From: Rhizobium sp. L1K21
Lineage (GTDB): Bacteria > Pseudomonadota > Alphaproteobacteria > Rhizobiales > Rhizobiaceae
Assembly (NCBI RefSeq): GCF_024055895.1
Contig: NZ_JAMXLE010000002.1
Span: 434,001-498,000, forward strand
Reading direction: 5' to 3'
Length of the DNA: 64,000 nucleotides
The notes under the pieces are model-generated. The model ran no database searches. It worked only from the letters and a program-made list of their open reading frames with translations, and was not told the origin of the DNA. The position numbers were made by a program, and so were the translations under genes. Below are positions 1 through 64,000 of this stretch, piece after piece. How positions within the stretch are numbered: position 1 is the first letter of the stretch; every line of letters begins with the position of its first letter.

Positions 1-1
1 C

Positions 2-1189
2 GTCTATTCGGTGGATGGCGCAGCCGAATACGACAATGTGAAAGATATCTATACTGCACTGTCAGACCAGTCGCCGGACTTTGAACCTGTCAACACACGC
101 GCCGATGATCCTGCCGTTATTATCTATACATCCGGCACCACCGGCTCTCCCAAGGGCGCGCTTCACGCACATCGGGTTTTGCTGGGTCATCTTCCGGGCA
201 TGGAGATGAGCCACGATTTTTTCCCGCAGGCCAATGATGTCATCTGGACGCCGGCAGACTGGGCCTGGATCGGTGGCTTAATCGACGTTCTCCTGCCGGC
301 GCTGCATCACGGTATTCCGGTCATTGCCAGACGCTTTGAAAAGTTCACTGGAGAAGCCGCTTATAAGTTGATGTCGCTCTTTGGTGTCACCAACGCCTTT
401 CTGCCTCCTACCGCCCTTAAAATGATGCGCGCGACCCCGCATGACAGGGAAAACGACCCTCTTAAGCTGCGCACTGTCGGCTCAGGCGGTGAAACACTCG
501 GTGCGGAACTGCTGGACTGGGGACGGGAGGTTCTTGGCGTCCAGATCAACGAGTTTTACGGTCAGACGGAATGCAATCTGATCGTGTCATCCTGCAGCAC
601 ACTTTTCGAGCCGCGTCCCGGCGTCATGGGCCGCGCAGTCCCCGGCCATCAACTGGCCGTTGTCGATGCTGAGGGCAATGCCGTGCCCAAAGGTGCCGCC
701 GGGCAACTGGCCGTCAAAAAGGGCGATCCCGTTATGTTTCTGAACTATTGGCAAAATCCCGAAGCCACCGAAAGCAAATTCATCGGTGACTGGATGTTGA
801 CCGGCGATCAGGCGATCCACGAGGGTGACGGCTGGCTGCGCTTCATCGGGCGAGACGACGATGTGATCACATCCGCTGGCTATCGCATCGGCCCTGGCCC
901 CATTGAAGACTGTATATTGCGGCATGATGCCGTGAGGCTCGCAGCCGTCATCGGGAAGCCGGACGCAGCGCGAACCGAAATCGTCGTTGCTTTCGTTGTG
1001 CTGAAGGACGGCATCCAACCGAGTGAAGATATCAAAACCGACATCCAGAACCATGTTCGACATCGTCTGGCAGCCCATGAGTTTCCGCGCGAGATTCACT
1101 TCACCGACGAACTCCCGGTCACGACCACGGGCAAGATCATGCGCCGTGTGCTTCGCGACAGGCTGACCGAAGAGGAGCAATCATCATGA
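2..1189 (+). CDS. AMP-dependent acyl-CoA synthetase, 5'-truncated
   Basis: This is the C-terminal part, about 395 residues, of an ANL-superfamily acyl-CoA synthetase; the frame is open to the window edge, so the true start lies outside. It would activate a carboxylic acid to its CoA ester through an acyl-adenylate. Visible motifs are the P-loop-like YTSGTTGSPKG near the start, the YGQTECN adenylate motif, the TGD hinge region, GRDDDVITSAGYRIGP, and the C-terminal TTTGKIMRR lysine motif. The stop overlaps the start of the next gene as ATGA, so it is co-transcribed with a GST, HMG-CoA lyase and a hydratase. That context suggests a short-chain or branched-chain acid (acetoacetate, isovalerate) as substrate, but this is inference. 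Confidence 0.85.
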   Translation, partial: VYSVDGAAEYDNVKDIYTALSDQSPDFEPVNTRADDPAVIIYTSGTTGSPKGALHAHRVLLGHLPGMEMSHDFFPQANDVIWTPADWAWIGGLIDVLLPALHHGIPVIARRFEKFTGEAAYKLMSLFGVTNAFLPPTALKMMRATPHDRENDPLKLRTVGSGGETLGAELLDWGREVLGVQINEFYGQTECNLIVSSCSTLFEPRPGVMGRAVPGHQLAVVDAEGNAVPKGAAGQLAVKKGDPVMFLNYWQNPEATESKFIGDWMLTGDQAIHEGDGWLRFIGRDDDVITSAGYRIGPGPIEDCILRHDAVRLAAVIGKPDAARTEIVVAFVVLKDGIQPSEDIKTDIQNHVRHRLAAHEFPREIHFTDELPVTTTGKIMRRVLRDRLTEEEQSS

Positions 1190-1854
1190 TCATTTTGCAT
1201 CACTGCCCGCAAACCCGGTCCATGCGTTCGCTCTGGCTTCTCAATGAGCTGGGTGTCGAATTCACCACCGTCGTCCACCCTTTCGGGAAGAATCTGCGCG
1301 ATCCGTCCTATCTGAAACTTTCACCTGCCGGACGTGTTCCAGCGCTGGAAATAGACGGCGAGCGCCTGTTCGAGACAGGTGCGATTACCGAATATCTCTG
1401 TGAGCGGTTCCCAGAGGCTGGGCTTGGGCGGCTTCCGGGCGACCCCGAGCGCGCGCAGTGGCTCATGTGGGTGCATTTTTCCGAAACGATCAGTCAGCAT
1501 ATCGCTGCACTGACGCAGCAGCACATCATGCTTTACGACGACACAATGCGTTCGCCCGTCGTGATGAAGCTGGAGGCTGCACGGCTTCGTAAATGTTATG
1601 AAGCCGTTGAAACGCGCCTCGGCGAAACGGGCGATTATCTGCTCAAATCGGGCTTTTCGGCTGTCGATACCAGTGTCGGCCATGCGGTCTACATGGGCTT
1701 GCATTTTGCCAAGCTTGAAGGATTGCCGCGCACCGAGGCCTGGTATGCCCGTATTACGGAACGCGCAGCCTTCAAGGCTTCCTTACCGAAGGGTGAAGAG
1801 GAGATGCTCTACCGGCAGGCGTTCTATCCCGCTTGGGAAAGACCCGCATCATGA
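1186..1854 (+). CDS. glutathione S-transferase family protein
   Basis: A 222-residue soluble GST. The N-terminal thioredoxin-fold domain (about residues 1-80) carries the family pattern HHCPQTRSMRSLWLLNEL, SPAGRVPALEIDG and the glutathione-binding FETGAITEYL. The helical C-terminal domain follows. It starts with ATGA overlapping the stop of the acyl-CoA synthetase, and its own stop overlaps the start of the HMG-CoA lyase, so it sits inside a tightly coupled catabolic operon. Its substrate cannot be told from sequence. The location suggests a helper role in leucine or aromatic acid breakdown rather than general detoxification, but that is only inference. Confidence 0.85.
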   Translation: MIILHHCPQTRSMRSLWLLNELGVEFTTVVHPFGKNLRDPSYLKLSPAGRVPALEIDGERLFETGAITEYLCERFPEAGLGRLPGDPERAQWLMWVHFSETISQHIAALTQQHIMLYDDTMRSPVVMKLEAARLRKCYEAVETRLGETGDYLLKSGFSAVDTSVGHAVYMGLHFAKLEGLPRTEAWYARITERAAFKASLPKGEEEMLYRQAFYPAWERPAS

Positions 1855-2723
1855 CCGATTTCGTGACGATTTACGAAGTTGGACCGCGTGACGGCCTTCA
1901 AAACGAGAAGGAAATCATCCCAACGCATGACAAGATTGCCCTCATTGATCTGTTGTCGTTAGCCGGCTATCGAAAGATTGAGGCAACCAGTTTCGTTTCG
2001 CCGAAATGGGTGCCGCAAATGGCAGACAGTGCAGAGGTCATGGCCGGGATCAAGCGCCAGAGTGGCGTGAGCTATGGCGTTCTGACCCCCAACCTGAAGG
2101 GGTTTGAGGCGGCTCTTGCAGCGCGCGCCGACGAGGTTGCGATCTTCGCTTCCGCGTCTGAAGGCTTCAGCCGCAAGAATATCAACTGCTCCATTGAAGA
2201 AAGCTTTGATCGCTTCGCGCCGGTCGTTCAGGCCGCTCAAGCAGCAGGCGTACCGGTACGCGGCTATGTCTCCTGCGTCATCGCCTGCCCCTATGATGGA
2301 CCGGTTGCGCCGAGCGCCGTTGCAAATGTGGCGGAGAGGCTTTTTGCCATGGGCTGTTACGAAATATCGCTGGGCGATACGATTGGCGCTGGCACACCGG
2401 CAACGATCACTGCCATGCTGAAAGCGGTTCAGGCGGTCTTGCCTGCCGAAAAACTCGCCGGTCACTATCATGACACCAACAACCAGGCCGTCGCGAATGT
2501 GGAAATCAGCCTGGAACACGGTATCCGCACCTTCGACAGCGCGGTTGGAGGTCTTGGCGGCTGCCCCTATGCGCCGGGTGCCAAAGGCAATGTTGCGACC
2601 GAGGCGCTGATCGAGCGGCTGGCGGACCTTGGCGTGCAAACAGGTATCGACCGTGAGAAGCTGAGCGCTGCGGGGGACTTCCTCCGAGGGCGAATTGCAA
2701 GGCTTTCCAAGATGCAAGGGTGA
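1851..2723 (+). CDS. hydroxymethylglutaryl-CoA lyase
   Basis: Cleaves HMG-CoA to acetyl-CoA and acetoacetate, the last step of leucine degradation. The 290-residue protein shows the HMGL-like TIM-barrel signatures EVGPRDGLQNE at the N terminus, SFVSPKWVPQMAD, SLGDTIGAGTP, the metal-binding HYHDTNNQAVAN, and the catalytic-cysteine loop GGLGGCPYAPGAKGNVATE near the C terminus. The start at 1851 forms an ATGA overlap with the GST stop; an in-frame ATG at 1833 is less likely because it lies further inside the GST. The neighbouring hydratase gives the preceding pathway steps, which supports a liu-type leucine/isovalerate operon. The usual bacterial symbol would be mvaB or liuE. Confidence 0.93.
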   Translation: MTDFVTIYEVGPRDGLQNEKEIIPTHDKIALIDLLSLAGYRKIEATSFVSPKWVPQMADSAEVMAGIKRQSGVSYGVLTPNLKGFEAALAARADEVAIFASASEGFSRKNINCSIEESFDRFAPVVQAAQAAGVPVRGYVSCVIACPYDGPVAPSAVANVAERLFAMGCYEISLGDTIGAGTPATITAMLKAVQAVLPAEKLAGHYHDTNNQAVANVEISLEHGIRTFDSAVGGLGGCPYAPGAKGNVATEALIERLADLGVQTGIDREKLSAAGDFLRGRIARLSKMQG

Positions 2724-2735
2724 GGAGAATATCAG

Positions 2736-3503
2736 ATGACGTTTGAGACAATCCGCCTGGATAGGGATTCCCGAGGCATTGTCACGATTACTCTCAATCG
2801 GCCCGACAAGCATAATGCGATGAATGCGCTGATGATCCGCGAATTGACGGATGCCGCGGTTCAACTGGGGGCGGAAATTTCCATACGCGCCGTTGTTCTG
2901 GCGGCAGAAGGAAAGTCGTTCTGCGCAGGTGCCGACCTCAGCTGGATGCGGGATCAACTGGACCGCGACCGGAATGGAAAAATGGAAGAATCCGGCAAGT
3001 TGGCCACCCTCTTCCAGACCCTCAACGACCTGCCCAAACCATTGATCGGGCGCATTCAGGGTCCGGCTTATGGGGGTGGCGTGGGGTTGATGGCTGTTTG
3101 CGATATTGCCGTTGCCGTTGAAACGGCCACGTTCGCGCTGACGGAAACACGGCTTGGGATTATTCCGGCCACCATCGGCCCCTATGTTGTGCGCAAGATC
3201 GGCGAAGGCTACGCCCGGCAGATTTTCTACTCGACGAAAACCTTCGGGACAGATTTTGCCTTCAGAAGCGGGCTTATCTCTGCCGTGACGAATGCAGCAG
3301 ACATTGATGCCGCGATCGAGGCCGAAATTGAACCGATCCTCAAAACGATGCCCGGTGCTGTTGCTGCGGCAAAGGCACTTTGCCTGCAGCTCACGGATCT
3401 GACGCGCGAGCATGAAGGTGCCGTGACGGCTGAAGCACTCGCAGACCGGTGGGAAAATGAAGAAGCGCTGGAGCGAATTTCCGCTTTCCTGGCGAAAAGG
3501 TAG
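2736..3503 (+). CDS. enoyl-CoA hydratase, probably methylglutaconyl-CoA hydratase
   Basis: A 255-residue crotonase-fold protein. It shows the crotonase N-terminal pattern LNRPDKHNAMN, the oxyanion-hole loop SFCAGADLSWM, and GPAYGGGVGLMAVCD with the catalytic-region ETRLGIIPATIGPYV. The ADLSWMRD segment and the position 12 bp after HMG-CoA lyase fit methylglutaconyl-CoA hydratase of leucine degradation (LiuC type). A good ribosome-binding site, GAGGAG, lies before the ATG. It is the last gene of the operon and converges on the MarR gene. Other crotonase activities cannot be excluded by sequence alone. The carboxylase and isovaleryl-CoA dehydrogenase genes expected for this pathway would lie left of the window. 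Confidence 0.85.
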   Translation: MTFETIRLDRDSRGIVTITLNRPDKHNAMNALMIRELTDAAVQLGAEISIRAVVLAAEGKSFCAGADLSWMRDQLDRDRNGKMEESGKLATLFQTLNDLPKPLIGRIQGPAYGGGVGLMAVCDIAVAVETATFALTETRLGIIPATIGPYVVRKIGEGYARQIFYSTKTFGTDFAFRSGLISAVTNAADIDAAIEAEIEPILKTMPGAVAAAKALCLQLTDLTREHEGAVTAEALADRWENEEALERISAFLAKR

Positions 3504-3531
3504 CTTGGAAGCGGCCCGCCAAAAGAACGGC

Positions 3532-3972
3532 TCAGATGATTTTTTTGAGAAGGGTTTGAAGTTGTGTGCGTTCTTCGGCGCTCAGATCCGCAAAAGTCTC
3601 GTCGGTGACCTTCAGCGCGTTGGGCAAGTGCCGCGTGTAAAGTGCCTCGCCCTCTTCTGAAAGGGACAGCACGACGCGTCGCTTGTCTTCGGGGTCAGGC
3701 TTGCTCTTGATGATATTTCTCTTCTTGAGCCGCTCGACGACACCTTGGATCGTCGCAACGTCCATCCCGGTGAGCCGGCCGAGAAGATTTTGTGAACTCT
3801 CGCCAACCTGCTTCAGCTTGGAAATAAGCGCCCATTGCGTTGACGTCAGATCACCCCCAAAGCACTCGGAGAATAATGCCGTATGGCGCTGCTGTGCCAG
3901 CCGCAGAATGAAACCGATCTGGTCATCGAGCGTATAGGTTTCAGCTGTTTTTTCAGGGATATTGTCGGACAT
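3532..3972 (-). CDS. MarR family transcriptional regulator
   Basis: A 146-residue winged-helix regulator. The recognition region reads STQWALISKL, then SSQNLLGRLTGMDVATIQGVVERLKKRNII, followed by the wing PEDKRRVVLSLSEEG, all classic for MarR. I chose the ATG at 3972 (MSDN); the frame extends to a TTG at 4047 but the extra residues look non-conserved. It converges on the leucine-degradation operon and has its own short promoter region towards 4147. MarR proteins usually respond to aromatic or acyl-CoA ligands, so control of the adjacent catabolic operon is plausible but unproven. Confidence 0.85.
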   Translation of the reverse strand: MSDNIPEKTAETYTLDDQIGFILRLAQQRHTALFSECFGGDLTSTQWALISKLKQVGESSQNLLGRLTGMDVATIQGVVERLKKRNIIKSKPDPEDKRRVVLSLSEEGEALYTRHLPNALKVTDETFADLSAEERTQLQTLLKKII

Positions 3973-4147
3973 GGGCAGAATGTCTTTGCAGTTCAATGCG
4001 AGGAAGGTAATTCCTAGCTCAACAGAATTGCGTATTAGTTCATACAAACCCCCTCTCGCAAGGTTTAAATGAACATTGATCTGCCGCCCTGGAAAGGTGA
4101 CAGCATTGAACTGTCGAATAACGCCATAACGCGAACACCTCCACGCC

Positions 4148-4888
4148 TTAGATAACCTGCGGCGGGAGCTCGACCAGATCAGCGGGAATTTCGTTTGTCT
4201 TTTCGGCGGATTTGCAGATATCGGCGATCACGCAAGCCAGACAGTCCGGTTTGCGCGCCTTGCAGCAATAGCGGCCGTGCAGAATGAGCCAGTGATGCGC
4301 GTGGTAGAGATAATCATCAGGAATGAGACGCATCAACTTGTCTTCAACCTCATCGGGTGTCTTGCCTGGCGCAAGCCCAATCCGGTTGGCAATTCGAAAT
4401 ATATGGGTGTCGACTGCCATGGTGGGAATGCCGAAGGCCATGGACATGACGACATTTGCCGTCTTGCGCCCCACCCCCGGCAGGCGAACCAGCTCTTCGC
4501 GGGTTTTGGGGACTTCACCACCAAACTCATCCACCAGCATCTTTGATAAGGCAATCACGTTTTTCGCCTTGTTGCGGTAGAGCCCGATTGTCTTGATATA
4601 ATCGCGCACCCGGTCTTCGCCGAGTTCCAGCATCTTTTCCGGCGTATCGGCAATCTTGAAAAGCGCCCGCGTTGCCTTGTTGACGCCCGCATCCGTTGCC
4701 TGAGCAGACAAGGCGACGGCCACAACCAGCGTGAAAGGGTTCACGTGTTCCAGCTCGCCTTTCGGCTCAGGTCGCTGAATGGAAAAGCGGCGAAAGATTT
4801 CGCGGATCTCGGCTTCGCTATAGGCGGATCGCAATGGCGGTTTGCGTGGCCGTTTGGCCGTTTTCTTTTGGGGCTTTGCAGATGACAT
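4148..4888 (-). CDS. nth: endonuclease III (DNA glycosylase/AP lyase)
   Basis: Removes oxidised pyrimidines in base excision repair and nicks the abasic site. The 246-residue protein has the helix-hairpin-helix LPGVGRKTANVV with the catalytic lysine, the catalytic aspartate in AVDTHIFR, and the C-terminal [4Fe-4S] ligand set C-x6-C-x2-C-x5-C within CKARKPDCLACVIADIC. The basic N-terminal extension (KPQKKTAKRPRK) is common in rhizobial Nth. The ATG at 4888 is preferred; upstream ATGs at 4912 and TTG-type starts would overlap the divergent DUF2244 gene. The promoter regions of the two genes are therefore shared or overlapping. Confidence 0.96.
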   Translation of the reverse strand: MSSAKPQKKTAKRPRKPPLRSAYSEAEIREIFRRFSIQRPEPKGELEHVNPFTLVVAVALSAQATDAGVNKATRALFKIADTPEKMLELGEDRVRDYIKTIGLYRNKAKNVIALSKMLVDEFGGEVPKTREELVRLPGVGRKTANVVMSMAFGIPTMAVDTHIFRIANRIGLAPGKTPDEVEDKLMRLIPDDYLYHAHHWLILHGRYCCKARKPDCLACVIADICKSAEKTNEIPADLVELPPQVI

Positions 4889-4931
4889 GAGTTGTCTATA
4901 ATCAATTGGCATGAAGGAGAGCAATGCCACC

Positions 4932-5411
4932 ATGACGCTGAATGAACAGCCGATTTATACAACCGAGCTTGCGCCGCATCGGTCGCTTGGCCGCCGGGGA
5001 CTGAAAATCCTTTTTGCCATTGCAGGCGCGTTGAGCGTCGTTCATGTCATCTTTTTCATGACGACGGGGGCATGGCCGATTGCACTGTTCTTCGGTGCTG
5101 ATTTTGTCGCGCTCTTTGGAGCCTTCTGGCTGAACAATCGGGCGGCCCGCGCCCGCGAGCATATCAGTCTCTCTCGCATGGAGCTGTCGATCAGGAAAAT
5201 CTCGCCTGCCGGTCTCGTGCGGGAAAGCCGCTACAATCCCTTCTGGGCGCGCTTGAAAATTGCCCGGCACCCGGAAATCGGTGTCACCTCGATTAAAGTG
5301 AGCGGAGAAGGTCGGGAGACGGGGGTTGGCGATTTTCTGTATCCCGAAGCCCGCGAGCGTTTCGCCTCTGATTTCACACGCGCACTGGCGACTGTGAAAC
5401 AGCGGATATAG
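4932..5411 (+). CDS. DUF2244 integral membrane protein
   Basis: A 159-residue protein with two closely spaced membrane helices near residues 25-70 (LKILFAIAGALSVVHVIFFM and IALFFGADFVALFGAFWL) followed by a soluble C-terminal domain rich in beta-prone segments. This layout and the motif EHISLSRMELSIRKI match the DUF2244 family, which is common in alphaproteobacteria and has no assigned function. The start at 4932 has AAGGAG twelve bases upstream. An upstream ATG at 4911 would overlap the alternative nth starts and lacks a good ribosome-binding site. It is divergent from nth, a conserved arrangement in Rhizobiales as far as I recall. Confidence 0.8.
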   Translation: MTLNEQPIYTTELAPHRSLGRRGLKILFAIAGALSVVHVIFFMTTGAWPIALFFGADFVALFGAFWLNNRAARAREHISLSRMELSIRKISPAGLVRESRYNPFWARLKIARHPEIGVTSIKVSGEGRETGVGDFLYPEARERFASDFTRALATVKQRI

Positions 5412-5472
5412 GCAGGAAACGGGTGGCGGAAATACGCGACCCCATTATGAGTGAGGCAAGGAGATATCACAG

Positions 5473-6351
5473 ATGACACTTGCCCAGATCAGCACCCTTG
5501 GAACGGACATTACCCCTGCGGGCCGCGATTATGACGTGGTACGGCAGGTGATCGAAATCATGACCGAGGATTATCAGGAGCAGCCCTCGCTTGAAGCAAT
5601 TTCAGTGCGATTGGGCGTGCCGGTTACCCAGCTTCAAAAGACGTTCACACGCTGGGCGGGGCTTTCGCCTAAAGCCTTTCTTCAGGCAGTGACTTTGGAT
5701 CATGCGAAGCGGCTTTTGGGACGGGAAGGAATGCCTGTTCTCGAAACCAGCCTCGAACTCGGACTCTCAAGCCCGGGCCGTCTCCACGATCTCTTCGTAA
5801 CCCACGAGGCCATGTCGCCCGGCGAATGGAAAGCCAGGGGGGCCGGCCTCGAAATCCGCTACGGGTTCCACATTTCGCCCTTCGGGCTGGCGTTGATCAT
5901 GGTGACACCGCGCGGGTTGGCTGGTCTCGCCTTTTGCGACGAGGGTGGGCAGATGTTGTGTTTTGAAGACATGGCTGGCCGCTGGCCCAATGCGGTGTAT
6001 ATCGAAGACTTAAATGCGACCGCACCCTATGCAGCCCGCATTTTCAATCCCGACCGCTGGAGCGCGCAACAGCCCTTGCGCGTCGTCTTGATCGGGACAG
6101 ATTTTCAGGTGCGCGTGTGGGAACAGCTCTTGAAAATACCCATGGGCAAGGCCACGACCTATTCCTCGATTGCCGAAGGGATCGGAAAGCCGACAGCATC
6201 GCGTGCCGTGGGTGCTGCTGTGGGCGCGAACCCCATTTCGTTCGTCGTCCCCTGTCATCGGGCGGTGGGCAAAAGCGGCGCATTGACGGGTTACCACTGG
6301 GGTCTCACCCGCAAGCGGGCGATGCTCGGCTGGGAGGCTGGAAAAGCCTGA
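5473..6351 (+). CDS. AraC-type HTH / methylated-DNA-protein-cysteine methyltransferase fusion (Ada-like)
   Basis: A 292-residue bifunctional protein. Residues about 20-110 form an AraC-type double helix-turn-helix (LEAISVRLGVPVTQLQKTFTRWAGLSPKAFL). Residues about 120-290 form the O6-alkylguanine methyltransferase domain with the acceptor-cysteine motif FVVPCHRAVG near residue 261 and GYHWGLTRKRAML. The N-terminal zinc-bearing Ada domain that senses methylphosphotriesters is missing, so this is a short Ada. It would repair O6-methylguanine directly and may bind DNA, but methylation-triggered activation cannot work as in E. coli Ada. AAGGAGA precedes the ATG. Confidence 0.9.
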   Translation: MTLAQISTLGTDITPAGRDYDVVRQVIEIMTEDYQEQPSLEAISVRLGVPVTQLQKTFTRWAGLSPKAFLQAVTLDHAKRLLGREGMPVLETSLELGLSSPGRLHDLFVTHEAMSPGEWKARGAGLEIRYGFHISPFGLALIMVTPRGLAGLAFCDEGGQMLCFEDMAGRWPNAVYIEDLNATAPYAARIFNPDRWSAQQPLRVVLIGTDFQVRVWEQLLKIPMGKATTYSSIAEGIGKPTASRAVGAAVGANPISFVVPCHRAVGKSGALTGYHWGLTRKRAMLGWEAGKA

Positions 6352-6439
6352 ACCACCGAATACCAGACTGCTGACAAGGTGACAGCCACGCGCCTTATGC
6401 GCTAAAGGATGGATGTTGTCTCAAGTGCAGGGTGGGGGA

Positions 6440-7201
6440 ATGTCTGAGAAAAACGAAAACTCTCGCAGCAAGCAGCAGTCCAACAAGGCATTGCTGGGCT
6501 TGCGCGACCTCGTTTTGAATGGTGGGGTTGAGCCCGGAGAGCGCCTATCGGAAGTGGCTCTGGCGCAGAAACTGGACGTTTCCCGCACGCCGCTGCGCAC
6601 TGCGCTGCAGAAGCTCGAGCTGGAGGGTCTGGTTGAGCTTATACCTTCCGGTGGTTATGCCGTGCGCCGCTTTACCCTGCAGGATGTGATGGATTCGATT
6701 GAGCTGCGCGGTGTACTGGAGGGTACAGCAGCCAGGCTTGCGGCAGAACGCGGCGCAGAATCGGAGAGGCTGACAACGCTGCGCGCAATAGTTGGGGACT
6801 TGGAAAAAATCCTCGCCGATGGCGCAGAGGCGCTTAATTTTGAAGCTTACGAGGAAAAAAACGAAGTTTTCCACGAAACGCTGGCAGAGCTGTCTGGCAG
6901 CGAGATCATAAAGCGCGAAATTGCGCGCGTTACCAGCCTGCCCTTTGCGAGCCCCAGCGCCTTTATCGATAGGCAGGTCGATGTGCCGGAATTCAGGAAA
7001 TCCCTGTCACTCGGTCAGGCGCAGCATAAGGCCATTCTGTCGGCAATCGAAAATCGCGAAGGTGCGCGGGCGGAGGCGTTGGCGCGCGAACACGCCCGGC
7101 TTGCCCGCCAAAACCTCGAATATGTCCTGCAGAACGGCGCGACACTGAAGATGCAACTCGCCTCGCTCACACTGCTTTCCGTCGAGCCCCGCACGGATTA
7201 A
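6440..7201 (+). CDS. GntR family (FadR/FCD) transcriptional regulator
   Basis: A 253-residue regulator with an N-terminal GntR winged helix (LRDLVLNGGVEPGERLSEVALAQKL, then SRTPLRTALQKLELEGLV, wing PSGGYAVRRF) and a helical FCD ligand domain (IELRGVLEGTAARLAAERGAE, and the C-terminal HKAILSAIENREGARAEALAREH). The ATG at 6440 follows GTGGGGGA. It ends 36 bp from the end of the creatinase gene on the other strand, so the two converge. FCD proteins usually sense small organic acids; it is the most likely local regulator of the creatinase/ABC transporter unit, but no operator is proven. Confidence 0.88.
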   Translation: MSEKNENSRSKQQSNKALLGLRDLVLNGGVEPGERLSEVALAQKLDVSRTPLRTALQKLELEGLVELIPSGGYAVRRFTLQDVMDSIELRGVLEGTAARLAAERGAESERLTTLRAIVGDLEKILADGAEALNFEAYEEKNEVFHETLAELSGSEIIKREIARVTSLPFASPSAFIDRQVDVPEFRKSLSLGQAQHKAILSAIENREGARAEALAREHARLARQNLEYVLQNGATLKMQLASLTLLSVEPRTD

Positions 7202-7237
7202 CGGCACCACGGGCTCGTCAGCATAGTTTTGTTGTGT

Positions 7238-8464
7238 TCAGCCTCTCTTCGGAACGATATTGTGTTCCGGCCCGAAGGGGAAACCGGTGACGTTTTCCGC
7301 GCCTGTTTCGCCGACGATCAGTATATCGTGCTCCCGATAACCGCCGGCACCCGGCTGCCCTTCGGGGATCATGATCATGGGTTCCATGGAAACGACCATG
7401 CCGGGTTCGAGAACGGTCTCGACATCTTCTCGTAGCTCGACGGAGGCTTCGCGGCCATAGTAGTGGCTCAGCACACCAAAGGAATGGCCATAGCCAAAGC
7501 TGCGATATTGCAGCAGGTTATGACTTCGATAGATCTCGTTCAGTTCCGAGGCGATGTCGCAGCAGCGCGCGCCCGGCTTGATCAGCTCCAGGCCGGCGCG
7601 ATGGATATCGCAGTTGATTTCCCAGAGCCGCAAATGCTCGTCTGAGGCATGTTCACAAAAGAGCGTCCGCTCCAGTGCAGTGTAGTAGCCGAAGATCATG
7701 GGGAAGCAATTGAGGCTCAGAATGTCGCCTGCTTCCACTTTTCGATTTGTCACTGGATTGTGGGCACCATCGGTGTTGATGCCCGACTGGAACCAGGTCC
7801 ACGTATCCATGAGCTCAACGAAGGGAAAGCTCTTGGCAATCTCACGGATCATGGCATTTGTGGATGCGATCGCCACCTCATGCTCATGCGCGCCAGCGTG
7901 TATTGCATCGTAAACCGCCTGTCCACCGATGTCTGCGACATTGGCACCTTTTCGGATCAACGCGTGCTCTTCGGCACTTTTGATGGTGCGCTGTTGCTGC
8001 GTATCATATGCTATGTCGATGAATTCGACACCGGGAAGGGCTGCCTCCAGCTGCGCCCTGAGATCAAGCGACACGTGGTCGAATTCTATGCCAATCCGTT
8101 TGATCGAAGGATTGGGCATTTTGAGCAGCGATTGAATAGCGAAGAAATAGTTGTCGCGCCGCCAATCGGTGTAGGTCAGTGCACTACCGTGCGTGCGTCG
8201 CCACGGCTGACCGCCGTCAATACCGGCCGAGATCGTCGTCGCCTCGCTTTCCGTGACCAGAAAACCGTAACGACGTCCGAATGAGCAATAGAGGAAGCCA
8301 GAGAAATAGCAGATGTTGTGATAGGAGGTGAAAAGGCATGCATCGATGCGTCTTGCTGCCATAAGCGTACGCAGCCGGGATTGGCGACTTTCCATCTCTT
8401 CCCTTGAGAAGGGAAGCCAGGCTTTTTCGCCATTTTCCATTTCATATGTGCGGATCATGTCCAT
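7238..8464 (-). CDS. creatinase (creatine amidinohydrolase)
   Basis: Hydrolyses creatine to sarcosine and urea. The 408-residue protein has the pita-bread fold of the M24 family but matches creatinase rather than the peptidases: FTSYHNICYFSGFLYCSFG, GIDGGQPWRRT, YTDWRRDNYF, ELMDTWTWFQSGINTDGAHNPV with the catalytic histidine, ILSLNCFPMI, TALERTLF and QYRSFGYGHSFGVLSHYYGREA. These I recall as nearly identical to Pseudomonas creatinase. The dinuclear metal ligands of aminopeptidase P are replaced, as expected. AGAGGAAAA precedes the ATG. It lies downstream of a polyamine-type ABC transporter on the same strand but behind a strong terminator hairpin. No sarcosine oxidase or creatininase is in the window. 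Confidence 0.9.
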   Translation of the reverse strand: MDMIRTYEMENGEKAWLPFSREEMESRQSRLRTLMAARRIDACLFTSYHNICYFSGFLYCSFGRRYGFLVTESEATTISAGIDGGQPWRRTHGSALTYTDWRRDNYFFAIQSLLKMPNPSIKRIGIEFDHVSLDLRAQLEAALPGVEFIDIAYDTQQQRTIKSAEEHALIRKGANVADIGGQAVYDAIHAGAHEHEVAIASTNAMIREIAKSFPFVELMDTWTWFQSGINTDGAHNPVTNRKVEAGDILSLNCFPMIFGYYTALERTLFCEHASDEHLRLWEINCDIHRAGLELIKPGARCCDIASELNEIYRSHNLLQYRSFGYGHSFGVLSHYYGREASVELREDVETVLEPGMVVSMEPMIMIPEGQPGAGGYREHDILIVGETGAENVTGFPFGPEHNIVPKRG

Positions 8465-8487
8465 GGGCGTTTTCCTCTGCCAGAAAC

Positions 8488-8527
8488 AAAAAAAGGCGGG
8501 CCGGCTCCAAAAGGAAACCGGCCCGCC
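8488..8527 (-). terminator. intrinsic terminator between the transporter and creatinase
   Basis: A perfect 10-bp stem (8495-8504 with 8518-8527, GGCGGGCCGG) closes a 13-base loop and, read on the minus strand, is followed by seven T residues. It sits about 120 bp after the last permease gene and only about 24 bp before the creatinase start, so it ends the transporter transcript just before the enzyme gene. Confidence 0.85.
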
Positions 8528-8648
8528 AGGCCTATATTTGCGATGTCGTTTGCCGGATTACTGTTTCAACAATCCCCGCTGACTGGCGTTCCGCCTGCGG
8601 CTCCCCTGCGAGAGAACAAAAATTTCAAGTCTCAATGTGAGGCTTTGA

Positions 8649-9503
8649 TCAGCCCGGTGTCAAGCCTCTCAGCCGTTCGGATCGTCTGCGCAGCAGTTCA
8701 AGCACCGTCAGAAGCGCAATTGAGATGGCGACCATGATGGCAGCGACGGCGAGAATCGTGGGTGAAATCTGCTCTCGCAGGCCTGTAAACATCTGCCAGG
8801 GCAGCGTCTTCTGGCCTGCTGAGCCCAGGAAGAGCACCACAACCACTTCGTCAAAAGAGGTGATGAAGGCAAACAGCGCACCGGAGACCACGCCCGGAAT
8901 GATGAGCGGCATTTGCACCTTGAAGAACGTCGTGACGGGGTTTGCGCCCATATTCGCGGCAGCGCGCACCAGAGACCGGTCAAAGCCGACCAGAGTGGCC
9001 GTGACCGTGATAATCACGAAGGGCGTTCCCAAAGCTGCGTGGGCCAGAACGACGCCCCAATAGGTGCCCTGCAAGCCAATTCGGGAATAGAAGAAATACA
9101 TGCCCGCTGCGGAAATAATCAGCGGCACGATCATTGGCGAAATCAGCGCGGCCATGATGGCCGAGCGGAAAGGCACATGCGACTGCGAAAGGCCGATAGC
9201 TGCCAAGGTGCCGAGCGACGTGGCAAGCAAGGTGGCGACCGGCGCGATCAGCACAGAATTGGTCAGGGCTTGCTGCCAATTGGGGTTGGTGAAGAAATCG
9301 ATATAATGTTTGAACGAATAACCGGCCGGGTCGAGCGCCAGCATCTCCTTGGTGAAGGTGAAGAAATTCTCTGCGTTGAAACTCAGCGGAATGATCACCA
9401 GGATCGGAAAGATCAGGAAAAAGAAGATCAGGCCACAGATGACGCGGAAAGTGTAATACCAAACGCGTTGTCCGGTCGAGGCATATTCTGGAAGACTTGA
9501 CAT
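8649..9503 (-). CDS. ABC transporter permease, PotC type
   Basis: A 284-residue inner-membrane permease with about six helices, the first near residues 20-42 (VICGLIFFFLIFPILVII). The cytoplasmic coupling loop is visible as ANMGANPVTTFFKVQMPLIIPGVVSGALFAF, the EAA motif that contacts the ATPase. It belongs to the spermidine/putrescine permease group. It is the fourth and last gene of a minus-strand operon (ATPase, binding protein, permease 1, permease 2), with a 14-bp gap to permease 1. Given the creatinase downstream, creatine or another guanidino compound is a plausible cargo; polyamines remain possible. Confidence 0.9.
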   Translation of the reverse strand: MSSLPEYASTGQRVWYYTFRVICGLIFFFLIFPILVIIPLSFNAENFFTFTKEMLALDPAGYSFKHYIDFFTNPNWQQALTNSVLIAPVATLLATSLGTLAAIGLSQSHVPFRSAIMAALISPMIVPLIISAAGMYFFYSRIGLQGTYWGVVLAHAALGTPFVIITVTATLVGFDRSLVRAAANMGANPVTTFFKVQMPLIIPGVVSGALFAFITSFDEVVVVLFLGSAGQKTLPWQMFTGLREQISPTILAVAAIMVAISIALLTVLELLRRRSERLRGLTPG

Positions 9504-9517
9504 TCTTTTCGGTCCTC

Positions 9518-10777
9518 TTACCCGAGTTTCACATTGTCGATGCCGACAATCTTGTCATAGAGAACAAACATCAGCAGAACCACGCCGAGCAGAATTGTGC
9601 CAAGCGCTGCGGCAAGCCCCCAGTTCAGCGAACTGGAAATGTGGTAGGCAATGCGGTTTGAGATGAAGATGCCGGATGTGCCGCCCACCAGTTCAGGCGT
9701 GATGTAATAGCCAATCGCCAGAATGAAGACCAGAATAGCGCCCGCGCCGATGCCCGGAATCGTTTGCGGAAAATAGACACGCCAGAAAGCAGTCCAATCC
9801 GTCGCACCCAGACTTTTTGCGGCGCGCATATAGCTGGGTGATATCGTCTTCATCACCGAGAAGAGCGGCAGGATCATGAATGGCAGCAGAATATGGGTCA
9901 TCGCTATGATCGTACCGGTCTGGTTGTTGATCAGCGGCAGGCGATTATCGTTTGAAATGATATGCGCCCAAACAAGAAGATCATTGATAACACCCTGGTC
10001 CTGTAGAAGCACTTTCCACGCCGACGTTCGCACCAGCAGGCTCGTCCAGAAAGGAAGAAGAACGAGAATCATCAAAAGGTTGGAGGTTCTCAGTGGCAGG
10101 TTGGCAAGCAGCCATGCCACCGGGTAACCGAGCACCAGACAGGAGACTGTAATGGCAACACTCAACATCAAGGTCCGGCCGAAGAGCATCAAATAGATGC
10201 GCTGTTCCTCAGGCTTGAAGTGGATGCCCGTTGAATCGCGCTCCATATCAATGGCGCTCAGGAAGTAGCCATCTGTGTAGCGAGAGGAAAGCTGCTTCAG
10301 GCCCTCCCAAAAGTTTATGTTGCCCCAATCTTTGTCGGCCTTGATAAACTGCTCCTTATAGTTCCCGTCGGTGAACTTCTCCACCTTGCGGCCTGTACTA
10401 CGGAACATGCTGGACGCACCCGGCATATCGTAGTTCAGTCGGGAGCCCAGCCTGGTGTGCAGCTTCTCTTTGACTGCCTCTTTCAAATCGGCGGCCAGGG
10501 CTGCGTAAACCGGCTCACCCGGAAGTTCGCCTTTGGAACCGTCCCAATCTTCCAGTGCGACGACTGTTCTCGGCAGCGTGTCAGGCACAATTGCGTTCTC
10601 CACCGAACGGAAAAGCATATCCGCGATCGGTGCCACGAAACTGATGAGAATGAAAAAGAGCAGTGGTGCAATCAGCAGGAATGAACGCAGCTTTTCTCGC
10701 CGCAGCGCTTTGGCAAGGCTTACTTTGAGTGGTACGCCGTCGCTTGTAGTCAAGGGAGCTGTGCTGGATTCACTCAT
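9518..10777 (-). CDS. ABC transporter permease, PotB type with large periplasmic insertion
   Basis: A 419-residue permease. After the first helix (about residues 32-52, FLLIAPLLFFILISFVAP) comes a soluble stretch of roughly 130-140 residues before the remaining five helices, beginning LMLFGRTLMLSVAITVSCLVLG. The EAA loop reads AKSLGATDWTAFWRVYFPQTIPGIGAG. Typical PotB proteins are near 285 residues, so the insertion is the reason for the length. The ATG at 10777 is chosen; a longer frame would begin inside an intergenic hairpin. It pairs with the PotC-type permease downstream to form the membrane channel. Confidence 0.88.
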   Translation of the reverse strand: MSESSTAPLTTSDGVPLKVSLAKALRREKLRSFLLIAPLLFFILISFVAPIADMLFRSVENAIVPDTLPRTVVALEDWDGSKGELPGEPVYAALAADLKEAVKEKLHTRLGSRLNYDMPGASSMFRSTGRKVEKFTDGNYKEQFIKADKDWGNINFWEGLKQLSSRYTDGYFLSAIDMERDSTGIHFKPEEQRIYLMLFGRTLMLSVAITVSCLVLGYPVAWLLANLPLRTSNLLMILVLLPFWTSLLVRTSAWKVLLQDQGVINDLLVWAHIISNDNRLPLINNQTGTIIAMTHILLPFMILPLFSVMKTISPSYMRAAKSLGATDWTAFWRVYFPQTIPGIGAGAILVFILAIGYYITPELVGGTSGIFISNRIAYHISSSLNWGLAAALGTILLGVVLLMFVLYDKIVGIDNVKLG

Positions 10778-10821
10778 GATGATCAGATTTCTTTTTTGAA
10801 AATCAGCTGTCTTGGTCGAAT

Positions 10822-10846
10822 GCCGGGGCATGTTCCACGCCCCGGC
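10822..10846 (-). other. intergenic stem-loop after the binding-protein gene
   Basis: A perfect 8-bp stem GCCGGGGC (10822-10829 with 10839-10846) around a 9-base loop, in the gap between the binding-protein stop and the permease start. There is no T-run, so it is more likely an RNA-stabilising hairpin that raises binding-protein mRNA relative to the permeases than a terminator. Confidence 0.65.
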
Positions 10847-10863
10847 AAAATCTCAATGAAGAC

Positions 10864-11964
10864 TTACTGTGCAAGCCAAGCCTGGAACTTCGCGTCGATG
10901 TCGTCGCGATGGTCAGCCCAGAATTCGAAGTTGTAGTAGATCACGTTCTTCGAGTTGGCCGGGTCGGTCGGCATGTGCGGAGCCATGTCGATGCCAAGCG
11001 TGGCATGCTTGCCGACGAGCGGAGCAGAGGACGCACGGGCCGGGCCGTAGGAAATGTAGGCGGCCTGGTCAGCAAGGCGCTGGGTGTCGGTTGCAAACTT
11101 CACGAAGTCTTCAACCATGGCCAGACGATCTTCCGGCAGGCCGGTCGGAATGATCCAGCCGTCGAAGGAGAACACCTGCGCGTCCCACAGCATGTCGATC
11201 GGCTGATCCTGTTCGGCGATTGCGGAGAACAGACGGCCATTGTAGGTCGAACCGATCACAACTTCCTTGTCGGCCAGAAGCTGCGGTGTTTCAGCAGCAG
11301 CAGACCACCAGACTACATTGTCCTTGATCGTGTCGAGCTTTGCGAGTGCGCGCTCTACACCTTCGTCGGTCGCCAGAACGTCATAAAGCTCGTCCTTGGA
11401 AACGCCATCGCAAAGCAAGGCCCATTCAACGTTGTTGATCGGGCGCTTTTCAAGCGCGCGCTTGCCAGGGAACTTTTCGAGGTCGAATACGTCGCAGATC
11501 GAGGTCGGCGTCGCGCCGTTCCACTCTGCCACGTCGTTGCGGTAGCCGAACGTTGTGGAATAGACGATCTGCGGGATGTAGCAGGAGTTGACCAGCTGAG
11601 CGCCGAAATCTTCCGATGCAGGCGTGCCATCGGGTGCCGGAGCGAGAAGCTTGTCCGGATCGATTTCCATTGCCAGACCTTCGTCGCAGAGACGGAAGGA
11701 GTCAGCAGCATCCACGTCAACCAGATCCCAGGTCAGGTTGCCTGCTTCGTTCATGGCGCGCAGCTTGGCAACGGCTTCAGCTGACGACTCATCCCAGATG
11801 ATGTTGATATCCGGATGGTCTTTGACGTAGGGGTCCGTGTAAGCATTCTTCTGGGACGCCTGATAGGCGCCGCCCCATGACACGATCGTCATGTCCTTGG
11901 CCACGGCGACCGAGCTGGCCAAAGCCATTGCGGTAGCCGCAAGTACGGTTGTCTTGAACTTCAT
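10864..11964 (-). CDS. periplasmic solute-binding protein, PotD/PotF type
   Basis: A 366-residue exported protein. A signal peptide of about 22 residues (MKFKTTVLAATAMALASSVAVA) precedes the mature start KDMTIVSWGGAYQASQ, the usual beginning of family-1 polyamine-type binding proteins. Other family segments are NLTWDLVDVDAADSFRLCDEG and VVWWSAAAETPQLLADKEVV. It delivers the substrate to the two permeases. Family members bind polyamines, but also other cationic or zwitterionic small molecules; with a creatinase in the same block, creatine is the favoured guess. A stem-loop follows the gene. Confidence 0.9.
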   Translation of the reverse strand: MKFKTTVLAATAMALASSVAVAKDMTIVSWGGAYQASQKNAYTDPYVKDHPDINIIWDESSAEAVAKLRAMNEAGNLTWDLVDVDAADSFRLCDEGLAMEIDPDKLLAPAPDGTPASEDFGAQLVNSCYIPQIVYSTTFGYRNDVAEWNGATPTSICDVFDLEKFPGKRALEKRPINNVEWALLCDGVSKDELYDVLATDEGVERALAKLDTIKDNVVWWSAAAETPQLLADKEVVIGSTYNGRLFSAIAEQDQPIDMLWDAQVFSFDGWIIPTGLPEDRLAMVEDFVKFATDTQRLADQAAYISYGPARASSAPLVGKHATLGIDMAPHMPTDPANSKNVIYYNFEFWADHRDDIDAKFQAWLAQ

Positions 11965-12060
11965 CGGAATTTGCTCCCTCTTTCTGGTTTAGCACGGGAA
12001 ATCCCCGTTTTCTCGTTTCGACGGGCTGCCCCCAAGGACAAAGCCCGCCATTCGAAACTC

Positions 12061-13155
12061 TCAAAGAACAGCGTCGAGCGCCTTACAGTCCTTTGCGGCC
12101 CAGCCGATCTTGCGCATCTGGCCCTGCTGCAGGTCCCAGCGCTCGCCACGGTTGCGAACCTTAACAACGAATTCGTCGTTGCCGCAAACGTTCATACGAA
12201 TGCGGATATGGTCACCGAGATAGATCAGCTCTTCGATCTTGCCTTCGACCTGATTTTGATGATCGGCGGTCGGCACGATCTCCACGCGTTCAGGCCGCAA
12301 GGAAATTGTCGTCTTATCGCCGACACCGGAAACATTAATCTTGTGCGCAAGCAATTCAGTGCCATCGGGCAGACGGACCTTGCACATATCGCCATTGATC
12401 TCGACAACATCACCCGTCAGCTTGTTATTCTCACCGATGAACTGGGCGACGAAGGAGTTCTTGGGTTCCTCGTAAAGCACGTCCGGTGGAGAAAGCTGCT
12501 GGATGATACCGTCGTTGAATACGGCAACGCGATCAGACATGGTCAGCGCTTCCGTCTGGTCGTGCGTCACGTATACGATTGAAACACCAAGGTTCTCGTG
12601 GATGTGTTTGATTTCATATTGCATCTGCTCGCGCAGCTGCTTGTCCAGCGCACCCAGCGGCTCGTCCATCAGCACGAGTTCGGGATCAAAAACCAGCGCT
12701 CTCGCCACGGCCACACGCTGCTGCTGACCACCGGAAAGCTGGGCGGGACGGCGGTTGCCGAACTTGCCGAGCTCCACCATTTCCAGTGCACGCTTCACCT
12801 TCTGCTCTTGTTCGGCCTTGCCCATGCCGCGCACCTGCAGCGGAAAGGCAAGGTTTTCAGCAACACTCATGTGCGGAAAAAGCGCATAATTCTGGAAAAC
12901 CATGCCAATGCCGCGCTTGTGTGGTGGCACGTTATTGATCGGCTTTTCATTCAGGAAAATCTCGCCATGGGTGGCAGGCTCGAACCCCGCCAGCATCATG
13001 AGACAGGTGGTTTTCCCAGACCCCGACGGACCGAGCATCGTCAGAAACTCGCCGGGCGGAATATCAAGATTTAGGTTTTTGACGACTAGTGTTTCGCCAT
13101 CATAGCTTTTTTGAACGTTTTCGTAGCGAACGGACGCGCCCCGGTTACTCGCCAT
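12061..13155 (-). CDS. ABC transporter ATP-binding protein, PotA type
   Basis: A 364-residue ATPase. The nucleotide-binding domain shows Walker A LGPSGSGKTT, Q-loop VFQNYALFPH, signature LSGGQQQRVAVARAL, Walker B LVLMDEPLGALD and the switch histidine VTHDQTEA. A TOBE domain follows (SLRPERVEIVP, and the C-terminal GDHIRIRMNV region). The ATG at 13155 has CAGGGGAA upstream; the frame runs 17 residues further but without a supported start. It is the first gene of the four-gene transporter operon, about 95 bp ahead of the binding-protein gene. Confidence 0.92.
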   Translation of the reverse strand: MASNRGASVRYENVQKSYDGETLVVKNLNLDIPPGEFLTMLGPSGSGKTTCLMMLAGFEPATHGEIFLNEKPINNVPPHKRGIGMVFQNYALFPHMSVAENLAFPLQVRGMGKAEQEQKVKRALEMVELGKFGNRRPAQLSGGQQQRVAVARALVFDPELVLMDEPLGALDKQLREQMQYEIKHIHENLGVSIVYVTHDQTEALTMSDRVAVFNDGIIQQLSPPDVLYEEPKNSFVAQFIGENNKLTGDVVEINGDMCKVRLPDGTELLAHKINVSGVGDKTTISLRPERVEIVPTADHQNQVEGKIEELIYLGDHIRIRMNVCGNDEFVVKVRNRGERWDLQQGQMRKIGWAAKDCKALDAVL

Positions 13156-13206
13156 TTGTTCCCCTGCTTTATCAGCATAATCAGTTATAGTCTCGACGCG
13201 GCACAC

Positions 13207-13845
13207 GCCGGACTTCCTGTCGATTTCTCGCAGCAGGCAAACCTGCTGTCGGACATCTGTTGGCGATGATCAAAACAAATTAGGCAGCAGAGGGAAAGGG
13301 GGTAAGGACAAATTTTGAAAAAAAATTTTCACAATCTGGAATTCGTCAAAAGTTATATGCGGCATAACTATTTGATATTTATTCGGAAATTATGAAAACA
13401 TGCTTTCTTTTTTGAACGAGCCTGATCGGCAAGTTAAGCGTGAAAAGGGAACAAATTTGATGCGGTTTATTCAGACTTGAGCTCTTGATGGGCCTATACT
13501 CCATCAACTTGCCAACAATTGCCTGGGAAGGATCAGCCTGATTGGCACCCGATTTCCTTAAACAGGCCGATCACGCGGCCGCATTGATGCTCGCCGGCGA
13601 ACTTCCAGTTCTCCTGCATGAGATCGTCACTTGAGCGATCGCCAAGCTGAATCAGTTGTATGCCCGCTTATGCTTTTAAACGAATGGGCAGGCTTGAGAT
13701 GGATGTCGATTTCCGGTGGCTGACCCGTGTGGCGAAACGCGCGACATAAAAGGCGAGCTGCCATAATTCACTCGGACGGAACCGCAAGCATAACGAATGT
13801 CATGCATAAATTGGGACATGCAAAAGTGTCAGTATGTAAAAAACG
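13207..13845. other. sparse intergenic region with two coding-like fragments
   Basis: About 640 bp between the transporter operon and a small secreted-protein gene. The left third is AT-rich and probably holds the operon promoter. The middle contains two short plus-strand frames with ordinary codon use: 13542-13634 (30 codons, TTG start, AAGGA upstream) and an ATG frame of 21 codons encoding MGRLEMDVDFRWLTRVAKRA near 13685. Neither is recognised. They may be remnants of decayed genes or genuine small proteins. No RNA gene was seen. Confidence 0.35.
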
Positions 13846-13846
13846 C

Positions 13847-13871
13847 AAAAAGGCGAGTTAACAAACCCGCC
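13847..13871 (-). terminator. intrinsic terminator of the small secreted-protein gene
   Basis: On the minus strand an 8-bp stem (GGCGGGTT with AACTCGCC, one G-U pair) closes a 4-base loop and is followed by five T residues. It lies about 28 bp after the stop of the 135-residue protein. Confidence 0.7.
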
Positions 13872-13898
13872 TTAAAGCATCTCTATAAGATGCGGAGC

Positions 13899-14306
13899 TT
13901 AGTTGCCGCTTGCCGCGTTTCCGTCGTCACCGGGCTCAGCTGTTTGGTTTTCACCAACGTTACCACCCGCAGACACCGTGTCAGCAATCGAAGCGATTTG
14001 CTGCTGCTGCTGGCCGTTCGTTGACTCTCTACCAGCTGCAGCGATAGCCTGAGAAATGGCGGTCCGCGTTCCGGCCGTTACCGACCGAGCAAGACTGGTC
14101 ACGAGGTCGGCAATCAGCTGATTAACCTCAGCTTCAGTTGCACCCGCAGCGCGAGCTGCCAAAATTTCTGTTTGGACAAGGCCTACGCAGCCTCCACCGG
14201 CGCTGCAACCGGCTACAACGCTCTCCACGGTTGCAAAGCTAGGTGACGCGGCGAAGGCAGATACAACTGCGCCAACCGCCATAATTGTCTTCAAATTACG
14301 CTTCAT
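13899..14306 (-). CDS. small exported protein of unknown function
   Basis: A 135-residue protein that I do not recognise. It starts with a clear signal peptide (MKRNLKTIMAVGAVVSAFAA, cleavage probably after PSFA). The mature part has a Cys pair in VVAGCSAGGGCVG, an alanine-rich helical middle, a QQQQQ run, and an acidic, Gly/Asn-rich tail (GENQTAEPGDDGNAASGN). AAAAGGGA precedes the ATG, and a terminator follows, so it is a single-gene unit. It sits between a transporter operon and a polysaccharide module, next to a MITE-like element. The tail and low complexity suggest a surface or periplasmic protein. Confidence 0.7.
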   Translation of the reverse strand: MKRNLKTIMAVGAVVSAFAASPSFATVESVVAGCSAGGGCVGLVQTEILAARAAGATEAEVNQLIADLVTSLARSVTAGTRTAISQAIAAAGRESTNGQQQQQIASIADTVSAGGNVGENQTAEPGDDGNAASGN

Positions 14307-14624
14307 AGGGTGTATTCCCTTTTTTACAATAACTTATATGCGATGCAATAAAGCGCAACCGCTTGAAATTGTCAATGTTCTTGTCCGAGTGAGTTTAGAT
14401 ATTGTTAATATGTATGGTTTATTTGCCGCAGTCGTCGCGGCGCGGACGCGATTGTAAAACCGCTATCTGCCTTGCGGCAAAAAATGCATTTTGATCTTTC
14501 TGCTAACGAGCAGGCGCAATTGCTGCATAACACACCGTTCCTGCGAAGAATCTTCCTTTGATTGTGCTCGTTATCAGGTTATCGGACTTTGCTTGCCGTG
14601 ATACCCGGCATTCTCCGTCTAGAC
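14307..14624. other. intergenic region, no gene seen
   Basis: About 320 bp between the small secreted-protein start and the MITE-like element. It should hold the promoter of the secreted-protein gene. I see no convincing open frame, RNA gene or strong hairpin in it. Confidence 0.5.
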
Positions 14625-14626
14625 TA

Positions 14627-14888
14627 GGTCACGGACCCATAAATGAGGCTGTTTTGGCGGTAAAATGACAAAAATATGCGAGGAAATGGTTGAAAAGCGG
14701 GCCTTGTGGCCCGGTTGAAGCCATTGACGTTGCAGATTGCAGTCATTTTACCGTCCTGCGGATAAGCCAAATTTGATCAGCCACTGCGTTGCAACGGCTT
14801 GAAAATGATCGGCATTTCCTGCGCCCTTGCGCCTAGTTGCTGACCAAATTTGGCTTACCAAAACAACCTCATTTATGAGTCCGTGACC
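14627..14888. mobile_element. MITE-like element with 31-bp terminal inverted repeats
   Basis: The 31-bp ends 14627-14657 (starting GGTCACGGAC) and 14858-14888 are inverted copies with two mismatches. Both ends abut a TA dinucleotide (14625-14626 and 14889-14890), consistent with a TA target duplication as made by IS630/Tc1-mariner or some IS5-group transposases. The 262-bp element has no transposase frame. Inside are two further inverted pairs: 14658-14669 with 14742-14753 (12 bp, perfect), and 14763-14780 with 14840-14857 (18 bp, one mismatch). The single strand could fold into a three-way structure with two internal hairpins. Confidence 0.8.
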
Positions 14889-14916
14889 TAAAGGTCATTT
14901 CCTTTAAGAGATATTT

Positions 14917-14934
14917 GCTCCTCTTGAGAGGAGC
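14917..14934. other. short perfect hairpin
   Basis: GCTCCTC and GAGGAGC form a 7-bp stem with a 4-base loop. It lies downstream of the autokinase gene on the minus strand and could help end that transcript, but there is no T-run on either side. Confidence 0.35.
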
Positions 14935-15021
14935 CAGCGCGCTTTGCATGAGCCGGCGTCGCCGCTTCCAAGGTCTGGAGCGTTAAAGGCTGCAGAGACG
15001 TTCTGCCCGACACGTTGCCTA

Positions 15022-17175
15022 TCAGGAATCGCTGCCTTCGTCGGTGTAATATCCAGAATACTTGTAATAGGATTGCGCCTTGTTGACAGACTTCTGGTTC
15101 ATGACGCCGACGATCTGAGTGCCCGGGCGGATGTTTTCTCCGAGTGCATTGACACTCTTCTTAGCCACATTTTGCGACGTGGAACCCCAGCGAACAACAA
15201 AGGTCACGATGTCGGAATTGCGGGCGAGATAAAGACCATCCACAACGGGTTCAAGGGGGGGGCTATCGATGACAATGTAGTCGAAATGCCGCTTTGCAAT
15301 GGAAATCAGCCGGGCAAAACGTTCGCCCATCACAAGTTCGTCGGTTGCATAGGTTCCCGTGCGGCCACCGAGGATAACACGCAGCGGGCTCATCGGATCG
15401 GATACGGCAAGGGACGAAATATTCTTCGGGACGGCCGAGCCGGTCAGAAAGTTATGGAGCTCAGAACTCGGTGCAAGACCCAGTCCCTTGTGCACACTTG
15501 GTTTTCGCAGATCGCCGTCGATCAGCAACGTCCGCTTTCCCGAATGTGCGAGCATCCTAGAGAGCGATAGAGAAACAGTGGACTTGCCCTCGTTGGGCAC
15601 AGAGGAGGTGACCAGGATCACAAGACCTTCCCAGACATCCTCCTTTTCACCGCTTGTCATTCGCTCAAAAATAAGCCGCTCAATTCTGACGCGGATTTTT
15701 CGGATGCTCTCAGAAAACTGAGACATTGGCGAAGCGATCACAACGTCCGCGAGCCCATGCTCTGTCTGCGCATCATCAGGCTGCTTTCCGATGACAGCCG
15801 CCAGCGGAATCCGCAAGACGTTTTCGATCTGTTCGTCGCTCACAAAGCCGCCGATAAAGTATTCCCGCAAAAACGCAATGCCAAATCCGAGGCCAAGCGA
15901 TGCGACAAAGGCCAGTCCGAGCACAAGTCCCTTATTGGGGAATGAGGGGGTGGCGGGGGCCAAGGCTTCGTTGACAACCCGACTGTCCGCAAGCTGCAAC
16001 TGTGCTTGCGTGTCCAGCTCCTTCAGGCGGGAAAGAAGGTTTTGATACTGGTTGCGTGCAATTTCGGATTCCTGCCGGATAGTATAAATGTCGGCAAGAA
16101 CCTCCGGAGGTAGATCCGCGCTCAATACTGACGTTCTCAGTTCCTGGCGAACATCGGATGCCTGATTTTGGTAGCTGGAAACCTCGCTTTGAAGCGAGTT
16201 CACTTCCTGCCTGGCCTGCTTCTTGACATCGGCGTCAATTCTTGCCAGTTCGGCACGCAGATCAACGGCCTTCTGACTGCCTTGCTCTGCACTGTCGAGC
16301 GAGCTCGTCAACGCTTCCCTTTGTCTTTCCAATTCTGCAATGGCGTCGCTCTTGAGCGTTTCTGCAAGCTCTGAGTAACTGTCATTGTTGAGTCTAGCCA
16401 ATGCAGCGTCCAACACGCCGGATTTCTCCTCGGCGTTTTTCTTCAGGTCTTCAAGTTGTGTCTTGAGGCTCCGGATTTGCGCCGAATTGGATTGATCCGC
16501 AAATTTTGGCAAATTGTCGTCAAGATACTGATCGAATCGCCGCTCACTGGTTGCCAGCGCAGCGTTCGCCTGTTGGATCTGCGACTGCACCACGTTGCGG
16601 GCGTCAATTGTGGTCGATATTTTCGACTGAACCTGCTGGCTTATGTAAATATGCACAAGGCTGTTGGCGAGGTCTGCAGCCTTTTTCGGATCCCGCGAAG
16701 TCACGGAAACGGAGATAATATATGTCAGACCCTGCCGCGAAATATTCACGGCCTTCTTTACCTTTGTCAGCACACGCGCAAGCAGTTCATCGCCGTCTGG
16801 CGTTTCATCGCCTGATAAGTTGAAAACGGAAAGCAGCTTTTCAGTCAAGCCGACCGAGATTCCGAATTCTGGATCGGTCACGAGGTTCTTGTCTTTTATG
16901 AGTTGCGTAATGGCATTGTCGGAGCGCAAGATTTCGACTTCGCTGTCAACACGGGCGCTCCCCTCGTTTCGCAGCGCCCCACCCTGATCCGACGGATTGA
17001 GCACGTCCTTGTAACTTGTATCGACAAGAATTTTTGCAGTTGCAGTATACTTGGGAGTCAAAGCGAACAAGACTGCCGCTGAAGCAAAAAGTGTAATAAA
17101 AATGACAGCGAGTATCATCCACACCTGCCGGCGTATCAGTCCAAAAATTAGCCGAATGTCAATTTCTTCGTTCAT
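15022..17175 (-). CDS. polysaccharide co-polymerase / tyrosine autokinase (ExoP/Wzc type)
   Basis: A 717-residue inner-membrane protein controlling polysaccharide chain length and export. The N-terminal Wzz domain has one helix near residues 17-37 (VWMILAVIFITLFASAAVLFAL), then a long coiled-coil periplasmic part (about 180-400), a second helix near 425-445, and a cytoplasmic BY-kinase domain. The kinase shows Walker A' SSVPNEGKST near residue 527, Walker A LLIDGDLRKPSVH, and Walker B DYIVIDSPPLEP. A C-terminal tyrosine cluster (SYYKYSGYYTDEG) is the autophosphorylation tail. It is the last gene of a minus-strand polysaccharide module and follows a phosphatase gene. Confidence 0.95.
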   Translation of the reverse strand: MNEEIDIRLIFGLIRRQVWMILAVIFITLFASAAVLFALTPKYTATAKILVDTSYKDVLNPSDQGGALRNEGSARVDSEVEILRSDNAITQLIKDKNLVTDPEFGISVGLTEKLLSVFNLSGDETPDGDELLARVLTKVKKAVNISRQGLTYIISVSVTSRDPKKAADLANSLVHIYISQQVQSKISTTIDARNVVQSQIQQANAALATSERRFDQYLDDNLPKFADQSNSAQIRSLKTQLEDLKKNAEEKSGVLDAALARLNNDSYSELAETLKSDAIAELERQREALTSSLDSAEQGSQKAVDLRAELARIDADVKKQARQEVNSLQSEVSSYQNQASDVRQELRTSVLSADLPPEVLADIYTIRQESEIARNQYQNLLSRLKELDTQAQLQLADSRVVNEALAPATPSFPNKGLVLGLAFVASLGLGFGIAFLREYFIGGFVSDEQIENVLRIPLAAVIGKQPDDAQTEHGLADVVIASPMSQFSESIRKIRVRIERLIFERMTSGEKEDVWEGLVILVTSSVPNEGKSTVSLSLSRMLAHSGKRTLLIDGDLRKPSVHKGLGLAPSSELHNFLTGSAVPKNISSLAVSDPMSPLRVILGGRTGTYATDELVMGERFARLISIAKRHFDYIVIDSPPLEPVVDGLYLARNSDIVTFVVRWGSTSQNVAKKSVNALGENIRPGTQIVGVMNQKSVNKAQSYYKYSGYYTDEGSDS

Positions 17176-17253
17176 AATTTTTTCCCAGGTAACGCGCAGC
17201 CGCTTTCTCTTAGCAGATGGGTCGGCAATCGCAAATTATATAGCTATCGATAG

Positions 17254-18030
17254 TTAACTCGAAAATAGAAAGCGTATTTTGTCTGTCCGGGCGATCCTGG
17301 CAGCGGCCAGCCTGCCAGTGGCATAAGCCCCAATATCAACGTTGATGCGATGGGCGGACATTTCGGGAGTCTCCACAGGCGTGTGCCCGTGAACAACGGT
17401 AAAATCCAAAGCGCTGGCGGCCCAATCGAACTGAGAGGGTCTGGACCACAATAAGGTCTGGCTGCTCTGATCTTCCAGCGTCTTTGCCGGATCAATCCCC
17501 GCATGCACAAAGCAAAAGGATGGGGTCTTAATCAGTTCGGGCAGGGAGCGGATAAACTGAATATGCTCTGAGGGAATACAAGCCTCCACCTTGCGCGCCA
17601 GCGCCTTCCTGTTTTCTCCTTCACGATAAAGGCCATATGAGGCAAGGGTTTCCAAACCGCCAAACGATAACCATGCATCCTTGCGGCATTCAGAATTGAT
17701 GAAATCGATAAAGGCCTCTTCATGGTTACCGGCAATGCACAGTCGGCGAAAACCCGTTGGTGCGGGCGCCAGCAGGTGATCGATCACCGCTGCGGAAAAG
17801 TCGCCCCGGTCTATATAGTCGCCCAGCATCAGTATCCATTTTTCGCCTTCAACAGACAGTGCGTCGGCAACAATGGCTTTTTCGAGAGCTTCAAGTTCTT
17901 TCAGGCAGCCATGCACATCACCGACCGCGTAAACAACTGCCGGATCTTCGTCAAAGACGAGCCTCGGCCGGTCGGAGACAATAGTCTGAGGTGCGCGCGA
18001 ACCGAACATTTGTCTGAGGGCACGCAGCAT
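17254..18030 (-). CDS. PPP-family metallophosphoesterase (serine/threonine-type protein phosphatase)
   Basis: A 258-residue phosphatase. The metal-binding motifs are in order: GDVHGC (about residue 37), GDYIDRGD, GNHEEAF, and the late FVHAGIDP and VVHGHTP. This is the bacterial PPP signature of diadenosine tetraphosphatase and PrpA/PrpB-like phosphatases. It lies 2 bp after the O-antigen-ligase-like gene and 78 bp before the tyrosine autokinase gene, all on one strand. That makes dephosphorylation of the autokinase tail a natural hypothesis; Wzc systems usually use a low-molecular-weight or PHP-type phosphatase for this. Confidence 0.88.
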   Translation of the reverse strand: MLRALRQMFGSRAPQTIVSDRPRLVFDEDPAVVYAVGDVHGCLKELEALEKAIVADALSVEGEKWILMLGDYIDRGDFSAAVIDHLLAPAPTGFRRLCIAGNHEEAFIDFINSECRKDAWLSFGGLETLASYGLYREGENRKALARKVEACIPSEHIQFIRSLPELIKTPSFCFVHAGIDPAKTLEDQSSQTLLWSRPSQFDWAASALDFTVVHGHTPVETPEMSAHRINVDIGAYATGRLAAARIARTDKIRFLFSS

Positions 18031-18032
18031 GG

Positions 18033-19403
18033 TTACCGGCTCTTTTCACTTCTGGCTGCAGGAAATGTCCGCACCAATCCACAGCTCACGATGGCAACGA
18101 AATAGACGGTGTAGCCTTGGATTTCGAGACTGAAATCGACCAACGCATGGACAGCGGCCAGAATAATCACGGCAATTGCCGCCATCGAACTGACTGCCGG
18201 CCTGGAACGCAAGGTACGTGCCATTTGCCAAGTCGCCAAACCCACGATGAGTATGGGGATAGTGCCGAAAACCAGACCGTACTCGCTCCATAACGCTAAA
18301 TAGCTGTTATGGGCTTTATCCCATATGTAATCGACACTTACAGGCAATTCATGAAAAAATGGAAAGACGCTTGCAAAGGCTCCCCCTCCAAAGCCTGTCA
18401 GTGGACGCGCCAGAATGACCTCTACCACCTGCTTGTAAAGATTAAGGCGCACCTCGGCTGAACTGTCGATCCCACCGAGGCGCTCCAATGTCCCAAGCCC
18501 ATATGAAGACAAGACCGCCAAGAGCACGAGTAGCCCCAGAACAACAATCGCCCAGACTGAACGGCGTTTTGGTCTTTCGCCACCTTTGCCGAGCGACCTT
18601 TTCAAGGTCGTGGCAATCATGATTGAAATGGCTGTCACGCCGATTGCGGTGACCAGAAAACCCATTCGCGAATTCGTCGCGGATACATCCACGATAATGA
18701 GGAAAAATGCTGCGGCTGGCAGAAGCGCTGCCTTAACAAGCCGCTCCAGACGTATGTTTCGCATATCGCCTGATGTGAGTATGTTGTTGGTTAATACACC
18801 AATTGCCAGAACTGCGCCGGAGGCGAGAAATGTTGCCATCGTGTTGCGGTTGATGAAGGTGCCAGTCAGCGACCCGAGATAAACCCATTTTTTGCCGATG
18901 ATCGACGCGTCGTTGAACTGAAAGTAAAGGAGGAACCCAATCACCGCCTGTAGCAGGCCAATACAGAACAGTAGAAAGAAGAAGCGGTCGGCGCGGCGGC
19001 GGTTGGCGCAGGCCTGCAAGGAAAAGAAGGCCACACCACCGAAGCTGAACCATCGGGCAAATGCGAGCCATGTTTCATTTGGGACAATGCTGATCGTGCC
19101 GACCTGCGGAAATCCGTCAGGCAGGGCGGTCAGCTCAGCCGGCAGCCATGGCAATGTCTGCACAACCTGAAAAGCCATGAAGGTGCCGAAGAGCAGCAGA
19201 TAAATCCTGATCGAGGACGCCCCTATTGCCAGACGGTCGTTGATGATCATCAAGGCAATGAAATAGGCGAAAGCGAAGACTGCCATCACCAGCATCGCAC
19301 CAACCCAAACAAGCGGCCGGTTGCCTCCCAGGAAAAGGGGCAAGGTAGCCACATAGACGGCTACAAACCACATCGTTACGTCGTTAAGCGTCGATCTCTT
19401 CAT
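18033..19403 (-). CDS. O-antigen ligase-like polysaccharide polymerase/ligase (Wzy/WaaL/ExoQ type)
   Basis: A 456-residue membrane protein with about ten to twelve helices, starting at residues 9-28. The segment LTGTFINRNTMATFLASGAV and the later FGGGAFASVFPFFHELPVSVDYIWDKAHNSYLALWSEYGLV match the Wzy_C/O-antigen-ligase core, including the periplasmic HNSYL motif. It would polymerise or transfer an exported polysaccharide at the outer face of the inner membrane. It is co-transcribed with an anchored protein of unknown function upstream and a phosphatase and autokinase downstream. Polymerase versus ligase cannot be decided from sequence. Confidence 0.85.
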   Translation of the reverse strand: MKRSTLNDVTMWFVAVYVATLPLFLGGNRPLVWVGAMLVMAVFAFAYFIALMIINDRLAIGASSIRIYLLLFGTFMAFQVVQTLPWLPAELTALPDGFPQVGTISIVPNETWLAFARWFSFGGVAFFSLQACANRRRADRFFFLLFCIGLLQAVIGFLLYFQFNDASIIGKKWVYLGSLTGTFINRNTMATFLASGAVLAIGVLTNNILTSGDMRNIRLERLVKAALLPAAAFFLIIVDVSATNSRMGFLVTAIGVTAISIMIATTLKRSLGKGGERPKRRSVWAIVVLGLLVLLAVLSSYGLGTLERLGGIDSSAEVRLNLYKQVVEVILARPLTGFGGGAFASVFPFFHELPVSVDYIWDKAHNSYLALWSEYGLVFGTIPILIVGLATWQMARTLRSRPAVSSMAAIAVIILAAVHALVDFSLEIQGYTVYFVAIVSCGLVRTFPAARSEKSR

Positions 19404-19433
19404 CCGGCTTTATTCCTGCCCGCCTTTGCATTC

Positions 19434-20117
19434 TCAGGTTTCATTTGCTGCCTTGCGAACCCAATTGACAAATCGGCGCTGGTATTTCTCAGGCATCGTC
19501 TCGACGATGTCAGTAATTCTCTTTTTGAAGGCATCGTCTGACCAATATCGCTTTGCAATTGATAACACGCCACCCTGACTCAAAATCAGTATTTTCAAGT
19601 CGTTCGCGTTTATCTTGCGGGCATCTGCGCTCAGGTTGCTGACATTCTTTTCTTCAAGATCAACCCGGTGACGTGCAATCCACTGTTCATTTGGTCCGGT
19701 ACGCCAGGACATGACCAAGTCGTGATTCATTCCTTCGTAATCCTGAAGCGTCGCACTGGCATAAGCGCGGATGGTCCAGGCGAAACTGTCGGTAGGATTG
19801 GTTTCAAGAATGCCATCGACAATGGTTCGGCATTGGCCGGCATAATCAATATTGTATTTTGGCGTGTTCACTTGCGCGCGTAGCCCTGCCATACCGTTCA
19901 GGCATGTCAGAAGGATACGTTTATTGGCATATGTGGAAAATGCAGGCTGAATGGAGCCTGCGTGGATGCGATTGTGGAACGCGATATTGTTGGTTCCGCC
20001 ATAGGTCAGGGCTGCTGCTTCCTGACGGAAGATATTCGCGGAAAAGATGATCGCGACGAAAGAGGCTGCAGCCGCAAGGAAGTATCTGCCGTTTCTGGCT
20101 GTCAGTAATTGTCGCAT
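19434..20117 (-). CDS. membrane-anchored protein of unknown function in a polysaccharide module
   Basis: A 227-residue protein with one N-terminal helix (about residues 11-26, YFLAAAASFVAIIFSA) that is a signal anchor or signal peptide, then a soluble, mostly helical part. Pieces such as CRTIVDGILETNPTDSFAWTIRAYASATLQDYEGMNHDLVMSW resemble TPR-like helical pairs, which would fit a scaffold in polysaccharide assembly. I do not recognise a named family. It is the first gene of the module and sits 30 bp before the O-antigen-ligase-like gene. Confidence 0.7.
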   Translation of the reverse strand: MRQLLTARNGRYFLAAAASFVAIIFSANIFRQEAAALTYGGTNNIAFHNRIHAGSIQPAFSTYANKRILLTCLNGMAGLRAQVNTPKYNIDYAGQCRTIVDGILETNPTDSFAWTIRAYASATLQDYEGMNHDLVMSWRTGPNEQWIARHRVDLEEKNVSNLSADARKINANDLKILILSQGGVLSIAKRYWSDDAFKKRITDIVETMPEKYQRRFVNWVRKAANET

Positions 20118-20252
20118 TATAAAACAGGATCCTGCGTTTGCCTGTTCTTATTTAATGCCCAAATACAAAACAATTCCTAATGTCGGGGCAAGCGGCCTTT
20201 TATTCCACCTGCCCCGGCTGGTTTTTTTTGCGTCCCCCCACAAATGGAGTGC

Positions 20253-23200
20253 TTAGCCGATAGCCATAAGGCTAGCATTCCCACCTGCTGCGGCGGTGTT
20301 CACGGAAATTGAAACCTCCTCGACCAGCCAATCCAGGCAATAGTGAGCTTGACCTGCCTCCAAGTCATACGAGGTGGCGGCCTGCACGAGGGGGATTGGG
20401 CCGTCCAAAGAAGCGATTTTCATGTTCAGGTCGGCAACACGTTCCGCGTCGCCCTCAATCAATACGCCGGCATATGGGCCGAACGCCCGCCAATCATCCA
20501 CTTGCTGCATTCGGCTTTGCACCAGTGAGGGGAGTCCGTTGAGAAACGTCTGCGTTTCCTCAGTAGGCAGGACGATCAAATCATTGCCGGTCGAAAGCCC
20601 GGATGCGATTTGCTTTATGAGGCCGGCCCGCGTCTGCGGGAGGATGAGAATACGGCCCCTTGGATGAAGAGAATAGGTGTCTCGCTCGCCGACCGGGCCT
20701 GGGAGCTGAACAGATACACCAAGATTTGATGCCGCGCCGATTTCAAGTGCGGCTTTTGCCTCCGCCGCAAAACCATTCGTTTCAAGCCAATTTGCGAAAG
20801 CACCCAAACCGGCATCCAAACTTTCGGCTCTCAACGCGGGTTGCGCGGGGGCCTTGCCTGTCAATCTACCGAGGTAAAGCGGGCCGCCCGCTTTCGGACC
20901 GGTGCCGGAAAGCCCGCGTCCGCCAAAGGGCTGTACCCCCACAACTGCGCCGATGATATTGCGGTTGATATAAATATTGCCGGCGGCAACACGCTGGCTG
21001 ACCGCGTCGATCGTCTTGTCAAGGCGGGTGTGAAGACCAAATGTCAGACCATAGCCGGTGGCATTGATGGTATCGATGAGTGCACCGAGACCGCGCTGCT
21101 TGAAGCGTACCACATGCAGCACCGGGCCGAAGACTTCGCGACCCAACTCGCCGATATGATTGATCTCGACAATCGTTGGCGCAACAAAGGTTCCCTTGCC
21201 GGCCTCGTCAGGAAGAGAAAACTGTTCGACCTTGAAGCCGCGGCCCTTCATGGCATTGATGTGACGGTTGATCGTTTCCTGTGCCTCGGCGTGGATGACC
21301 GGCCCGATATCGGTTGACAGCCGCTCTGTGTTGCCGATGGAAAGCTCGCGCATTGCCCCTTTCAGCATGTTCAACGTGCGGTCGGCAATTTCCTCCTGCA
21401 AGCAAAGCACGCGAAGTGCGGAACAACGCTGGCCCGCGCTATCGAAAGCCGATGCAATCACGTCGGCCACCACCTGCTCTGCAAGCGCAGACGAATCCAC
21501 GATCATGGCATTCTGGCCGCCGGTCTCTGCAATGAACGGGATAGGCTTGCCATATCTGGACGTGCGCTTTGCCAGCTGTTTCTGGATGAGCTTTGCCACT
21601 TCGGTTGAGCCGGTAAACATCACGCCTTCGATGCCTTCCGCCGCCGTGAGCGCGGCACCAATGCGCCCGTCGCCGGGCAGGAATTGCAATGCGCCCAGCG
21701 GGATGCCGGCTTCGTGAAGGATGTGAACGGCTTCTGCGGCAATGAGCGGCGTTTCTTCTGCAGGCTTGGCAAGCACAACGTTGCCGGCGGCAAGCGCTGC
21801 GGAAACCTGGCCTGTAAAGATCGCCAACGGGAAGTTCCACGGGCTGATGCAGACGATGGGACCGAGCGGGGTCTGTTCAGCGCCGAACGTGCCACGCGCC
21901 TGCTCTGCATAATAGCGCATGAAATCGATTGCTTCGCGCACTTCGCCGATGGCATTGGCTGCGGTCTTGCCAGCTTCGCGCATAACAATACCCATCAGGC
22001 CTTCAATACGCGACTGCATGACGTCTGCGGCCGCATCGAGCATTGCTGCCCTTTCGGCAGCCGTCGTCCCTGCCCATTTCGGCGCATAGTCAAGCGCGGC
22101 GGCTACGGCATCCTGGACGACTTCAGGCGTTGCTTCAGCAACCTCCCCAACCACGTCATTGTGGTCGGCAGGGTTCAAAACCGGCTTCTTTGCGCCGACA
22201 CCAGTGTCGTGCACAGTGACGGGACGGGATTGCCAAAGCGTTTCGGCGGTATGCTGCAATGACCATGCAAGTTCAGCCAAAGCTGTTTCGTCAGAGAGAT
22301 CCAGGCCGTGGGAGTTTTCGCGGTCAGGTCCGAGGATCGCCGACGGTCGGGAAATCAGTTCGTGTGGCGCGCCCGTGTCCGCCATGGCTTCGACAACGGC
22401 CACAGGATCTGCCGCCAGCTCTTCTGGCGCAATTTTCTTGTCAGCAATGCGGTTGACAAAAGAGGCGTTGGCACCATTTTCCAGCAGGCGGCGAACGAGA
22501 TAGGCCAGCAATGTCTCGTGTGTTCCGACCGGCGCATAGACGCGGCAAGGCCGGTCGAGTTTCGCCTTGCCGACCACCTCATTGTAAAGCGGCTCACCCA
22601 TGCCGTGCAGGCACTGGAACTCGTAGTCGCCGATTTTGAAATCGGGCCCGGCCAAGTGATAGATCGAGGAGAGCGTCTGGGCATTGTGCGTGGCAAATTG
22701 AGGAAAAACCGCATCCCGCGCATCCAGCAACTTGCGGGAGCAGGCAAGGTAAGAAACATCGGTATGAACCTTGCGCGTGAAAACCGGATAGTCCATCAGG
22801 CCGTCCACCTGTGCACGCTTGATTTCGGCATCCCAATAGGCCCCCTTCACGAGACGGACCATGATGCGGTGACCGGAACGACGCCCGAGTTCGATGATCC
22901 AGTCGAGTACGAGGGGCGCACGTTTGCCGTAGGCCTGCACGACAAAACCGATGCCGTTCCAGCCTTTGAAATCTTCATCCATGCAAAGTGCTTCGAGGAT
23001 GTTGAGCGAAAGCTCCAATCGGTCCGCCTCCTCGGCATCGATATTGATCCCGATATCATAGGACCTGGCGAGCGCGGTCAGCGTTTTGACGCGCGGCAGC
23101 AGCTCCGTCATAACCCGCGCGGACTGCGCTCTCACATAGCGGGGATGAAGTGCCGACAGTTTGATCGAAATACCCGGCCGTGTGTAAACATCCCCGCCTT

Positions 23201-23939
23201 GGCCACCTTTGCCTACGGCGTGGATGGCAGCTTCATATTCCTTGTAATAGCGTTCGGCGTCCCCGGCTGTCATCGCCGCCTCGCCCAGCATGTCATAGGA
23301 GTAGCGAAAGCCGATTTTCTCCTTGGGTCGGGCATTCTTCAATGCCTCGCCAATGGTCTCGCCAGCCACAAATTGCTCGCCCATCAACCGCATGGCCATA
23401 TCGACGCCCTGGCGGATGATCGGCTCGCCGAAACGACCGATCAGCTTGGTCAGGACGTTTGAAAGCTTCCGGTCGTCTACTGTGGATGTGAGTTTTCGCG
23501 TGATCACGAGACCCCATGTTGCTGCGTTCACGAAGAGTGAGCGGCCATCGCCCAAGTGCGCGCGCCAGTCGCCGCCGGATATCTTGTCGCGAATAAGCGC
23601 ATCCCTTGTTGCCGGATCGGGAATACGCAACAGCGCTTCGGCCAGGCACATCAGCGCCACGCCCTCCTCGCTGGACAGCGAGTATTCGTGCACTAACCCT
23701 TCCATGCCGGAACCGGTGTGTTTTGCACGCAGCGCCTTGACGAGTTTGATTGTTGTGTCGGCAATGGGCGATTTCAGCTCTGCCGGCACCCGTGCAAGGT
23801 CCAGGAGGTCACGCACACAGTCGCGCTCGGCGCGGCGGTAAGCGATGTTGATCCGCCTGCGCAGATCATCTTCTCCGATGATCGCGGGTGCGAAGTTGGA
23901 AAAGGGCAGTTCAGTGGTAATCCGGGGCTCGGCCGTCAT
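20253..23939 (-). CDS. putA: bifunctional proline dehydrogenase / L-glutamate-gamma-semialdehyde dehydrogenase
   Basis: Oxidises proline to glutamate in two steps. The 1228-residue protein has the helical N-terminal domain, the FAD-dependent PRODH barrel (about 150-470; [41 protein letters not shown]), and the NAD-dependent aldehyde dehydrogenase (about 520-1000; [26 protein letters not shown], catalytic cysteine in [12 protein letters not shown]). A C-terminal domain of about 200 residues closes it. No ribbon-helix-helix DNA-binding domain is present, so this PutA is not its own repressor; the divergent Lrp-type gene fills that role. The ATG at 23939 has GGAG upstream. Confidence 0.97.
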
Positions 23940-24001
23940 CGTTGATCTCCGCAATCGAAAACGCAGACTGATTATATGCGAAGACAATATGCTGAAATTG
24001 A

Positions 24002-24016
24002 AAGTCGATCCGACTT
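24002..24016. promoter_or_regulatory. putative PutR operator between putA and putR
   Basis: A perfect inverted repeat, AAGTCG-ATC-CGACTT, lies in the 132-bp divergent region, surrounded by AT-rich sequence typical of Lrp-family sites. Position and symmetry suggest an operator for the divergent regulator; this is inferred. Confidence 0.4.
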
Positions 24017-24071
24017 AGATTATGTTTTTTAATAGGCCAAATGACTTCAAATCAAACCTTCGTGGGAAAAT

Positions 24072-24545
24072 ATGGACCGCAAAACTGACAATCCTGGTGA
24101 ATTGGACCATTGGGACAGGAAAATCATGAATGAATTGAACCGCGACGGGCGGATGAGCGTTACCGAGCTTGCCAGCCGCGTTGGCCTCTCAAAGACCCCC
24201 TGCCAGGTTCGCATGAAGAAGCTGGTGGATCACGGCTACATTGACGGCTTCAAGGCTGTGCTCAACCCCGCCAAACTGGGGCTCAGTCACGTTGCCTTCG
24301 TTGAAGTCAAGCTTACGGACACGCGCGATGAGGCCCTGCGCGGCTTCAACGCAGCGGCCAAGAAAGTGCCGGAAATCGAGGAATGCCACATGATCGCGGG
24401 GCGCTTCGACTATCTGCTGAAGGTGCGCACATCCAGTATTCATCGTTTCCGCCTCGTGCTTGGTGAAAGCATCTCGAGCCTGCCGCATGTGGCCAACACC
24501 TCGACCAGCTTCGTCATGGAACCCATCAAGGAGAATTGGGGTTAG
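24072..24545 (+). CDS. putR: Lrp/AsnC family regulator, probably PutR
   Basis: A 157-residue regulator with an N-terminal helix-turn-helix (DRKIMNELNRDGRMSVTELASRVGLSKTPCQVRMKKL) and a C-terminal RAM ligand domain (VAFVEVKLTDTRDEALRGFNAAAKKVPEIEECHMIAGRFDYLLKV in pieces). It is divergent from putA with 132 bp between, the arrangement known for PutR of Agrobacterium and Rhodobacter, where it activates putA in response to proline and represses itself. The symbol rests on this context. Its end overlaps the possible upstream start region of the next gene. Confidence 0.88.
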   Translation: MDRKTDNPGELDHWDRKIMNELNRDGRMSVTELASRVGLSKTPCQVRMKKLVDHGYIDGFKAVLNPAKLGLSHVAFVEVKLTDTRDEALRGFNAAAKKVPEIEECHMIAGRFDYLLKVRTSSIHRFRLVLGESISSLPHVANTSTSFVMEPIKENWG

Positions 24546-24577
24546 CACTGAGAAAATCGCGTGGTAGCATTTGTTCT

Positions 24578-25477
24578 ATGTTGCTTGCGCGCTTGAAAGC
24601 TTATGTTTTGAGCCACTGGCGGGGAGAACAGGGCTTGCTCTGGTCTTTCGCAGTCAATCTTGTTGCCCTGCGCGCGGTCATCTTCCTTGTCCAAGGAGCC
24701 TTCAGACCCGACGAATACGAAGATTATTTCGAACAGTCCCTGCTGGTGCTCGCATTGGCGGTCTTCTTCCACGGCATCGTCTTTATCTGGCAAGCGGTGG
24801 GGGTCTTCCGAGCGGGCGAGAATTACATTCGCGACCGCGGCGCCATCGCCGTTCACTGGGGGGCTCAGCTTGGCGTTCTCGTCGCTTTCTGGCTGACCGC
24901 CAGCTACGCGCTCAATGCCTGGCAGATGACGGTCGATGTTCCGGACTATATCGATTACGAGGCCAAATGGCGAAGCGAGCGGGAGGCGCGCTATGCGCTG
25001 ACGCGCGAAGACGGCGACACGCTGAAACTCGCCGGCACATTGGAGCTCGGCATCACCAAGCGGCTGACAGCGCTCTTCCAGGAAAAGTCCGCGCCTTACA
25101 GGATCATTCTTTCCAGCAAGGGCGGCAATATCTATGAAGCACGCGGGCTTGAAAAGCTCTTTCGGGAGCGCGGCATCGATACGATTATCGAAGACGAATG
25201 TTCGTCCGCGTGCACAACTGCTTTCATTGGCGGGAAGAAACGCTGGTTGAAGCCCGGCGGTCGGCTTGGGTTTCACCAGTATCGCGTGGAAGCTGACTAT
25301 GCGGTTCTGGGCAGCGACCCGAAAGCTGAGCAAAAGCGGGATGAGGCGCTTTTCCTGAATGCAGGAGTAAAGCCAGATTTTGCCGCTCGAATGCACAGTG
25401 CTGCGGCAAACTCCATGTGGTATCCAAGCTCAGGAGAATTGCTGAGCGCTGGCGTGGTGACAGACATTCTTGAGTGA
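24578..25477 (+). CDS. membrane protein with ClpP/crotonase-like domain (COG3904-like)
   Basis: A 299-residue protein of no assigned function. Three helices occupy about residues 20-112 (LLWSFAVNLVALRAVIFLV, LLVLALAVFFHGIVFIW, GAQLGVLVAFWLTASYAL). The C-terminal half is a ClpP-fold domain: SSKGGNIYEARGLEKLFRE, then the serine motif ECSSACTTAFIGG and PGGRLGFHQY with a candidate catalytic histidine. The two cysteines flanking the serine (CxSAC) recur in the second such protein in this window. It could be a membrane-bound serine protease, perhaps SppA-like in logic. The ATG at 24578 is chosen over a TTG that overlaps putR. Confidence 0.75.
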   Translation: MLLARLKAYVLSHWRGEQGLLWSFAVNLVALRAVIFLVQGAFRPDEYEDYFEQSLLVLALAVFFHGIVFIWQAVGVFRAGENYIRDRGAIAVHWGAQLGVLVAFWLTASYALNAWQMTVDVPDYIDYEAKWRSEREARYALTREDGDTLKLAGTLELGITKRLTALFQEKSAPYRIILSSKGGNIYEARGLEKLFRERGIDTIIEDECSSACTTAFIGGKKRWLKPGGRLGFHQYRVEADYAVLGSDPKAEQKRDEALFLNAGVKPDFAARMHSAAANSMWYPSSGELLSAGVVTDILE

Positions 25478-25502
25478 CCCGATTTGTGTGGCCGCTCACG
25501 CA

Positions 25503-26531
25503 TCAGCCTGCAGGTGCATGCAGCGCCGCAACCGCACGTTCAAGCGTGAGCGTACCGAGATCGGAGCCATCCTTTTTCGTGATGCGACAACTTTGACCCG
25601 GGGCTGCAACAAGCGTCGAAAGCGCCGTTTCCAGCGCAGTATCGGCCACGATAATCGGCGCACCATCGCTGGCACTGGCTGCGGGGTCGGCAAGAGAGCC
25701 GACCTTGATCACCCGCCCACGATTGATGTCCTTGATGAACTCCGACACATAATCGTCTGCCGGACGCATCACGATATCCTGCGGGCTGCCGTCCTGAACC
25801 ATTTCGCCGTCACGCAGAATGGCGATATTGTCACCAAGCCGCAAAGCTTCGTCCAGATCGTGTGTGATGAAAACAATCGTCTTGTGCAGCTCTTCCTGCA
25901 GGCCAAGCAGAATGTTCTGCATGCCGGTTCTGATCAGGGGATCAAGGGCTGAAAACGCCTCGTCCATCAACAGAATTTCAGCATCGGTGGCAAGCGCCCT
26001 CGCCAGGCCGACACGCTGCTGCATGCCTCCGGACAATTGGCCTGGATAATTGTTTTCAAACCCGTTCAGTTCCACGCGTTCAATCCAGTGCATCGCGCGC
26101 TTGTGTGCCTCTGCCTCGGGAACACCCTGCATGGAGAGGCCATAGGCGACGTTTTCGATCACGGTTCGATGCGGCAGAAGGGCAAACTTTTGAAACACCA
26201 TGGAGGTTTTGAAGCGCCGCAGGTCGCGGAGTGCTGCCTGGCTCATGGCCGTCACGTCTTCATTGTCGATCCAGATTTCACCGGCTGTCGGTTCGATCAA
26301 CCGGTTGATATGGCGAATAAGCGTGGACTTGCCTGAGCCGGACAGACCCATGATGACCTGAATTTCGCGGTTTGGTATTTTTAGCGAGATGTCTTTCAGT
26401 CCCAGAATATGTCCATGCTTTTCGAGCAGATCGGTTTTGGAAATGCCGTCCTGGACCAGTTCGATGACCTTGCTGGGATGATCGCCAAACACCTTGTAGA
26501 GGTTTTTGATCTCAATCTTGGCTTCACTCAT
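25503..26531 (-). CDS. glycine betaine/proline-type ABC transporter ATP-binding protein
   Basis: A 342-residue ATPase of the ProV/OpuAA type. It begins with the family's extended N terminus (IEIKNLYKVFGDHPSKVIELV, then KTDLLEKHGHILGLKDIS), followed by Walker A GLSGSGKSTL, LSGGMQQRVGLARAL and Walker B ILLMDEAFSALDP. The C-terminal region (about 275-340) resembles a short CBS-like module that gates osmotic uptake in relatives. The ATG at 26531 overlaps the permease stop by 8 bp. It completes a binding protein-permease-ATPase operon read on the minus strand and ends 25 bp from the convergent membrane-protein gene. Confidence 0.93.
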   Translation of the reverse strand: MSEAKIEIKNLYKVFGDHPSKVIELVQDGISKTDLLEKHGHILGLKDISLKIPNREIQVIMGLSGSGKSTLIRHINRLIEPTAGEIWIDNEDVTAMSQAALRDLRRFKTSMVFQKFALLPHRTVIENVAYGLSMQGVPEAEAHKRAMHWIERVELNGFENNYPGQLSGGMQQRVGLARALATDAEILLMDEAFSALDPLIRTGMQNILLGLQEELHKTIVFITHDLDEALRLGDNIAILRDGEMVQDGSPQDIVMRPADDYVSEFIKDINRGRVIKVGSLADPAASASDGAPIIVADTALETALSTLVAAPGQSCRITKKDGSDLGTLTLERAVAALHAPAG

Positions 26532-27414
26532 CGCCAAATCCTTTCCGGTAGGCTTGAAGCCGCTGACCATAGGTCTGCGAAACACGGTCGAATATGATAG
26601 CGAGCGCCACAATCGCCAGACCATTCATCAGTCCAAGAGACAGGTATTGGTTCGAGATTGCTTTGAGCACAGGCACGCCGAGCCCCCTGACCCCGATCAT
26701 GGAGGCAATCACCACCATGGAAAGCGCCATCATGATGGTCTGGTTGACACCGGCAAAGATATTGGGGAGCGCAAGCGGCACCTGAACGGAAAAAAGCTTC
26801 TGCCGCGGCGAGGCACCGAAGGCATCGGCAGCTTCAAGAACATCGCGATCCACCAGCCTGATCCCGAGATTGGTCAGTCGCACGATTGGCGGTATCGCAT
26901 ATATGCAGACAGCGAGCAGACCCGGCACCTTGCCGATACCGAGAAGCATCACCACAGGGATCAAGTAGACAAACGAAGGGATGGTCTGCATTACGTCGAG
27001 AATGGGGGTAATGACGGATTGCGCGCGCTCAAAGCGCGCCATGACGATGCCAATCGGGATGCCGATTACCACACAGAGCAGGGTTGCAACCGAGACGATG
27101 GCCAGTGTTGCCATCGTGTCTTCCCACATGCCGAAGATACCGATCAGCGCCATGGCGATCACCGATCCCACAGTGATCTTCACGGATCGCGAGCCGAACC
27201 AGGCCAAGCCGCCAATGATCAGCAAGATAATGGGCCATGGCGTGGAGAGAAGAAGCTTTTCGAACCATATCATGAACTGTAGCAAAGGGTAGAAAAACGC
27301 TTCCAGCGCCGCGCCGTATTCGCGCGAAAAATGGATGAAGGATGTATCGATTGCCTTGCGCATGGCAGCAAGTGTGTGCCGCCCCAATTCCGGAAACTCC
27401 AAGAAGAAGTCCAT
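26524..27414 (-). CDS. glycine betaine/proline-type ABC transporter permease
   Basis: A 296-residue ProW/OpuAB-type permease with six or seven helices (for example WPIILLIIGGLAWFGSRSV and TIPSFVYLIPVVMLLGIG). The EAA coupling loop reads EAADAFGASPRQKLFSVQVPLALPNIFAGVNQTIMMAL. AGGGG lies 8 bases before the ATG at 27414; a start at 27438 lacks such a site. It forms the channel for the betaine-type binding protein encoded upstream. Substrate may be glycine betaine, proline betaine, choline or carnitine. Confidence 0.92.
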   Translation of the reverse strand: MDFFLEFPELGRHTLAAMRKAIDTSFIHFSREYGAALEAFFYPLLQFMIWFEKLLLSTPWPIILLIIGGLAWFGSRSVKITVGSVIAMALIGIFGMWEDTMATLAIVSVATLLCVVIGIPIGIVMARFERAQSVITPILDVMQTIPSFVYLIPVVMLLGIGKVPGLLAVCIYAIPPIVRLTNLGIRLVDRDVLEAADAFGASPRQKLFSVQVPLALPNIFAGVNQTIMMALSMVVIASMIGVRGLGVPVLKAISNQYLSLGLMNGLAIVALAIIFDRVSQTYGQRLQAYRKGFGDE

Positions 27415-27458
27415 TCTAAACCCCTGTATTATCCCCATTCCGGCGGCGGATATGAAAA

Positions 27459-27476
27459 CGGGGGGCGTACCCCCCG
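27459..27476 (-). other. intergenic stem-loop after the betaine-binding-protein gene
   Basis: A perfect 7-bp stem CGGGGGG/CCCCCCG with loop CGTA between the binding-protein stop and the permease start. It has no T-run. Like the hairpin at 10822-10846 it probably protects the upstream mRNA so that more binding protein than permease is made. Confidence 0.6.
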
Positions 27477-27501
27477 ATGACAGATTGAAATCCGCGCAAT
27501 G

Positions 27502-28521
27502 TTACAGCGCGGCTTTGACCTTTTCAGCGACTTCAGAGGACACCCATTTGCTCCAGACGTCTTCCTGGCTTTCCAGGAAGTGATAAGCAGCGTCTTCGCC
27601 GGTCGCCTGATTGTCAGTCATGTAAACGAGCATGCCGTTCATGGCCTTGGCCGGCCAAACGCGTGTCTTCAGATAGTCGATTGCCGAACTTCCGCTTTTG
27701 AAGAAATCGTCGGAAACCGTGGTGTTGACCTCGGACTTGATCCAGGTTGTCGGCTGGGGGTCGGCACATTCGGCCACTTCCAGAGACAGGCAGTCATGCC
27801 AGTTTTCGTCACCCGCCCAATCGACGCCAAAAGGTATCATCTGCAGATCGTATTTGCCGATGATGGCCGTGGGTGCCCAATAATACCCGAACCAGGGTTC
27901 GCCGCGTTCGGCTGCCTTTGCGATTGCGCCATCAAGACCGGCCGCAGAGCCCGGATTGACCTGGACCCAGCCTTTGTCTTCCATTTTGAAGGCGCGGAAG
28001 AGATTGTTGTTGATGTTCTGGCAACCCCAACCGGCAGGGCATCCCATGAAGGCACCCTTGGACGGGTCTTCGGTTGCCGGAAAAAGCTCGGGGTGCTCGA
28101 TCAGCTTGCCGACCGTATCGAGTTCGGGATGCTCGTCGGCAAATTTTCGGGTGACCCACCAGCCTTCGCCGGTTCCTTCGATTGGACCGTCGAGCAATTT
28201 GTGAAGACGGCCTTCGGCGTAAGCCTTTTCCAGCGGCTCACGAATGGCGTTGATCCATAGTTCCGGCGCGACATCGGGCTCGCCCTTCTCGTTCATGGAC
28301 GTAAATGTCGGGTTCGTGGCACCCGGCACGAGTTCCACATCGCAGCCATAACCGTTTTCGAGAATGATCTTGTCGACATTGGCCATGAGTTCGGCAGATG
28401 CCCAGTTCATTTCGGCCACTGTGATGTTGCCGCACTCAGCCGCCGAGGCTGAAGGTGCCATTGCGATGGATGCAATAATGCCAAGCGCGCCAAGCGCGCC
28501 ATACCGAAACGTTTTCATCAA
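27502..28521 (-). CDS. glycine betaine/choline-type substrate-binding protein (OpuAC domain)
   Basis: A 339-residue exported protein. The signal peptide (about 27 residues, ending PSASAAEC) is followed by GNITVAEMNWASAELMANVDKII, the usual start of OpuAC-type binding proteins. Aromatic residues suited to a quaternary-amine cage occur in APELWINAIREP, TGEGWWVTRKF and AERGEPWFGYYWAPTAIIG, and several cysteines (GCPAGWGCQN, DCLSLEVAEC) may form disulfides. It is the first gene of the operon. Being next to putA/putR suggests uptake of a compound that feeds proline metabolism, such as proline betaine, but glycine betaine and choline are equally consistent. Confidence 0.9.
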   Translation of the reverse strand: MMKTFRYGALGALGIIASIAMAPSASAAECGNITVAEMNWASAELMANVDKIILENGYGCDVELVPGATNPTFTSMNEKGEPDVAPELWINAIREPLEKAYAEGRLHKLLDGPIEGTGEGWWVTRKFADEHPELDTVGKLIEHPELFPATEDPSKGAFMGCPAGWGCQNINNNLFRAFKMEDKGWVQVNPGSAAGLDGAIAKAAERGEPWFGYYWAPTAIIGKYDLQMIPFGVDWAGDENWHDCLSLEVAECADPQPTTWIKSEVNTTVSDDFFKSGSSAIDYLKTRVWPAKAMNGMLVYMTDNQATGEDAAYHFLESQEDVWSKWVSSEVAEKVKAAL

Positions 28522-28795
28522 GTTTGAACTCCCAGATCTTTATGACTTTTCCGGTCGCGGATCTACGGTTTCGCGACCAGTCACCATCCCTCACGGATGA
28601 TTTTGAGAACAAAGCCAATGTCGTGCAAACGGCGATGTTCTTAAGATGTTGCTTGAAGACAACCATTTCTTCTCAGAGAAGTAAACTGAAAAGCGCCAAA
28701 ACTGGAAAATTGTATTCCAGCGAACCGAAGCGCTCTATCTGTCTGTTTTTGCGCATTGTCGACGCCGCAGCGAACGCGCTTTGGCTGGAAATGCT

Positions 28796-29215
28796 TTAAG
28801 GATTATTGCCGTCAAGCTCCACAGCATCAATCCAGAAGCCCACACAACGCTGTGCCAACTGCGTGTAATCGGACAGCGAGCTGGGCTTTTGCAGGAAAGC
28901 AGAGGCCTTGGCCTCATAAGCCGCCTGTCTGTCATCTTCGAGGCCTGAGGAGGTGAAAATGATGACAGGAGGAAATGTACTGTTTTCCCGAGAACGCAGG
29001 TTATTGAGGAATTCAATCCCGCCCTGGCCGGGCATGTTGAGATCCACCAACATGAAGGAAACCTCACCCAGCGTGTCGAACTCTCCCAGTGCCCGCTCGG
29101 GATCGGCGTACCACACGGTTTTCAGGTCTGGTTTTGCCCTCGTAAGAGCATTTGTAATATGAAGAGCATCCATTTCGTCATCATCGACGACGACAGCGAC
29201 CTTATTGTTTTTCAT
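28796..29215 (-). CDS. single-domain response regulator (CheY-like)
   Basis: A 139-residue receiver with no output domain. It shows the acidic pocket VVDDDEMDA, the phospho-acceptor in MLVDLNMPGQGG, the Thr/Ser in IIFTSSG and the Lys in FLQKPSS. That set is complete, so it should accept phosphate. It belongs to the Rcp1/atypical group that carries QKP near the end. GGAGGAG precedes the ATG. It is the third gene of an operon after a LuxR-type regulator and another receiver; no kinase gene lies next to it, so its partner must be encoded elsewhere. Confidence 0.88.
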   Translation of the reverse strand: MKNNKVAVVVDDDEMDALHITNALTRAKPDLKTVWYADPERALGEFDTLGEVSFMLVDLNMPGQGGIEFLNNLRSRENSTFPPVIIFTSSGLEDDRQAAYEAKASAFLQKPSSLSDYTQLAQRCVGFWIDAVELDGNNP

Positions 29216-29255
29216 GGCACTCCTCCTGCCGTGTTTTTACGCTCCCAAAACGCCG

Positions 29256-29669
29256 TCACAACGGGGCCGAGTTGTCCCTGGTGAATTCGAGAAAGACATA
29301 TTCAAGCGAATCCGCGTCGAGCTCCTGCTTGGACATCCTGAAATCGGCGCCGTAGCGCTCGATTTCCTGGAAGAACGCGTCCGAAATATCGTTTGAGATG
29401 ATCCCGATCGGACCAGTGTAGCGGGCCTTGCGCAGCTGCGGCACGGTTTCGCGGAAATCCTTGTTGGGCAGCAACATATTGTCCAGAAGGACAAGCTGGT
29501 AGGCACCTTCCGCCAATTTCGCAATTGCAGCTTCGATGGACATCGCGTAATCAATATGAATGCGTGCGCCCTCGGCTAACCGGTCGGCCTGCATTGAGAT
29601 CATCTCAAACTCTGCAGGATCATCGTCGATCAGCAGAACCCTGATTTTCCCGTCAAACGCCTGCGTCAT
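29256..29669 (-). CDS. single-domain response regulator, atypical
   Basis: A 137-residue receiver. The acidic triplet is present (LLIDDDPAEF) and the acceptor region reads LVLLDNMLLPNKD, where the usual D-x-x-M/L-P-G is altered to DNMLLPN. The IISND segment replaces the usual V-T/S-A, and the conserved lysine is in FRMSKQEL. It may phosphorylate poorly or signal by another route. GGAGGAG lies close to the ATG. It is the middle gene of the LuxR/receiver/receiver operon. Confidence 0.82.
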   Translation of the reverse strand: MTQAFDGKIRVLLIDDDPAEFEMISMQADRLAEGARIHIDYAMSIEAAIAKLAEGAYQLVLLDNMLLPNKDFRETVPQLRKARYTGPIGIISNDISDAFFQEIERYGADFRMSKQELDADSLEYVFLEFTRDNSAPL

Positions 29670-29683
29670 CGGTCTCCTCCGCC

Positions 29684-30394
29684 TTAATCTATGATACCGA
29701 GCCTGATTGCCTTCGCCACCAGGTGTCCGCGGCTGACCGCATCCACTTTCCGCATGGCCGTAGCGATATATTCGTTGACCGTATATTCCGAAAGACCCAG
29801 GATAATCGCGATCTCAGCCGTCGTTTTGCCTTCCGAGGTCCATTCGGTAACCTCTCGCTCGCGCTTGCTGAAAGAGGGCGTATCGCTGTTCAGGCCGGCA
29901 AAATCACAATAGCGCCTGGTTATGTTGGAGAAGTCGTAGATAATATCGCTGAGCTGTTCTCCGTCCCGGTCTCCCGAGCCGTCTCCCAGCAAAACACAAT
30001 ACCGGCTCCCGGCGTTTGTCAAATGAGGTATGCCCATAACGCGCGCGCCAGCCAGCAGAACGCAATATTGCCCGCAAGTGGCTTCCGTCCAGATCTTGGG
30101 CCGCTTGAGCGCGGTCAGCTCGCGAAGAAATGCATCCTGCAAGCTGAATTGCGCGGCATCGAGAACATCGCGGCTCTGCGCAGGCAATTTCGACAGGCTG
30201 ATGAAGTCGCCGAGGCGGGCGCCATCCCTAAGCCTTTCAACCTCAAGAAGCACGAAAGAGCGCAAGCCGTAATAGTCGGCGTGCATTTTGAACGCGCGAA
30301 AGAAGTCTGTCTTGCTTTGAGCTCTGCCCAGTTCACGCTCTAGGAAGGATTCAGACAGTCGCGCGGTTTTCAAGGCGTTCTCTTTTTGCTCCAC
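29684..30394 (-). CDS. LuxR-type transcriptional regulator (solo)
   Basis: A 236-residue regulator with a GTG start. The C-terminal LuxR helix-turn-helix is clear (about 170-225: SKREREVTEWTSEGKTTAEIA, then LGLSEYTVNEYIATAMRKVDA). The N-terminal part (about 20-160) has the size and general pattern of an autoinducer-binding domain, but the usual Trp/Tyr/Asp ligand set is not obvious. No luxI homologue is in the window, so it would be an orphan or solo LuxR. It heads an operon with two receivers, 14 bp upstream of the first. Two inverted repeats stand in its promoter region. Confidence 0.85.
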   Translation of the reverse strand: MEQKENALKTARLSESFLERELGRAQSKTDFFRAFKMHADYYGLRSFVLLEVERLRDGARLGDFISLSKLPAQSRDVLDAAQFSLQDAFLRELTALKRPKIWTEATCGQYCVLLAGARVMGIPHLTNAGSRYCVLLGDGSGDRDGEQLSDIIYDFSNITRRYCDFAGLNSDTPSFSKREREVTEWTSEGKTTAEIAIILGLSEYTVNEYIATAMRKVDAVSRGHLVAKAIRLGIID

Positions 30395-30424
30395 TCGTTC
30401 CCCGCGCGTTTACCCGTCACATGT

Positions 30425-30468
30425 CCCCAAGTTCTGGGGGATTTCAACATATACTACTTTTGCGTAGT
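30425..30468. promoter_or_regulatory. two inverted repeats upstream of the LuxR-type gene
   Basis: CCCCA-AGTTC-TGGGG (30425-30439) and ACTAC-TTTTGC-GTAGT (30453-30468) lie 30-75 bp before the GTG of the LuxR-type gene. They are candidate operators, possibly for autoregulation. Confidence 0.35.
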
Positions 30469-30469
30469 T

Positions 30470-30936
30470 TGAGAGGTGTAAGAGGGCTGGACGCAGGTTG
30501 ATATTAGGTGGGGACCAACAACCTGGTGCGGCGGATATGTCTAGCCCTCTCACAACTTAATTGCGTATCACGCACCAAAGAACCGGTCAATTTGCCACAC
30601 CCGTAAATTGCCACCGCATCGCGACTCTTTGCAATTGACAGGTCGAAAAAAGGCCGATTCTTCGATATATCCTCATTAAAACTGTTAGTTAGCGAATGAT
30701 AAGCCAGGCGCTTTACTTGCCCCTTGGTTGCAAATTGTTTTCCCGCCTCGACCTCCTCGCGCAAAATTGACAAAAGCAAATTCGGACTTTGCACCCTTCA
30801 TGGTTGTGCAATTTGGTGAAGCTGACGGCCTATCAGATTTGGCGTGGCCATTCCATGTTCCTGTCCGGCCACACTCGCATGAGAACTCGGGTTCGATAAG
30901 CATTCTTGATGTTGCCGCTGCTTACTATTCGACTCC
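30470..30936. other. AT-rich intergenic region, no gene called
   Basis: About 470 bp between the LuxR promoter repeats and the ClpP-fold gene. An open frame of 96 codons exists on the minus strand, but it has poor codon use and no recognisable domain. I see no RNA gene or strong terminator. Confidence 0.4.
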
Positions 30937-32673
30937 GTGCTGTGGACAACAGGCCAACGCCGCGTTTTATTTGGGGCTGGCGTCTTTGTAGTCACAGCGT
31001 CCGTTTTCATTTGTTGGGTGGATTTTATTAACGTGGTCAAATTTTCATTCTCGATTGAGCGAGCGCTTTTCCGTGCTGTGCGGCTGATTTTTGTCGTTTT
31101 CATTTCTTGGCTGGCCAGCGCGACCGTGGGTTTGGCACTTGATCTTCAGCGGCAGGGCCAGACGATTGCCGTGCCGCTGACGCTCCCCGATGGCATGGAA
31201 ATTTCGGGAAACGCGATCGACAAGACACTCGCGCTCGGCAATTTGCGCGTCGCGCTGCGCCTGCTTCAGGATCCGACATCGGATTGCCAGCCTCTGGTGG
31301 AAGCGCGGTTCAAAAGCCGGGAAAAGGATGGTTTCCGTTTCCGCCTGACGGGCGGCCCCAGCAATTGGGAGAAGGATTGCAGGCTTGCCGTGCGAAACCA
31401 CGAAAAGGGCGAGGATATCAACTCCCGCTATCTCTATCTGGAGCCCTGCGACTGCTATGCAGCGCTTCATGCCTATTACCCCACAGCGGAACGCACAAAG
31501 GCCGTCACTTGGCTTGCGCCCATTCTCACCTCGCTTGAAGACTATGCTTATAACCGGACTGCGTCTTCCTTTGAGCCCCCGGCACCGGCCAATTTTTCTG
31601 ATCCCAAGATTGAGCTTCATACTGCAGTTTTCAACACACTGGACCGCATGGACAATGGCGGGCCGCTGGAATGCAACATGACGTTCCGCGGTCAGATCGA
31701 AGACGGCGATGCCGAGCGCATTGCCAAAGCCTATCACGCACTCAGCCAGAGCACCCTTTACAGGCTCTATGCCAATATGCTGGGTCACGACCAGATTGTG
31801 CTTTGTCTGGAAAGCCCCGGAGGCTCTTTTGTCGAGGCGCTGAACTTCGTCAAAGCCAGGCTTGCGATCAGCACGATGGTGAAGGCTGATGCGTCCTGTC
31901 TGTCGGCCTGCTCGATCATGTTCATGGCCGGTCTCGGCTCTTATCCCGGCGAAGGGGTTGCGGTGCACCGCTTCCTTGAACCCGGCGGGCGGCTCGGCTT
32001 CCACACGCCGTCGCTGGAGGTGCCGGGCGGCGATTATCAGTCCGAACATGTCAACCGCGCTTATCGCGTTGCCATCCGATCCATTTACGAGATCCTGCAT
32101 CTGCTGACAGTCAGCGCCGACAAGGAAGAAGGCGATATGGGCGACGTGCAGGATGAAAACCGTTTTCCTGCCTCGCTTCTCATGAACATGCTCAAGACGC
32201 CGTCGGATGAGATGTTCTACGTGGATACAATCGGCAAGGCCGGCCGCTGGGATATCGAACTCAACACGCGGCGCCCGCTCGGACTTGATGAAAATGCGCT
32301 CTCTGAAGGCCATTTCCAATGGGCCTGCGCCAACCTCCTCGAATGGGGTAATGGCGAAGAGCGCAACTACGACCTCGACCGCGGCGAACCCGGCTACGAA
32401 AACATGATCACCGGCCCCTCAGCCCACGGCAACCCGCCCCCGCGTGAAAAAGGCGGCATCGTGCGCATCTACGAGCCGGGCTTTGACGACTACGAATGCA
32501 TCTTTCAGCGCGAGGAAGACAACATCCACGCCTCATCCTTCCACGCCAGCAACCACACAATCTGGACCGCCCAGGCCGACTACGGCTCAGTCGGCGATCA
32601 CTCGCCGACCTACTATAATCTCTATCTGACGGTTTTTCTGGACCCGGAAACACCGTTGGAGGTTTTGCGGTGA
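30937..32673 (+). CDS. large secreted or anchored protein with ClpP/crotonase-like domain (COG3904-like)
   Basis: Up to 578 residues; no assigned function. The frame opens at a GTG at 30937, but the better start may be the GTG at 31033, which would put a signal peptide or anchor (RAVRLIFVVFISWLASATVG) at the N terminus. A domain of about 200 residues with several cysteines follows, then the ClpP-like core: LESPGGSFVEALNFVK, serine motif CLSACSIMFMAG and PGGRLGFHTP. The CxSAC and GGRLGFH signatures are the same as in the 299-residue protein at 24578. A long C-terminal part (about 400-578) is unfamiliar. Its stop is followed in frame by a 59-codon coding-like stretch. Confidence 0.75.
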   Translation: MLWTTGQRRVLFGAGVFVVTASVFICWVDFINVVKFSFSIERALFRAVRLIFVVFISWLASATVGLALDLQRQGQTIAVPLTLPDGMEISGNAIDKTLALGNLRVALRLLQDPTSDCQPLVEARFKSREKDGFRFRLTGGPSNWEKDCRLAVRNHEKGEDINSRYLYLEPCDCYAALHAYYPTAERTKAVTWLAPILTSLEDYAYNRTASSFEPPAPANFSDPKIELHTAVFNTLDRMDNGGPLECNMTFRGQIEDGDAERIAKAYHALSQSTLYRLYANMLGHDQIVLCLESPGGSFVEALNFVKARLAISTMVKADASCLSACSIMFMAGLGSYPGEGVAVHRFLEPGGRLGFHTPSLEVPGGDYQSEHVNRAYRVAIRSIYEILHLLTVSADKEEGDMGDVQDENRFPASLLMNMLKTPSDEMFYVDTIGKAGRWDIELNTRRPLGLDENALSEGHFQWACANLLEWGNGEERNYDLDRGEPGYENMITGPSAHGNPPPREKGGIVRIYEPGFDDYECIFQREEDNIHASSFHASNHTIWTAQADYGSVGDHSPTYYNLYLTVFLDPETPLEVLR

Positions 32674-32853
32674 GGATTACCCGCCGAACTGAAGCTCGAT
32701 CCCCGTGAGGCCCGCGAGCGCCTACGTGATGCCGTGCGCGATCAGAAGAAGTATCCCGAACTGGCGAAGGCGCATAAGCCCCGCTCGCCTTGGCAATGGG
32801 TCAAAGGATCAGCAGGTGAGAAGGAAGCAAAGGGGTTGTTTTCAGGGAAGTGA
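32674..32853 (+). pseudogene. 59-codon coding remnant in frame after the ClpP-fold gene
   Basis: Directly after the TGA at 32671, the same frame stays open for 59 codons to a TGA at 32851, with GC-rich host-like codons and no start codon. It reads as the charged C terminus of some protein, with pieces DPREARERLRDAVRDQKKYP and SPWQWVKGS. I cannot identify the family. It is either a gene tail left by a deletion or insertion at the edge of the AT-rich island, or a readthrough extension of the preceding gene. Confidence 0.45.
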
Positions 32854-33022
32854 TAGATGAACAGCGCCCAATAATTAGAACATCTAAAGCTCTCACAAAG
32901 CTGGAAATTGCTTCCGGCTTTTTTCTTGGTTCGCACTCGCAGAGCGCAAATATATAAACTTGTGATTTTCTTTTGTCGGCATCACAACTACTTTATCCTC
33001 AATTGCTTGAAGGAGGAGGTCG
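32854..33022. promoter_or_regulatory. upstream region of the Gabija-like operon
   Basis: About 170 AT-rich bases marking the change from host-like to AT-rich sequence. It should hold the promoter of the defence operon. AAGGAGGAGG, a near-perfect ribosome-binding site, ends 4 bases before the ATG at 33023. Confidence 0.45.
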
Positions 33023-34915
33023 ATGGTGGACGACGAAAAGAAGAAAGAACCTCAGAAGCCTTTGACCGTTCGACGTCTAATGATTGAGAACTTCAGGGGT
33101 GTTGCAAGGGGACAAGTGGATTTTTCAGGGCACACGCTTCTGGTTGGTGGAAACAACGTAGGCAAGTCAACCATATGCGACGCGCTTGAGTTAGTGCTGG
33201 GGCCTGAGAGAGCCTTTCGACGCCCAATAGTAAATGAGCATGATTTTCATTCGGGACAATATTTGGATGAAAATGGAGTTCCCATCTATATCAAGATTGA
33301 TGTCGTATTGCTGCATCTACCGGAAGAGATGGAGAAGCGACTGTTTTCCAAAACACGTCCATGGAGTGATAAGAAAGGAGGGTTCGTCGATGTTGAGGGA
33401 GCCAAGCCCGAAGATGCTGACGCAGAAGACGTCTGTCGCGCGCTCCCTCTAAGCTTCATCGGCTACTATAACCGGCAAGAAGATGACTTCGCCGGTGGAA
33501 CATACTTTTCGCATCCAATCCAAGAAATTGGGGAAGATGATGAGCAGTTTGGCAAACCCTTCGCCGGGTTGAGTTACTTTCCCCGTGAATGGAAAATTCA
33601 GTGCGGCTTCATATATCTGCGTACATTGAGGACCGGTCGACGAGCTCTTAGTCTCGAACGCGGATCCTTACTCGACACCATACTTAGACTGGGCGACTCT
33701 GGAAAAGAGTCGATGTGGGAAAGCACTGTCAAACAAATACGCGCTCTGAAACCGGCAATTGGCGACATTCCACAATTGGAGGAAATCCAAAAGCAAATTC
33801 GAAATCGCATGTCGCGCTTTGTTGGCCTCTCAAGTGATGCAGACGCCACAGGTTTTTTTGCTTCAGACTTAACACGCGAACACCTCCGCGAAGTCGTGCA
33901 GCTTTTCCTTAAATCGAAGGAAAGCAACCACAGCGTTCCATATAGCAGGCTGGGTACAGGCGCAGTAAATGCGCTCGTTTTTGCCCTACTTACACACATC
34001 GCCGATTTACGTGGAAATCGTGCAGTTATTTTTGCAATGGAAGAGCCCGAAATTGCGCTACCCCCACACGCGCAGCGAAGAATTACAAAATATCTACTCA
34101 GCAATATGGGCCAGGCGATCATCACCTCACACTCACCATACGTGATAGAGGAATTTGAGCTAACGAATGTGAATGCAGTTTCTAGACAAAATGCCGTGCT
34201 TTCTTCAGACAGCATCCCCACCGATGCAATTAAATATCGGACGCTCCGAAGCAACAGAAGGCAGCTCGCAGAAGCTGTGCTTGCTCGGGGAATAATAGTC
34301 GCCGAGGGGGACACCGAGGCAAAAATGTTGCTTGCCGCAACCTATGCATTCGAGAAGCTGGACCCCAGCAATGAATATGTTCCCTTAGATATAGTTGGCG
34401 TTAGTATTTTCGACGCAGGCAGCCAGTCCAATATTCCAAGATGGGGTCCTTTCTTTAACGCGTTGAACAAAGTTACATTTGCGTTTCATGACCAGCCCAA
34501 TGCCGCATGGACTGAAGATCAAAGTGCGAATCTTGCGACCTATCAATACAATTTTGAGACCAATTACAAAGGCACAGAATATCTATTGATAGAGGAAGTT
34601 CCTGTCTCGGTTCTCAGACGGTTTCTGACTCGCGTCTCTGAGCACCCCGATTATCCGACAGAGAAAGGGTACTTGAATAACGCACCTAATGACGAGGAGG
34701 TCAAAAAGCTGGCCAAGGAAGTCTTGAAAGCCAAAAAGGGGTCTGGTTTCGCGGCAATGGTGATTGAGGAATGCCAAGCGCTTGAGGAACTACCTAAGTC
34801 AGTTAAGGAGTTTCTAACCAGGGTTGCCAAAGATATGGCGCTACCAAAACTCGAGGGAGAGGGGACCGATGAGGCAGGAAAGGAAGGTGATCAACTGAAC
34901 GGATTGCTTTGGTAG
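33023..34915 (+). CDS. OLD-family ATP-dependent nuclease, GajA-like
   Basis: A 630-residue predicted nuclease. The N-terminal ABC-type ATPase domain shows MIENFRGVARGQVDF, Walker A VGGNNVGKST (about 41-50), Walker B VIFAMEEPEIALPP (about 334) and the H-loop IITSHSPYVIEE (about 366). The C-terminal TOPRIM domain begins with VAEGDTEAKML (about 426), has FHDQP near 487 where many TOPRIMs have DxD, and KKGSGFAAMVIEE near 570 as the conserved lysine region. In Gabija this protein cuts phage DNA when nucleotides are depleted. It is followed 27 bp later by a UvrD-like helicase, the expected partner. Codon use is AT-rich compared with the neighbours, a sign of transfer. Confidence 0.85.
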   Translation: MVDDEKKKEPQKPLTVRRLMIENFRGVARGQVDFSGHTLLVGGNNVGKSTICDALELVLGPERAFRRPIVNEHDFHSGQYLDENGVPIYIKIDVVLLHLPEEMEKRLFSKTRPWSDKKGGFVDVEGAKPEDADAEDVCRALPLSFIGYYNRQEDDFAGGTYFSHPIQEIGEDDEQFGKPFAGLSYFPREWKIQCGFIYLRTLRTGRRALSLERGSLLDTILRLGDSGKESMWESTVKQIRALKPAIGDIPQLEEIQKQIRNRMSRFVGLSSDADATGFFASDLTREHLREVVQLFLKSKESNHSVPYSRLGTGAVNALVFALLTHIADLRGNRAVIFAMEEPEIALPPHAQRRITKYLLSNMGQAIITSHSPYVIEEFELTNVNAVSRQNAVLSSDSIPTDAIKYRTLRSNRRQLAEAVLARGIIVAEGDTEAKMLLAATYAFEKLDPSNEYVPLDIVGVSIFDAGSQSNIPRWGPFFNALNKVTFAFHDQPNAAWTEDQSANLATYQYNFETNYKGTEYLLIEEVPVSVLRRFLTRVSEHPDYPTEKGYLNNAPNDEEVKKLAKEVLKAKKGSGFAAMVIEECQALEELPKSVKEFLTRVAKDMALPKLEGEGTDEAGKEGDQLNGLLW

Positions 34916-34941
34916 CGAACATCCATGATAGAGGCCCGAAA

Positions 34942-36672
34942 ATGGCATTCACAATTTGCGAAAAGCGCAAATCAATAATCAATGAGCCGAACCATGCGCT
35001 CGTAATCGGAGGGCCAGGCTCCGGTAAGACCACAGTTGCGCTGTTGAAAAGCAAAGAGCTCATACCGAAGCTAACTCCAGGGCAAAGCATCCTTTTCCTC
35101 AGCTTTTCCCGTGCTGCCGTTCAACAGATATTAAAGCGATGCCGTGAAATTCTCACAAAGGACGAGATGGCGCGAATTGACGTTCGAACATATCATTCGT
35201 TCTGTTGGGATATTTTGCATTCCCACGGAACCTTGTTGGGTGGAACCCCTCTGAGAATGATGGCTCCATCTGCAGAAAGCGCTCGCCGGACGCAATTCGA
35301 GGGAGATTGGGTAACAGAAAGTAAGCGTCTTCAAGAAGAAGAAGGGGTTATATGTTTCGATCTTTTCGCGGCGACCACAGCAGACCTTCTTGAGGGTAGC
35401 GCTCACATCCGTGGCTGGATGGGAAAGCTCTTTCCATTGATAATTCTTGACGAATTTCAGGATTCTGATGATGAACAATGGCGCTTTGTTCGACAATTAA
35501 GTCGCGCAGCGCAGACTTTATTTTTGGCAGATACAGAGCAGCGCATCTTTGAAGGCGATTTTCGACCCGGCGTAAGACCAGAGAGGTTGGACATTTTAAA
35601 AGAAGAAATTGCATTGCTCGAAGTAGACCTTCGTAATGATAATTATCGCAGCGCAGATAGCGAAATCTTAGCATACGCCAATTGCATTTTGAGTGGGAAT
35701 GGCCCGCTTCCCAAAACGAACGATGTTCATTGCATAAAATATAAGTACCCCAATCAGTTCGCGTCTTCTGTGCATCTTGCAGTGGCGATAACGCTCAGCG
35801 AATTGCTAAAACGTGGTTTCATGGATCCAACCGTCGCTGTGCTTACACGAAGCAATGATCTCGTTGCAGAAATTTCAGATGTACTAGAAGCCACTCATAC
35901 GTATAAAAATAAACTGCTGAAACCAATTCCCCATGACGTAGTTTGGGACCAGGAATTGTCTGCGACAGCAGGCGTAGCGATAGCCGCTGCATTAGAGTTT
36001 GCTTCGAATGGGGACCATGCCTCAAGAGAAGCAGTTTTTACCAAAATCGAAGACTATTTTCTGGTCAAAAAGGACTTCAGCGAAAGATACGGTGGACGTG
36101 GCGCTGCCTCCGCCGGTCAGAAAGCCACACGGTTTAGCAATGCAAAAGCAAATGTTGCGTTGGGAAAAGCTTTGGTAAAAGGCTCCCCTAAAACCTTAGA
36201 AGAAACTTTGATTTCAATTGGCCCCATGACTGGAGACCCTGTGATCGACTGGAAAGCCGTAAGGGCGGCTTTTCTTTGCCATGCCGATCTAAAACAGATT
36301 TTCCAAGATGCTAAAATGGTTCGCCTGTTTCGCGCCACCGATACCCTTGCTGGGACGCTTTCGGGTCGTTGGATTGAGCGAGGTAATTATGAAGGCGCCG
36401 CGAGGATTGTTCGCAATGTACTTGATCAAGAAAAATTAATCGGACTGGAGCGTGATCCGAAGGGAGTGTCATTGATGACCCTACACAAATCGAAGGGGAA
36501 AGAGTTTAACGGCGTCGTCTTGGTGGAAGGCCGCTATTCAAGCCCTTTTTTCCTTAAGCGCGAAAAGCCCGACTTTGCACCCTCTCGAAGACTTTTGCGC
36601 GTAGGACTCACAAGGGCCAGAAACCTAGCGTTGATGGTTCGGCCAGAAGCAGCTCCAGCTTTGGTTGATTAA
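34942..36672 (+). CDS. UvrD/Rep-like superfamily 1 helicase, GajB-like
   Basis: A 576-residue SF1A helicase-like protein. Motifs: Walker A GGPGSGKTTVALL (about 22-34), motif Ia FLSFSRAAVQQ, motif II LIILDEFQDSDDEQW (about 168), motif III LFLADTEQRIF, motif IV-V LMTLHKSKGKEFNGVVLV and motif VI LLRVGLTRARNLALMV near the end. The 1B/2B inserts of true UvrD are reduced. Together with the OLD nuclease upstream it matches the two-gene Gabija layout, where GajB senses DNA ends or single strands and activates GajA. The ATG at 34942 has GAGG upstream; an earlier TTG overlaps the nuclease stop. The gene ends about 115 bp before the 3' end of tRNA-Phe. Confidence 0.85.
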   Translation: MAFTICEKRKSIINEPNHALVIGGPGSGKTTVALLKSKELIPKLTPGQSILFLSFSRAAVQQILKRCREILTKDEMARIDVRTYHSFCWDILHSHGTLLGGTPLRMMAPSAESARRTQFEGDWVTESKRLQEEEGVICFDLFAATTADLLEGSAHIRGWMGKLFPLIILDEFQDSDDEQWRFVRQLSRAAQTLFLADTEQRIFEGDFRPGVRPERLDILKEEIALLEVDLRNDNYRSADSEILAYANCILSGNGPLPKTNDVHCIKYKYPNQFASSVHLAVAITLSELLKRGFMDPTVAVLTRSNDLVAEISDVLEATHTYKNKLLKPIPHDVVWDQELSATAGVAIAAALEFASNGDHASREAVFTKIEDYFLVKKDFSERYGGRGAASAGQKATRFSNAKANVALGKALVKGSPKTLEETLISIGPMTGDPVIDWKAVRAAFLCHADLKQIFQDAKMVRLFRATDTLAGTLSGRWIERGNYEGAARIVRNVLDQEKLIGLERDPKGVSLMTLHKSKGKEFNGVVLVEGRYSSPFFLKREKPDFAPSRRLLRVGLTRARNLALMVRPEAAPALVD

Positions 36673-36788
36673 GCCATTTTGAGAGTCCCTTCAAACGCAC
36701 CTGACACCCAGAATGGCACCCAAGCGCATTTGACGCTGGAACGCCCAACAGAGCAATCCCTGTAAAGATTTGATATTAAAGAGAAAAA

Positions 36789-36864
36789 TGGTGCCCGGAG
36801 GCGGATTCGAACCACCGACACGCGGATTTTCAATCCGCTGCTCTACCAACTGAGCTATCCGGGC
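36789..36864 (-). tRNA. tRNA-Phe (GAA)
   Basis: Read on the minus strand, the 76 bases begin GCCCGGATAGCTCAGTTGG, carry anticodon loop TTGAAAA (anticodon GAA), the T-loop GGTTCGAATCC, and end TCCGGGCACCA with an encoded CCA. Acceptor arms GCCCGGA/TCCGGGC pair perfectly. Its 3' end faces the AT-rich defence genes, the orientation seen when islands integrate at a tRNA 3' end. A T-run after the CCA may act as terminator. Confidence 0.97.
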
Positions 36865-37042
36865 ATCCTGGCTTCGTGAGCCTTCGGTTTTTTTAAAATG
36901 AAAACCGGTGGGGCGGTGTTGGTTCAGCGCCCCGGAAGCGAGCGGGGTTATAACACTTTGTCGGCGTCTGTCCAGCACCTCAAAGCACTTTTTTTGTTGT
37001 CCGGCGTAAAAACCGGAGATTGACGTAAATCCCGGTCAGATA

Positions 37043-37234
37043 TCACTTTTCGCCGTCGAAATCGGGCAGCTCTTCATCCTCGGAAACGGGGATTGTGTAG
37101 GTGCCGTTCAGCCAGCGCGACAGGTCCAGATTGCGGCAGCGGTCGGAGCAGAAAGGGTAATGCTCGCGCACAGACTGGTTGCCGCATTCCGGGCATGGCC
37201 GCGGTTTACGCAGTGGTTCGACTTTCGCCGTCAA
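37043..37234 (-). CDS. yacG: DNA gyrase inhibitor / zinc-binding protein YacG
   Basis: A 63-residue protein with the YacG zinc site C-x2-C-x15-C-x3-C (CPECG...FCSDRC) followed by RNLDLSRWLNGTYTIP and an acidic tail. In E. coli YacG binds GyrB and blocks DNA binding. The start is taken as the TTG at 37234, with GGAGGG upstream inside the last codons of maf; an ATG is not available. It overlaps or abuts maf in the same operon, as in many Rhizobiales. Confidence 0.9.
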   Translation of the reverse strand: MTAKVEPLRKPRPCPECGNQSVREHYPFCSDRCRNLDLSRWLNGTYTIPVSEDEELPDFDGEK

Positions 37235-37239
37235 TGGTC

Positions 37240-37857
37240 TCAACCCTCCGCCCAATGGGCGTGTACTTCAAAGCCCTCTCCGGAGAGAAGCTGTAGCGTT
37301 TCGAAAAGCGGCAGGCCGACGACATTGGTGTAGGAGCCGACGAGCTTCTGCACAAAGCTTCCTGCCAGGCCCTGAATGCCATAGCCGCCAGCCTTGCCGC
37401 GCCATTCGCCGCTGGCAATATAAAACTCGATATCGGTGGAGGAAAGCCGCTTGAAGCGCACTTTGGTGTCCACCACCTTCTGACGGATGGTGCCGGACGG
37501 GGTGACCAGGCACACGCCTGTATGCACCCAGTGGGCGCGGCCCGACAGAAGATGCAGGCAGCCTGCCGCATCTTCGGTATATTCCGCCTTCTGCAGAATG
37601 CGCCGACCCACGGCGACGACCGTGTCGGCCGCCAGAATCCAAGCACCTTGCCATTCGCTTTCCGAACGCGTTGCAGCATAGGCAGCTTCGGCCTTCTGGT
37701 TGGAAAGGCGGCGGGCAAGCGAGCGCGGGTGTTCGGATTTCTTCGGCGTTTCGTCGATATCCATCGGCATCAGCCGGTCGGGTACGATTTTGGCCTGGTT
37801 GAGCAAGTCGACACGACGCGGAGAGCCCGAGGCGAGGATCAGCTTTTGTGGCGTCAC
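37240..37857 (-). CDS. maf: Maf-like nucleoside triphosphate pyrophosphatase
   Basis: A 205-residue Maf/HAM1-fold house-cleaning enzyme that hydrolyses non-canonical or excess NTPs. Signatures: [14 protein letters not shown] at the N terminus, the SxxAxxK region [30 protein letters not shown] and [12 protein letters not shown]. It uses a GTG start with AGGAG upstream. Downstream of infA and just before yacG. Which Maf subfamily (dTTP/UTP or m7GTP) it belongs to is not clear. Confidence 0.93.
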
Positions 37858-37899
37858 AGCAAATCTCCTGCCGTTCTCAATCCTGCGCTTGTCTCTTGA

Positions 37900-38118
37900 T
37901 CAACGGAACCGGTAGGTGATGCGGCCCTTGGTCAGGTCATAGGGGGTCATTTCCACCAGCACCTTGTCACCTGCGAGCACGCGAATTCGGTTTTTGCGCA
38001 TACGGCCAGCCGTGTGAGCGATAATTTCGTGTTCATTTTCCAGCTTCACGCGAAAGGTCGCGTTCGGCAGAAGTTCGGTAACAATACCGGGAAATTCAAG
38101 AACTTCTTCTTTTGCCAT
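37900..38118 (-). CDS. infA: translation initiation factor IF-1
   Basis: The 72-residue OB-fold protein matches IF-1 throughout: [51 protein letters not shown]. It binds the ribosomal A site during initiation. It precedes maf and yacG on the minus strand, an order common in Rhizobiales, and a GC-rich hairpin lies about 40 bp upstream of its start. Confidence 0.98.
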
Positions 38119-38160
38119 AGAGGTTTACTTTTCCTGTGAAATCAAACGGAAGGCATGGCG

Positions 38161-38179
38161 CCGCCCGAAATTTGGGCGG
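38161..38179. other. hairpin in the infA leader
   Basis: CCGCCC and GGGCGG pair around a 7-base loop, between the phosphatase stop and the infA start. There is no T-run; it may be part of the infA leader or a weak terminator of the upstream gene. Confidence 0.35.
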
Positions 38180-38253
38180 AAACTACACAAATCAATCGTG
38201 TTTGTGAACCGAAATGATTGCGAAAAGCAGCTTTTAGCGTAGCAGCCGCTTTC

Positions 38254-38724
38254 TCATGGGCTTTCCACGAGCCGCTTTTTGATCAAAAGGACCAGATGAT
38301 CCCGCACGTCGCGGTATGCGCTCAAGATTTGCTCACGAGTGCCTGTCGCGACCGACGGATCAGGCGTCGGCCAATAGATGACATCAACAGCGTTGGAACG
38401 GGTGAGCTCCAGTGCTGCATGGTGCGCTTCCGGTGCCAGCGTCACGATGAGGTCGAAATAATCATCCTCCAGTTCGTCCAGCGTCTGGGGTATTTTCTTG
38501 CCCAAGGAAAGACCCACCTCCTCCAGCACGACATCCACAAAGGGATCACGCTCGCCATCGCGCACACCGGCGGACGCAATATAGGTGCCGCGCGGCAAAA
38601 GGCTTCGCGCGATCGCCTCGGCCATGGGTGAACGGATCGCGTTCATGCCGCACATGAAGAGGATTGCACCGGGCGGGCCTTTCACGTTTTTTGCGGGTTC
38701 ATCGTTTGCGGCCTCCTCCCCCAT
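38254..38724 (-). CDS. low-molecular-weight protein tyrosine phosphatase family protein
   Basis: A 156-residue protein with the LMW-PTP/arsenate reductase fold. The P-loop reads FMCGMNAIRSPMAEAIA, a C-x5-R site with the catalytic cysteine near residue 26, followed by IASAGVRDGERDPFV. The late aspartate motif is in IYWPTPDPS. It lies between UPF0262 and infA, a conserved rhizobial order. Substrate unknown; protein phosphotyrosine or arsenate are both possible for the fold. Confidence 0.87.
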   Translation of the reverse strand: MGEEAANDEPAKNVKGPPGAILFMCGMNAIRSPMAEAIARSLLPRGTYIASAGVRDGERDPFVDVVLEEVGLSLGKKIPQTLDELEDDYFDLIVTLAPEAHHAALELTRSNAVDVIYWPTPDPSVATGTREQILSAYRDVRDHLVLLIKKRLVESP

Positions 38725-38727
38725 GGA

Positions 38728-39204
38728 TCAGCCACGCCAATAGAGAACGCAGATCAGGGTAAAGAGGCGTCGCGCCGTGTCGAAATCCATGTTGATCTTG
38801 CCAGACAGGCGATCCATGAGCGTTTGCGAGCCTTCGTTGTGAATGCCCCGGCGACCCATGTCGATCGCCTCGATCTGGCTTGGTGTGGACGAGCGGATCG
38901 CCTGATAATAGCTGTCGCAGATCATGAAATAGTCTTTGATGATCCGGCGGAACGGCGTCAGCGAGAGAATGTGCGTGGCAACATCATCCTCGCCTTCAGT
39001 CTTGATGGAAAAGACAAGCTTGGTATCGACGAGCGAGAGATAGAGCTTGTAGGGGCCGCCGGCATGACCGGCAGGCTCAAAGCTGTTTTCTTCCAGCAGG
39101 TCGAAAATGGCAACGGCGCGCTCGTGTTCCACATCCGGCGTTGAACGGCCAATGGTTTCGTCCAGAACAACGTCACAAAGGCGAAACGCGCTTTTGCTGC
39201 CCAT
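38728..39204 (-). CDS. UPF0262 family protein
   Basis: A 158-residue protein of an alphaproteobacterial family without assigned function. Recognisable pieces are [60 protein letters not shown] and the terminal [12 protein letters not shown]. The ATG at 39204 has GGAG upstream and follows the hisD stop by 5 bp; a longer frame to 39270 would run into hisD. It is translated with hisD and the phosphatase. Confidence 0.88.
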
Positions 39205-39209
39205 TCTCT

Positions 39210-40508
39210 CTAACTCTCCAGGTTCGCCCGTATTGCGACAGACCTGGCATGCGCCTCCAGCCCCTCGCATTTTGCAAGCGTAATTGCCGCCGGGCCGAGT
39301 GCCTTCAGCTGCTCAGGCCCAAGGCGAAGGATAGAGGTTCGTTTGACAAAGTCCAGAATGGAAAGTCCGGACGAAAAACGTGCCGAACGCGCTGTTGGCA
39401 AAACGTGGTTGGAGCCGCCGACATAATCGCCGATCACCTCGGGCGTATGCGCGCCGGCAAAAATGGCGCCCGCATTGCGCACCTGCGGAATGAAGGCGTC
39501 CGGATCGGCCACGGCAAGTTCAAGATGTTCCGGCGCAATGCGGTTTGAAAGCGGAATGGCATCCTTCAGGTCCGGCACGTGGATCAGCGCGCCAAAATCA
39601 CGCCAGCTTGCGGCGGCAATCTCGGCGCGGGAAAGCGTGCGGAGCTGTCGGGCAACGGCGTCTTCCACCGCGCGGGCAAAGCTTGCATCGTCAGTGATCA
39701 GAATGGATTGTGCGGCAGCATCGTGCTCGGCCTGCGCCAGGAGGTCTGCGGCAATCCAGTCCGGATTGTTGTCCTTGTCGGCAATCACCAGAACTTCCGA
39801 AGGGCCGGCAATCATGTCGATACCGACTGTGCCGAAAACCTCACGCTTGGCGGCGGCAACGAAGGCATTGCCCGGTCCGACGATCTTTGCGACCGGCTCA
39901 ATCGTCTCAGTACCATAAGCAAGGGCTGCGATGGCCTGCGCGCCGCCGATGCGGTAAATTTCATCGACACCGGCAATGCGAGCTGCGGCCAGCACGGCGG
40001 GGTTTATGTTGCCCCGCATGGCAGGCACGACCATCACAACACGCGGCACGCCGGCAACTTTGGCCGGAACCGCATTCATCAACACGGAACTGGGATAGCT
40101 CGCCTGCCCGCCCGGCACATAAATGCCGACAGCATCAATGGCCGTCCAGCGGGAGCCAAGGCCAACTCCGGCCTCATCCTCATAGATATCGTCAACGGGC
40201 AGCTGGCGCTTGTGGTGTTTGGAAATGCGGGCTGCAGCAAGCTCGAGCGCGTCGATGACGGCAGGATCAACCTCTGCCATCGCATCTTCAAGTTCTGTCT
40301 TCGTCACGCGCATCGGCGTGGCGGCAAAGTCGAGGTCATCGAAGCGTTTGGTATATTCGGCGAGCGCGACGTCGCCCCGTGCGCGAACATCAGCAATGAT
40401 GGCGCGCGCTGTGGCGCTCACGTCTTCAGACACTTCGCGCTTGGTGGTGAGGAAAGCGGCAAAATCCGCTTCAAATGTTTCACTCGTAAAGTCCAGCCAG
40501 ATCGCCAC
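39210..40508 (-). CDS. hisD: histidinol dehydrogenase
   Basis: Catalyses the last two steps of histidine synthesis, histidinol to histidine, with NAD and zinc. The 432-residue protein has [68 protein letters not shown], and [18 protein letters not shown] with zinc-ligand His. [10 protein letters not shown] carries the catalytic Glu-His pair. It starts with GTG. It lies alone among unrelated conserved genes, as usual in Rhizobiales, not in a his operon. Confidence 0.97.
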
Positions 40509-40558
40509 TCGTCAGTTCCTTAGAAATCAGCCGGCACGAACGAAACGCCCGAGCTGGG

Positions 40559-40999
40559 TCAGCTGCCAACCATGTGCTGCGGCTTTGCAGTGGTTTCCCA
40601 CGTCCCGCCCATATCGGCAAGCTGCACTTCAATACACTCGACAGTCAGCCTTATGGCTCCGTCGCCGGCCAGAAGAAGTTCAATCGTTCCTTCCGGCCCA
40701 TCGGCTGCCTTTTCAAACTGAATGGCCAAAAGATCAAGTACCGCATCACCATTTTTGCGGTCAAAGCCGACCGACCGAACGCCATCAACACGCTTGAAAA
40801 CAAGAGTGGTGCGGCGGCGCTCGAAGGATTTGCCCTTTTCGGCCGCTTTTTCCCAGACAAACCGGTTGGCTGTGAGCGCAAAAATGCCGCGCTTCCTGTC
40901 GAATTCCACATCAGCGGTTTTGAACACGGCATCCTGCATATGGGCGGAGACGATATCCAGATCCTCTTCATCCATAGCCAGAAGCTTCAACTCAGTCAT
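40559..40999 (-). CDS. DUF2948 family protein
   Basis: A 146-residue soluble protein. It begins MTELKLLAMDEEDLDIVSAH and contains DAVFKTADVEFDRKRGIFAL, NRFVWEKAAEKGK and QLADMGGTWETTAKPQH, matching the DUF2948 family found next to hisD and murA in Rhizobiales. Function unknown. GGTG precedes the ATG at 40999; a longer frame exists but lies in the gap towards murA. Confidence 0.87.
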   Translation of the reverse strand: MTELKLLAMDEEDLDIVSAHMQDAVFKTADVEFDRKRGIFALTANRFVWEKAAEKGKSFERRRTTLVFKRVDGVRSVGFDRKNGDAVLDLLAIQFEKAADGPEGTIELLLAGDGAIRLTVECIEVQLADMGGTWETTAKPQHMVGS

Positions 41000-41083
41000 T
41001 GTATCACCTGCTGCAAGCACATTTGTTTTGTTGCGCTTTGAAATAGGAACGGTCAGCGCCAATCGCAACCGAGTTCAGCGCGT

Positions 41084-42376
41084 TTACTCGCTCACCCGCT
41101 CCACGATTGCACCACAGCGGCCAAGCTTTTCTTCCAGCTGCTCAAACCCGCGGTCGAGATGATAGACGCGGGAGACGACGGTTTCGCCTTCGGCAGCCAG
41201 CCCCGCAATGACCAGCGATACGGAAGCACGAAGATCGGTCGCCATGACCTGTGCGCCGCGCAATTTTGAAACGCCGACGATCTTGGCCGTCTGACCGGAG
41301 AGCGAGATATTGGCACCCAGCCGGGCGAGCTCCTGAACGTGCATGAAGCGGTTCTCGAAGATCGTTTCGGTGATATGCGATGTGCCCGTAGACCGGGTCA
41401 TCAGACCCATGAACTGCGCCTGCAGGTCAGTGGGAAAGCCTGGGAAAGGATCGGTCACAACATCAACCGGTTTGATCGCATCGCCGTGACCGACCACGCG
41501 AATGCCGTCTTCGACGCTGGTTACCTCGGCACCCGTGCGGCGCAGCGCTTCCAGCGCTGTTTCCAAAAGGGCAGAATCCGTGCCCTGCAGGGTTACATCG
41601 CCGCCCGTCATGGCAACGGCCATCGCGTATGTGCCGGTTTCAATGCGATCCGGCAGAACGCGGTGGCGTGCGCCCGAAAGCGATGTCACCCCTTCGATTG
41701 TAATTGTGGACGTGCCGGCACCGGATATCTTTGCACCCATGGCATTCAGGCAGTTTGCGAGATCAACCACTTCCGGCTCGCGTGCTGCATTGCCGATCAC
41801 TGTGGTTCCATTGGCGAGCGTGGCCGCCATCATCAGAACATGCGTAGCGCCGACTGAAACCTTCGGAAACGTGTAGCGCGCACCGATCAGGCCGCCCGCG
41901 GGCGCTGTTGCGTTGATGTAGCCGCCATCGATTTCCATTGTCGCGCCAAGCGCTGTCAGCCCCTCGATAAAGAGGTCCACCGGTCGTGTGCCAATGGCGC
42001 AGCCGCCCGGCAGCGATACGCGCGCCTGTCCCTCGCGGGCGAGAAGCGGACCGATGACCCAAAAGGAAGCGCGCATCTTCGACACGAGATCGTAAGGGGC
42101 CGTGGTGTCAGCAATCTTGCGGCAGGTGAAATGGATCGTGCGCGCATAGGAGCCATCCTGATGTTCACGGCGTCCATTCACGGAAACATCCACACCGTGA
42201 TTGCCGAGGATGCGGATCAACTGCTCAACATCGGCCAAGTGCGGCACGTTTTCCAGCGTCAGTGTGTCACTGGTCAACAGCGATGCGATCATCAAGGGCA
42301 GAGCGGCATTCTTGGCGCCGGAGATGGGTATAATACCGTTGAGCGGATTACCGCCGACGATTCTGATGCGATCCAT
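41084..42376 (-). CDS. murA: UDP-N-acetylglucosamine 1-carboxyvinyltransferase
   Basis: First committed step of peptidoglycan synthesis: adds enolpyruvate from PEP to UDP-GlcNAc. The 430-residue protein has [19 protein letters not shown] with the catalytic-region lysine, the loop [16 protein letters not shown] holding the fosfomycin-target cysteine, and [18 protein letters not shown] with IFENRFMHV. It is monocistronic or the head of the DUF2948-hisD run. Fosfomycin sensitivity is expected from the intact cysteine. Confidence 0.98.
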
Positions 42377-42512
42377 ATTTAGACTTTCCCGAACCGCAGG
42401 TGTTGCGGCTTTTCAAAAATGTGTTGCTCCCATATCCGAAAGCGTCTCGCGGTTCAAGAAAACGCCTTCGCGGGCAAGCTATCGGAAGAGAATGGGTGAT
42501 TATTAAGGCGGC

Positions 42513-42722
42513 TCAATCTTTGTCGGCGGCATCGTCAGGCCGGGCTGCAGGCAAGCCCTCATTGCGTTCATCCGGCTCCCCGTCTCGGCGCGCGCGCGTT
42601 TGCGCCTTTCGGCGAAGAAGGTTTTGTCGCAGCTGCTCGGCAAGACGCTGTTTCTTTATGGCGACCTCGCGCTCCCGCCCGACCAGCGCATCACCGCTCT
42701 GATTTGTCTTCCTGCCCTTCAT
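42513..42722 (-). CDS. small charged hypothetical protein
   Basis: A 69-residue, very charged protein (MKGRKTNQSGDALVGREREV...), mostly helical, with Arg-rich (LLRRKAQTRARRDGE) and acidic (PDDAADKD) parts. No family function is known to me, but small proteins of this kind stand upstream of murA in related genomes. GAAGGC precedes the ATG at 42722. Confidence 0.6.
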   Translation of the reverse strand: MKGRKTNQSGDALVGREREVAIKKQRLAEQLRQNLLRRKAQTRARRDGEPDERNEGLPAARPDDAADKD

Positions 42723-42924
42723 GAAGCCGCCTTCAAACAAACGCCGTTTCGCTCAGTTCCACCCCGCGCAATAGCGTAAAAATCATCTGCAAGGAAGCCG
42801 TCTGGAGTATCACAGAAATTTCTGGAGAGATTATTTGCTTTCACGCTTGCACTCATAATCAAGCTGTGGCAATAGGCACCCCGCTAACACAGGTGCGCCC
42901 AACCCGCGCCAAAGAGTTCAGCAT

Positions 42925-42999
42925 GCTGCTATAGCTCAGGGGTAGAGCACTCCCTTGGTAAGGGAGAGGCCGAGAGTTCAAATCTCTCTAGCAGCACCA
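42925..42999 (+). tRNA. tRNA-Thr (GGT)
   Basis: 75 bases from GCTGCTATAGCTCAGGGG to TAGCAGCACCA. The acceptor arms GCTGCTA/TAGCAGC pair, the anticodon stem CTCCC/GGGAG holds loop TTGGTAA with anticodon GGT, and the T-loop is GTTCAAAT. CCA is encoded. No island genes flank it. Confidence 0.97.
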
Positions 43000-43034
43000 G
43001 TCTTTCCCCCTAGAATTCCTCGACTCATCAAGCC

Positions 43035-44288
43035 TTACCGGCAATTTAGAGCCTTTTCCCGCGCGACAATTGTCTCGACCTCCCGCTTTTCCGCAGGTGT
43101 GAGACGGATGTTGCCGGCGGAGACGCCGACGAGGCAGCCTTCGTTGGAGAAGGTCTGACGGCCACGGGTGCTTTGGAAACAATAGCCATTCCGAGCATAA
43201 ATGGCATTGCGCCGATACCAGAGGCTGTCGCAACTTTCCGCCGCTGGCGCGGGCTCATACGTGTTGGTGCCGCGAAACCGTATCCAGTTGGAATGCGCCC
43301 AGCCAAGGGCACCGGCTTCAGTCAGAACCTTGAACCACACGCCGTCTTGCTCAAGCACCTGCAGCCGTGTGCCCTCGGTCATTTTCATGATGCGATGGGC
43401 AGACGACGATGTGCCATCGCGCAGAGCAAGAAAGCCGTCGCCGTTGGGGTCGAGACCAGCCACTTCGTAAGTAAAGAGAGACGCGGCCTGCTGTGCGGGC
43501 TTCGGCTCGGCGATGACGGGCTTCTCTGCGTTGATTTTCGCGTTTGGCGCCAGGTAAATCCGCTCGATCAGCGATGAGTTTTCCCAGGGGATCTGCTCGC
43601 TATTGGTTTCTTCGACTACATCACGACGCACCTTGCGCATCACTTCGTGGAGATCATCATCGGTGGAGGGCAGATATTTCAGAAGCGCTGTCGTGAAAGG
43701 GCTGTTGCGACCTGCGCCATCGGAGGCGACGTTGCCCGGCTGTGTGGAAAAGGCGATGAAGGAGCCGACGCCCGCATCCACCTTGGCCAGACCGCGCGAC
43801 GGGCCGCCGATGGAGCGACCCGTTGCCGGCAGTTCAAAGGGGTTGTTCCGGCAGGCATCCAGTATGATGATATTGCGATCCGCCCTGCTCTCCATTTCGG
43901 CGAGAACAGTCTGAAGTTTGACCGAGCGCTCCCGTATCGCGCTTTCATCTTCCCCGAAAGCATCAACCGGGATCAGAAAATTTTCCGCGCCAAATTGCAC
44001 GGCATGTCCTGAAAAATAAAAAAGCCCGATATCATCCGGTTGCAGGGTCTTCCGCACCTCCTGGGCCAGCTTCAATATGTCCGCGCGCGCAAGATCAGTT
44101 CCCAGGAAAACCCGAAATCCCAATCCCTCGAGCGTCGCAGCAACGTCTTTTGCGTCCTGTGCGGCATTCGGCAATTTGTTGACTTGCTGATAATCCGAGT
44201 TGCCGATGACCAGGGCCACCTTTTCTGCGGACAAAGCCGCCAGCGGAAAAGAACAAAATATCAAAAGACACAATATGGTGCGCAGCAA
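43035..44288 (-). CDS. secreted caspase-like (C14) peptidase with SH3-type and YARHG domains
   Basis: A 417-residue exported protein with a TTG start and signal peptide (about 20 residues, ending ALSA). The caspase-fold domain (about 22-230) shows KVALVIGNSDYQ, the histidine in FYFSGHAVQ (about 93) and the cysteine in ILDACRNNPF (about 142), so the dyad is intact. A bacterial SH3-type domain (about 290-345, LQVLEQDGVWFKVLTEAGALGWA) and a YARHG domain (LWYRRNAIYARNGYCFQ, about 355-395) follow. Such metacaspase-like proteins are frequent in Rhizobiales; targets are unknown. The domain set suggests action at the cell envelope. Confidence 0.85.
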   Translation of the reverse strand: MLRTILCLLIFCSFPLAALSAEKVALVIGNSDYQQVNKLPNAAQDAKDVAATLEGLGFRVFLGTDLARADILKLAQEVRKTLQPDDIGLFYFSGHAVQFGAENFLIPVDAFGEDESAIRERSVKLQTVLAEMESRADRNIIILDACRNNPFELPATGRSIGGPSRGLAKVDAGVGSFIAFSTQPGNVASDGAGRNSPFTTALLKYLPSTDDDLHEVMRKVRRDVVEETNSEQIPWENSSLIERIYLAPNAKINAEKPVIAEPKPAQQAASLFTYEVAGLDPNGDGFLALRDGTSSSAHRIMKMTEGTRLQVLEQDGVWFKVLTEAGALGWAHSNWIRFRGTNTYEPAPAAESCDSLWYRRNAIYARNGYCFQSTRGRQTFSNEGCLVGVSAGNIRLTPAEKREVETIVAREKALNCR

Positions 44289-44399
44289 AACCGACCCCGC
44301 CCTGGCTGAAAATAGAAGCTACCGGCAAACAATACATGCGATCAGCATATTCGTCACCCATGGCACTTTTTTAATAGTGCCCGGGCAGGGAAATCGCAC

Positions 44400-44434
44400 A
44401 AAAAAACGCCTCTGTGCGTTAAGCAGAGAGGCGT
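44400..44434 (-). terminator. intrinsic terminator after the LLM oxidoreductase gene
   Basis: On the minus strand ACGCCTCT and AGAGGCGT form an 8-bp stem, with a 13-base loop, followed by a run of T residues (44406 down to 44400). It lies about 27 bp after the stop of the oxidoreductase gene. Confidence 0.85.
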
Positions 44435-44460
44435 CTCGTTGAAAAGCCAGATCGGCCAGC

Positions 44461-45465
44461 TTAGCCGTTGAAAGCTGGAATAACCTTTTCTGCGTAGTCG
44501 GCAATCACCTTTTCCTCATCGCCGCTGTCGAGATAGATATTGAACTGGGTAACTCCAGCTGCTTCCAGAGCCCTGATCTTGGCGATGTGCTCATCCGTTG
44601 CTCCAAGCACCGTGAAGGAATCGACCACGTCGTCGGTGATGAAGTCGAGGTACGGATTGTCGCTCTGGCCGTGTTTTGAATAATCGTAGCCGCGGCGTTT
44701 TTCGATGTAGGATGTCAGGCTTGCCGGCACGAGATCGGTATCGGAGCCATATTTCTCAACGATATCAGCCACATGGTTGCCCACCATTGCCGGAAACCAC
44801 TTGACCAGTTCGCGGCCGTGCGTCTTGTCGCCGGTGATCGCAGGTGCAGCCGCCATGATGCGGAATTTTGACATGTCGCGGCCTGCCGCTTCACCGGCGG
44901 CCTTGGCCTGATCGCCCAGCCATTTGCAGATGCCGGGATCCGCAATCTGAAGGATCAGGCCGTCGCCGACCTCGCCAGCCGTTGCCAAGGCCTTCGGTCC
45001 ATAGGCGGCAATCCACATCGGCGGTTCATGGCCAACCGCCCAAGGGAACTGAACGGGCTCCGGGCATTCGCCATATTGCGCTTCTTCGCCCTTGATCAGC
45101 TTTCTGAGCACTTCGGTAAATTCGGCAACGCGGGCAAGCGTTGCCGGCTTCTTGCCCATGACACGAACCGCGCTATCGCCGCGGCCGATGCCAACATCAA
45201 AACGGTCACCGGATTGTTTGGCGAGAGAACCGAAGAGGCTGGCGGCCACAGACCAGTCGCGGCTGTTCGGATTGGTCACGCAGGGGCCGAAACGCATCTT
45301 CTCAGTGTGTTCCATGCACATGGCCATCGCCACATAACTGTCGCGCCACAGGATATGGCTGTCATAGAACCAACAATAGGTAAAACCGGCATTTTCTGCC
45401 TGTCGAACGAGCGCAATTGCCCGCTTCGGCTCCACGAATCCCTTGAAGCAAATACCAAATTCCAT
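44461..45465 (-). CDS. LLM-class (F420- or FMN-dependent) oxidoreductase, CPS_4043-like
   Basis: A 334-residue luciferase-like TIM-barrel protein. It starts MEFGICFKGFVEPKRAIALV and has AENAGFTYCWFYDSHILWRD, CVTNPNSRDWSVAASLFGSL, RFDVGIGRGDSAVRVMG and MWIAAYGPKALATAGEVGDGLIL. I associate this pattern with the CPS_4043 group predicted to use F420. It diverges from the F420 biosynthesis operon with a 156-bp shared promoter region, which supports F420 as cofactor. The substrate is unknown. Confidence 0.82.
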   Translation of the reverse strand: MEFGICFKGFVEPKRAIALVRQAENAGFTYCWFYDSHILWRDSYVAMAMCMEHTEKMRFGPCVTNPNSRDWSVAASLFGSLAKQSGDRFDVGIGRGDSAVRVMGKKPATLARVAEFTEVLRKLIKGEEAQYGECPEPVQFPWAVGHEPPMWIAAYGPKALATAGEVGDGLILQIADPGICKWLGDQAKAAGEAAGRDMSKFRIMAAAPAITGDKTHGRELVKWFPAMVGNHVADIVEKYGSDTDLVPASLTSYIEKRRGYDYSKHGQSDNPYLDFITDDVVDSFTVLGATDEHIAKIRALEAAGVTQFNIYLDSGDEEKVIADYAEKVIPAFNG

Positions 45466-45621
45466 CTACGCCAGTCCTTTTTCCCAGTTTGTCGCGCCGT
45501 ATGCCCGGCTTCTTCGGTCCCTACATTTCATCATTTTTTGGCTTTTGTAAAAAAATTTTTGACCAACTGTTAAATTTTCTTGCGTTGCGGCCCGCACCTG
45601 TCATTGAATGGAAATGGAGAC

Positions 45622-46626
45622 ATGACGGGGCGGCCAGTGGGGCCGGATGGAAAACGGCAAGACGTGAGCGTGACAAAGAACAAGGTCATAGCGATTTCTG
45701 GTGGCGTGGGCGGCGCAAAGCTTTCGATGGGCCTTGCGTCGGAAATGGACGCGCGCAACCTCACCGTGATCGTCAATACCGGCGATGATTCCTGGCATTT
45801 CGGCCTCTTCGTGACACCCGACATAGATACCCAGCTATATACCTTATCAGGGCGCGCCGACCTCGACCGCGGATGGGGACGAAGTGGCGAAACATGGCAT
45901 GCTATGGATGCGCTGCGTGAGCTTGGCGAGGACGTCTGGTTCAACATTGGCGACAAGGATATCGCGACCAACCTTCTGCGCACCATGCGTCTGAGCCGCG
46001 GTGATCGGCTGACCGAGATTACCGCAGATTTTGCGCGCGCATTCGGCATTGAAACGCGGCTCCTGCCAATGAGCGATATGCCGGTCTCGACGCAGCTGAA
46101 ATGCGCCGACGGCGATTATGATTTCCATGACTGGTTTGTGGCCGCACGCGCTGAACCGACAGTGCAGGAGGTGGTTTTCCGAGGTGCGGAGCGCGCTTCA
46201 ATGACAGCGGAAGTCGAGACCGCGCTGGCTGATCCTGAACTGGCGGCCATTGTTGTCTGCCCGTCCAATCCTTTTCTTTCGATCGGTCCGGTTTTATCCG
46301 TGCCGGGGCTGCGCCAGATGCTGAAAGACAGCCCTGCACCGGTGATCGGCGTCACGCCTGTCGTGAGCGGTCAGGCCATCAAGGGACCGACTGCAGCGAT
46401 GATGAAGGGGTTTGGACTTCCCGTTTCCGCCTCCGCGGCAGCGCGTTTCCACGCCGACATTTTTGATGGATATATTCTGGACGAGCGCGACGCCGGGCAG
46501 GTGGGCGAATTCGCCTATATCGGCAGTGGCCTGCCGGTCGCTTTGGCCGACACGATGATGGTCGATCTTGACGCAAAACGGCGGCTGGCGCGCGCGGTGC
46601 TCGAATTCGCGGAGACCTTGCGATGA
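45622..46626 (+). CDS. cofD: 2-phospho-L-lactate transferase (F420-0 synthesis)
   Basis: Transfers the phospholactyl (or enolpyruvyl) group from the CofC product to FO, giving F420-0 or dehydro-F420-0. The 334-residue protein has IAISGGVGGAKLSMGLA at the N terminus, NTGDDSWHFGLFVTPDIDT, LSRGDRLTEITADFARAFGI, IVVCPSNPFLSIGPVL, and GVTPVVSGQAIKGPTAAMM, all typical of CofD. The ATG at 45622 has GGAG upstream; the frame also runs back to 45580. It heads the operon cofD-cofC-cofGH-fgd-cofE and shares a 4-bp ATGA overlap with cofC. Confidence 0.95.
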   Translation: MTGRPVGPDGKRQDVSVTKNKVIAISGGVGGAKLSMGLASEMDARNLTVIVNTGDDSWHFGLFVTPDIDTQLYTLSGRADLDRGWGRSGETWHAMDALRELGEDVWFNIGDKDIATNLLRTMRLSRGDRLTEITADFARAFGIETRLLPMSDMPVSTQLKCADGDYDFHDWFVAARAEPTVQEVVFRGAERASMTAEVETALADPELAAIVVCPSNPFLSIGPVLSVPGLRQMLKDSPAPVIGVTPVVSGQAIKGPTAAMMKGFGLPVSASAAARFHADIFDGYILDERDAGQVGEFAYIGSGLPVALADTMMVDLDAKRRLARAVLEFAETLR

Positions 46627-47294
46627 CGGTTTGGGCGCTCATCCCGGTAAAGCCTTTCGCCGTTGCCAAAAGCCGGCTCTCTTCCGTGCTGGGCGCCGAA
46701 CAGCGCGCAAAGCTGGCCGAAGCGATGCTTTGCGATACGCTGGCAACCGTTCGCGCTGACGAGCGTGTGGCCGGGATTTGTGTCGTGACCAGCGATCCGC
46801 AGGCAGCCTTCATTGCAGGTCGCCATGGCGCACGGGTTCTCGACGATACCGTCGGCGAGTTGAACGATGCTCTGGAAGCCGGACGCAGCTGGGTCAAAGG
46901 GCAGGTCAGATGCGCGCCATTGCTGGTCCTGCCAACTGATCTGCCGACATTTCGACCTTACGACCTCGACAAGCTTTTGAAGCGCCTTTCAAGTCCCAGA
47001 AGTGTGGTCATCGCCGCGGCGCACGATGGTGACGGCACCAATGCAATCTTGCTGGGAGAGCGGGCCGAGATGCCCTTCGCATTCGGGCCTGGCAGTTTTT
47101 TCCGCCATTTGGCGATTGCCGAAACGAAAGGGTTGAAGGTCGAAACGCTGCAGCTCGACGGAATAGCGCGCGACCTGGACCGACCGGAAGATATCGCACC
47201 CATTCTGGCGCGCACATCAACCGGCAAGGCAGCATCGCTGTTGCTGGAAGCCTTCGGTCTCGCCAGGCTTTCCGAAACGATGGGAGCGCTGTGA
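46623..47294 (+). CDS. cofC: CofC/FbiD-type guanylyltransferase
   Basis: A 223-residue nucleotidyltransferase that makes the GPP-activated three-carbon donor for CofD. Motifs: WALIPVKPFAVAKSRLSSVL at the N terminus, LLVLPTDLPTFRPYDLDKLL in the middle and GTNAILL near 140. Archaeal enzymes use 2-phospholactate, mycobacterial FbiD uses phosphoenolpyruvate, and one proteobacterial CofC prefers 3-phosphoglycerate; the donor here cannot be told from sequence. It overlaps cofD (ATGA) and cofGH (TGATG), so translation is coupled. Confidence 0.92.
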   Translation: MTVWALIPVKPFAVAKSRLSSVLGAEQRAKLAEAMLCDTLATVRADERVAGICVVTSDPQAAFIAGRHGARVLDDTVGELNDALEAGRSWVKGQVRCAPLLVLPTDLPTFRPYDLDKLLKRLSSPRSVVIAAAHDGDGTNAILLGERAEMPFAFGPGSFFRHLAIAETKGLKVETLQLDGIARDLDRPEDIAPILARTSTGKAASLLLEAFGLARLSETMGAL

Positions 47295-49672
47295 TGCTGC
47301 TCTCCGGGCTGGATACGCGCACCAAGGCATTATTGCAGGCTAACGATCTGCAGGCGTTGATGCGCGCTGCGCGCTACAAGCGGGATCGGACATATCCTGC
47401 GCTGATCACCTATTCTCCCAAGGTCTTCATTCCGCTGACAAAAGCCTGCCGGGACGTCTGCCACTATTGCACCTTCGCCAAACCGCCGCGCCGTGGGCAG
47501 AACATTTATCTTTCGGCTGAGGAGGTGCTCGCGATTGCCAGAGAGGGCGCAAAGGCCGGCTGCCGTGAGGCGCTTTTCACGCTCGGTGAAAAGCCGGAGC
47601 TTCGTTACCGGGCCGCGCGCGAAGAACTGCAAAGGCTGGGCTTTGAAAGCACCGTCGCCTATCTGGCGCATGTAGCGGCGCTCGTTCGCGATGAAACAGG
47701 TCTTCTTCCGCATCTCAACCCTGGCACGCTGACTGCCGAGGAATTTCGAGCGCTTCGCGCGAGCGGTGCTTCCATGGGCATGATGCTGGAAACCACCTCT
47801 GATCGCCTTTCAGAGCGCGGCGGCCCGCATTTCGGCTCCCCGGACAAGACGCCTTCTGTTCGCCTTGCCACGCTGGAGGCAGCCGGCGAAGCAAAGGTTC
47901 CCTTTACCACCGGCATACTGATCGGCATTGGGGAAACGCGCGAAGAGCGCCTGGACGCGCTTTTGAAGATCCGCGATGCGCATGCTCGTCATGGGCATGT
48001 TCAGGAAGTGATCGTGCAAAATTTCCTGCCCAAGATGGACACGAAGATGCGGGCGTTTCCGCCCGCCGATCCGCTGGAGCATCAATGGACGATTGCCGCT
48101 GCGCGTCTCATCCTCCAGGACGAAATCAGCCTGCAGGCACCGCCGAACCTTGCAGCCGGAACCGGGGCGGAATTGATTGAGGCCGGGATCAACGATTGGG
48201 GCGGCGTGTCGCCCGTCACCATCGATCACGTCAATCCTGAAGCACCCTGGCCAAACCTTGAGCGCCTGGCGGAAATTACCGAACAATGCGGCAAGACGCT
48301 TGCGCCACGGCTGACCATTTATCCTCGCTATCTGCGGGAAGCCGGAAAATGGCTGCATCCCAAGATGGTGAAACATGTTCTGAATGCCGCCGATGCTGAG
48401 GGCATGGCCTTCGAAGGCGAATGGGTGCCGGGCGCGCTTGAAGCGCCGCCGGTCATTCGCAACAAAGGTCCAATTGATGAGCGCATTCAAGCAATATTGG
48501 CAAAGCCGCCAGGAAGTGCTTTGAGCGAAGAGGAAATCGTCACGCTCTTTTCTGCGCGCGATGCTTCCTTCCATGCGGTCTGCGCCCATGCTGATGCGTT
48601 GCGCAAGACAGTGAACGGCGACCGCACGCACTATGTGGTCACGCGCAACATCAATTATACGAATGTCTGCACCTATGGCTGCAAGTTCTGCGCCTTTTCC
48701 AAAGGCAAGACACATGAAGAGCTACGCGGCCCGGCATACGACCTTGATATGGGCGAGTTTTCACGCCGCGTACGTGAGGCATGGGCACGTGGTGCGACGG
48801 AAATATGCCTACAAGGCGGCATTCATCCTTCCTACACTGGCGAGACCTATCTGAACCTGCTGAATGAAGCAAAGCAGGCTGCACCCGGCATACACATTCA
48901 TGCGTTTTCGCCGCTGGAGATCTGGCAGGGTGCAGCGACCTTGGGAATGAGCTTGGATGAATTTCTTGGCCGGCTAAAGAATTCCGGCCTGTCTTCGCTT
49001 CCGGGCACTGCTGCAGAAATTCTGGATGATGAAATTCGAGCGGTCATAGCCCCGGACAAGATAAAGACAGACGAATGGTTTGCTGTCATGCGGGCGGCAC
49101 ACCGGCTTGGTCTCAAGAGCACGGCAACGATCATGTATGGCCATGTCGAGCAGCCGGTTCATTGGGCGCGCCATATGCTCAAATTGCGTGCGCACCAGCT
49201 TGCGTTTGGCGGTTTTACCGAGTTCGTTCCGCTGCCTTTCGTTGCTCTCGAAGCGCCGATTTATCTCCATGGCCGCTCCCGAAAAGGGCCGACATGGCGC
49301 GAAGCCGTGCTGATGCATGCCGTTGCCCGCATCGTGTTCCATGGCGTGATCGATCACATCCAGGCCTCGTGGGTCAAGATGGGGCCGCAGGGTGCTGCGA
49401 CCTGCCTCAATGCCGGTGCAGACGACATGGGCGGCACGTTGATGAACGAAAGCATCACGCGCGCTGCCGGGGCCGTTCACGGTCAGGAATTTGCGCCCTG
49501 GCAGATGGAGAGCCTCATCCGCGAACTTGGCCGCGAACCGCGCCAAAGGACAACGCTGTACGGGATTGCAAGCAAGGAGCGTCAGCAACGCGCCATGCAG
49601 GCGGCACCGCTTGAGGACATGGTCAACACACCGCTGAAAACGCGCAAGATGCGCCAACATCTGGACGCTTGA
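47294..49672 (+). CDS. fbiC: bifunctional FO synthase (CofG-CofH fusion, FbiC type)
   Basis: Makes the deazaflavin chromophore FO from tyrosine and 5-amino-6-ribitylaminouracil with two radical-SAM centres. The 792-residue protein has a CofG half with CRDVCHYCTFAKPP (C-x3-C-x2-C) near residue 52, and a CofH half with CTYGCKFCAFSKG near 456. Further landmarks are GILIGIGETREERLDALL and TTATIMYGHVEQP-like KSTATIMYGHVEQPVHWARH. Fused FbiC is known from actinobacteria and some proteobacteria, whereas archaea have separate genes. TGATG overlap with cofC gives the start. Confidence 0.96.
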   Translation: MLLSGLDTRTKALLQANDLQALMRAARYKRDRTYPALITYSPKVFIPLTKACRDVCHYCTFAKPPRRGQNIYLSAEEVLAIAREGAKAGCREALFTLGEKPELRYRAAREELQRLGFESTVAYLAHVAALVRDETGLLPHLNPGTLTAEEFRALRASGASMGMMLETTSDRLSERGGPHFGSPDKTPSVRLATLEAAGEAKVPFTTGILIGIGETREERLDALLKIRDAHARHGHVQEVIVQNFLPKMDTKMRAFPPADPLEHQWTIAAARLILQDEISLQAPPNLAAGTGAELIEAGINDWGGVSPVTIDHVNPEAPWPNLERLAEITEQCGKTLAPRLTIYPRYLREAGKWLHPKMVKHVLNAADAEGMAFEGEWVPGALEAPPVIRNKGPIDERIQAILAKPPGSALSEEEIVTLFSARDASFHAVCAHADALRKTVNGDRTHYVVTRNINYTNVCTYGCKFCAFSKGKTHEELRGPAYDLDMGEFSRRVREAWARGATEICLQGGIHPSYTGETYLNLLNEAKQAAPGIHIHAFSPLEIWQGAATLGMSLDEFLGRLKNSGLSSLPGTAAEILDDEIRAVIAPDKIKTDEWFAVMRAAHRLGLKSTATIMYGHVEQPVHWARHMLKLRAHQLAFGGFTEFVPLPFVALEAPIYLHGRSRKGPTWREAVLMHAVARIVFHGVIDHIQASWVKMGPQGAATCLNAGADDMGGTLMNESITRAAGAVHGQEFAPWQMESLIRELGREPRQRTTLYGIASKERQQRAMQAAPLEDMVNTPLKTRKMRQHLDA

Positions 49673-49697
49673 ACGAGAATAAAAGGGGACTATCCGC

Positions 49698-50702
49698 ATG
49701 CTACGCATAGGCTACAAGGCTTCCGCAGAACAGTTTCTGCCGCGCGATCTGATGGACTTTGCTGTCCTTGCCGAGGACGTTGGTCTCGACAGCGTTTTCA
49801 TTTCCGATCACTTTCAGCCCTGGCGTCACACCGGTGGCCACGCGCCGCATGCACTCGTCTGGCTTGGCGCTGTCGGTGCACGCACTGAACGCATTGCCCT
49901 TGGCACATCGGTGCTGACCCCGACATTCCGCCATCATCCTTCCATGGTTGCGCAAAGCTTCGGCACACTGGGCTCGATGTTTCCCGGACGCATTATTCTC
50001 GGCATCGGCACGGGCGAAGGCCTGAACGAAGTGCCGGCAACGGGCTGCGAATGGCCCGAGCGCAAGGAACGATTCAGCCGTCTGCGCGAAGCCGTCCGGC
50101 TCATCCGTCAGCTCTGGAGCGAAGAGCGCGTGACCTTTGACGGGGAGTTTTACAAGACCGAAAGTGCAACGATCTACGATCGTCCCGACGAGCCGGTGCC
50201 GATTTATGTCGCCGCTGCCGGTCCGATGATTGCCAAATATGCCGGGCGTTTCGGCGATGGATTTATCTGCACGTCTGGCAAGGCACCCTCGCTCTACAAG
50301 GACACCCTCATTCCAAATCTCGAGGAGGGGTTGAATGAAAAAGGACGCGCTTCATCCGAGGTTGATCGGATGATTGAGGTGAAGCTCTCCTTCGACAAGG
50401 ATGTCGCCCGGGCCAAGGAGGACACACGCTTCTGGGGTGCACTGGCGCTGACGCCCGATCAGAAAATGTCCGTTGAAGACCCACTGGAAATGGAAAAGCT
50501 GGCTGACAGCCTTTCCTCCGATCAGACCGCAAGCCGCTGGATTGTGACTGGCGACCCCGAGGAAGTGGTCGAAAAGTTGAAACCCTATGCCGAACTGGGC
50601 TTCAACCATTTCGTCTTCCACGCGCCGGGACCCGATCAGCACCGCTTCCTGACCCAGTTTGCAGAAGAGGTTGCGCCGCGCATTCGCTCGACATTCGGAT
50701 AA
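49698..50702 (+). CDS. fgd: F420-dependent glucose-6-phosphate dehydrogenase-like LLM protein
   Basis: A 334-residue LLM barrel that matches mycobacterial FGD1 along its length: LRIGYKASAEQFLPRDLMDF, SDHFQPWRHTGGHAP with the catalytic Asp-His-Trp region, GTSVLTPTFRHHPSMVAQ, ILGIGTGEGLNEV with the proton-donor glutamate, FICTSGKAPSLY and LTPDQKMSVEDPLEMEKLAD with phosphate-binding lysines, SRWIVTGDPEE with the arginine, and NHFVFHAPGPDQHRFL. It would oxidise glucose-6-phosphate and reduce F420. It sits inside the F420 operon, 26 bp after fbiC and 5 bp before cofE, and about 1.9 kb before pgi. Confidence 0.9.
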   Translation: MLRIGYKASAEQFLPRDLMDFAVLAEDVGLDSVFISDHFQPWRHTGGHAPHALVWLGAVGARTERIALGTSVLTPTFRHHPSMVAQSFGTLGSMFPGRIILGIGTGEGLNEVPATGCEWPERKERFSRLREAVRLIRQLWSEERVTFDGEFYKTESATIYDRPDEPVPIYVAAAGPMIAKYAGRFGDGFICTSGKAPSLYKDTLIPNLEEGLNEKGRASSEVDRMIEVKLSFDKDVARAKEDTRFWGALALTPDQKMSVEDPLEMEKLADSLSSDQTASRWIVTGDPEEVVEKLKPYAELGFNHFVFHAPGPDQHRFLTQFAEEVAPRIRSTFG

Positions 50703-50707
50703 GACCC

Positions 50708-51469
50708 GTGCCGCAACTGACACTGACGGCGCTTGACGGCTTCCCGCTGGTTCAGCCAGGTGATGATCTGGCGCAGCTGATTGCCGACAGAATGGCCGCA
50801 CAGGACATTACGCTGGCTGAAGGCGATATTCTGGTTCTGGCACAAAAGATCGTGTCGAAGGCGGAAGGGCGATTTCGCAATCTTTCAGACATCGCGCCCG
50901 GCGCTCAGGCTAAGCAACTAGCTGATGAAACGGGTAAGGACCCGCGCCTCGTGCAGGCTATCCTGGACGAAAGCACAGAGGTCGTGCGCAAGCGCAAGGG
51001 TGTTCTTGTTGTGCGCCACAGACTGGGCTTTGTCATGGCACAGGCCGGCATCGACCAATCCAATGTCGAGGGTGGTGATGATGATCGTATCCTCCTTCTG
51101 CCTGAAAACCCGGACGCTTCGGCTGAAGCGCTGCGCGATCAGCTGGGGCAAAAGCTTGGTATCAAACCCGGCATCGTTATCGCTGACAGCTTTGGCCGAC
51201 CGTTTCGCAACGGAACTACAGGCATTGCCATTGGGGCAGCAGGCATTGAAAGCTTTGTCGACCGGCGCGGCGACACGGATCTTTTTGGGCGCACCCTACT
51301 GGTCTCCACCATTGCCCATGCCGATGAATTGGCCAGTGCAGCATCCATCCTGATGGGTCAAGCCGATGAAGGCAGACCGGTGGTTCTGATCCGCGGCCTG
51401 CCGCCAGCGCAAAACCCTCTGCCGTCATCATCTCTGATCCGACCGCTGGACGAAGATCTGTTTCGCTGA
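50708..51469 (+). CDS. cofE: coenzyme F420-0:L-glutamate ligase
   Basis: Adds glutamates to F420-0. The 253-residue single-domain protein has LAEGDILVLAQKIVSKAEGR, LVQAILDESTEVVRKRKGVLV, RHRLGFVMAQAGIDQSN, LLPENPDASAEALRD, IADSFGRPFRNGTTGIAIG and RRGDTDLFGRTL, matching CofE. It lacks the C-terminal nitroreductase-like domain found in actinobacterial FbiB that reduces dehydro-F420-0. If the donor is PEP, a reductase from elsewhere would be needed. It starts with GTG, 5 bp after fgd, and ends the operon. Confidence 0.95.
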   Translation: MPQLTLTALDGFPLVQPGDDLAQLIADRMAAQDITLAEGDILVLAQKIVSKAEGRFRNLSDIAPGAQAKQLADETGKDPRLVQAILDESTEVVRKRKGVLVVRHRLGFVMAQAGIDQSNVEGGDDDRILLLPENPDASAEALRDQLGQKLGIKPGIVIADSFGRPFRNGTTGIAIGAAGIESFVDRRGDTDLFGRTLLVSTIAHADELASAASILMGQADEGRPVVLIRGLPPAQNPLPSSSLIRPLDEDLFR

Positions 51470-51487
51470 TTTCCGAAAACCGGCCAG

Positions 51488-52372
51488 CTATTGCTTTTCC
51501 ATCAGCGCCTTCAGCATCGGTGCCAATGGGCGACGACGCATCGCGTCCCAGCCGCGCGCGGCAAGTATGGCGCGTTCCTTGTCATTGGCAATCAGTTCCA
51601 CAGCACGATCGGCTAGCCGCTCATAGGGTTCGATGGCCAATCCTTCCCGGTAAGGGAGAATATCGGGATCGTCGGGGTCGCCTTCGGTCAGCACACATGT
51701 CGCATTGGCCATCAGATAGGAGGCGCGAACGATTTCGAAGACGGCAGCACTGTAGTGGTGGACATTCAGAACAATCTTCGACCGCGCAATAGCCGCGTCA
51801 CGCTCCGCACCAAAGACGCCATAGACAACAGCGAGCTTGAGCCCACGTTCGTGAATTTGCTGCAAGACATGGTTCCGCCGCTCTCCCCTTGAACCGTAGA
51901 AAAGAACGTCGATGTCCTTTTCCCGCGCGGGGCGAATTCTCCGCAGGCAAGGGTGATATCCAATCTCGAGAAGCTCTGCGTGATTTACGCCCATCGAGAC
52001 CAGATTTTCGCGGTTTCGTGGACTGTAATCGATCACCGGACAGGTTTTCAGATGCGAAAGATAAGCGGCGTTGAACCATTCACTATCCGTGGAAACCTGC
52101 TCCAGATTGACGATGATGCTGCCTTCGGGAAGCGTGGTTTGTGGCATGGCTGCCAACAGGTTCGCGCCATAAATGATCGGAACACGTCCGCGAAAATCCT
52201 TCGTATCGTGAACAACAGGAGCAGACCCGCCAAGCTCTGAAAAGGCTGCGCTCAAGGTCTCCGCAACCTCGTCAAAGGCATGACTCGCGGAATAGCCGGG
52301 CGGAGAAACGATCCAGATGCAATGCTTGTTCGCATGCTCCTCCCAACCGCCGGGGAATGCTTTGAGCTGCAT
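51488..52372 (-). CDS. glycosyltransferase-like protein (GT-B type C-terminal domain)
   Basis: A 294-residue soluble protein. The C-terminal half has the pattern IDVLFYGSRGERRNHVLQQI, SKIVLNVHHYSAAVFEIVRASY and LTEGDPDDPDILPYREGL, which resembles a family-1 (GT-B) glycosyltransferase catalytic half. The N-terminal half (CIWIVSPPGYSASHAFDEVA) is short. Acceptor and donor are unknown. It converges on cofE with 18 bp between the stops and is divergent from pgi. The ATG at 52372 is preferred over a TTG at 52402. Confidence 0.65.
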   Translation of the reverse strand: MQLKAFPGGWEEHANKHCIWIVSPPGYSASHAFDEVAETLSAAFSELGGSAPVVHDTKDFRGRVPIIYGANLLAAMPQTTLPEGSIIVNLEQVSTDSEWFNAAYLSHLKTCPVIDYSPRNRENLVSMGVNHAELLEIGYHPCLRRIRPAREKDIDVLFYGSRGERRNHVLQQIHERGLKLAVVYGVFGAERDAAIARSKIVLNVHHYSAAVFEIVRASYLMANATCVLTEGDPDDPDILPYREGLAIEPYERLADRAVELIANDKERAILAARGWDAMRRRPLAPMLKALMEKQ

Positions 52373-52627
52373 GAATGTCTGGCCTCGCACCGTTGTCGTC
52401 AAGAATGCATTGCAGACTATTTAACCCTAGTAAGCTTGTCCGTACCTTTAGATAAAGCTTGTGAAGGTCTGGCACCTACGAGGATAGGGCTTTCACTGAT
52501 GTCAATATTGCAAAACCTCTATATTTTCGGACCTTCAATCGATTTAAATTCCGTCTTGATTGCGATACTATGCTGTCCTATTTTCAATCTGTCCAAGCCA
52601 ATCCCCAGGCACTGAAGGAAGACCCAC

Positions 52628-54253
52628 ATGCAATCGATCGTCGCCGCGTTGAAAACTGCTGTTGAAAACACATCTGCGACCGATATTCGGGGCGCATTTG
52701 CGGCCGATCCGCAGCGTTTTTCCAAATACAGCACATCCCTCGGCGACATGCTGTTTGATTATTCCAAGACGGCGGTAAACGAGCCAATTATGGCACTTCT
52801 CGAAAAAGCTGCGGCCGAAGCCGGCGTTGCAGAGAAGCGCGATGCGATGTTTGCGGGCGCGATCATCAATATTACGGAAAAACGCGCCGTCCTGCACACT
52901 GCGCTGCGCAACCGCTCCAATACGCCGGTGATGGTGGATGGCAAAGATGTGATGCCGGATGTGAACGCAGTACTTGATGCCATGTCAGCCTTTTCAAACG
53001 GCGTCCGCTCAGGCGCCATCAAGGGTGCTACGGGCAAAAAGTTCACCGATGTGGTCAATATCGGTATCGGCGGCTCGGATCTTGGCCCGGCGATGACGAC
53101 ACTGGCGCTTGCACCGTTCCATGATGGTCCGCGTCTTCATTACGTCTCAAATGTCGATGGCGCACACATTGCCGATACGATCAAGGGTCTCGACCCCGAG
53201 ACATCGCTCTTCATTGTCGCTTCGAAGACATTTACCACCATCGAAACGATGACCAACGCGAAGACCGCGCGCGCCTTCATTGCCAATGCGTTGGGCGAAG
53301 ATGCGGTTCAACACCACTTTGCTGCAGTGTCCACAGCGCTTGAAAAAGTCGCCGACTTCGGCATCGGCAGCGACCGCGTCTTTGGGTTCTGGGATTGGGT
53401 CGGCGGGCGCTATTCCATCTGGTCGGCCATCGGCCTGCCCTTGATGATTGCCGTCGGGCCCGAGAGCTTCGTCCAGTTCCTGGAAGGCGCGCATGCGATG
53501 GACAACCATTTCCGGTCCGCCCCCTTGCGCGAAAACCTGCCCATGCTGCTTGGGCTTGTCGGCTGGTATCAGCGCAATATCCTTGGCTGCACCTCACGCG
53601 CCGTCATTCCCTATGACCAGCGGCTTTCACGCTTTGCCGCCTATCTGCAGCAGCTCGATATGGAATCGAACGGCAAAGGCGTGGTGATGGATGGTTCGCC
53701 GGTTGTCGGTTCCTCCGGACCTGTTGTCTGGGGAGAGCCCGGCACCAATGGTCAACACGCCTTCTTCCAGCTGCTGCATCAGGGTACCGATATTATTCCT
53801 GTCGAATTCATGATTGCTGCCAATGGCTTTGAGGAAAAGTTGCGCTATCAACACCAGCTTTTGATGTCCAACTGCCTGGCACAGTCGCAGGCGCTCTTGA
53901 AGGGCCGCACAAAGCAAGAGGCAAAGGCGCAATTGCTTGCACAGAACTGGGCAGAGGATGAAGCGGAGAAGATTGCGCCACACCGCGTTTTCACCGGCAA
54001 CAGACCATCGATCACCATCGCCTATGACAAGTTGACACCCCTTGCGCTCGGTCGTCTGATTGCGCTTTATGAACACCGCGTATTTGTCGAAGGTGTGCTT
54101 TACGGCATCAACTCGTTTGACCAGTGGGGTGTCGAACTCGGCAAGGAACTGGCAACGGGGCTTTTGCCGGTTGTGCAGGGCGAAAAAGGCACCGATGGCC
54201 TGGATTCATCCACGGCGGGTCTTGTCGCGGCCCTTCAGGCAAAAGCCGAATAG
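52628..54253 (+). CDS. pgi: glucose-6-phosphate isomerase
   Basis: Interconverts glucose-6-phosphate and fructose-6-phosphate. The 541-residue protein has [53 protein letters not shown] with the PGI signature, [23 protein letters not shown] with catalytic His, and [16 protein letters not shown] at the C terminus. AAGGAAG precedes the ATG. It is a single gene with its own 225-bp upstream region. Its substrate is also that of the FGD-like enzyme encoded nearby. Confidence 0.98.
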
Positions 54254-54264
54254 GCCCACCTGCC

Positions 54265-55479
54265 CTATTCCATCATCAGAATATGATTTCGCACAACGGG
54301 ATAAATCTCGTTGTTCCAGTGGCGACCGTTGAACACGCCATAATGGCCGACATTGGCCTGCAAATGATGGCGCTTGAGGTGCGGGCGCAGTGAATTGCAG
54401 AGATCATGTGCGGCAGCAGTCTGGCCGAGCGCGCAGATATCGTCGCGCCCGCCCTCGACCGTCAACAAAGCCGTCTTTCGGATCGCACCGGGATTGACCG
54501 GTTTGCCTTTGTAATGAAATTCGCCAATGGTCAGTTCGGCTTTCTGGAAAATTCGGTCGATCGTTTCGATATAGAATTCTTCACTGAGATCCAGAACCGC
54601 GAAATATTCGTCATAGAAGGTCTTGATCTTTTCCGCTGCCTCCGTCTCACCTTTTGCAAGGTGATCGTAAAGCTTGCGGTGGGCTGTGCGATGCCGATCC
54701 ATGTTCATCGACATGAAAGCGATCAGCTGCAGAAAACCCGGATAGACCCTGCGGCCGCCACCGGGATAGCGGTGCGGCACGGTTGAAATCATGGAGTTTT
54801 CAAACCACTCGAGCGACTTCTTCACCGCCAGTTCGTTGACCTCTGTGGGGCTCTCGCGCGGGTCGATCGGCCCCGCCATCAGGGTCATTGTTTTCGGCGT
54901 TGCCGGGTGGTTTTCCTCAGACATGACCGCAACGGCCGCCAGCGCCTGCACGCAGGGCTGACAGACCGCCAGAATATGTGCGCCTGGCCCTATCTTTTCG
55001 AGAAACCGGATCAGATAAGTGATATAGTCTTCGACACCGAACCTCCCCTCGCTCAGGGGAACCTCCCTCGCATTTGTCCAGTCGGTTATATAAACGTCAT
55101 GGTCCTGCAGCATCGTCCTCACCGTGCCGGCGAGCAACGTGGAAAAGTGGCCAGAAAGCGGTGCCACCACCAAAACCTTCGGCTGTCGGGCGTCAATGTC
55201 CTTCTTGAAGTGCAAAAGCCTGCCAAAGGGCAATTCCATCACGACATCTTCGCGAACGGAGACTATCTGATTGCCCGTTTTCACTTCCGAAATGCCGAAA
55301 TCCGGACGATCATGCGAAAGCTCGAAGCGTGAGACCATTTCCATGGCCGCCAGCAGCTTGTTGCCTGCCTCACGGCTCACCGGATCGAACCCCCAGTTGC
55401 CGACCCGCATCCAGAAACGCGCCATCTCCCGGAACGGTCCGATGAGATCGTCTTGCAACTGATAGGCCTGATAGAGCAT
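54265..55479 (-). CDS. phaZ: intracellular polyhydroxyalkanoate (PHB) depolymerase
   Basis: Degrades stored PHB granules. The 404-residue protein matches intracellular PhaZ: LYQAYQLQDDLIGPFREMARFW, LVVAPLSGHFSTLLAGTVRTM, DVYITDWTNAREVPL and the nucleophile motif LAVCQPCVQALAAV, in which a cysteine replaces the lipase-box serine, as in Cupriavidus PhaZa1. ALLTVEGGRDDICALGQTAAAH holds the aspartate and NVGHYGVFNGRHW the histidine. The ATG at 55479 has GGAG upstream. The gene overlaps the GST upstream region on the other strand. Confidence 0.93.
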   Translation of the reverse strand: MLYQAYQLQDDLIGPFREMARFWMRVGNWGFDPVSREAGNKLLAAMEMVSRFELSHDRPDFGISEVKTGNQIVSVREDVVMELPFGRLLHFKKDIDARQPKVLVVAPLSGHFSTLLAGTVRTMLQDHDVYITDWTNAREVPLSEGRFGVEDYITYLIRFLEKIGPGAHILAVCQPCVQALAAVAVMSEENHPATPKTMTLMAGPIDPRESPTEVNELAVKKSLEWFENSMISTVPHRYPGGGRRVYPGFLQLIAFMSMNMDRHRTAHRKLYDHLAKGETEAAEKIKTFYDEYFAVLDLSEEFYIETIDRIFQKAELTIGEFHYKGKPVNPGAIRKTALLTVEGGRDDICALGQTAAAHDLCNSLRPHLKRHHLQANVGHYGVFNGRHWNNEIYPVVRNHILMME

Positions 55480-55581
55480 TGGCAACTCCGATGACTTCTT
55501 GTGCGCTGCAAAAAAGTAGTGCATTTTTGCAAGGCTTGCCAGTGGATAAATTTCCGCTTGCGAAAATGGGAGCGCGGGCCA

Positions 55582-56235
55582 ATGACTTCAGCAAAGCTGA
55601 CAATCTCATCAAAGAACTATTCCTCATGGTCGCTGCGCGGCTGGCTCTTGTGTAAAATGGCCGGACTGGAATTCGACGAGGTGATTGCACCTCCGGATGA
55701 GAAGAACCGCCAGGAACTCCTCCTGCTCTCGCCGTCGGTCCTCGTTCCGCGCCTTACAGATGGCGACGTCGATGTGTGGGATACGCTGGCGATTGCGGAA
55801 TATATGCACGAACGGTTTCCCGATGCGGGTCTCTTTCCGGCAGATATGGCCCAGCGGGCGCATTGCCGGGCCATATGCGGCGAGATGCATTCGGGCTTCC
55901 AGAACATGCGCTCGGCCATGCCGATGAACATCCGCACAACCTACGACACGTTCAAGATTTTCACCGGCGCGCGACCGGACGTGGAACGCGTCAAGGAAAT
56001 CTGGACCGAATGTCTGGACGCCTATGGCGGACCATGGTTGTTTGGTGCGAAGCCGACCGCAGCAGATGCCATGTTTGCACCCGTCTGCTCACGATTTCGC
56101 ACGTATGCTGTCGAACTCGAACCCAAGCTTCAGGCCTATTGCGACATGGTTTTCGACTGGCCACTCATGAAGCAGTGGATCGCAGGCGCAGAAGCAGAGC
56201 CCGCCGAAATCGTGGAGCTCGAAGTGGAGTTCTGA
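55582..56235 (+). CDS. glutathione S-transferase family protein
   Basis: A 217-residue GST. The thioredoxin-like domain contains LTISSKNYSSWSLRGWLLCKMAGLEF in pieces, SVLVPRLTDGDVDVWDTLAIAEYM, and the C-terminal helical domain follows from about residue 85. The SSKNYSSWSLR start resembles the YfcF/ligE-like group. It is divergent from the PHB depolymerase, with 102 bp between starts. Substrate unknown. GGAG stands 10 bases before the ATG at 55582. Confidence 0.85.
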   Translation: MTSAKLTISSKNYSSWSLRGWLLCKMAGLEFDEVIAPPDEKNRQELLLLSPSVLVPRLTDGDVDVWDTLAIAEYMHERFPDAGLFPADMAQRAHCRAICGEMHSGFQNMRSAMPMNIRTTYDTFKIFTGARPDVERVKEIWTECLDAYGGPWLFGAKPTAADAMFAPVCSRFRTYAVELEPKLQAYCDMVFDWPLMKQWIAGAEAEPAEIVELEVEF

Positions 56236-56361
56236 GGTCGAAACACTCCGACTACACATGAAGCGACCAATTGAAGCAGAGGCCTGCTTTATACTTCCAT
56301 CGGCGGTTCATGCGCACTATTTGGCTTCTATCAAGATTGCTGGAGAGCACAGGATAGAGCC

Positions 56362-56586
56362 ATGCAGAGTGTGTTTTACAATATCCCGATTTTCGGGTGG
56401 GCCCTGAAAGAAGCCGTACAGGGCCCAGCAGCGACGAAGGCCCTCTTCATCGTCAACATGGTGCTGATCTGGCTTCTCGCCATTGTGAAATTCGGCTATC
56501 CGGCCATCATCATTCCGGCACTGGCGTTTGTGCCGACCATGTTTGTCATTCTGATTGCGCTCACGTGGCCTGGAAACAAGGCCTGA
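56362..56586 (+). CDS. small inner-membrane protein
   Basis: A 74-residue hydrophobic protein with two predicted helices (ATKALFIVNMVLIWLLAIVKFG and IIIPALAFVPTMFVILIAL). Function unknown; similar short proteins occur in Rhizobiales. GGAGAG lies 15-20 bases upstream of the ATG. It ends at 56586, exactly where the convergent kinase gene ends on the other strand. Confidence 0.65.
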   Translation: MQSVFYNIPIFGWALKEAVQGPAATKALFIVNMVLIWLLAIVKFGYPAIIIPALAFVPTMFVILIALTWPGNKA

Positions 56587-57513
56587 TTAGAGCCCGATTT
56601 CAGCAGCCCAAGGCGGGTTGGCGCCGGCGCGGGAAACCGTTACGGCAGCGGCCTTAGCGCCAAGAGAAAGCGCTTCGCGCACGGCGACCTGGCTGAGTGT
56701 GGCGACCTGTTTCTTGGTCAGCAGGTTCTGCAGTTTCAACGACGCCAGAATGCCCGCGTCAAACGTATCGCCAGCACCCACCGTATCCACAACCTCTGTC
56801 TTTACACCGGGAACGGAAACGACAAAATCCTTGGTGTAGCCATCGGCACCATCTGCCCCCTTGGTGATGACAACCAGTTTTGCGCCTGCATTGAGCCAAT
56901 AGGCGGCGAGCGTTGCCTGATCACCGTGCATGCCGAACCAGGCAAGGTCTTCGTCGGAAAACTTCACGATGTCGGACTGCGCTGCCATGCGCCGTATACG
57001 CGCCATGTGCGCGTCCTTGTCCTTGATGAAGCCTGGGCGGATGTTGGGATCGAGGGAAATCACGCGTTTTGCGCTCTCGCGCCGCAAGAGCGTTTCGTAT
57101 GTATCGCCGCACGGGTCTGGAATGAGGCTGATTGCGCCGAAATGCATGGCCTCGCAATCGTCGCCCAGTATCGGCATGTCATCCCGCGTGATCATGCGGC
57201 CGGCAGTGTTCTCGTCATAAAAGGCGTAGGAGGCAGACCCATCGACCAGCTTCACAAAGGCGAGCGTCGTAGGGCGGGACGAGACGGCGCAATGCGCATA
57301 ATCCACATGGGCGGCGTCCAGCGAAGCCCGCAGAATGTCGCCCATCATGTCGTCGGAAAGTCCGGTGAAAAACCCTGTGTCGACGCCAAGCCGTCCGAGC
57401 GCAATTGCCGTATTGAAGACTGCGCCGCCGGCATAGGGGGCGTAACCTTCCTCGCCGAGCGTGGTGTCACGCGGCAGCATGTCGATCAGGGCTTCTCCAC
57501 AGCAAAGGATCAT
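56587..57513 (-). CDS. PfkB-family carbohydrate kinase, fructokinase-like
   Basis: A 308-residue ribokinase-fold sugar kinase. It starts with LCCGEALIDMLPRD, has the first PfkB signature region AGGAVFNTAIALGRLGVDTGFFTGLSDD, and the second one VVDTVGAGDTFDAGILASL with the catalytic aspartate and anion hole. The pattern is closest to fructokinases. It would feed fructose-6-phosphate to glycolysis next to pgi. A TTGAA-N5-TTCAA palindrome 15 bp before its start suggests LacI-family control. Confidence 0.88.
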   Translation of the reverse strand: MILCCGEALIDMLPRDTTLGEEGYAPYAGGAVFNTAIALGRLGVDTGFFTGLSDDMMGDILRASLDAAHVDYAHCAVSSRPTTLAFVKLVDGSASYAFYDENTAGRMITRDDMPILGDDCEAMHFGAISLIPDPCGDTYETLLRRESAKRVISLDPNIRPGFIKDKDAHMARIRRMAAQSDIVKFSDEDLAWFGMHGDQATLAAYWLNAGAKLVVITKGADGADGYTKDFVVSVPGVKTEVVDTVGAGDTFDAGILASLKLQNLLTKKQVATLSQVAVREALSLGAKAAAVTVSRAGANPPWAAEIGL

Positions 57514-57527
57514 TGAACCGTCCTCGT

Positions 57528-57542
57528 TTGAATTCGTTTCAA
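57528..57542. promoter_or_regulatory. putative LacI-type operator upstream of the fructokinase-like gene
   Basis: TTGAATTCGTTTCAA, a 15-bp site with perfect TTGAA/TTCAA arms, lies 15 bp upstream of the kinase start. It resembles sugar-repressor operators, but no LacI gene is in the window. Confidence 0.4.
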
Positions 57543-57592
57543 TCGATTTAAATCATCACAAGTCAAATTGCCAGCGATTTGCGTGCGCAAAT

Positions 57593-58291
57593 TCACGCCG
57601 TCGGCAGTTCCGAAACACCGCCATGCGCTGCCGACCAATCGAGGGGCGCATTGAGGAAGCTTTCGACAGAATTCAGCGTCTTTTCGTCGAAGAGCGACTT
57701 CTCACGGGCCACAGTCAGGACATTCTGCCAGGTGGCAATATGGTGAAGCGCGACCTTGCCATTATCAAAGCGTTCTGCGGCTTCCTTGAAGATACCATAG
57801 TAAAAGAGCGCCATTCCGTGGTCGACCGTGCCACCTGCATTGCGGACCGCATCAATGAAGGTAAACATCGATCCGCCTGCCGTTGTCAGGTCTTCGATGA
57901 CCAGCACACGTGCGCCTTCCGGCATATCGCCCTCGATCTGCGCTGCCCGCCCGTGGCCTTTCGGCTTCTTGCGAACGTAGATCATTGGCAGCCCGAGACG
58001 TTCAGCCAGGAAGGCGGCAAATGGGATGCCGGCAGTTTCGCCCCCGGCGACGCAATCGAACTGTTCGAACCCGACTTCCGAGAGCAGCGTTGATGCGGCA
58101 AAATCCATGATTGTTGAGCGAATGCGCGGGTAAGAAATCAGCTTGCGGCAGTCGATATAGACAGGGCTCTTCATGCCGGAGGCAAGCGTATAGGGTTCTT
58201 CGGGACGGAAATGCACCGCCTTGATCTCCCAGAGCATCTTCGCCATGGTTTCGGCCATAACCGGCTTTGCGGGAAATGAATACTGAAACAT
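57593..58291 (-). CDS. pyrE: orotate phosphoribosyltransferase
   Basis: Forms OMP from orotate and PRPP in pyrimidine synthesis. The 232-residue protein has the PRPP-binding motif [18 protein letters not shown], the lysine loop [17 protein letters not shown], and [26 protein letters not shown] precedes the ATG at 58291; the longer frame to 58384 overlaps pyrC and is unlikely. It lies 55 bp downstream of pyrC on the same strand. Confidence 0.95.
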
Positions 58292-58346
58292 TCTGCTCTC
58301 CTGATCGATCAATTTTATGCACTGGAAATGCGAACTGCTGCAAAGC

Positions 58347-59384
58347 CTATTCCACCCGCCAAAAGAGCGGGAACATGGGATCAAACACAGTCACCGGGCC
58401 AGCACCTGTTTCGATCTTTTCCGGGTAGGAGACCGGTTGCGCTTCCTTTGACAGCGTTACCGTTTCTTCGTTGACCGGCAAACCGTACCAGGCAGGGCCA
58501 TTGAGCGAAACAAAGGCTTCGAGCTTATCCAGAGCGCCCTTGTCTTCGAAAACATGGGCCAGGCAGCTCATGGTGTTGGTCGCGGTAAAGCAACCGGCAC
58601 AACCACAGCCGCACTCCTTGGCGGGGTCCGCATGAGGGGCTGAATCGGTTCCCAGAAAGAAACGGGCGTCACCGGATGTTGCCGCTGCCCGCAGCGCGAG
58701 GCGATGTTTTTCGCGTTTGGCGACCGGCAGACAGTAATAGTGTGGCCTGATGCCGCCGACGAGGATAGCATTTCGGTTGATGATGAGGTGATGGGTGGTG
58801 ATCGAACCGGCGAGATTGCGCTCGGCAGCGCGAATGTAGTTTACGCCGTCTTCGGTTGTCACGTGCTCCATCGTGATTTTCAGATCGGGCAGGCGTTTGC
58901 GCAGCGGATCGAGAACCGTTTCGATGAACACGGCCTCACGGTCGAAAATATCAACCTCCGGCGTCGTCACTTCGCCATGCACACAGAGCGGCAGGCCAAT
59001 TTTTGCCATGCGCTCCAGAACCGGCATGACCTTTTCAAGGTCGCGCACGCCGCTGTGCGAGTTTGTCGTGGCGCCCGCCGGATAAAGCTTCACCGCCTTG
59101 ACAAGACCGGATTTATAACCTTTCTCAACATCATCGGGATCGGTTCCCTCGGTCAGGTAGAGCGTCATCAAGGGTTCGAAACGATCATCAGCCGGGAGCG
59201 CTGCCATGATGCGTTCGCGATAGGCTGACGCATCCGCGCTCGTTACCACCGGCGGAACCAGATTGGGCATGATGATGGCACGAGCAAAGTGACGGCTCGT
59301 CTCCGGCAGAATGCCCTTCAGCATATCACCATCACGCAGATGCAAGTGCCAATCGTCAGGCTTGCGGATCGTCAATCGGTTCAT
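58347..59384 (-). CDS. pyrC: dihydroorotase
   Basis: Cyclises carbamoyl-aspartate to dihydroorotate. The 345-residue protein is of the PyrC (class II) type: [16 protein letters not shown] with the HxH zinc ligands, [30 protein letters not shown] with the carbamylated lysine, [14 protein letters not shown] and [27 protein letters not shown] stands before the ATG at 59384. It is transcribed with pyrE. The CGCGCAG cluster is unusual only in its cysteines and is common in this class. Confidence 0.96.
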
Positions 59385-59478
59385 GGGCGGTCTCCGGCAG
59401 AAAGTGGCCGTTCGATAGCATCCCCGGCGTGGGCATGACAATGCCTTTGCGCCGGGCCTTTAGCCGATTGGCCTCGGC

Positions 59479-60537
59479 TCAGGATGCTTCTGCGATGCCC
59501 GCGGATGGAAACTGATCGCGATCCATGATCTTGTAGATGTCGGGAATGGCCTTTTCGAAGGCTTTGACGCAATCGGGATCAAACTGAATACCGGATCGCG
59601 AGCGAATATGCTGGGCTGCACGCTCCAGAGGCCAGGCTTCCTTGAATGGCCGCTCGGTTGTCAGCTTGTCAAACACATCGGCAACCGCGACGATACGCGC
59701 ACCGAGCGGAATGGCGTCTCCCTTGAGCCTGTTGGGCGTGCCTTGCCCATCCCAACGTTCGTTCAGGCACGCGGCGATGTCACCCACCAATGCCAGTACC
59801 GATTTGCTGCTGCCTGCCAGGATATCATGAACGGTGGCGTTCTTTCGCAGGTTCTTGCGGTAAGCGGATTCGGTCATTCTGCCCTGCTTCAGCATGGATG
59901 TATCGGGCGAAGCTGCCCCACCGAAATCGTGCAGAGGCGCTGCTAGCCTGATGTCGTCGCATTCTTCATCTGACAGGCCATAGGCTCTGGCGATTGCTTC
60001 GGCAAAGGCGGCGACGCGCAAATTGTGCGAGGCGGCCGTTGTGTCCTTGAAACCCGCTGAAATCGTCAGCCGGTGAACGATTTCGCGTTCGCGGGCCTTC
60101 AATTCAAGGACGCCTCTATCAATCGCTTCCTGCAACCAATCGAGTTTTTCGGCCAGTTCGCGGCGCGCCTCGGAGAGCGCCAGCACATTCTGCAGCCTGA
60201 CCTTGAACTCCTGTATATCGACCGGCTTTGTAATAAAATCGGTCGCGCCGGCATCGAGAATTGTGATGCGCGTGGCAACATCTGTATCGCCGGTCACGAA
60301 GATCACTGGCACATTGGTATATTTGTCGAAGCGCATCATCTCATCGAGAAATTCCACGCCATTATAGACCGGCATCTGAAAATCGATCACCGCGACATCG
60401 AAATCAAGGTGCGGCATGGCTGCGAGCGCGGCTGCAGGGGAGGCAAACGGTAGAGCCGTGCAACCGATGGCGCTTTCGGTGAATTTCACCAGCAAGTCGA
60501 GACTGGTTTTGTTGTCGTCGAGAACAAGAACTTTCAT
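59479..60537 (-). CDS. response regulator with degenerate HD-GYP output
   Basis: A 352-residue regulator. Receiver domain (1-120): LVLDDNKTSLD, acceptor in AVIDFQMPVYNG (about 52), VTGD and FITKPVD. After a linker comes an HD-GYP-like domain (about 150-345) with HDFGG, VHDILAGSS and LNERWDGQGTPNRLKG, then RIVAVADVFDKLTTERPFKEAW. The canonical HDxGK and HHExxDGxGYP are altered (HDFGG, NERWDGQGTP), so c-di-GMP hydrolysis is doubtful; it may only bind c-di-GMP or partners. It follows the hybrid kinase by 8 bp and is surely its operon partner. Confidence 0.85.
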   Translation of the reverse strand: MKVLVLDDNKTSLDLLVKFTESAIGCTALPFASPAAALAAMPHLDFDVAVIDFQMPVYNGVEFLDEMMRFDKYTNVPVIFVTGDTDVATRITILDAGATDFITKPVDIQEFKVRLQNVLALSEARRELAEKLDWLQEAIDRGVLELKAREREIVHRLTISAGFKDTTAASHNLRVAAFAEAIARAYGLSDEECDDIRLAAPLHDFGGAASPDTSMLKQGRMTESAYRKNLRKNATVHDILAGSSKSVLALVGDIAACLNERWDGQGTPNRLKGDAIPLGARIVAVADVFDKLTTERPFKEAWPLERAAQHIRSRSGIQFDPDCVKAFEKAIPDIYKIMDRDQFPSAGIAEAS

Positions 60538-60545
60538 AAAGCCCC

Positions 60546-62765
60546 CTATGCGGCGAATTCCGCCTTTTCCTGATTGATTGTTTTTTCAAGCCTATCCAGC
60601 TTCGCGGCATTGTCCGCGCGGGATCGCAAGTCTTCCGCTAACTCGGCAATTTCCTTGAAACCAACGTTAGCGGCGGCACCCTTGATCGTGTGCAACGCGT
60701 TATCCGCCGCCTCGCAATTGCCTGACGCCAAAGCGGTTCGCAGGTCAGTGAGAAGCGCAGTGGCGTCATTGAAAAAGGAGTCCAGCAGCTCCTGATAAAT
60801 CTCTTCGCCCAGGGCCTCGACAAGTTCGTCGCGGCGGGCAAAATCCAGGCCACCGTTTGCGACAGCAGCCTGTTCAATCTTGTCGTCTTTCACCGCTGCC
60901 TGATGATTTTTCAAAGGTGTTGCACCGGCACCGATGAGCACCGTCCTCAAACGCATGAGCGAAATGGGCTTTGTCTCAAAACCGCTCATACCCGCTTCGC
61001 GGCAGGCTCGGCGGTCATCGTCAGAGGCATTCGCCGTCATGGCAATAATAGGAACGGTCTGATTTGGCCCGGTTTTGTTGCGGATGGCTCTCGCCGCGCT
61101 GATACCATCCATTTCCGGCATCTGCATATCCATCAGGATGAGGTCGTATTCAGACTGGCTCGCCATTTCCACTGCTTCCAAACCATTGGCAGCGACATCA
61201 GCAGTCTGACCAAGCCGTGCCAGAAAGCGCGTCGCCACCTGCTGGTTCGCCTTGTTGTCTTCTGCAAGCAGGATCCGCAACGGTAACAGGTGGGACATTT
61301 CCACCAGTTGCTTAATTTGCACCTCGTCGTCGCCGGCTTCCGCGATGCCGATCGGGATATCCATCCAGAACGTGCTGCCTTTGCCCAGTTCGCTCCACAC
61401 ACCGATCTGGCCGCCGAGACGTTCGACGATTTCCTTGCAGATGGTCAGGCCGAGGCCGGTACCGCCGAACCTGCGACTGATGCTGGCATCAACCTGTGAG
61501 AAAGGCTTGAAGAGCCGTCTTTGTCCTGCCTCGTCGATGCCGATCCCACTGTCCTTCACCTCAAAATGCAAAACTCTCGTTCCGCCCATACCTGAGCGCT
61601 CCCGCACCGCGAGCGTGATTGTTCCATTTTCGGTGAACTTGATCGCATTGCTCGTGAGGTTAAGAAGAACCTGGCGAATCCGCGTCGGATCGGTTTTCAC
61701 CCATGGCCATTCGAGTTTTTCCGGCAGGTCCAAAACGATCCGGTTGCCGCTTTCCGCAGCGCGGCCGCCCATGATGCTTGACACCGAGTCCAGCAACTGT
61801 TCGACGTTTACAGCGCGTTCCTCCAGTTCCAGGCGTCCATGTTCGATTTTGGCGTAATCGAGAACCTCGTTCAAAACCTCTAAAAGCGCCTCGCCAGAAG
61901 AGCGAATGACCTTGACGTTGTCGCGAACGTGTTTGGGAATGCTGCTGTATTCCATCAACTCTGCCGTTCCGAGGATGGCGTTCAGCGGTGTGCGAATTTC
62001 ATGTCCCATCGTGGCCATGAATTGCGATTTTGCGCGGTTGCCAGCATCAGCGGCCGAATAGGCTTCCGAAATCTGCAGGGTCATGGCTTCGAGGCTCATA
62101 CCGGCTGCGCGCACCGAGGTGAGCTGCCTGCGCAAGGTGGCAATCAAAAGCAGGATAGAGGCCAAGAGGAAGGCGACAAAAACACCGATCAACGTCTGCG
62201 TCGCCTCAAGCTTTTCCTTGCGGTCCGCGCGCGTCGCTGACGAAACACTGTTGGCTGTCAGCAGAAACTGATTGCTGAGTTTTTCGAACTGTTCGAGATT
62301 CTCATGAATCTCGTCAACGAGTATCTCGCTGGTATCCCCTTTTGACAGCCGTATCAGATCCGGCTCGAGCTTTCGGAAGTGATCGAGGAATTCAGACTTC
62401 TTTTGATCAATCAGTGCCTGATCGTCAAAGAAGGACAGGTAGCCGGGCTTGTTGAGAAGATCGATCCGCGAATACAGAATGTCGAGGCGCAATGCGATAT
62501 CTGCTTCCGGGTCGCCATGAAGATCAACGCCATCCACCATTCTGTCGGCCATCTGCTCAATGGTTCTGACTTCGCGGTCAAGCTGAAAGACCGCCCACAT
62601 AGCATTTTCGTGGACGCCGTCACTGAGTTGGTTCTGCTTCGTGGAAAGCTGCAGGTAGAGAAAGGAAATAATGCATAACAGGGCAATGGCAACAACCTGG
62701 AGGGCTGCCGTCCGTTTGCCCGCACGCTGCATCAGCGCGCCCGCTTCGCGGGAAAACTGCGTCAT
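60546..62765 (-). CDS. hybrid sensor histidine kinase with receiver and HPt domains
   Basis: A 739-residue membrane sensor. Two helices (about 23-43 and 192-212) enclose a periplasmic sensing region of about 150 residues. The cytoplasmic part has HisKA with GHEIRTPLNAI (His about 253), HATPase with NLTSNAIKF, DSGIGI and GGTGLGLTI, a receiver with LLAEDNKANQQ and LILMDMQMPEMDG (Asp about 545), and a C-terminal HPt domain with ALHTIKGAAANVG (about 692). This is the BarA/ArcB phosphorelay layout. Its ATG overlaps the stop of the SUOX-fold protein gene, so the two are made together; the periplasmic protein may be its signal partner. Confidence 0.93.
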   Translation of the reverse strand: MTQFSREAGALMQRAGKRTAALQVVAIALLCIISFLYLQLSTKQNQLSDGVHENAMWAVFQLDREVRTIEQMADRMVDGVDLHGDPEADIALRLDILYSRIDLLNKPGYLSFFDDQALIDQKKSEFLDHFRKLEPDLIRLSKGDTSEILVDEIHENLEQFEKLSNQFLLTANSVSSATRADRKEKLEATQTLIGVFVAFLLASILLLIATLRRQLTSVRAAGMSLEAMTLQISEAYSAADAGNRAKSQFMATMGHEIRTPLNAILGTAELMEYSSIPKHVRDNVKVIRSSGEALLEVLNEVLDYAKIEHGRLELEERAVNVEQLLDSVSSIMGGRAAESGNRIVLDLPEKLEWPWVKTDPTRIRQVLLNLTSNAIKFTENGTITLAVRERSGMGGTRVLHFEVKDSGIGIDEAGQRRLFKPFSQVDASISRRFGGTGLGLTICKEIVERLGGQIGVWSELGKGSTFWMDIPIGIAEAGDDEVQIKQLVEMSHLLPLRILLAEDNKANQQVATRFLARLGQTADVAANGLEAVEMASQSEYDLILMDMQMPEMDGISAARAIRNKTGPNQTVPIIAMTANASDDDRRACREAGMSGFETKPISLMRLRTVLIGAGATPLKNHQAAVKDDKIEQAAVANGGLDFARRDELVEALGEEIYQELLDSFFNDATALLTDLRTALASGNCEAADNALHTIKGAAANVGFKEIAELAEDLRSRADNAAKLDRLEKTINQEKAEFAA

Positions 62766-63262
62766 TCAACGACCTCTATTTCCTTGATCTGCCAGACGGA
62801 GCGGGCGAAAATTTTCTCGCTGTAGAGGCTTTTGTCGAGATCAAACGGATAGACCAGGAAAAGAGGCCCCTTGTCGCGTACCGGCATTTCCGACCCGTTC
62901 TTTCGGGTTGCCATGATGACATCCAATTTGCCGTCCTCAAACGGGACATCGGCTGCGTAATCGTTGAGGGCGCGGACAATCAGCTTGTGACCAGATGCGC
63001 CAGCAGCCTCGAGGATGGATCGCAGATAAGGACCGCTGAAGGTGACCTCCCCCTCTGTCCAAGGAGTTTCCATGGTCGCCGAGCGTCCAGCGAGGGCCTC
63101 CAACATTGCGAGGTCGAATTTTGCAGCACCTTCGCTATTGGTATTTTCGACATTGCCCTTCACCGTCAGGATAACCCTGCCGGTGGGCGCCTCCATGGCT
63201 TGGAGCGGTGAGGCAAAGAAGGCAACCCCGCTGAAGAGCAGGGACAGAAAAGCCAGTTTCAT
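62762..63262 (-). CDS. exported SUOX-fold (molybdopterin-oxidoreductase-like) small protein
   Basis: A 166-residue protein with a signal peptide (about 22 residues, ending SPLQA). The mature part carries pieces of the sulfite-oxidase-type molybdopterin fold, such as RVILTVKGNVENTN, FSGPYLRSILEAAGASG, LNDYAADVPFED and FLVYPFDLDK. It has no cysteine in the mature part to ligate molybdenum and is far shorter than a full enzyme, so it is probably a binding or sensing module. GGAGG precedes the ATG. It overlaps the hybrid-kinase gene by ATGA. A role as periplasmic sensor for the kinase is inferred. Confidence 0.75.
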   Translation of the reverse strand: MKLAFLSLLFSGVAFFASPLQAMEAPTGRVILTVKGNVENTNSEGAAKFDLAMLEALAGRSATMETPWTEGEVTFSGPYLRSILEAAGASGHKLIVRALNDYAADVPFEDGKLDVIMATRKNGSEMPVRDKGPLFLVYPFDLDKSLYSEKIFARSVWQIKEIEVVE

Positions 63263-63285
63263 GCGATATTCCTCCAGAGAGACGT

Positions 63286-63678
63286 TTAAATGGCGAGATC
63301 AGCGTCGATCATTTCCTGCGGAACAAGCGCGGCCATCAATGCGGCAAAGCTCAGGGCTTCGACCGGCTTGGTCAGAAACTCCGTAACACCGGCGCTCAGC
63401 GCTTCCTCGCGCAGCGCGCGCGACGTATCCGCCGTCACCATGACAGCCGGCACACTCTGATATCGCGGCAGACGGCGAAGCATGCGGAAGAATTGCAGCC
63501 CCGTCATGCCCGGCAGTTTTTGATCAACGAGGAGGAGAGCGAAATCGTGCAAATGACAAAGCTGGAGCGCCTTTGCGGGCTCGGCTTCGACAACGATTTC
63601 TCCGGCATAGACCTTTTTGACAAGGTGTTTGAGGATGAGGCCGTTGGTCGGGTTGTCCTCAACAATTAGAATGCTCAT
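63286..63678 (-). CDS. single-domain response regulator
   Basis: A 130-residue receiver with intact ILIVEDNPTNG, acceptor LLVDQKLPGMTG, VTAD and FLTKPVE motifs. It has no output domain. It is the first gene of the operon receiver-SUOX-kinase-HD-GYP, 23 bp before the SUOX-fold gene, and is likely a phosphate shuttle or sink for the hybrid kinase. The start is the ATG at 63678; a TTG at 63690 would add four residues. Confidence 0.87.
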   Translation of the reverse strand: MSILIVEDNPTNGLILKHLVKKVYAGEIVVEAEPAKALQLCHLHDFALLLVDQKLPGMTGLQFFRMLRRLPRYQSVPAVMVTADTSRALREEALSAGVTEFLTKPVEALSFAALMAALVPQEMIDADLAI

Positions 63679-63930
63679 GGGGCGACTCAATACCTACCAG
63701 CACACATGCGCTTGCTCACAGTTTCACTCCGGGCGCGACCGGTGAGCGCGGTGGCATCATGCCTGGTTCGTGAAGAACTTTTCTGCGCCCGCTATCATTG
63801 CGATACGAAATCGCTTTTTGCTGCCATAGGCTGAGAGTGAAACGTTAAATTTCTTCTATGCAGCTTCTACTAGAATTGGGGATACGCCCCGCGCGATTGT
63901 CCTTTGAAAGAGCAGCCCACCGGATAGCAA
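63679..63930. promoter_or_regulatory. upstream region of the sensor operon
   Basis: About 250 bp between the receiver start and the terminator at the right edge. It should contain the promoter of the four-gene signalling operon. No specific site was identified. Confidence 0.4.
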
Positions 63931-63966
63931 AAGGCCCGCGGTGCATTTGCCGCGGGCCTCGTTTTA
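63931..63966. terminator. strong GC-rich terminator, bidirectional
   Basis: GGCCCGCGG and CCGCGGGCC (63934-63942 with 63951-63959) form a 9-bp stem with an 8-base loop. On the minus strand it is followed by TTTTG and on the plus strand by TCGTTTT. It ends the minus-strand gene at the window edge. Confidence 0.75.
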
Positions 63967-63974
63967 CTGGCGAT

Positions 63975-64000
63975 CAAGCCGCTGCCGGTTGGGCCGGCGG
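63975..64000 (-). CDS. C-terminal end of a gene at the window edge
   Basis: On the minus strand the last bases encode PAQPAAA followed by TGA at 63975-63977, nine bases before a strong terminator. An alanine/proline-rich tail like this is common at the end of chaperones, ribosomal or nucleoid proteins; the gene cannot be named. Confidence 0.35.

What the first reader, a model, noticed from the sequence alone, without database searches (positions are those of the whole stretch)
33023..36672. Two-gene Gabija-like defence system beside tRNA-Phe
An OLD-family ATPase/TOPRIM protein (Walker A VGGNNVGKST, VAEGDTE) is followed by a UvrD-like SF1 helicase (GGPGSGKTT, LDEFQDSD), the GajA-GajB layout. 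Codon use is clearly more AT-rich than on both sides, and the pair lies against the 3' end of tRNA-Phe, a classic integration site. Both proteins are longer (630 and 576 residues) than the well-known Bacillus versions, so this may be a distinct subtype.
Basis: partly seen in the sequence, partly recalled or inferred. Interest (0 to 1): 0.72.

Follow-up and report, generated by a model that had tools for sequence, protein, structure and literature searches.

The report
Gabija defence pair at tRNA-Phe slot
This is a complete two-gene Gabija anti-phage system, apparently acquired by the bacterium next to a tRNA gene; its nuclease belongs to a widespread branch in which one residue described as invariant in the cutting site is usually missing.

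Summary
gajA (33023-34915, 630 aa) and gajB (34942-36672, 576 aa) are intact, co-directional and 26 nt apart; they are AT-rich (GC3 0.48 and 0.44; mean 0.65 for 33 window ORFs) and lie against the 3' end of tRNA-Phe. Both match Gabija profiles end to end (PADLOC PDLC00086, 724 bits; PDLC00104, 609 bits). A GajB match follows GajA in 77 of 80 relatives; the other 3 contigs stop first. The modelled GajA's best PDB match is Bacillus GajA. So it is Gabija. Length is a poor argument for a subtype. A better one emerged: the second Asp of the TOPRIM DxD motif is missing (D490-Q-P492), as in 77 of 84 family members examined; the 7 exceptions are one nested beta-proteobacterial clade, and 34 of 34 GajA/OLD proteins fetched with two other PADLOC profiles keep an acid there. 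The other metal ligands and the catalytic Lys are kept, so I expect an active nuclease with a modified metal-A site. tRNA-Phe marks a variable slot: synteny with 5 of 5 congeners starts at its 3' end, and another genus carries this Gabija family beside maf and tRNA-Phe, inverted. No att repeat was found in the window, and no integrase among the four proteins checked.

The parts
33023..34915 (+). gajA: OLD-family ABC ATPase + TOPRIM nuclease, 630 aa
   Evidence: PDLC00086, 724 bits; AAA_15; OLD-like_TOPRIM 23.8 bits against a cut-off of 23.2; model; best fold match 8u7i_A GajA
34942..36672 (+). gajB: UvrD/Rep-like SF1 helicase, 576 aa
   Evidence: PDLC00104, 609 bits; UvrD-helicase, UvrD_C; helicase motifs present
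34304..34318 (+). TOPRIM EGDTE: E428 and E432 (equivalents of BpOLD E400/E404)
   Evidence: E428 in 84 of 84; E432 is E in 75 and D in 9 of 84; codons checked
34490..34498 (+). variant DxD motif, D490-Q491-P492, directly after predicted strand 484-489; second Asp missing
34577..34579 (+). E519 (equivalent of BpOLD E508, metal B)
   Evidence: 83 of 84, one gap; codon checked
34736..34738 (+). K572 (equivalent of BpOLD K562, catalytic Lys)
   Evidence: 82 of 84, one Thr, one gap; codon checked
36789..36864 (-). tRNA-Phe (GAA); its 3' end faces gajB and marks the edge of synteny with congeners
32897..32921 (+). terminator-like hairpin (10 pairs, T-rich tail) upstream of gajA, possibly insulating the operon
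   Evidence: hits in the region are no more than in shuffles (7 against a mean of 5.7), so weak; no sigma-70-like promoter was found before gajA in the same call
33010..33016 (+). AAGGAGG ribosome-binding-like sequence before gajA
   Evidence: read directly

Best explanation
The pair is a complete Gabija (class 2 OLD) anti-phage system of the PADLOC PDLC00086/PDLC00104 type, acquired horizontally into a variable slot at the 3' end of tRNA-Phe. By homology, GajA and GajB form a complex. GajB, an SF1 helicase with intact motifs, engages unprotected linear or unwound phage DNA. The ATPase domain of GajA regulates its TOPRIM nuclease, which then cuts the DNA and stops phage genome circularisation or replication. 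In this family the nuclease keeps E428, E432, D490, E519 and K572 but has lost the second Asp of DxD. I therefore infer an active enzyme in which water or a nearby side chain completes the metal-A shell, perhaps nicking more than it degrades. Shown here: gene content, profile and fold match, co-occurrence, residue conservation, composition, synteny break. Inferred: complex formation, triggering, cleavage, protection.
For: Profiles: and PDLC00086 matches 63 of 63 aligned sequences (window and 62 relatives) at E <= 1e-100. Co-occurrence: a GajB match next to GajA in 77 of 80 loci, and in 6 of 6 same-family genomes including the window's own. Fold. Active site. Helicase motifs. Acquisition: GC3, absent from the 5 other genomes held of the genus, synteny break. 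Mechanism by homology: PMC10781630, PMC8136825, PMC6755086, PMC10568477 (passages), PMC12407980 (abstract and passages).
Against: [quoted passage not shown] The GajB model ranks UvrD/Rep/PcrA structures above Bacillus GajB, which comes 40th, so transfer of the Bacillus GajAB assembly is uncertain. The TOPRIM Pfam match is only just above its cut-off. There is no expression or phage data. Residues of about 200-300 of GajA are modelled with low confidence.
Confidence: 0.88

Rival explanations
1. The TOPRIM domain is catalytically dead in this family, and GajA acts through its ATPase and with GajB as a DNA-binding or helicase-regulating block rather than by cutting.
For: Second DxD Asp missing in 77 of 84. 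A listed abstract reports an E. coli OLD protein (ybjD) whose TOPRIM domain is dispensable for its anti-phage phenotype (PMC13261556, abstract start in the search listing; not read further).
Against: E428 and D490 are invariant (84 of 84), E432 is E or D in 84 of 84, E519 is kept in 83 and K572 in 82 of 84; that is hard to explain without catalysis. In BpOLD the single D457A change had no discernible effect on cleavage (PMC6755086, passage).
Confidence: 0.12
2. It is a non-Gabija OLD/helicase pair (another class 2-like defence system) that only resembles Gabija.
For: Sequence similarity to the solved Bacillus GajA is weak (phmmer E about 1e-9), and the GajB model is nearer UvrD/Rep than Bacillus GajB.
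Against: Full-length hits to GajA and GajB profiles, and none better to another system among the 25 models shown for each protein; GajA tops the fold search. Gabija as catalogued is already this diverse: of the 25 models shown for GajA (of 104 that match), 21 are labelled GajA, 1 Old, 2 AriA and 1 HEC-01A.
Confidence: 0.06
3. The position beside tRNA-Phe is a coincidence of rearrangement, not insertion into a tRNA slot.
For: No att repeat in the window and no integrase among four proteins checked. Only 4 of 80 relatives have a tRNA within 1.5 kb. The congeners' left flank lies on another contig here, so the left side is rearranged.
Against: Synteny with 5 of 5 congeners begins within 18 nt of the tRNA 3' end. 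Four congeners share a long left flank and the fifth a 263-bp piece of it, with 1.1-2.3 kb of mostly different content between flank and tRNA. L008, from another genus, has maf, tRNA-Phe, then the same Gabija family in opposite orientation.
Confidence: 0.3

Closest known systems
Gabija of Bacillus cereus VD045 (GajA 578 aa, GajB about 493-499 aa; 8sm3, 8jq9, 8u7i)
   Same: Two-gene order, ABC ATPase + TOPRIM GajA, UvrD-like GajB; GajA fold is the top Foldseek match
   Different: TOPRIM DxD is intact there (D432/D434, PMC10781630 passage); here D490/P492. Sequence match is weak, and this GajB is closer in fold to UvrD/Rep
PADLOC GajA PDLC00086 / GajB PDLC00104
   Same: Full-length members; 63 of 63 aligned GajA sequences match PDLC00086
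   Different: None in membership. The descriptions returned with the profiles say nothing of the active site
BpOLD / XccOLD (class 2 OLD nucleases, PMC6755086, passages)
   Same: E400, E404, D455, E508, K562 have equivalents here (E428, E432, D490, E519, K572), by motif order and alignment of other families, not by a direct alignment to BpOLD
   Different: D457 has no acidic equivalent in 77 of 84; T506 corresponds to G517 by counting; D455-E508 spacing is 53 against 29 here
TsOLD (class 1 OLD, 6p74)
   Same: Aligned by profile; HDED of TsOLD aligns with the D490 motif
   Different: Single gene (PMC10568477 passage), keeps DxD

Membership tests
Gabija | GajA: OLD-type ABC ATPase fused to TOPRIM | tested here: met
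   PDLC00086 724 bits, residues 15-619; Pfam AAA_15 and (barely) OLD-like_TOPRIM above cut-off; fold
Gabija | GajB: UvrD-like helicase encoded directly next to gajA | tested here: met
   PDLC00104 609 bits; 26 nt gap; GajB match beside GajA in 77 of 80 relatives, the other 3 cut by contig ends
Gabija | GajA-GajB complex | not testable with these tools
   No co-fold or assay available
Gabija | Anti-phage activity requiring both genes | not testable with these tools
   Needs phage assay
Canonical class 2 OLD / TOPRIM active site | Invariant Glu plus second Glu (BpOLD E400/E404) | tested here: met
   E428 84 of 84; E432 E in 75, D in 9; the window has E at both
Canonical class 2 OLD / TOPRIM active site | DxD motif after the third strand | tested here: not met
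   D490-Q-P492; second acid absent in 77 of 84 family members, present in 34 of 34 from two other profiles' hits. This is a motif of the fold, not a criterion by which Gabija is defined
Canonical class 2 OLD / TOPRIM active site | Metal-B Glu (E508) and catalytic Lys (K562) | tested here: met
   E519 83 of 84, K572 82 of 84
SF1 UvrD-like helicase | Walker A, DExQD, motifs III, IV, V, VI | tested here: met
   (72-77 rows per motif without gaps, window included; motif names recalled)
tRNA-integrated island | Integrase and duplicated tRNA 3' end | tested here: not met
   four proteins; window only; one search listed only 20 of 32 repeat families
tRNA-integrated island | Synteny break at tRNA 3' end with variable cargo | tested here: met

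The most novel reading that the evidence does not exclude
A phylum-spanning Gabija branch has rebuilt its TOPRIM centre: it lost the second DxD aspartate at its base, works with an altered or single-metal site (a nickase-type GajA), and one beta-proteobacterial lineage later regained the acid. The branch would then attack phage DNA by a different cleavage mode from the Bacillus enzyme.
Probability: 0.3. Interest if true: 0.6.

Novelty: new variant of a known kind. Interest (0 to 1): 0.4.

Why it matters
Gabija is among the most common bacterial immune systems (over 15% of genomes, PMC10781630 abstract), but the entries named GajA that my PDB searches returned look like one Bacillus protein under different tags (four of five seen residue by residue). 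A large family that dispenses with a residue described as absolutely conserved would be a natural experiment on how the TOPRIM nuclease uses its metals, and on whether Gabija needs processive degradation or only nicking. The family contains a nested clade that has the acid, which offers natural comparison pairs. The tRNA-Phe slot also gives a defined place to look for defence cargo in this genus.

Tried and rejected
Length as the mark of a subtype: rejected, lengths overlap. tRNA association as a general habit of this Gabija: rejected, 4 of 80 loci have a tRNA within 1.5 kb (75 of 80 hold at least 1 kb upstream and 64 at least 1 kb downstream); no formal test against chance. att repeat: a 21-mer (up to 3 mismatches) and a 15-mer (1 mismatch) from the tRNA 3' end match only the tRNA itself in the window. 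Clean empty site: not obtained, because the congeners' left flank lies on contig C7 here while tRNA-Phe is on C8. Compensating acid for P492: every position that is acidic in at least 85% of the 77 members without DxD is acidic in 7 of 7 DxD members too; the best family-specific candidate, position 468, is acidic in 66 of the 77 but Gln in the window and in 8 other members, so it is rejected for this protein. BpOLD as a member of this family: its structure was not among the hits, and its motif spacing differs. Phage-borne copies: no match in 50,697 phage records; plasmids: 90 records match, 16 over at least 80% of the query, all under 60% identity. Rfam scan of 28-37 kb: only the tRNA. Folding the dispersed repeat near 28.7 kb: no unusual stability. 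Literature: searches (29 of 29 listed; 9 of 9; 5 of 5; 12 of 84 listed) showed no paper on loss of the DxD acid in a GajA family, judged from titles, abstract starts and the passages read; supplements were not read.
Full report
Observation. gajA (33023-34915) and gajB (34942-36672) are intact, on the plus strand and 26 nt apart. An AAGGAGG sequence (33010-33016) precedes gajA. tRNA-Phe lies at 36789-36864 on the minus strand with its 3' end towards gajB. GC3 of gajA and gajB is 0.482 and 0.442; 33 ORFs of the window that I took as genes average 0.647 (sd 0.037, minimum 0.539).

What it is. PADLOC: GajA PDLC00086 at 724 bits over residues 15-619, the next model at 119 bits; GajB PDLC00104 at 609 bits over residues 3-573, the next, also GajB, at 418. 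Pfam: AAA_15 and the OLD-like TOPRIM domain in GajA (the latter only just above its cut-off), UvrD-helicase and UvrD_C in GajB. No NCBIfam model reaches its cut-off for the pair. In genome contigs 287 stretches encode a relative and the best 80 were kept. A GajB match, in a few loci partial or split, follows GajA in 77 of these 80; in L061, L063 and L064 the contig ends just after or inside gajA. In the window's own bacterial family 6 of 297 genomes, own included, carry a relative at E <= 1e-30, and 6 of 6 have a GajB match beside it; none of the 5 other genomes held of the genus does. In a phylum sample PDLC00086 is in 5 of 249 genomes at E <= 1e-60, own included, and in 0 of 14 control genomes.

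Structure. An AlphaFold2 model of GajA (63-sequence alignment, mean pLDDT 83.2, low in about residues 200-300 and the C-terminal tail) has Bacillus GajA in complex with GajB and Gad1 (8u7i_A, E 5e-22, TM 0.50) as best PDB match, followed by TsOLD and other GajA entries. The GajB model (35 sequences, pLDDT 88.7) matches UvrD, Rep and PcrA best; Bacillus GajB first appears at rank 40. The SF1 motifs are largely kept across 72-77 rows.

The active site. [quoted passage not shown] metal B on E508, with E404 and T506; and a catalytic K562. It calls the metal ligands absolutely conserved in class 2, yet reports that single changes, D457A among them, had no discernible effect on cleavage, and that disturbing one site left nicking while abolishing processive degradation (PMC6755086, passages read). 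In Bacillus GajA the site is E379, G409, D432 and D434 (PMC10781630, passages), and E379A, D511A and K541A abolish cleavage (PMC8136825, passages). In the window's protein D490 sits directly after the predicted strand 484-489 and aligns with the first Asp of HDED in TsOLD, but the residue two on is Pro. Across 84 GajA of the family, the window's included, 77 lack an acid there (P 44, Q 17, K 7, L 3, M 3, I 2, R 1) and 7 have Asp; meanwhile K48, E341, E428, G459 and D490 are 84 of 84, E432 is E in 75 and D in 9, E519 is 83 and K572 is 82. Of 37 proteins taken from hits of two other PADLOC GajA profiles, 34 have D (29) or E (5) at the position; the remaining 3 (L129-L131) are themselves PDLC00086 members. 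Of the 37, 31 show a helicase match, some weak, in the short flank held; the 3 family members are among those, which leaves 28 of 34. These outside proteins are a mixed OLD set, not all proven GajA, and represent two profiles of the many in PADLOC.

Phylogeny. In a 119-row tree (quick method, SH-aLRT) the family with L129-L131 forms one group (support 99), the 34 outside proteins are the other side of that branch, and the 7 DxD members form one clade (support 100) nested deep inside, among members without the acid. The simplest reading is one loss near the base of the family and one regain, which coincides with a short insertion in the alignment. The program warns that long branches meet at the join between PDLC04168 proteins and this family, so the deep position is unsure. 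Near-identical GajA in different genera (L007/L008; L018/L083) point to recent transfer.

Position. DNA synteny between the window and 5 of 5 congeners begins at 36771-36785 and runs rightwards through tRNA-Phe, maf and hisD (the two genes by Pfam Maf and Histidinol_dh); nothing to the left matches in the 16-20 kb held of each. Four of the congeners share a long left flank and the fifth (L120) a 263-bp piece of it; between it and the tRNA lie 1.1-2.3 kb of content that matches in L121 and L122 and not otherwise: in L122 a DUF4365-TPR protein, in L120 an unrecognised 294-aa ORF. In the window's genome the shared left flank is on another contig, so the site is rearranged and no clean empty site can be drawn. 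L008 (Aliiroseovarius) has a Maf match at 3749-4327, tRNA-Phe at 5655-5729 and then gajAB of this family, in the opposite orientation relative to the tRNA; its maf-tRNA gap is 1.3 kb against 0.4 kb here. The slot reading is therefore supported, but neither an integrase (four proteins checked) nor an att repeat in the window was found.

How it works. I commit to the Gabija mode: a GajAB complex, with GajB helicase and GajA nuclease acting on unprotected phage DNA. Two triggers are in the literature: nucleotide depletion (reviewed in PMC10568477, passages) and linear DNA ends from which RecBCD is excluded, preventing circularisation (PMC12407980, abstract and passages). I cannot choose between them from sequence. 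The missing Asp makes a changed metal-A site likely, but the invariance of the remaining ligands argues against a dead enzyme.

Verdict. An ordinary Gabija by gene content; a variant by active site. The active-site feature belongs to most of the family, not to this window alone. Literature searches showed no description of it; supplements were not read.

Noticed in passing
window 28723-28800: A stretch of about 78 nt that recurs in the window's own genome at 80-90% identity in eight further listed places (seven on contig C7, one on C4) and once in a congener; a dispersed repeat without unusual RNA stability.
   Followed up: partly
window 30937-32673 +: 578-aa ORF with only weak matches: NCBIfam NF045542 (ClpP-related head maturation protease, E 0.004, far below cut-off) and phrog_30575 of unknown function (E 2e-7); sits just upstream of gajA.
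   Followed up: partly
window 32674-32853 +: Open stretch of 59 codons without a clear start directly after that ORF; looks like the tail of a lost gene; no PHROG match.
   Followed up: partly
L122 3839-5647 -: DUF4365-TPR protein in the same tRNA-Phe slot of a congener, with weak matches to defence models (PDLC02398 E 4e-5): candidate alternative defence cargo.
   Followed up: partly
L120 4012-4896 -: 294-aa ORF in the slot of another congener with no Pfam or PADLOC match.
   Followed up: no
L012/L013, L017/L022: Identical or near-identical GajA in MAGs assigned to different phyla: recent transfer or binning error.
   Followed up: no
L015, L030, L060: Relatives in which gajA or gajB looks broken or truncated although the contig continues, suggesting decay of the system.
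   Followed up: no
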